A stretch of 21,512 nt of DNA from a virus, in IMG/VR virus record IMGVR_UViG_3300027659_000244, positions 1 through 21,512 of that record. One strand, written 5' to 3'. A program made the position numbers and the translations under genes. This document shows positions 1 through 21,512 of the stretch, in pieces; position 1 is the first letter of the stretch; each line of letters begins with the position of its first letter. The notes beneath the pieces were generated by a model that saw nothing but the letters and a program-made list of their open reading frames with translations, ran no database searches and was not told the origin of the DNA.

Positions 1-2309
1 TCTATAAACTGACAAACGGAACGTGGCAGTTGATAGAGTCTTTCACGATGGGCTCTACAGCGCCTCGTGTTTTCACAGCTCTTATCCCTTCGTCGACCGT
101 AAACTTTACTCGCTCAGTCACTTCATCGACCGGCACTCTTACACTCGGCGGTGCTGTCGGAGCTACGCCTTCTGCGCTCGTTGTGATGGATGGAACATCG
201 CAACCGTGGATTATCTTTCCCGACGGCAGTTCTCGCGTGACAGGCACATACGTATCTTGGTCTATAGCCGTTCCTGAGTATGTTCCCATTGCAAACTTTC
301 CGATGTTCTATAACGGCGTTCTTTACGCTGTTGCGGCGGAAACTCTCACGCCCAACGAATTCACGAAGCGCAATCAGATCGTGCGCTCAGTTACTGGAGC
401 GCCCTTAAACTTTGTTGTCGCAGTCACGCCCACCGGCGACAAGACCTCAGCAAACGAAGCAGAGGGCGGAGCGTTGGCGATGGCTACGAACGTCGACTAT
501 AACAACGTAACGTGTCTTGCGCCGCTGAATGCCAATGACGGAGGCTTCTTTGTCGGCACTCAGAACTCATCTTTCTTAGTCTATCCAGACTATAACAATC
601 TGATCTATGCGGAACCTACATTCCGCAATCAGAGCATTACTTCGATTGGGCCGCTAAATCCTGATTCTGTTGTGGACGTGCTAGGGGATGTGGCATTTGT
701 TCATGACACTGGAATCAGGAGTTTTAACGGGATCACGCAGTTCCGGTTTGAGGGTCGGAATGCGCCTTTTAGCGGTCCAATCAATTCGCTTATTGACGGC
801 ATCACGCAGACGAGTGCGGCCACAGGCACACACGATAACTATGCGCTGTTCGCAGTCACGACGATCTATGGCAACGGCATTCTGTGGTATGATATGCTGC
901 TCCAGAAGTTCGTCTCTCTCGATATTTATCCAGGCATCGGAACCATACTCAAGTTCGCTTCTACGTTAGATAACGGTACGCGAGATACTTACTTCATGAC
1001 GGCGACCGGGGTTTATCGTTTGTTTGGATCTGAACAGAAAGCAACCGTTACGTTATATGGATCTGAGGTTGTACCGGCTGATGACTACAAGAGTGTTAAG
1101 ATGCAGCTGTTGCGGCTGGGCTTTAACGGTGTAGCTGCTGGCGGAACAGTAGAAGCTTCGTTGTATGTTAATGGACAATACTGTAACCGCAAAGTCGTAA
1201 CGATTAATCCGCTGCCGTTTAACTCTAAGTCGTCTGTAAGCATTCCTTATAACGGAGGTTTGACTGATGGTGTGTTTGCGACCGCTGAGATTAACTTTAT
1301 GGACATTGCGCCTGAAGGTGATCGCGTGGGCGTGATGATTCGGTTTGACACGGATGGCTTGTTGATTTCTGCAAGTGCTGAAGTGCAGCAGGCTGGCGTG
1401 TGGCCTAAGGTTAATCCGTTCGGCATCATCGGATCTATCTCCTATGAGACCTTTGCGATCATAGGCAATGATGGTGTTCCTGATATCGTCGGTGGCGTTA
1501 CGTCGCCCACCTTTACCTTGACTGAGGTGTCGCAACGTAAAGCCGTCAACGCTAAGATCCGCGCTATCAATGGCCTGACGAAGGTTATCGGCACGGGCAA
1601 TCACAACTACGGACTGCCTTATGTGGGCTATGAAGCAGGCACCGCTGCGGCATTGGCTCAAACCATTACGCCGTTCTGGGATGCTATTAGAGATAAGCTA
1701 TTGTTTGTGCCCGGTCAGTTTGATAATGAGACTGCCGCAGCGAGTCCGTTGTTTAACTATCAACAACACGTACGTTACTTCCAATACACGTCTGACTATG
1801 TTGATATCTTTCTGATCAATACTGGTCTTGATACTGTATTGGCGCAGACTGAAATTGATAATGCTTTTACGCCGCCTAACACGATCGCAGATAGCGTTCA
1901 GTTCCAGTGGCTCAAGAATGCCTTAGCTAACAGCACAAAGAAACACAAATGGGTTGTCGTGCATCAACCGCCTTTTACTAGTGGCGATGACTTCTATAGC
2001 GCTACGAATACTAATGGCGCATTGGCCTTTATCCAAGCTGTGCCCTTTAAAGACTGGGGCGCAACTGCTCTCTTGGCTGGATGTTCTGCTCTGGTTGAAC
2101 GCCTTAACTGGAATGGGCTTCCCGTTCTTATCAGCGGTGCTGGCGGCAAGGCTCTTACTACCGTCCATAATCCTCCCATTCCTCAATCAAGCTTTGCGTC
2201 GGCCGCTCAAGGAGCCTATTGGGAAGCCGCAGTGAGCAAGCTCTCTGTGGAGTTTGTTTGCAAAACATCAACTGGCTCAATTCTGGATAGATATTTTCAA
2301 CCAGTATGA
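1..2309 (+). CDS. Tail nozzle/stabilisation-like protein with degenerate metallophosphoesterase C-terminal domain (5' partial)
   Basis: The reading frame is open to the left edge; the first complete codon is at base 3, so the true start lies outside the window. The first two thirds are beta-rich. They carry stretches such as RNQIVRSVTGAPLNF and a later FVHDTGIRSFNG segment, typical of phage nozzle/stabilisation proteins (T7 gp12 or P22 gp10 type), which close the tail tube below the head. This assignment rests on sequence style and on the T7-like order of the following genes. From about base 1420 to 2260 the protein follows the order of a purple-acid-phosphatase-like metallophosphoesterase: FAIIGNDG, GTGNHNYG, VPGQFDNE, VVVHQPPFTSG, then AGCSALVER and SGAGG. 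At most positions where metal-binding His, Asp or Asn residues are expected, other residues stand. The domain therefore looks structural rather than catalytic. It ends with ATGA overlap into the next gene. Confidence 0.75.
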   Translation, partial: YKLTNGTWQLIESFTMGSTAPRVFTALIPSSTVNFTRSVTSSTGTLTLGGAVGATPSALVVMDGTSQPWIIFPDGSSRVTGTYVSWSIAVPEYVPIANFPMFYNGVLYAVAAETLTPNEFTKRNQIVRSVTGAPLNFVVAVTPTGDKTSANEAEGGALAMATNVDYNNVTCLAPLNANDGGFFVGTQNSSFLVYPDYNNLIYAEPTFRNQSITSIGPLNPDSVVDVLGDVAFVHDTGIRSFNGITQFRFEGRNAPFSGPINSLIDGITQTSAATGTHDNYALFAVTTIYGNGILWYDMLLQKFVSLDIYPGIGTILKFASTLDNGTRDTYFMTATGVYRLFGSEQKATVTLYGSEVVPADDYKSVKMQLLRLGFNGVAAGGTVEASLYVNGQYCNRKVVTINPLPFNSKSSVSIPYNGGLTDGVFATAEINFMDIAPEGDRVGVMIRFDTDGLLISASAEVQQAGVWPKVNPFGIIGSISYETFAIIGNDGVPDIVGGVTSPTFTLTEVSQRKAVNAKIRAINGLTKVIGTGNHNYGLPYVGYEAGTAAALAQTITPFWDAIRDKLLFVPGQFDNETAAASPLFNYQQHVRYFQYTSDYVDIFLINTGLDTVLAQTEIDNAFTPPNTIADSVQFQWLKNALANSTKKHKWVVVHQPPFTSGDDFYSATNTNGALAFIQAVPFKDWGATALLAGCSALVERLNWNGLPVLISGAGGKALTTVHNPPIPQSSFASAAQGAYWEAAVSKLSVEFVCKTSTGSILDRYFQPV

Positions 2310-2668
2310 GCGCACATATCAATGCCATAAAGCTATTCGACTGGGTGCTTAATCATCCCGGCCGCAAGGCTGCGTTCGGAGATTCTCCTGACATTGATAT
2401 CGTGATGCACTGTGACCGTATCTTGCAGGGTAAAGATAACGAACTCTTTGTCATAGAGAAAGAGACTGAGACTCCTTTGATCGCGTTATGGTGCGAGCTA
2501 GATCACGATCGAAAGAACATTCACATCTTAACTATCCTTGGCGATCGCGGTTCCTTAAGAGAAGCTGTGAACGCATGGACTGATCTTTATCCTGACTGGT
2601 CGGTGAGTGGTGCGCGGCGTAAGAGTAAGCAAAACGTACAGTATAAACTTTCTGAATTTAGCAAATAA
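2306..2668 (+). CDS. Small virion-operon protein in T7 gp13 position, possibly acetyltransferase-like
   Basis: A 120-residue protein whose ATG overlaps the stop of the tail protein (ATGA), so the two are probably translationally coupled. It has no signal peptide or membrane segment. The middle is beta-rich (LFVIEKETETPLIALWCEL), followed by a helix and a C-terminal strand (GARRKSKQNVQYKL). This layout resembles the short GNAT-like proteins found between the gp12-like and gp14-like genes of some T7-type phages. I see no clear acetyl-CoA binding loop, so enzymatic activity is not claimed. Order in the operon suggests a role in internal-core or tail assembly, but that is inference. Confidence 0.6.
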   Translation: MSAHINAIKLFDWVLNHPGRKAAFGDSPDIDIVMHCDRILQGKDNELFVIEKETETPLIALWCELDHDRKNIHILTILGDRGSLREAVNAWTDLYPDWSVSGARRKSKQNVQYKLSEFSK

Positions 2669-3975
2669 TGAACACATTTGAGATCAATCTCTCTATAGTT
2701 CTCGGCCACACGTTGGTCTGGGAATCTACGCGGCTGGAAGTTGACAATGGAATTCCTAGTGGATTCTTTGTTAATGGGTCGCCAGCTATTCCGAACACCT
2801 CGGAGTCGATGGAATCTGTGATGAAGGCTTATCGGGATAATCTTATTCCGATGATTCAGAATCAAGTGCAAGCCGCTCAACAGTATGAACCTGCTATGCA
2901 GAGGCTGCGGGCTGAGATATCGCCCAAAGATCAACAGCTTAATGCTGATCTCTATCGGCAGTTCGGGCCGCAGTTTGCAAAGACTGGCTCTGACATAGCG
3001 CGACAGAATGCACAGGCTCAAGCCGAGACCGATCTCGGTATCGTGAGCGGCACCGGCCGTGACCTCGTTCGTGAGGCAATGCGCACGCAGAAGGAAGCTG
3101 ATCCTGAAGCTTATCGTGCGCGTGAGTTGGCGTTGCAGAATCTCGAACAGCTTCAGGGATCTTTGACTGATCCCAACGCTGGCTTGAGCGGGGCTGAGCG
3201 GGCTGAGATTGATCGCTCGATGGCGCGTGAGAACTATGCGCGTGGCACTGGCGCTACGCCGACGGCGACTTCGACCGTGGCTAATGCGCTGGCGTTCGGT
3301 GGCGCAGGTGAGGCTCGAAAGCAGCAGCGTCAGAGTGCGATTGCTAATGCAGCTCAGCTTGCGACGGGCGCAGTGCAGCCTCTGTCGTCTAAGATCGACA
3401 CGTTCCAGCTTACGACTGGTCGCCCTTCGATCAATCAAGGCGAGGCTCGGACGGGCGGCGCGTCGCAGGTTGGGCAGGAGTCTAACGCGATGGGCATGAA
3501 CTTGTTCGGCAATGCGAGTCAGATGCGTCAGCAAGAGAATCAACTTAATGCATCGCGCAAGACTGGGCTTGATCAGTTCTCGCAGGTAATGGGTTCGCTG
3601 CCGTCTTGCTGCTGGACCTTTGCAGAGGCTTACTACGGCTGGGAGAATATCCCTGACGCGGTTAAGGTGTCGCGTGACTTGCACTATACGCCTCAGATTC
3701 GTGAAGGCTATCGCATAATGAGCCGCTTTCTGGTGCCTCGTATGAGGGCTTCGAAAGGCTGGCGCGCTGTAGTCAATGTGCTTCTTATCAAGCCGATGAC
3801 TTCTCATGCTGAGTGGTATGTCAACGGCAAAGGATTAGGATGGATGTTCAGTCCCCTACAAAAAACCTATCTCGCTTTGTGGGAATACTACGGCGAACAA
3901 GCTGGCGTGCCTGCCGAGGTGTTCAACTTAAGGTTGGCAGCTGGGCCTTGGAACTCTGGCATTTACCCGCGCTGA
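2668..3975 (+). CDS. Internal virion protein (gp14-like position) with C-terminal CCWxFxEA domain
   Basis: A 435-residue protein starting at an ATG that shares a base with the previous stop (TAATG). Residues about 45-300 are rich in Ala, Gln, Arg and Glu, are mostly helical and lack hydrophobic membrane stretches. This is the composition of internal core proteins that occupy this position in T7-like phages. Residues about 313-410 form a distinct compact domain beginning SCCWTFAEAYYG, followed by an RD pair, GYRIMSRFLVPRM, a KPM segment and an aromatic-rich tail. I recall domains of this pattern (Cys-Cys, F-x-E-A, RD, GY, LVPxM) at the ends of many phage structural proteins, without a known function. 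The sudden change of style suggests a modular C-terminal domain. The frame stops at 3975 while a different frame looks coding just downstream. Confidence 0.7.
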   Translation: MNTFEINLSIVLGHTLVWESTRLEVDNGIPSGFFVNGSPAIPNTSESMESVMKAYRDNLIPMIQNQVQAAQQYEPAMQRLRAEISPKDQQLNADLYRQFGPQFAKTGSDIARQNAQAQAETDLGIVSGTGRDLVREAMRTQKEADPEAYRARELALQNLEQLQGSLTDPNAGLSGAERAEIDRSMARENYARGTGATPTATSTVANALAFGGAGEARKQQRQSAIANAAQLATGAVQPLSSKIDTFQLTTGRPSINQGEARTGGASQVGQESNAMGMNLFGNASQMRQQENQLNASRKTGLDQFSQVMGSLPSCCWTFAEAYYGWENIPDAVKVSRDLHYTPQIREGYRIMSRFLVPRMRASKGWRAVVNVLLIKPMTSHAEWYVNGKGLGWMFSPLQKTYLALWEYYGEQAGVPAEVFNLRLAAGPWNSGIYPR

Positions 3976-4211
3976 CTTACGTTCCGCCGCATCATCACGA
4001 TTTTGATGGTAAGTTCTTTAAGCTCTTCGGAAAAGGGACGATCAATAAAGGTCACATCACAAAGATGTGGCCTTTCTTTGATTTCCGCGTTTACAATATC
4101 CGCAAGGGCGAAAGACACTGGCTTCAAAACGACAACCTTCCGTTAATCTTCGTCAACATTCAAAAACATACTGGCGCTGTATCGAGTGCTGGTGAGAACT
4201 TTGTAGAATAA
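3948..4211 (+). CDS. Small hypothetical protein with uncertain start, or frameshifted extension of the preceding gene
   Basis: From about 3960 to the TAA at 4211 the third frame reads as plausible protein (for example DFDGKFFKLFGKG and NDNLPLIFVNIQKHTG). Its codon choice resembles the neighbours, and it ends five bases before the next ATG. The same frame is open back to an ATG at 3813, but that stretch overlaps the well-supported end of the previous gene and reads as a shadow, being rich in Arg, Trp and Cys. A TTG at 3948 is a possible start, giving 87 residues; a -1 shift from the previous gene is another way to express it. No family is recognised. A near-perfect hairpin (4047-4075) lies inside it, so a non-coding spacer with a terminator is the competing reading. 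Confidence 0.4.
   Translation: MELWHLPALTYVPPHHHDFDGKFFKLFGKGTINKGHITKMWPFFDFRVYNIRKGERHWLQNDNLPLIFVNIQKHTGAVSSAGENFVE
4047..4075 (+). terminator. Terminator-like hairpin inside or between virion genes
   Basis: AAAGGTCACATC (4047-4058) pairs with GATGTGGCCTTT (4064-4075) over 12 positions. One G-T wobble is included and the loop is five bases. A moderately T-rich stretch (CTTTGATTT) follows. It could attenuate transcription between the gp14-like gene and the coiled-coil gene. It also lies inside an apparently coding stretch, which weakens the terminator reading. Confidence 0.4.
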
Positions 4212-4216
4212 ATATT

Positions 4217-5899
4217 ATGGCAACTCAATCTACGCGACGCAGTGCAGCTAATCCATATGTGACTGGAGGACCTTCTAGGTATCTTCGAACAAAAGGTGGG
4301 ACTTCGTCTATACCAGTCTATGGTCGTACTGGACCCACGATAGATCCTTCTCCGCTTATGGGTAAGACTGCACCTAAAGGTGGCAGCGGTGGTTTAGAAT
4401 CGCGTCAAATCCCTGCAGCCATTCAAGAGGCTGGCCCTGAAGCCATGTCTATTACAGACGGCGAGGCTTCTACTCAGCCGCAGATGATCACAGAGACCCA
4501 ACAGCCTATCGAGAATCGTGGCGGCTCTGCTCGCTATATGATTCAAGGTGGCGGGCCGCGGATTGATCTTAGCTTTCTTGTGCCTGAGCGGGCGAATAAA
4601 GAGTTTGATCCGAGCAAGGCTATTGGCGGAGAGAATCTGCCGTTTCAGGAATCTAAAGGCGTGGGCGGTTTCTTTCGTCGGATGCTCGGCGATGAGTCTA
4701 ATCAACAGAACATTGCAGCGCAGCAAGCACAGGGCGCTGAGTGGCGTGCGGATGCTAAGGCGGAAAAAGAACGACAGGCAAAAAAAGAAGATCTGGCTGA
4801 TGAGATTCGTTTGCGCATGGAGTCTGATCGCACATTAAAGAAAGAAGATCGTGAGTTCACTGCGGAGCAGAATAAAGCAATGCGTGAGTTTACTGGCTCT
4901 CAGAATAATCTTGACCGCACGCTTCGTCAGGGTGAAAGTCAGGCTGATCGTGATACGCGTGTTGCTTTGGCTGAGAAGGAGAATAACGCTTCATGGCGCC
5001 GCTTGGAAACCGAGCTTGGTTTCCGTAAAGGCGAGAGTGCGGCTGATCGAGCGTTTCGCTCTAGCGAAGGTGCAGCAGATAGAGCTTTTCGCACTGGAGA
5101 ATCACAAGCTGATCGTGCTGCGCGCTTATCTGAAGGTGAAGCTAATCGTGCGCTTACCGCTGCGCATTATAACTTAGTTCGAGAAGATAATGCAGCTGAT
5201 AGGGGTTTGCGTGCGAATGAAGGAGCTGCTAATCGAGCACTTACGGCCGCCCAGCAAAACTTGGTACGCGAAGATAATGAAGCCAATCGAACATTGCGGG
5301 CTAATGAAGGCGCAGCTGGTAGAGCTATTGACGAAGCGCGTCTTGGTTTGCAGCGTGATGGTCAGGCTGGTGATCAGGCTTATCGAGCTGGTGAAGTTCA
5401 ATATCGTCGGCGAGCTAATGTTGAGCGTCTAGGTGACAATGTATATCAGAATGAGAAGGGTGAGATTTTTGAACATACTCCTGGAATGCCGGGCTTTGGA
5501 AAAAATAAGGGAACGCCTGGAGGATTTCGTAGGCTTACTATGCCGGGCGCAATGGCTCCTAAAGATGGTGGCGGCGGTCAGGTTGATCGCGGTACAGGTG
5601 CTACGTTAGGCGGTGGTGTTTTACCTCCCGGTGGCGGTGTTGGAATGGGCGGTCCATTGCCTGCAACTGCGCCTGAAAATACCGCTATCGTTCCTCGCTT
5701 TATGCGTGGTGCTGGAGAAGTTGTTGGTGAAGGTGTTCAATCCTTTATGGATCCTCTGCGTAGTGGTGCAACGGGCCTTAATCAGCTATTGTTTAATTCT
5801 GGCGCACAACAAGATCCTGAAATGCTCAAGCGCATGGAAGAACGCACGCGTAGAAATCCCCTGCGTAATCCAAGCATTGCTATTCCGATGGGCTATTAA
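4217..5899 (+). CDS. Putative internal virion protein with 11/18-residue coiled-coil repeats
   Basis: A 560-residue protein in the T7 gp15 position. Residues 1-150 are low-complexity and rich in Gly, Pro and Ser. Residues about 165-230 are charged helix. Residues about 230-395 are tandem units of the type (A/Q/E)A(D/N)RAFRxxEG, 11 residues long, interspersed with 18-residue units such as the one holding NRALTAAQQNLVREDN. Hendecads and 11+7 units are a known signature of long, weakly twisted coiled coils. Residues 440-485 are Gly-rich linker, and the end is a short amphipathic segment. The design suggests an elongated rod or trimeric stalk, packaged internally or attached to the tail. No enzymatic motif is present. 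Start: ATG six bases after the preceding stop; the upstream AATAAATATT is A/T-rich with no Shine-Dalgarno sequence. Confidence 0.65.
   Translation: MATQSTRRSAANPYVTGGPSRYLRTKGGTSSIPVYGRTGPTIDPSPLMGKTAPKGGSGGLESRQIPAAIQEAGPEAMSITDGEASTQPQMITETQQPIENRGGSARYMIQGGGPRIDLSFLVPERANKEFDPSKAIGGENLPFQESKGVGGFFRRMLGDESNQQNIAAQQAQGAEWRADAKAEKERQAKKEDLADEIRLRMESDRTLKKEDREFTAEQNKAMREFTGSQNNLDRTLRQGESQADRDTRVALAEKENNASWRRLETELGFRKGESAADRAFRSSEGAADRAFRTGESQADRAARLSEGEANRALTAAHYNLVREDNAADRGLRANEGAANRALTAAQQNLVREDNEANRTLRANEGAAGRAIDEARLGLQRDGQAGDQAYRAGEVQYRRRANVERLGDNVYQNEKGEIFEHTPGMPGFGKNKGTPGGFRRLTMPGAMAPKDGGGGQVDRGTGATLGGGVLPPGGGVGMGGPLPATAPENTAIVPRFMRGAGEVVGEGVQSFMDPLRSGATGLNQLLFNSGAQQDPEMLKRMEERTRRNPLRNPSIAIPMGY
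4904..5401 (+). repeat. Coding repeats: 11- and 18-residue units
   Basis: This stretch encodes residues about 230-395 of the coiled-coil protein. Successive units keep an Ala-Asp/Asn-Arg core (AADRAFRSSEG, AADRAFRTGES, QADRAARLSEG, AADRGLRANEG, AANRALTAAQQ). Eleven-residue units and 18-residue units alternate in the second half, giving a higher-order period of 29 residues (87 bases). The DNA copies have diverged at synonymous positions, so the repeat is conserved at protein level rather than recently duplicated. Confidence 0.8.
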
Positions 5900-5910
5900 C
5901 TCATAAGGTC

Positions 5911-8900
5911 ATGACACAAGAACAATATAAATGGCTTCAAGATAACGGCTACGATCCGACTGTTTATGACGTGGATGATCAAGGTAATATATTTGATAAT
6001 CCTATCAATCAGCCTCAGCAGAAAGAAGTAATGTCTCCGCTTCGCGCGGGGCTTACTTCGTTTGCTGGTAACCTGTTGCCTAGTGCGGCAGGTCTTTACG
6101 CTGGCGCACAGACTGGCGCGCTCGGTGGCTCGATGTTTGGTTTGCCCGGCACTGTAATTGGCGGCATCGGCGGTGGTCTTCTTGGCGGCTATGGCGCGGG
6201 CAAATTGCAAGAGGCTGCGTTAGAAGAGTTTGCGCCTTCTGCGATTGAGGAGATGTCTCGTGCACAGACTGATCAGCCTGTCGCTTCTTATCTTGGTGGC
6301 TTTGCACCTAATGCGCTAGCGATGCGTCCTTCGTTTGGAGGTATCAAAGGACTTGCTGCGCCTGCGATGGGTATGTCTAAACAGGCAACGCGTGCAGCAT
6401 TTGCTCCGGCGGTAGCTAACGTGGGTGTTAATGTGGCTGGCTCTACAGCGGGTCAGCTTCTTGATATGTCACAGGGCGGAGAGTTCTCTGTGCCTCGATT
6501 CGCAGCGGACGTTGCACTTGGAAGTCTCTTCGCTGATCCTACTAAGCTTGGACGTAAGTTTGGATTGACACCTTTGAAGCCTGACGTTGCTGCGCCCGAG
6601 CAAGCAATGGATCTTGGTGCGATTCGCAAAGATGCTGCTGCTGTTGAAGGAATGACTCCTAGTGAGGTTGAGATGTTTAAAACTCGCCCCGAGATGGAAT
6701 GGTGGAAGCAACCTGAAGCTGCGCGCATTAACGATATTGAAAAAATAGCAAAGGATATCAAGCAACGTATGCCTAAGGGTATGGCTGCTGAGTTGGCAGG
6801 CTTGCCTGAGGTTTATGAGGTCATTCAGGATCCTAAGAAGTTTCCAGATTTTCTTGCAAACTCTTTAAAGACGGCTCTCGATGCAGCTCATGAACGTGGT
6901 GTGCAGAATAAGTTCTTGAGTCCTGAAGAGCGTGCTGACATTGCTCGGATGGATGAAAGCAAAAGTGCGTTGGCTGTGCAGAAAGGTACGCCTGAGTATC
7001 GTGGCGAACAGATGGGTGCCTTGCGTGAGCGTGCAGGAGCCTTTACGCCTGAAGGCGGTAGTCGTGTGGCTCCTGAAAGCTGGACTCCTGAAGTCGCCAG
7101 ACCTACTCGTGCAGCCGTCACAACCGAAGAGATCCTTGGGCGTCCGTCTGAAGCGGCTAAGCCTGTTGATGAAGGTGTAACTCTACAAGAAGCTCTCAAG
7201 CCTACGCCTGAAGAAGTGGCGAAAGCTGAGAAGATACAAGCAGACAATGCTCGTGTTGAAGCTGAACAGAATGCGGCTGAGATTAGGAAGATGCAGGATC
7301 TTGATGCCGCACAGGCGTTAAATGATGAGGCCTCTGCGCGGTTGCAGAGTTTACAGTCACGTCAGGCTGAGTTGCTGAAGCTGGCTGAGCGCGCACCGTC
7401 TGTCGTTCGCAAGGGCGTTAGAGAACAAGGCGCACCAGACATTGCTCAAGCCAAGCAAGAACTCGCTGACGCGCGGGCTATTGCTGATGATCTATACTCG
7501 CGCTTGCAACGTGCGGGTGGCGAAGGCTTGCTCAATCAGGCTGACCTTGATGCAGCTACAAAGCTTGCGGCTCAACGCGGCTTGAGGATCGTACCTGCCA
7601 CGCCCGAGCAACAAGCTAAAGGTATTCGCGGCGCATACGTCGTCAATGAAAATGGTGAGCGCGTTATCTACATCAATCCTTTGGCGGCCACAGCCGACAC
7701 TGCGATCCACGAAATTGGTCACGATGTGTTTAAGACATCTCCCAATGAACGGATGAGTCGTTCGCTGATGGATACTGCTGAGGGTTCTGAAGCGTACAAG
7801 CGCGAATACGAAGCGCGTTTGGCTGAGGGTAAGAATGAACAACAGGCGAGAGACATTGCACTTGAGGAAGGTCTTGTTCAGGCGTTCGGTGAAGCTTATC
7901 CTAACGTCAAGCCGGGCGAGATTCGTCAGTGGTTTAATGCGCTGAAGTCTTCTGTAAAGAGTATGGTTGGGATGAAGCTTTCTCCTGAAGATGCGCTGGC
8001 TTGGATGCACTATGCTACGACTGAGGCTGTGCCTTGGAAGGGTGTTGCAGCGGCGAAGACTGGTGATGTTGGAGATGAGACTCGCTATCAACGCAGCGTC
8101 CTTGAAAAGATTCAGACACCTTCAGAGATGGACGCTTTGATTAAACAAGGCGGATCGTTTGAGCGCGTCGGTAGCACGATCCGTGATGCGTCTAACACTC
8201 GCGACTATAAGCAAGGTGAATGGTCAAGCAAGTATTCTCTTGCTGCTAAGTTGCAACCGGAAGATCAAGTGCGTTTGTTTAATCACTTAGCGCAGGAGTT
8301 TGATGCTGGCGTTAGGTCAAACCCGGCGGCCGAACTTAAGCCTGCCTACGATCAACTCCGTAACGAGTATCTCCCAGCAATCGTTAACGACTATAACGCG
8401 CAGGGCTTTACTGTGCGAGACACTGCGGGTCAACGTGCGCGTGGCACTAACCCGACATACATTCCGTTGCACGCTATTGCGGATGAAGTCAAGGCTATAC
8501 TTACCACAAAGCAAGGATCGCCTGAGTATACAAAGCTTGAGAATGATTTCAAGCAATGGAACACGCAGCTTCGTCAGGCCGACGGCGCTACTCTGCAAGA
8601 AGCTCAGCGCTACGCAAATGATAAGTTTGAAGAAAAGCTACGGATCACTGCGAAGACACCGGGCATCGAAAGCGGCATTCCGTTCTCTGGTGCGCGTAAG
8701 CCTGAAGGTTATCCGCTGCCGCCTACTTGGCGCAGTGATGATCTAATCGGTAACCTTGACAACTATACGAAGCGGTCGGCCACAGACTTTGCTTATCAGA
8801 AACACGTTGAGAGTTCGCCCGAGGCGATGGCTGCGTTGGGCGCGAAGACGATGGTGAATAACCAACCGATCCCGGCGAACATTCTTGCGTCTGTTACACC

Positions 8901-10464
8901 AGTTATCAACAACGATAGTGTCCAGTCTGTTCTGCGTGAGTATCGCGGCACACCGGCCCAGAAGACCGATGGTATGTTGGCTGGAATTGGTCGCTCTGTT
9001 AGCGCGGCTACGATCGGACCTATTTCAAAGGTAGGTGACATTGGAACCTCCTTGATTAAGGGCTTGGTTTATATGCCCGCTGGCGAATACACGTCGGGCT
9101 TAGTTGACTTCACTAATCGGCTTGGAGATTGGGCGGCATTGAAAGAACGCTCTTATGCGTCGGGTCTGAACAAAAGAGATGCTGCGCAGAATATGCGTCA
9201 AGTTCTAGGAATCGCTGATGATTCTGTAGGCTTTATGGATAAGGTTGCGCGTGTGATCTCAAAGGGCACCGGGCTTAATCAGTTGGAGTCTGTAGCGCGT
9301 ACGGTTGCACAGGCTTGGGGCGAGACTGTTGTGAAATACAACAAGACTCTTGCGCTTGGCGGTGATAAGAGTGCGCTACAGATGCTTGACACGCTGAGTC
9401 CTGACTGGCGTACGCGTTCGGATGCTGATCTCGCTGCACAAGTTGGGCGTTTGTTGCAGGGTTCTTATGACATGAGACAACTTCCCGCCTCTGTTCTTGA
9501 GGGCGCAGCGGCTCCTTATCTGACATGGAGTAAGTGGAGCATTGGACAGTATGATTCGTTTGTGAAGTATGCTATACAGCCTGCAATGCAAGGCAACGTC
9601 AAGCCTTTGATTGGGCAGATGCTGATAGGTGTGCTTGGTGGCGGCGCTGTTGGGGCTGTGCAGGAATGGTTGAACAACCGTGAAGGTAAAGACATATCAT
9701 GGAAAGAACTTGAAAGCTGGATGCAGCAGAATCAAGGACAGCTTGGGGCTGATGGCGGGCAGCTTCTTGCGCAGAAACTCCTGACGATGGCGCAAAAGCT
9801 AGGCACGTTTGGATTCGCAGGAGACATTGTAAAGATGTCGCTTGATGCAGCGTCTGGTGGTAGTGCGCAGGGCGTGGCAACAATGCCTGCGCTGGATGCG
9901 ATCTATGACGTAAGCAAGCGGGCTGCGGCTGCGGCTAAAGCATTGGATGATGGTGAAGACTTCGGCTTGGTCATGCAAGCTTTGCTTAAAGATTCAGTGA
10001 TTGGTCATATGCAGGTTGCTCGCGTGGCGCGGAATTGGTTGGATGAAGATGAGAACATGCGCTATGATGATCGCCGTCGTCGTCGGTTGTATGACGAGTT
10101 GATTGGTGCGCCGAGTAAGGGTGGTGCGTTTGCTGTGAACTACAGCAATTTGGCTGAGAGAGATTTTGAACGGGGTGAGATTACGGAGAAGACCGGCGAA
10201 GAGGCATTTGAGTTAGTGTCGCGTGCAAGAACAGAAGCAACGTCACCAGAAGATTATGCGAGCCGGATTAGAAAGTTGAAGACTAGTCAGAATGCTATCA
10301 TGCCTTCGCTGGAAAGACAGCCTATGAAAGCCGCAAGATACCTAGACTTTGTCGAAGGCGCGGAGCCAGGAAAAGGAAGTGAGACGCTGAAGCGATACTA
10401 TACAAGACAGAATGAAGACAAGTATCGCAAGAGTTTGATAGAAGGAATGTCTGGGATACGATAA
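5911..10464 (+). CDS. Giant internal virion protein (gp16-like position) with zincin metallopeptidase motif
   Basis: A 1517-residue protein, by far the largest here and last in the virion operon, as the gp16 DNA-ejection protein is in T7-like phages. Residues about 46-97 are a Gly/Ala-rich hydrophobic stretch (TVIGGIGGGLLGG) and residues about 1230-1250 form another (MLIGVLGGGAVGAV); both could insert in membranes. HEIGH at residues 600-604 (bases 7708-7722), preceded by a hydrophobic-TAI stretch, is the HExxH signature of zinc peptidases. Glu652/653 in ALEEGLVQAF is a plausible third ligand, as in gluzincins. Between these modules are long Ala/Glu/Arg-rich helices (residues 400-530). The segment APYLTWSKWSIGQYDSF near residue 1200 resembles conserved regions of large polyvalent phage proteins. 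I see no lytic transglycosylase domain like that of T7 gp16. The likely role is ejection and first-step DNA entry, possibly cleaving itself or host proteins. Confidence 0.7.
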   Translation: MTQEQYKWLQDNGYDPTVYDVDDQGNIFDNPINQPQQKEVMSPLRAGLTSFAGNLLPSAAGLYAGAQTGALGGSMFGLPGTVIGGIGGGLLGGYGAGKLQEAALEEFAPSAIEEMSRAQTDQPVASYLGGFAPNALAMRPSFGGIKGLAAPAMGMSKQATRAAFAPAVANVGVNVAGSTAGQLLDMSQGGEFSVPRFAADVALGSLFADPTKLGRKFGLTPLKPDVAAPEQAMDLGAIRKDAAAVEGMTPSEVEMFKTRPEMEWWKQPEAARINDIEKIAKDIKQRMPKGMAAELAGLPEVYEVIQDPKKFPDFLANSLKTALDAAHERGVQNKFLSPEERADIARMDESKSALAVQKGTPEYRGEQMGALRERAGAFTPEGGSRVAPESWTPEVARPTRAAVTTEEILGRPSEAAKPVDEGVTLQEALKPTPEEVAKAEKIQADNARVEAEQNAAEIRKMQDLDAAQALNDEASARLQSLQSRQAELLKLAERAPSVVRKGVREQGAPDIAQAKQELADARAIADDLYSRLQRAGGEGLLNQADLDAATKLAAQRGLRIVPATPEQQAKGIRGAYVVNENGERVIYINPLAATADTAIHEIGHDVFKTSPNERMSRSLMDTAEGSEAYKREYEARLAEGKNEQQARDIALEEGLVQAFGEAYPNVKPGEIRQWFNALKSSVKSMVGMKLSPEDALAWMHYATTEAVPWKGVAAAKTGDVGDETRYQRSVLEKIQTPSEMDALIKQGGSFERVGSTIRDASNTRDYKQGEWSSKYSLAAKLQPEDQVRLFNHLAQEFDAGVRSNPAAELKPAYDQLRNEYLPAIVNDYNAQGFTVRDTAGQRARGTNPTYIPLHAIADEVKAILTTKQGSPEYTKLENDFKQWNTQLRQADGATLQEAQRYANDKFEEKLRITAKTPGIESGIPFSGARKPEGYPLPPTWRSDDLIGNLDNYTKRSATDFAYQKHVESSPEAMAALGAKTMVNNQPIPANILASVTPVINNDSVQSVLREYRGTPAQKTDGMLAGIGRSVSAATIGPISKVGDIGTSLIKGLVYMPAGEYTSGLVDFTNRLGDWAALKERSYASGLNKRDAAQNMRQVLGIADDSVGFMDKVARVISKGTGLNQLESVARTVAQAWGETVVKYNKTLALGGDKSALQMLDTLSPDWRTRSDADLAAQVGRLLQGSYDMRQLPASVLEGAAAPYLTWSKWSIGQYDSFVKYAIQPAMQGNVKPLIGQMLIGVLGGGAVGAVQEWLNNREGKDISWKELESWMQQNQGQLGADGGQLLAQKLLTMAQKLGTFGFAGDIVKMSLDAASGGSAQGVATMPALDAIYDVSKRAAAAAKALDDGEDFGLVMQALLKDSVIGHMQVARVARNWLDEDENMRYDDRRRRRLYDELIGAPSKGGAFAVNYSNLAERDFERGEITEKTGEEAFELVSRARTEATSPEDYASRIRKLKTSQNAIMPSLERQPMKAARYLDFVEGAEPGKGSETLKRYYTRQNEDKYRKSLIEGMSGIR

Positions 10465-10477
10465 ATTAAGACAACAA

Positions 10478-10510
10478 AAAACCCGCTCTGCTTATCACAG
10501 GGCGGGTTTT
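10478..10510. terminator. Bidirectional intrinsic terminator between converging operons
   Basis: AAAACCCGCTCTG (10478-10490) and CAGGGCGGGTTTT (10498-10510) form a 13-bp stem with one G-T wobble and a 7-base loop. Ts follow on the plus strand and As precede it, so Ts follow in the minus direction too. It sits 14 bases after the giant virion protein and 12 bases after the end of the last minus-strand gene, and so can end both transcripts. Confidence 0.92.
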
Positions 10511-10521
10511 CTTTTCGTTTG

Positions 10522-11034
10522 TTATTCGCTCTTCATTGGCGTAGACTGAACGCCATTGTAAGCCACTGTCTTCGGGCGGAAGATGCCCACTTGTTCGGTC
10601 TCTTCGACCCAGCTTGGGCCGCCGCGAATGTGGAATATGCAACTCGACATTCCATTCCACGATTTGGTGTTGCTCTTGGCCGAGGTGTACGCAGAGCCAA
10701 ACGTGGCGTTAAGATCATCGCTCGACATGGCTTTGACATTCAGCCAGTCGATGTCGCCTTGGTGCCACAGCTTGAAGCCCAGCTCCAGCGGGGCTACCAC
10801 CTCAGCAACTCCGGGGAAGTGCCACACCCACTCGTCATGGCTGCTATTGTCGCCACTCATTACGGCATAGCACTGGTAATTGCCAAGCGGCACAGAGCCA
10901 CTGCCCCAGTCGCAGCTTTCGCCGGGTTTGAGAACAGCCGAGCGAGTCGGATGGTCGTTGCATTTAGGCTGCTCAAAGAGCGCCACAAGGACGGGCACTT
11001 CGGTCTGATTCTCGATCTTAATCTTCGTTGACAT
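10522..11034 (-). CDS. Hypothetical beta-rich protein, last gene of the minus operon
   Basis: A 170-residue protein. It begins with alternating strand-like segments (MSTKIKIENQTEVPVLVAL, then LKPGESCDWGSG and VPLGNYQCYAVM), suggesting a beta-sandwich. It contains several Trp and three Cys residues, but no signal peptide or membrane segment. No family is recognised with confidence. It starts one base beyond the stop of the DUF6378-like gene, in an AATAATATG context with no Shine-Dalgarno sequence. The antisense strand is also open over the same span, but the minus frame has sensible protein composition and follows the operon direction. Its last-gene position suggests an accessory role. Confidence 0.65.
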   Translation of the reverse strand: MSTKIKIENQTEVPVLVALFEQPKCNDHPTRSAVLKPGESCDWGSGSVPLGNYQCYAVMSGDNSSHDEWVWHFPGVAEVVAPLELGFKLWHQGDIDWLNVKAMSSDDLNATFGSAYTSAKSNTKSWNGMSSCIFHIRGGPSWVEETEQVGIFRPKTVAYNGVQSTPMKSE

Positions 11035-11035
11035 A

Positions 11036-11350
11036 TTATTTAGTATCTAATTGTTTTATCACTATCCCACCGCCACAGGCTGCATAGCCCGCGAGATCAT
11101 GCCAGTTCTCAAGGTTGTCTATGTTGTTGATAAGACGCGAGACTTTGAATAAGCACATCATCGCGGCCACATCCTTCGAGTCGATAGGCCCGTTGAGATA
11201 TGAACTCCACAAAGCTGCGATCACTTTGAAGTTATCTTCTGCATCGCCATGCGTCACGTTGCGATCTCTACACACCAAGCCTTCTACGACCTTGAGAAAC
11301 TCTTGGCGGCGTTCTACGTTACTCCTTTCACTTTGCGACATATTGTTCAA
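11036..11350 (-). CDS. DUF6378-like conserved phage protein
   Basis: A 104-residue all-helical protein with the pattern LVCRDRNVTHGDAEDNF, then IAALW, then DVAAMMCLFKVSRL and DNLENWHDLAGYAACGGG. I know this arrangement from the DUF6378 family, common in phage replication/nucleotide regions. The D-x-x-x-M...K-x-x-R...D...D-x-x-G-Y layout recalls all-alpha NTP pyrophosphatases, so a nucleotide-pool role is possible but unproven. Two starts are possible: the ATG at 11350 (23-base overlap with the upstream ATPase gene) or the one encoding MSQSE at 11341 (14-base overlap). The coordinates use the longer. Confidence 0.75.
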   Translation of the reverse strand: MNNMSQSERSNVERRQEFLKVVEGLVCRDRNVTHGDAEDNFKVIAALWSSYLNGPIDSKDVAAMMCLFKVSRLINNIDNLENWHDLAGYAACGGGIVIKQLDTK

Positions 11351-12587
11351 CTCCTTCTATTCTAATTAGTTTGATACGATCCATCGTGACTAGATCATCT
11401 AGCACACGGCGGAGTTCGTCGGGTGTCTTCAGTGCCTGATAGAACCTGACAAAGATTGATTTCTTGGTTGTGCCTTGCGTTGTCTTGATGTAGCGCCAGA
11501 TATCTTCTGAGATCTTTGCGCTCTCATTGCGCCCCATTCCTACGAAGGGAATGTGCATATCCTTTTCAAGACGTGCAAGATGGGCTGTGGCTTCTTCGGT
11601 ATCTTCGCGTGTGATAATCATGTCCGTCGTGCGGGCAAAGTGTACGGCGAACAAGATCTTCTGATGATGGAGATTCTTGCGGCCATAATACTCATCGAGC
11701 ATCGGATGCTTGTTCGTGTGGACTGAGGAAGGATTAACTTCGAAGTGTTCGTGGATGTATTCTTTGGCCTCGTCGTTTAGAATGACAGGTCCATAGAGCT
11801 TGTTGAGTTCCCGAATGTAAGACTGCAGGCGAGCTTTCGCGGCCTTCTGTTCCTCCGAAAGCGGAGGAATGGAATATAGATGGAAACGCTTTTCGATCCC
11901 ATAGACGATAATCGTACGAGCCATAAAGCCGTCAGAGAGAATGTCTTGATTCTGTAGACTTTGAAACTTGCCGAGCGTCGTGTTGCCGAGCAGGCTGATA
12001 CACATATTTGTGCAGAAGTCTGTATCGCTGTGCTTAAGTTTTCGGACGTATTTCTTTCCACCGTTATAAGCTTCGAGAAGAAAGTCTGAAAGTTGTTCTG
12101 CATTTTTCTTAAAGATAGATGTTAGCTCGTCGAGGATGAAGACGAGAGAGCTGTGATGATAGGCTTTGCGTCTGTTCTGTTCATCAACATAACGATGGAG
12201 ATAGGCGACCTTTGAAGTCTCCATTGTGAATTGCTCGAAGGTTGTGCTGTTGGGCGCGATATAGATAAGAGGCTGTCGTGAGCCTCCGCGTGTGGACTCT
12301 GCATCCTCGCCGAGAAGATCGGCCGCGAGATCGTTCTCGGGCGACTTGATATCGGCGGGGATTTCGAGTAGGTCTTTCATCGGAGTCGTAATGAGCGACT
12401 TGCCCGCCGAAGCAGGTCCGATGAAAGCGATGTATTGATTGGGAAATACTGCGTGAAAGTCTAAGTCTCCAAACCAAACGCGCCTTTGAAGGGCGGCACC
12501 GATCATGAAATAGAATGCAGCGTCGACAAAAGGCTGCGGGCTTTGTACGTCCTTTGTGTACAAGCACCAGTCTTCATATAGGCTCAT
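11328..12587 (-). CDS. DUF3987-like P-loop ATPase, putative replicative helicase
   Basis: A 419-residue protein with Walker A GPASAGKS at residues 57-64, reached through FPNQYIAFIG, and Walker B LVFILDEL at residues 148-155. A run LLGNTTLGKFQSL (a sensor-like segment) is followed by GFMARTIIVYG. The N-terminal segment (VDAAFYFMIGAALQRRVWFG) and the spacing match the DUF3987 group of phage and plasmid replication ATPases. These often supply helicase or primase-helicase function. The last 60 residues look like a winged-helix or other small helical domain (IRRY-type helices, then LVTMDRIKLIRIEG). It lies downstream of the polymerase fragment, consistent with a replisome role. No primase catalytic motif is seen. 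Confidence 0.72.
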   Translation of the reverse strand: MSLYEDWCLYTKDVQSPQPFVDAAFYFMIGAALQRRVWFGDLDFHAVFPNQYIAFIGPASAGKSLITTPMKDLLEIPADIKSPENDLAADLLGEDAESTRGGSRQPLIYIAPNSTTFEQFTMETSKVAYLHRYVDEQNRRKAYHHSSLVFILDELTSIFKKNAEQLSDFLLEAYNGGKKYVRKLKHSDTDFCTNMCISLLGNTTLGKFQSLQNQDILSDGFMARTIIVYGIEKRFHLYSIPPLSEEQKAAKARLQSYIRELNKLYGPVILNDEAKEYIHEHFEVNPSSVHTNKHPMLDEYYGRKNLHHQKILFAVHFARTTDMIITREDTEEATAHLARLEKDMHIPFVGMGRNESAKISEDIWRYIKTTQGTTKKSIFVRFYQALKTPDELRRVLDDLVTMDRIKLIRIEGVEQYVAK

Positions 12588-12801
12588 GTAAGTAAGCGAG
12601 TCTCACAGAGTTCTTACGGATTTGTAGTGTGGTTATTACGTCGAAACCTTCTAGCTTTTCAAAGTTCGGATCGAACTCGCTGGGCAGGTGAGTCTCGTGT
12701 ACAATAACGACCGAGGGCGGCGGCAGGTTAGGCGGCCACTCTTTGATCTTCTCGCGGATCGCATTCACGATCTGAGTTATTCGGTCGTTCGTCTGGCGCA
12801 T
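12574..12801 (-). CDS. Small hypothetical protein between polymerase and ATPase genes
   Basis: 75 residues. An N-terminal helix (MRQTNDRITQIVNAIREKIKEW) is followed by Pro-rich and strand-like sequence (SVVIVHETHLP, then FDVITTLQIRKNSVRLAYL). It overlaps the ATPase start by 14 bases, suggesting coupled translation. No family is recognised. Its start lies 9 bases downstream (minus strand) of a conserved intergenic motif at 12811-12828. The coding evidence is its fit in the operon and its sensible composition. Confidence 0.6.
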   Translation of the reverse strand: MRQTNDRITQIVNAIREKIKEWPPNLPPPSVVIVHETHLPSEFDPNFEKLEGFDVITTLQIRKNSVRLAYLHEPI

Positions 12802-12810
12802 AAATCGGAG

Positions 12811-12828
12811 GGAGCTTTTATTGGGCCA
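12811..12828 (-). promoter_or_regulatory. Conserved intergenic motif, copy 1
   Basis: Plus-strand GGAGCTTTTATTGGGCCA, which is TGGCCCA-N3-AAAGCTCC when read in the direction of transcription. It lies in the 30-base gap after the polymerase C-fragment stop. The same 18-mer pattern and similar flanks occur at 17461-17478. Conservation in two unrelated gaps suggests a promoter or regulator site, but its role is unknown. Confidence 0.35.
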
Positions 12829-12831
12829 CTG

Positions 12832-13824
12832 TTAAGGTAAGTCTCTCATGCCTTGTGGATTAGAGGCAGAGAACTTACCCCAATTCTTTCCGGCTTGGGC
12901 TTCTGATTTCATGGTGAAGTTCATTCCATCTCGGCCGGTGAGAGATATTGCGAGGCATTCCTGCATGTGCTTCGCTGTTGTGCCGATATCATTATCGAGT
13001 ACCAACGCCAGAAAAGAGTCATGTTTATTGTTAATCGCCGGTAGCGTATTGCTTGGGCGTTCTCTGTTATACCGATTAATCGCGGCGTGAGTGATACAGC
13101 CCACGGTGGATTGAGGAATCCATGAGATGCCTTCCCTGATATAAGAGTCAGTAATAGTTCTCTCGAACCTACGCGGATAGTTAAATAGATTCCGGAGCTC
13201 ACGTTTAGCTCTAATGTTAAATTCAATTTCATCTTGCCATTCTATGATTTCGGGGAACAGTGATGCGAAGAATCCAAGAAAGACTTTGCATTCTTGGAGG
13301 CTGAGGGTAAGAGTGCCGTGACTTTGTTTGAGTGTCTGAAGCTGGAAGGTCCGCTCACGCATCCTATAAGAGGAAGCATGGCAGACCATCTTGCCGATCT
13401 TGTATTCCTTGTCTGAAGATTTGATTGCTTTGTCGAGAGGCTTCCAGTCTGGCTCTTGTCTTAGCTCGCTAGGCGATAGAGATTTCCAATAGCTTGGACT
13501 TTTGCCCGCGAGAGGCCATATGTTTTGCATACTCTCGCAGAAGATATGAAGAGCGATGAAGGTATGGGGCTTGATGCCCACGCTGAAGAGCTCTCTGTAT
13601 TTGCCGGGGCGTGTGAGATAGGCCACGATGAGAGCCTCTGCGCCGCTCTGGTCGCACTGGACGAAGCTCATGCCCGGCGGTGCGATATAGATATCGAGAG
13701 CTTCCTTGTCGGGGTTCTGTAGGTTAGCTCCGTAGTTGCCCAAAAATTGACCACTCGCGAGGCGAAAGCTTCCTGTGCCCGCCACTTTAAGAGAAGTCAG
13801 ACAGTGGATGTGTGGAGTGGGCAT
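12832..13824 (-). CDS. Family A DNA polymerase, C-terminal (palm/fingers) fragment
   Basis: A 330-residue protein holding the polymerase half of a Pol I-type enzyme. Its first residues match the segment just before motif A: TGSFRLAS resembles TGRLSS, and NLQNP is the usual NLQN-P. Motif A is FVQCDQSGAEALIVAYL with catalytic Asp58. Motif B is KMVCHASSY (Lys145 to Tyr153), with His where E. coli Pol I has Phe762 by my alignment. Motif C is KHDSF with His268-Asp269. The exonuclease and thumb are missing here and are encoded by the gene at 15239-16669. That gene ends exactly where this one begins in the usual polymerase order. Both fragments are needed for a full enzyme, so they presumably associate. 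The start ATG is two bases after the upstream stop. All catalytic residues are present, so it is likely functional rather than a pseudogene. Confidence 0.88.
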   Translation of the reverse strand: MPTPHIHCLTSLKVAGTGSFRLASGQFLGNYGANLQNPDKEALDIYIAPPGMSFVQCDQSGAEALIVAYLTRPGKYRELFSVGIKPHTFIALHIFCESMQNIWPLAGKSPSYWKSLSPSELRQEPDWKPLDKAIKSSDKEYKIGKMVCHASSYRMRERTFQLQTLKQSHGTLTLSLQECKVFLGFFASLFPEIIEWQDEIEFNIRAKRELRNLFNYPRRFERTITDSYIREGISWIPQSTVGCITHAAINRYNRERPSNTLPAINNKHDSFLALVLDNDIGTTAKHMQECLAISLTGRDGMNFTMKSEAQAGKNWGKFSASNPQGMRDLP

Positions 13825-13826
13825 AT

Positions 13827-14369
13827 CTATTCGCAGGAATAAATCTCTTTAGATACTTTAAGGCCCGTCGGCCAGTCAGTATTCTTATGAAAGCTATCGT
13901 CGAGGATCATGACTTTGTTCGTGGGCTGGACCGTGACGCGACCGTTGTCGAGTTCGATAAAGAGGAACTCTTTGTTCTGCTCTGGATCGTCACTGAAGCC
14001 ATCGTCGAAGGGCGCGGCTGTGAAGAGATAGTCGCCGTAGTATATAAGGCCGTCGCAATCTGCCATACAACGCTGACCGCGCAGATAAGTATACTGGATG
14101 GTCTCGAAATTCCAACCGTAGCAATCCCAGCGTTGAGATCGTTTAAGCGGCCATTCGCTGGGGAGTATATTAGAACCAAAGTATAGCGCGTGGAGCGGAA
14201 GATTACGATAGATTGCGCCGTTCTCCAGCAATACATGACAGCCCCATGCGCGGCCGGGCGTAGATGTTATCGCAAACCATATCGCAGGCATATAGCCTTG
14301 CGGATGTTTGTGCGTAAAGGCTGTGTCTACGTTTAGATAGAGATGCTTGGGTAGATTTTGTGTGAACAT
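13827..14369 (-). CDS. Conserved-looking phage protein between the polymerase halves
   Basis: About 180 residues, starting at the ATG encoding MFTQNLPKHLYLNV, 11 bases after the ligase stop in an AATAATATG context. An ATG at 14399 would add ten residues but overlaps the ligase. It is rich in aromatic residues and Cys: SQRWDCYGWNFETIQYTYL, then DCDGLIYYGDYLFTA, then DPEQNKEFLFIELDNGRV. It has the feel of a compact alpha/beta protein with no Walker, HNH, GIY-YIG or LAGLIDADG motif. It therefore does not look like a homing endonuclease that might have split the polymerase. Function unknown; its position suggests replication. Confidence 0.7.
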   Translation of the reverse strand: MFTQNLPKHLYLNVDTAFTHKHPQGYMPAIWFAITSTPGRAWGCHVLLENGAIYRNLPLHALYFGSNILPSEWPLKRSQRWDCYGWNFETIQYTYLRGQRCMADCDGLIYYGDYLFTAAPFDDGFSDDPEQNKEFLFIELDNGRVTVQPTNKVMILDDSFHKNTDWPTGLKVSKEIYSCE

Positions 14370-14380
14370 ATTATTGGAGG

Positions 14381-15226
14381 TTAAACGTCGTCGCGCCATC
14401 CGATGAACGACGCATTAAACGGGCGACCGTCGTCTGTGAGGTTGAGATACTTGATCGTTGCTTTCTTTTGGAAATGATAGTTAGGTGCAATATACTCTTC
14501 GCGTTCCTCGTCGGTAAAGCCCGTCCCGACCTCAAAGCTTACGCCCCTTGAAGTGATGAACTTAAGTGCGCCTAGCTTACCTTTGCACTTACCTTCCGTC
14601 GAGACGACGCGTCCAATACACTCGAACTCGTCGTCGAGAAATGCCTTGCGCTTCTGCAGGTTCATCGTCGGGCGTTCCTTCTCGCCCTGTGGCATATAAG
14701 ATCCGAACACGCTCTTCAGCATCTGGCCTTCATAGTTGAGGGCGAGATACTTTTCATAGGCCTTATCGAGATCAATGCGCGACTTGCAGATTTCCCAGTC
14801 TACGAGATACATTCCGGCCGATAAGTAATCGTCGCGGAGAATCTTGTCTAGCATAAGCATACGCGTCATGGCGTTGAACTTAGGCTCTACGATGTCGAAT
14901 GCGTTGAAGGTTATCTTTTGAGCCTTAGGGCCGGGATGTATGCGAGTGACTGCCACTGCGCTATTGATGGCCTGAAGGCTCATGCCGTGACAATACAACT
15001 CGCCGTCGATGATGTAGTCTGTCTTTGGCGGAATGATATAGGATAGCACGGAATCATTCCACCGCTTGCCGTCTCGCGAATAAAAGCCTTGGCCGGGAAG
15101 ATACATACATCTTAGGCCGTTAAGCTTTGGCATTGAGATCACGTGGCCAAACTTCGATGCGTCATACACAGCAGCGCGCATGAAGGAGGCTGCGATTGAT
15201 TCGTCTTTTATTTTAATGTCTTGCAT
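14381..15226 (-). CDS. ATP-dependent DNA ligase
   Basis: A 281-residue protein with the nucleotidyltransferase motifs in order. Motif I is MPKLNGLRC with nucleophile Lys34, which is adenylated by ATP. Motif III is IDGELY (Glu76). Motif IIIa is FNAFDIVEP (107-115). Motif IV is YEGQMLK (165-171). Motif V is in the NLQKRK region (189-194). An OB-fold follows (EFECIGRV... to the end). The ligase seals nicks during replication and recombination. It is short, with a minimal architecture like other phage ligases and no N-terminal DNA-binding domain. Asn replaces the usual Asp in KxDG, a variation seen in other phage ligases. The gene starts 12 bases after the polymerase N-fragment, with AGGAACAAA before ATG, one of the few leaders containing a Shine-Dalgarno-like AGGA. 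Confidence 0.88.
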   Translation of the reverse strand: MQDIKIKDESIAASFMRAAVYDASKFGHVISMPKLNGLRCMYLPGQGFYSRDGKRWNDSVLSYIIPPKTDYIIDGELYCHGMSLQAINSAVAVTRIHPGPKAQKITFNAFDIVEPKFNAMTRMLMLDKILRDDYLSAGMYLVDWEICKSRIDLDKAYEKYLALNYEGQMLKSVFGSYMPQGEKERPTMNLQKRKAFLDDEFECIGRVVSTEGKCKGKLGALKFITSRGVSFEVGTGFTDEEREEYIAPNYHFQKKATIKYLNLTDDGRPFNASFIGWRDDV

Positions 15227-15238
15227 TTTGTTCCTAAA

Positions 15239-16669
15239 TTAATATTCCCAAATCCACTGTTGAAATCCGAGCATACCCTTAAGCTTCACCATACGACGCA
15301 TCTCGAAGATCACGTCGATGGCTACGTTCTTAGGGTGTTTGATCTTGATCTTATACAAAGCATCCCCGGCGACAGAGGGTGCGCCTTTGTCTGTTGTCTT
15401 CTCCGGTTTATATCTTAGCTGCTGATGGAGATACTTCACGACCTGATCGGGACTGCCGGGATTGAGGTCGAAGCCCACGAGGATCTTGAGGACGCGATTG
15501 AGCTGTTTGTATCTCTCTTCACACTTTCTTACAATGTACTGTCGCTTGACGGGATCGAAGTGCATTCCGTGGAGGGACATGAAGGCGTAGTCTGCGAGGG
15601 ATCTACTAGCTTGATCGACAGAGTCTTGAAGTCCACGGTCCCTTGAGATGAGGTCAATCTGACCGTAGTAAATTTCTCTGAGGACAATAACGTCTTTAAC
15701 ATTGTAAGCGCGGAGCTGCTCAAATTGTGCTCGATTACGAGGATCAAAGTTCCCTGCTTCATCTTTGTGGAAGGGTCGGTTAGAAAAAAGCGTTGCTTGA
15801 TGGGCCAGAGACTTTTCAGCCTCCGGAAAGATTCGATGGCCTGCGACCATGGTGTCATAGATATCATGGCCGAAAGGAATCTTGTAGAAGGCGGCGAGAA
15901 AGCATAGGTCAAAGAGGGCGTTGTGTATGACGACTCTGCGTTTCTTTAGCTCTCTTATGAACCGTGCAAAGAATACCACACCGACATTGAGATTGCCGCC
16001 CCAATCGTACACAGGAACAGAGTAAACAGGACTCTCTCCACACGCGATGGCCAAGCAGGTAAGGGTGTTGGTCTTGGGGTGAGTCTCAATGTCAAAGAAG
16101 ATCGGACCTTCGTGGTCGAAGACACTTGTGCATTGGTCTGCTCGCTGGCAGTTGTAGACTTGGGGTTCAGGTTGAACTTTTTGGGGGTCATAAGTTAGGA
16201 GTTTCTTGATGTCTTGTGCGAACCAGAAAGAGTAGTTACTGCGCTTCGTTGGGCTTGTGCTTTTGCCGTCGTCTTTGTCGAGCGCATCTTCATTGTCATT
16301 GTCTCCATCCAAAGCATCTTCCATAGCCCATGCGTCAACACAGTCTTGCGGCCAATAGGTTACGATGTATTGGGTTTTGTTTGTTGAGGTATAGACTACG
16401 CCGCGAAAAGCATCTAGGCTTTTATCTTTGGCGAGCGGCAGATAGTCTAGGGCTTTGGCTCCGGCAAAGATGATCTTCTTGATTCCGCTGGGCTTGTTAG
16501 AGTTCTTGAAGAAATCGTCTGCAAAGGTTACAAAAATAGCAGATGGATTATCCAAGTCAAGATTATGATGAGCCAACACAGCACGAACAAAATCTCCGGC
16601 GGGTCCGAGAAGGATGCCGTTGTTTTCTTTATCAAATCGCGAAGGTCCATGAAGTACGAGGGCTATCAT
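15239..16669 (-). CDS. Family A DNA polymerase N-terminal fragment: UDG-like domain, 3'-5' exonuclease, thumb
   Basis: A 476-residue protein with three parts. Residues 1-110 resemble a uracil-DNA-glycosylase fold: ILLGPAGDFVRAVL, then IKKIIFAGAKAL, FRGVVY and VTYWPQ. The family 4 catalytic segment and the usual HPS motif appear changed (HGPS near residue 9; WPQ), so it may not cut uracil. Residues 190-335 are a DnaQ-type exonuclease: FDIETH (193-197), IHNALFD (248-254) and YNVKD (322-326). Residues 340-476 are helical thumb sequence ending EMRRMVKLKGMLGFQQWI, the helix just before polymerase motif A. The protein then stops; the polymerase motifs are in the gene at 12832-13824. UDG-like domains fused to polymerase are known in phages such as SPO1. 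Residues 120-145 are an acidic low-complexity linker. Confidence 0.85.
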   Translation of the reverse strand: MIALVLHGPSRFDKENNGILLGPAGDFVRAVLAHHNLDLDNPSAIFVTFADDFFKNSNKPSGIKKIIFAGAKALDYLPLAKDKSLDAFRGVVYTSTNKTQYIVTYWPQDCVDAWAMEDALDGDNDNEDALDKDDGKSTSPTKRSNYSFWFAQDIKKLLTYDPQKVQPEPQVYNCQRADQCTSVFDHEGPIFFDIETHPKTNTLTCLAIACGESPVYSVPVYDWGGNLNVGVVFFARFIRELKKRRVVIHNALFDLCFLAAFYKIPFGHDIYDTMVAGHRIFPEAEKSLAHQATLFSNRPFHKDEAGNFDPRNRAQFEQLRAYNVKDVIVLREIYYGQIDLISRDRGLQDSVDQASRSLADYAFMSLHGMHFDPVKRQYIVRKCEERYKQLNRVLKILVGFDLNPGSPDQVVKYLHQQLRYKPEKTTDKGAPSVAGDALYKIKIKHPKNVAIDVIFEMRRMVKLKGMLGFQQWIWEY

Positions 16670-16684
16670 TAGGTGGTTAATTTA

Positions 16685-16719
16685 AGAGAAAATAAAAGGC
16701 AGACTTTATCCGGTCTGCC
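16685..16719 (-). terminator. Intrinsic terminator or attenuator upstream of the polymerase
   Basis: On the minus strand GGCAGAC (16719-16713) pairs with GTCTGCC (16704-16698) around an 8-base loop. TTTTATTTTCTC follows, ending 16 bases before the polymerase N-fragment start. It would stop transcripts coming from the recombination genes, or act as an attenuator, so the polymerase may have its own promoter or be read through at a fixed fraction. Confidence 0.72.
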
Positions 16720-16825
16720 AGCGGTGCGATATGTCTAACGTAGTGGTAAGGTGTTCAATGAAGGGAGTTCACAAATCCCAGGTCGCAGGTTCTCTCTGCG
16801 CTCTATTCCTTACCACAAAATCAAA

Positions 16826-16858
16826 CCTCTTAGAAAGTCTCGCAGTCTCTCTAAGAGG
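16826..16858 (-). terminator. Second terminator-like hairpin in the structured region
   Basis: On the minus strand CCTCTTAGA pairs with TCTAAGAGG over 9 bp with a 15-base loop and is followed by TTTGATTTTG. The stem is A/T-mixed and the loop long, so its strength is uncertain. It may instead be one arm of a larger RNA. Confidence 0.4.
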
Positions 16859-16897
16859 CGCATGTCTACTCGATAGTAACCATTCTATCTGATAGAC

Positions 16898-17413
16898 TTA
16901 AAATGCAGACAGGAGAGAGGCAACGCCTTTGACCTGCGAGAAATCAAACTGAGTGTTGTATCGCTTGATGATAGCCTCTCCGTTCTCGTCGCGCTTAGCG
17001 AACTTGAGATCGCGCGAGTTAGAGGGATCGTCGCTGACATACTCGGGCTGAGACTGAACGAGCATATTGAAGGCGTGACCTTGCAGCGAAGACAGAACCT
17101 CAGCCACATCTACGTCGGAGTAATCTTCGGGGAGATTGTCATACAGACCGACAACCTGCAGCGGCGCGGCAAGAAGCTCAAGCGCAGAGTCCACGCCGTT
17201 CTTGTTCTCTAACATGATGTACATATTGCCCTTCGAACCGAGGGTCTTATAGGTTGTACCGTTGGCGATAGCAGTCTCGGGCGCAACGATCTCGCACTCA
17301 CAGACAACCATCTTGAATCCCTTTCCGCTCTGGCGGGTCTCGGTGCGGTGGACAAGAACCTTGTACACGTTGGCGGGGATGAATCCGATCTTGACTTCAG
17401 TACCTTTTTTCAT
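16898..17413 (-). CDS. Putative ssDNA-binding or recombination accessory protein (OB-fold-like)
   Basis: A 171-residue protein without membrane or signal segments. Strand-rich N-terminal half: VKIGFIPANVYKVLVHRTETRQSGKGFKMVVCECEIV, a pattern seen in phage SSB-like or DUF669-type proteins, which bind ssDNA beside Sak-type annealing proteins. The middle has helical LENKNGVDSALELL; the end is a Lys/Asp-rich tail finishing QVKGVASLLSAF, where a hydrophobic or Phe tail may contact partners as in SSBs. Its place directly after the Sak4-like ATPase supports this, but no decisive motif is visible. The leader is a run of AAAC repeats without a Shine-Dalgarno sequence. Confidence 0.45.
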   Translation of the reverse strand: MKKGTEVKIGFIPANVYKVLVHRTETRQSGKGFKMVVCECEIVAPETAIANGTTYKTLGSKGNMYIMLENKNGVDSALELLAAPLQVVGLYDNLPEDYSDVDVAEVLSSLQGHAFNMLVQSQPEYVSDDPSNSRDLKFAKRDENGEAIIKRYNTQFDFSQVKGVASLLSAF

Positions 17414-17419
17414 TTTAGT

Positions 17420-17438
17420 TTTGTTTGTTTGTTTGTTT
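17420..17438 (-). repeat. AAAC tetranucleotide repeat in the leader of the SSB-like gene
   Basis: Minus-strand AAAC is repeated about four to five times, ending seven bases before the start codon of the SSB-like gene. Adenine-rich leaders of this type support initiation in hosts that do not rely on Shine-Dalgarno pairing. The simple repeat could also vary in length by slippage. Confidence 0.7.
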
Positions 17439-17460
17439 AACTGTCACCGACAAATGGGGA

Positions 17461-17478
17461 GGAGCTTTCTGTGGGCCA
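17461..17478 (-). promoter_or_regulatory. Conserved intergenic motif, copy 2
   Basis: Plus-strand GGAGCTTTCTGTGGGCCA matches copy 1 (12811-12828) at all positions except the three-base centre. Both copies lie just after a minus-strand stop codon within the flank CTTAACA, and both precede a gene start. A third match sits inside the nuclease gene (18585-18602, GGAGCTTATCGTGGGCCA). Role unknown; promoter or operator is the simplest guess. Confidence 0.35.
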
Positions 17479-17483
17479 AGTTG

Positions 17484-17729
17484 TTAAGCTCTGTTTTTGA
17501 GGACGTGATCAATCGTTACTTCGATCATCTTATCTGTAGCATACTCAAAGTCATACTCTCTAAGGAGATGAGTAGCGTTCGGAATAAGACCTTCGTAGTT
17601 ATTGACTTCGAAGTTATAGACATATCCGTTAACGCTGCCATTAGAATTCTGTTTGACTCTAAGAACCAAGCGGATCTCGGCTTCTTGTTCGCGATGTTGT
17701 TTATCGTTGGCTGGAATATTTTCGATCAT
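17484..17729 (-). CDS. Small hypothetical protein between Sak4-like and SSB-like genes
   Basis: 81 residues, acidic and mixed alpha/beta: EAEIRLVLRVKQNSNGSVNGYVYNF, then LREYDFEYATDKMIEVTIDHVL. It starts four bases after the Sak4-like stop. No motif or family is recognised. Operon position suggests a helper of the recombination module, but this is only context. Confidence 0.6.
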   Translation of the reverse strand: MIENIPANDKQHREQEAEIRLVLRVKQNSNGSVNGYVYNFEVNNYEGLIPNATHLLREYDFEYATDKMIEVTIDHVLKNRA

Positions 17730-17733
17730 AATT

Positions 17734-18435
17734 TTAGGGCTTCAGAAGTTCTACTGCTACTTTGTTCAACGCCTTGACTACGCAATTCTCCATGGGATTA
17801 GGCAAGCCCCAGAAGATAGGAGTCTTCGCGGTGGTCACGCCGTCGGTCTGCGTGGCGAAGAAGTATTGGATTGTGTCGCTGCCTTTTTCTTTCTTTGCAT
17901 AGACAGACCATACAGCGAGGCACTCAGACTCAATGCCTTTGTTTGCCCACTCTTTACCTTGGACGTAGAGACGGCGGCGGGTTGTCATGCTGCCGTCGAG
18001 GCCTTGGATTGGGACAATCTCTTCGAGGCCGGTGATGATGACGGTTTTATCCAGCGACTTAAGGTTAGTACACAACGCTTGAATGCCATCGTTGTAGTTC
18101 TTCCAGATGTCAAAGCCCTTGTAGATTTGTTCACATTTAACTTGCAACTGATCAATCGCGGCGGTGATAGAGTCGATCACGACGAGATCTTTCGTGGTGT
18201 CTTTCTTTAGCTTGTTCAGCTCGACCGTGAGCTTATCATAGCTGTCGATCGGAACGACGAGCTTGTCGTCGCGCACACGAAAGGGCATACCTTTTCGCTC
18301 GGCATCGAAGATGACTGTGCGCGCGGGATCTACGTTGCGGAAGGATGTAGACTTGCCGCAACCACTCGGACCTACGAGGGCGATTAGAGTTCGTGGCCAT
18401 TGAGGTTTTTGTTTTTCTACAGGGATTGTTTCCAT
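17734..18435 (-). CDS. Sak4-like RecA-fold ATPase (AAA_24 type)
   Basis: A 233-residue P-loop ATPase. Walker A is GPSGCGKST (residues 22-30) and Walker B is DLVVIDSI with Asp88. VIITGLEE and QGKEWANKGIESE segments follow. Size and layout match the phage AAA_24/Sak4 group, single-domain RecA relatives that promote ssDNA annealing, usually beside an SSB and a nuclease. Here a RecB-like nuclease lies upstream and an SSB-like gene downstream, which supports this role. It starts in an A-rich leader (AAAAACTAAAACATATG) with no Shine-Dalgarno sequence, 12 bases after the nuclease stop. Confidence 0.8.
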   Translation of the reverse strand: METIPVEKQKPQWPRTLIALVGPSGCGKSTSFRNVDPARTVIFDAERKGMPFRVRDDKLVVPIDSYDKLTVELNKLKKDTTKDLVVIDSITAAIDQLQVKCEQIYKGFDIWKNYNDGIQALCTNLKSLDKTVIITGLEEIVPIQGLDGSMTTRRRLYVQGKEWANKGIESECLAVWSVYAKKEKGSDTIQYFFATQTDGVTTAKTPIFWGLPNPMENCVVKALNKVAVELLKP

Positions 18436-18447
18436 ATGTTTTAGTTT

Positions 18448-19374
18448 TTACCAAGCCAGAGGTTCATACTTAGTTATAGAACACTCCGACAAAAAGAGTT
18501 CAAGCTGGACGGCGTTCTGTGCAAAGCAGATACGTTTGAATGGACAGCTCGGGCAGGCATTGCAAGCCTTGCCGCTAGGCGGCGGGAGCTTATCGTGGGC
18601 CAAGGCTTCGTTGATGTCGTTGGAGAATGTGTCGATCTTATCTTTAACTTCAACTCCGAACTCTGTGAGTTGCTCCTCAGTGAAGCTCCAGTCTGGGCCA
18701 AGCCTCCACGCTGGGGCTGGCAGAGAGATCTGTACGATCAACGTGCGGATCACCATGCGGCGATACCATGCAGAGTTTGCATAGTTGATATCGTCGCGGA
18801 AGATATCATAGGCAAACTTGTTGAAGATATAGTAGTAGAAAGAAAACTGCGTGTCGCCTTCGTAGCCCGCCACTGCGTCCTTGAATGCGTACTTGCGTGT
18901 GGTCTTATAGTCGGTGATCTGAACGATCCCGGCGGGCGTTGCAGATAGCACATCTACTGTGCCCATGTATGCGAAGCCCGGCCGGTCAACGACTGGGATG
19001 TTGAAGTGTAACTCAGCCCCTCGATTGTCTCCGAACTTTAGAGGCTGTGGGAGAGAAGACAAAGGCGCAGCGGTCAGGGCTTTGCGAATCTGATCTTGAT
19101 CCTTTACTGGGAGGTTCTTCTCCTTCGCCGCTTTGAACGCCTCCATACAGGCATCTTGCCACTTCTCTCCGCTCCGGTCGAAGGCTATGTTCTCTGCGAA
19201 CTTATGAATAATTTTACCCACCGTCAAGGCGGTGATGTCTTCGGTGGGCTTGAGGCCGAGGAACACAGTAAAGAACCAACGGCGCGGACAAGCTGAGATC
19301 TTTAGCCCCGATGCGTTGATGGGTATGATGCTTGGGATTCCTTCGTGCGGCAGATCTTTGTAGGATAGTTTCAT
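18448..19374 (-). CDS. PD-(D/E)XK nuclease, RecB/Cas4-like with iron-sulphur cysteines
   Basis: A 308-residue protein with the RecB-family order. GKIIHKFAE supplies His57. Glu121 lies in AELHF. Asp141 lies in MGTVDVLSA. DYKTT gives Asp155 and Lys157, followed by QFSFYYYIF (motif IV region). Cys29 (ISACPRRWF) and a C-terminal CNACPSCPFKRIC cluster (Cys271, 274, 277, 283) provide the four ligands of a [4Fe-4S] cluster, as in Cas4 and AddB. It probably resects DNA ends to give ssDNA for the Sak4-like protein. The ATG overlaps the preceding stop (ATGA). It contains one extra match to the intergenic motif (18585-18602). Confidence 0.85.
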   Translation of the reverse strand: MKLSYKDLPHEGIPSIIPINASGLKISACPRRWFFTVFLGLKPTEDITALTVGKIIHKFAENIAFDRSGEKWQDACMEAFKAAKEKNLPVKDQDQIRKALTAAPLSSLPQPLKFGDNRGAELHFNIPVVDRPGFAYMGTVDVLSATPAGIVQITDYKTTRKYAFKDAVAGYEGDTQFSFYYYIFNKFAYDIFRDDINYANSAWYRRMVIRTLIVQISLPAPAWRLGPDWSFTEEQLTEFGVEVKDKIDTFSNDINEALAHDKLPPPSGKACNACPSCPFKRICFAQNAVQLELFLSECSITKYEPLAW

Positions 19375-19595
19375 GATTTCTTAAACTTAAAGTTCTGAGT
19401 TTGATTGATGATGGCTTGAACGTCTATGCCTTTGAGCAGAGGATCGTTGAGCAGGGAAGCGAGATCGGTGCCGGTCGGGCGTGTATGGGGAAAATGCTGA
19501 AGTAGAAAGCGTTCGAGTTCTTTGTCTGTCATCTCTTCGACTGGCTTAGGTAGGCCGAGAAGAAGATCGAGTTCGTTGAGAGATTGATTGCTCAT
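19371..19595 (-). CDS. Small hypothetical protein upstream of the nuclease
   Basis: About 74 residues starting MSNQSLNELDLLLGLPKPVEE, one base after the preceding stop. An ATG at 19607 would add four residues but overlap that gene. It is helical and acidic in the N-terminal half with a Lys-rich tail (FKFKKS). The stop overlaps the nuclease start (ATGA), indicating coupled translation. No family is recognised; it could be a nuclease partner. Confidence 0.6.
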   Translation of the reverse strand: MSNQSLNELDLLLGLPKPVEEMTDKELERFLLQHFPHTRPTGTDLASLLNDPLLKGIDVQAIINQTQNFKFKKS

Positions 19596-19596
19596 A

Positions 19597-19812
19597 TCAT
19601 AGAACAATACAACAAAGTTTCTTGTGCACGATTCCAGAGTCTCTCATGTCATTGAACGCTTCTTCCGGTGTGTAGTGTAACATGGTCGAGAACCATGCGC
19701 CGTTGAAGCTGTATTGATAGGCGTAGAAGTAATGCTTCTTTGGTGGGGCTTGCTCTAGCTTTTCGACGGTGGCGTGTGTGACATTATCACTGGTGGTTTC
19801 TGTAGTCTTCAT
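19597..19812 (-). CDS. Small hypothetical protein, 71 residues
   Basis: It starts at the ATG encoding MKTTETTSDNVTHATVEKLE and overlaps the end of the lytic enzyme gene by 26 bases. The C-terminal part, HYFYAYQYSFNGAWFSTMLHYTPEEAFNDMRDSG, is rich in aromatic residues and looks like a small alpha/beta fold. No function is assigned. The frame stays open to 20181, but the upstream part is an antisense-like shadow rich in Ser, Lys and Thr over the lytic enzyme gene. The short start is therefore preferred. Confidence 0.6.
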   Translation of the reverse strand: MKTTETTSDNVTHATVEKLEQAPPKKHYFYAYQYSFNGAWFSTMLHYTPEEAFNDMRDSGIVHKKLCCIVL

Positions 19813-20233
19813 ATAGGTTTGTAAATCTGTCCGCTCTTTGTCTGATATTGCTTGGGAGTTTAGCAAGAGTGTAATCTCTGCGGGCGTAAGCTTTAAGTCC
19901 AATATTCCACGCGGCGTAAACATCTCGTGGGTTTGGATGCTTGGTGCCTTGAGCGAGGCAGAGCTTGAGTTCAAGCCAGCATAGATGCGCCTTAGCGCAG
20001 CGCCTCGCTTCTGCTGGAACATGGCGCATATCTTTTTCGTCAGGGAAATGCTGTCGCCAGACGGCGCGTTTGATTTGATAGCGTGAGAGTTCACCGTGTC
20101 GGCCTTTGGCTTTGTCATTGTCGTTGCTTTCGATTTGGCTGATGGCTCGGAGCTTTGCTTCGAAGTCTTGATGCAGCGCAATGAGTGTTGTTTCCGTGGC
20201 GAAGATTGTTATGGCTAGCATAAGAGGTTTCAT
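19787..20233 (-). CDS. Lysozyme-like lytic transglycosylase, putative endolysin
   Basis: A 148-residue protein with the SLT/lysozyme pattern. AISQIESND supplies catalytic Glu35. GELSRYQIKRAVW (47-59) is the usual GExSRYQI-x-x-x-W. AAWNIG (107-112) and RFTNLYEDY (136-144) finish the fold. It cleaves cell-wall peptidoglycan. A short hydrophobic N-terminus, MKPLMLAITIFA, could be a weak signal or signal-anchor sequence, suggesting export to the periplasm. It overlaps the upstream stop (ATGA). It is encoded with DNA-metabolism genes rather than virion genes, and no holin is apparent in this window. It may act in lysis or in entry. Confidence 0.78.
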   Translation of the reverse strand: MKPLMLAITIFATETTLIALHQDFEAKLRAISQIESNDNDKAKGRHGELSRYQIKRAVWRQHFPDEKDMRHVPAEARRCAKAHLCWLELKLCLAQGTKHPNPRDVYAAWNIGLKAYARRDYTLAKLPSNIRQRADRFTNLYEDYRNHQ

Positions 20234-20643
20234 AGCGGTGGCCAGAAGTAAGGTAGATTGTCTGGTGTGTTTGGAAAGTGTGGTCTGTAGTAGTCTGCTT
20301 TCTTGCGGATCAGATTACTCTGATGCGTCTTGTGTAGATAGCAACCGAGCCAATGTGGCTGGATGATGTAAGGATAAGTGAGAATCTCTTTCTCGAAATG
20401 CGGGAGTAGGCTGTCTTGATAACCACGCCGCCGGGCTTCTTGACAGATCTTGATGCTGTACAAACACAACCACGCTTGATAGTCTTTGACCATGCGCACG
20501 GCGGGATGACTGCGCCAGCCAGTTGACTTGCCTTGTAGGGTGTTGAGAATCTGATAGCTCTCGACCCTTTGTTTCATAAGCCGCTGTGTGTCGAGGACGC
20601 GGGCAGACTGTTCGATGTCTGCGTAGGGTAGGAAGATTTGCAC
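20230..20643 (-). CDS. MSMEG_6728-like, pyrimidine-dimer DNA glycosylase-like protein
   Basis: A 137-residue protein that starts with GTG (MQIFLPYADIEQSARVLD). The motifs QRLMKQRVESYQIL, GWRSHPAVRMVKDY and RRRGYQDSLLPHF, then HWLGCYLHKTHQSNLIRK and PYFWP, match the MSMEG_6728 family. That family is often annotated as a pyrimidine-dimer DNA glycosylase, after T4 endonuclease V. Residue 3 here is Ile, where I recall Thr in relatives, so the N-terminal catalytic nucleophile is unclear. It could repair UV lesions in phage DNA or act on modified bases. Its stop overlaps the lytic enzyme start. Confidence 0.72.
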   Translation of the reverse strand: MQIFLPYADIEQSARVLDTQRLMKQRVESYQILNTLQGKSTGWRSHPAVRMVKDYQAWLCLYSIKICQEARRRGYQDSLLPHFEKEILTYPYIIQPHWLGCYLHKTHQSNLIRKKADYYRPHFPNTPDNLPYFWPPL

Positions 20644-20655
20644 TGTGTTGGATGG

Positions 20656-21315
20656 TTACTCCAGACCTTTCAACATCTCCTCGCTCATCTTCATCACGAT
20701 AAGTTCGGTGGGCGTTGTCTCGATCAGGATAGTGTTGTCTTGTAGCGCAAGCTGTCTGGCATATTTCTCTGCGCTGCTGGTGTAGTTTTGCCAGCTTGCC
20801 TGCGATCCGATCTCTCCGCTGTTCATGAACTCTGCGATCTGATCGCGGAATATCTCTTCGTTGAATGTAAAGGGATCTTCATCGCTGCCGCCCATCAGCG
20901 GAGTCATTGCGTCGAGGATATTATCCACAGGTTCGACGAGTTCGATGATGAGGTTGACTTTGCGCACAGAGATCTGGACTTTCTCTGAGAGCTCAGACAC
21001 GAGAGGGATATCGTCTTCGTGGATTTGGCCGCGAAGAATCCCTGCGCCCTTGTCTACGAGGAATGCTTTGCCCTGTGACAGGCGAGCACGCACGGTCTGA
21101 GGCTGTTGTCTTAGCGTGAGTGTGTTGATCGTAGCTTTCTTAGAAGGGATCTTACTCAACTTCACGACCATCTGCGCGAACTGGATCGCGTGCTTTAGAT
21201 CATAGTATGGCCAGCCTTGCTTGCGCTCGGTCTTGTTGAGTAGATGGTCGGCTTGCTTCATTAAGTCGACTGGGTCGTGTTGAGGTGGTGGATTTGTTGG
21301 TGTGAATATGTTCAT
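20656..21315 (-). CDS. Hypothetical protein, possibly beta/alpha with acidic tail
   Basis: A 219-residue protein. The N-terminus is Pro-rich (FTPTNPPPQHDP), then helical with several basic residues (LNKTERKQGWPYYDLKHAIQFAQMVV), followed by a strand-rich part (IHEDDIPLVSELSEKVQISVRKVNLIIELVEPVDNIL). The C-terminal half is acidic and helical. No family or motif is recognised. The leader is A-rich (AACAACAAAACAAAATG). It is separated by 12 bases from the downstream gene, so it belongs to the same operon. Confidence 0.65.
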   Translation of the reverse strand: MNIFTPTNPPPQHDPVDLMKQADHLLNKTERKQGWPYYDLKHAIQFAQMVVKLSKIPSKKATINTLTLRQQPQTVRARLSQGKAFLVDKGAGILRGQIHEDDIPLVSELSEKVQISVRKVNLIIELVEPVDNILDAMTPLMGGSDEDPFTFNEEIFRDQIAEFMNSGEIGSQASWQNYTSSAEKYARQLALQDNTILIETTPTELIVMKMSEEMLKGLE

Positions 21316-21334
21316 TTTGTTTTGTTGTTATGGT

Positions 21335-21512
21335 TCACGGCTTGGCCTCCTTGGCTTTGTGCCACAATTGCTTTGCTGGAAGATTATCTCCAGCTATAGA
21401 TAAAAGACATTCGTCTAAGTAGTTTCCAGCTTTCACTAACCGATTGATATACTCCTCTTGCTCGCGAATCTTGGTGGCCTGTGCATCGGCCAGCCATTCC
21501 TGCTTCATCAGT
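21335..21512 (-). CDS. Small hypothetical protein, possibly 5' partial
   Basis: A frame ending at TGA (21337-21335) is open to the right edge. An ATG at 21508 would give a 57-residue protein (MKQEWLADAQATKIREQEEY, then NRLVKAGNYLDECLL and LPAKQLWHKAKEAKP). It is helical and charged, with a coiled-coil-like first half. It may start there or continue outside the window. No family is recognised. Confidence 0.5.
   Translation of the reverse strand, partial: LMKQEWLADAQATKIREQEEYINRLVKAGNYLDECLLSIAGDNLPAKQLWHKAKEAKP

Follow-up and report, generated by a model that had tools for sequence, protein, structure and literature searches.

A pseudoknot between a probable SSB gene and a DNA polymerase gene is common to many phages and very likely represents a new RNA family

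Why is a 228-nt gap between two phage genes filled with RNA structure, and what might that structure do? The gap lies in a 21.5-kb IMG/VR virus record (21,512 nt, analysed whole and referred to here as the window), whose recognisable genes beyond about 10.5 kb are on the minus strand. Their order is PD-(D/E)XK exonuclease, Sak4-like, small ORF, 171-aa protein, the gap, a family A DNA polymerase (polA) in two pieces, ATP-dependent ligase, PHROG-3704 protein and primase. Since the genes on either side of the gap are both encoded on the minus strand, this strand is expected to be the RNA (Table 1).

The 171-aa protein of the window family is a probable SSB by a weak identification. Eight of ten orthologues match the PHROG 7778 SSB weakly (best E 0.025), two of ten match the PHROG 378 SSB (E 0.055), and the Sak4-like and exonuclease genes lie nearby. 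The AF2 model of the protein is poor (pLDDT 51), and no relatives were found in PDB or Pfam. The downstream product has a weak match to PF00476. The polymerase is split into two ORFs (12832-13824 and 15239-16669, minus strand) that match adjacent parts of PHROG 17 (565-946 and 963-1232). Between the halves lies the ATP-dependent ligase and, in some relatives only, the PHROG-3704 'ferredoxin' ORF as well; the split is kept in 10/10 relatives checked.

Table 1. Positions of the features in and around the gap, numbered along the window
Feature	Position	Strand	Description
Upstream gene	16898-17413	-	171 aa; probable SSB, from weak PHROG matches of orthologues and from neighbours
Gap	16670-16897		228 nt, between minus-strand ORFs 16898-17413 and 15239-16669
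Hairpin 1	16864-16897	-	Outer 5-bp and inner 5-bp stems; loop with UGGUU
Hairpin 2	16825-16859	-	CCUCUUAGAGAG / CUUUCUAAGAGG; loop with UGCGA
Clade-specific insertion	16743-16816		About 74 nt; 9-bp closing stem 16743-16751/16808-16816 (GTGGTAAGG stem), terminal inverted repeats
Inner small hairpins of insertion	16763-16779, 16784-16800		
Linker UCGCA	16725-16729	-	Complementary to hairpin 2 loop (16840-16844)
H-type pseudoknot	16698-16724	-	CCG-CU-GGCAGAC-CGG-n-AAA-GUCUGCC; R1 match 51.9 bits
S1	16722-16724 with 16710-16712	-	CCG/CGG
L1	16720-16721	-	CU
S2	16713-16719 with 16698-16704	-	GGCAGAC/GUCUGCC
L3	16705-16709	-	AUAAA
U-rich tail	16688-16697	-	UUUUAUUUUC; directly 3' of pseudoknot; terminator U-tract
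Downstream gene	15239-16669	-	N-terminal half of family A DNA polymerase (polA); PHROG 17, E 4.1e-28

The preliminary description of this DNA had held that a spacer would need far less structure than this gap carries, and shuffling bore this out. The folding energy is -72.1 kcal/mol on the minus strand and -72.5 on the plus strand, against shuffle means of -51 and -52 (z = -4.6 on both strands), and 0/200 shuffles were equally stable. By sub-block, hairpins 1 and 2 reach z = -4.8, the insertion -3.8 (minus) and -3.5 (plus), and the terminator hairpin by itself -1.8. Two perfect 9-bp helices are present as described (GTGGTAAGG/CCTTACCAC, which closes the insertion, and CCTCTTAGA/TCTAAGAGG in hairpin 2), as is a terminator by the polymerase start, in the form of a terminator-like hairpin and U-tract 28 nt ahead of the polA start on the minus strand. 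The gap consists of three parts, namely hairpins 1 and 2, an insertion found in the window's clade only, and a pseudoknot element.

We compared the gap across 60 relatives of the polymerase from IMG/VR, of which 37 distinct gaps were aligned. The usual layout is stop codon, hairpin 1, hairpin 2, linker, terminator-like element, U-tract and polA start. Hairpins 1 and 2 (together 16825-16897) are kept with compensatory changes in about 55 relatives. Hairpin 1 begins directly 3' of the stop codon of the 171-aa gene; the sequence of its outer stem varies (exchanges C-G/A-U/U-A/G-U and C-G/U-A), and 180/180 cells are paired, with a shuffle maximum of 171/180 by anchored counting. Hairpin 2 is nearly invariant (conservation 0.85-0.97, against 0.54-0.79 at polA four-fold sites), and the exchanges in its upper stem are mostly wobble. 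A 4-5 bp complement between the linker and the hairpin 2 loop is present in most relatives, which makes this contact a plausible candidate. A kissing interaction between UGGUU in the hairpin 1 loop and AACCA ahead of the polA start can be drawn in the window, but it is not kept in relatives and was rejected.

In the relative L046, both hairpins and the linker complement are gone, but the pseudoknot is retained. Four others (L010, L011, L033 and L035) have a small ORF (MWTFEAGLAWCCQAN...) between the pseudoknot and polA, apparently a nucleotidyltransferase-like cargo gene (assigned by eye), and the pseudoknot stays beside the SSB-like gene despite this extra ORF. Because it is kept in the first case and stays on the SSB side in the others, we take the pseudoknot to be the core of the region, and we propose that the two hairpins were added at clade level to the 3' UTR of the upstream gene.

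The pseudoknot, shared across phages, is the main feature of the gap, and the preliminary description missed it. It is of the H type, with two crossing helices, S1 (3 bp) and S2 (7 bp), that both show compensatory changes; L1 has 2 nt and L3 is A-rich. For S1 we ran three scans, in each of which both sides of one pair were forced to differ and all 9 combinations were allowed, and counted matches after removing identical copies. Together the scans gave 30/30 Watson-Crick pairs, where about one third would be expected by chance: 22/22 at pair 1 (15 G-C, 6 A-U and 1 U-A), 4/4 at pair 2 (3 U-A and 1 G-C) and 4/4 at pair 3 (all C-G). Of the six A-U cases, four come from a single flank family, which lowers the count of independent events from 30 to about 26. 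Support for S1 comes from these scans and from alignment A4; in alignment A7 the outermost S1 column is almost all gaps.

In S2, four to five pairs have changes on both sides and 99.8-99.9% of cells are paired, a level that 0/500 shuffles reached. The exchanges, each with its complement, are GGCAGGC, GGCAGAG, GGCACCC, GGCATCC, GGCATAC and AGCACAC. The most diverged S2 (AGCACAC/GUGUGCU), at L203:5961-6005 and L206:9149-9193, still accompanies CCG/CGG in S1. A generic pseudoknot descriptor gave 212 distinct matches in the retrieved loci and 0 in reversed sequence, and among more distant relatives identity in the pseudoknot is 0.93 against 0.54-0.68 at four-fold sites. The covariation in relatives that had been suggested as a check was thus found, and it is near-certain that the pseudoknot structure is real. 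The conserved GGCA and [CA]U are a hint of a specific binding partner, with the invariance of GGCA and [CA]T partly imposed because the retrieval patterns fixed both.

The pseudoknot is enriched in viruses, and bacterial chromosomes hardly ever carry it. The pattern CCGCTGGCAGACCGG-N(2-5)-AGTCTGCC occurs in at least 119 IMG/VR stretches, where our own estimate from base counts gives about 0.01 expected by chance, and has 9 matches in a far larger bacterial collection. For the most part its carriers bear no relation to the window family. Xanthomonas phage XAJ2 has a related site, a GCG/CGC version that precedes a small gene and a recombinase gene. Among longer records of the window family, 13/13 have the pseudoknot in one copy each, and the phage records examined carry 1-4 copies. 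A 593-genome bacterial sample gave 6 matches, three of which were seeds. Bacterial genomes with the pseudoknot hold a single copy each, and in two of them (L252 and L255) a Gp2.5-like SSB gene lies upstream of it.

Rfam 15 returned no family at gathering score in the window and no match at the element in ten other loci, where the sole hit was a tRNA away from it. VqmR was rejected as an identity, since its 21.7 bits stand against a gathering score of 76 and reflect mere terminator resemblance. STAXI (RF01728) is likewise a pseudoknot found close to genes for SSB and other DNA-handling functions, but in Enterobacteriales, where it occurs as a tandem repeat whose loops are often UUCG (PMC2864571). 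Its model had no match in the window at gathering score, in 16600-16960 at E <= 10, or in the ten other loci. Searches of open papers by sequence and topic found no description of the pseudoknot, which may appear under other names or in other journals. The earlier suggestion of a candidate new phage RNA holds, in that the pseudoknot is common to many phages, and it very likely represents a new phage RNA family.

The copies occupy a consistent genomic position. In 132 distinct contexts, the pseudoknot lies in the gene-sense strand between genes, and only three copies fall inside a long sense ORF. An upstream stop codon is found within 200 nt in 122/132 contexts (median 14 nt) and within 25 nt in 89/132, many at 6-10 nt; a downstream start lies within 200 nt in 108/132 (median 30 nt). 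SSB families lead the annotations of the 46 proteins encoded upstream (PHROG 1192 in 11, 224 in 8, 9002 in 3, 112 in 3 and 7011 in 1, in overlapping categories), followed by major head protein. Genes downstream include UvsX/RecA, polA, methyltransferase, exonuclease and helicase. At L134:3553-4407 (minus strand), four pseudoknots lie between five consecutive genes, the first SSB-like, and the gene junctions leave almost no room for promoters; the four copies would be odd for efficient terminators because there is hardly any promoter room.

Past the pseudoknot, positions +3 to +8 (131 contexts) are 47-69% U and 0-8% G, with 68-69% U and 0-5% G at +4 to +6; about two bases, G/A then C, separate S2 from the U-tract. 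GC-rich contigs show a weaker U enrichment, and the flank upstream of the pseudoknot is A-rich. Like intrinsic (Rho-independent) terminators, the element has a GC-rich stem, a short loop, a U-rich tract and an intergenic site; a GC-rich hairpin followed by a U-tract is present in the window copy and, by composition, in most members.

We lean towards the view that the element is a cis-acting intercistronic 3'-end module, in which a leaky pseudoknotted intrinsic terminator and an exonuclease block set high SSB and low polymerase. Termination is proposed because a U-tract follows a strong hairpin, and it is taken as leaky and ratio-setting because copies lie between tightly packed genes, often after genes whose products are needed in bulk. 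RNA polymerase would often halt at the U-tract, so that most transcripts would end just past the SSB gene, and a minority of read-through transcripts would supply the polymerase. The knotted 3' end would bar 3'-5' exonucleases from the SSB message, as expected because 3' hairpins resist such exonucleases (PMC8577784). The element would in this way set the ratio of the two products. Termination cannot be the whole function everywhere because in 15/132 contexts the 12 nt past the element contain no more than 2 U. More broadly, the phage pseudoknot family probably forms and protects mRNA ends. Whether it is an undescribed phage-specific pseudoknot, distinct from plain hairpin terminators and shared as a 3'-end module through a conserved partner, we consider evenly balanced; RNA polymerase, an exonuclease or another protein are proposed as candidates for that partner.

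Protection of the upstream mRNA by stem-loops between cistrons, as in the puf operon, is cited in PMC8577784. The phage element resembles REP/puf-type stem-loops in lying on the sense strand between operon genes as a proposed shield of the upstream message. REP elements are chromosomal palindromes in many copies, whereas the phage element is a viral pseudoknot, with one copy per carrier bacterial genome and few per phage record. It also recalls ToxI-type antitoxins, which are short H-type pseudoknot RNAs met in phages, but it is non-tandem, no ToxN-like gene was noted, and its phage range is wider.

The main rival to the 3'-end module is a protein operator: SSB or some other phage protein would bind the pseudoknot and thereby keep the replication or recombination gene downstream from being translated. 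SSB binding takes this place because the T4 gene 32 operator shows a phage SSB binding a pseudoknot of similar size: gp32 binds a pseudoknot of about 28 nt in its own leader, plus an unstructured U/A-rich stretch with the RBS (PMC535899). Here, too, a phage mRNA pseudoknot of about 27 nt tied to an SSB gene is followed by a U/A-rich stretch and RBS, and UvsX, polA, exonuclease and methyltransferase are among the genes that would be repressed. However, the T4 operator precedes the start codon of the SSB gene, within that gene's own leader, whereas the phage element lies downstream of SSB, capsid and other genes, and no SSB is found among the 25 of 35 downstream families listed. One pseudoknot sequence accompanies SSBs of several unrelated families, as well as capsid genes, and it stays with the upstream gene where an additional ORF has come in between. 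We therefore consider an operator rather unlikely.

Somewhat less likely again is an ordinary leaky intrinsic terminator whose sequence became common through phage exchange and to which the pseudoknot adds little. The hairpin and U-tract of most copies and the A-rich upstream flank agree with it. To our knowledge, ordinary terminators need neither a fixed sequence nor a pseudoknot, whereas the phage element has a fixed sequence, a 3-bp pseudoknot helix and the conserved [CA]U and GGCA; its U-tract begins about 2 nt further on in most copies, and some copies have none. The compensatory changes in S1 across many unrelated contexts are not explained by recent exchange, and a plain terminator would not need them.

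The short distance from stop codon to element (6-10 nt in many cases) would suit a translational insulator or ribosome barrier 6-25 nt past the stop, which blocks ribosome drift or stimulates stop-codon readthrough. This is improbable, as the in-frame extension past the stop is short (median 14 codons; at least 30 in only 14/89), stop codon usage is mixed, and the window family has its stop at a distance of about 100 nt or more.

The 74-nt insertion is the piece that had been likened to a tRNA. It is carried by the window and ten related contigs (L001-L006, L008, L009, L013 and L054), all of the window's clade, and is absent from the close relatives L007 and L012 and from all others compared; no copy of its core was found elsewhere in IMG/VR outside the clade. 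We propose that it is a dispensable passenger. The plus-strand pieces AGTGGTAAGG and GGTCGCAGGTTC that had suggested tRNA arms are there, but ARAGORN at default found no tRNA in the region and the Rfam tRNA model gave nothing at E <= 10, so derivation from a tRNA is unsupported. Relaxed ARAGORN (-ps85) returned a tRNA-Val CAC-like match, at most a weak hint of a tRNA, of a kind seen in 7-8/1000 shuffles (about 0.7%). Set against this match, the two null tRNA models, a T-loop without conserved bases, the absence of the insertion from most relatives and the lack of convincingly similar DNA in phages and plasmids mostly refute origin of the region from a tRNA gene, as a relic or attachment site, and leave it very improbable.

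The covariation support for the pseudoknot is strong enough to merit direct biochemistry. If the 3'-end module is as proposed, viral contigs could be annotated with the element as a simple marker, and its 27 nt could serve as a module to control 3' ends. A compact RNA knot common to phages would mark where their most-used messages end, and it would offer a handle on how SSB, capsid and replication genes are tuned in phages with little intergenic room for promoters.
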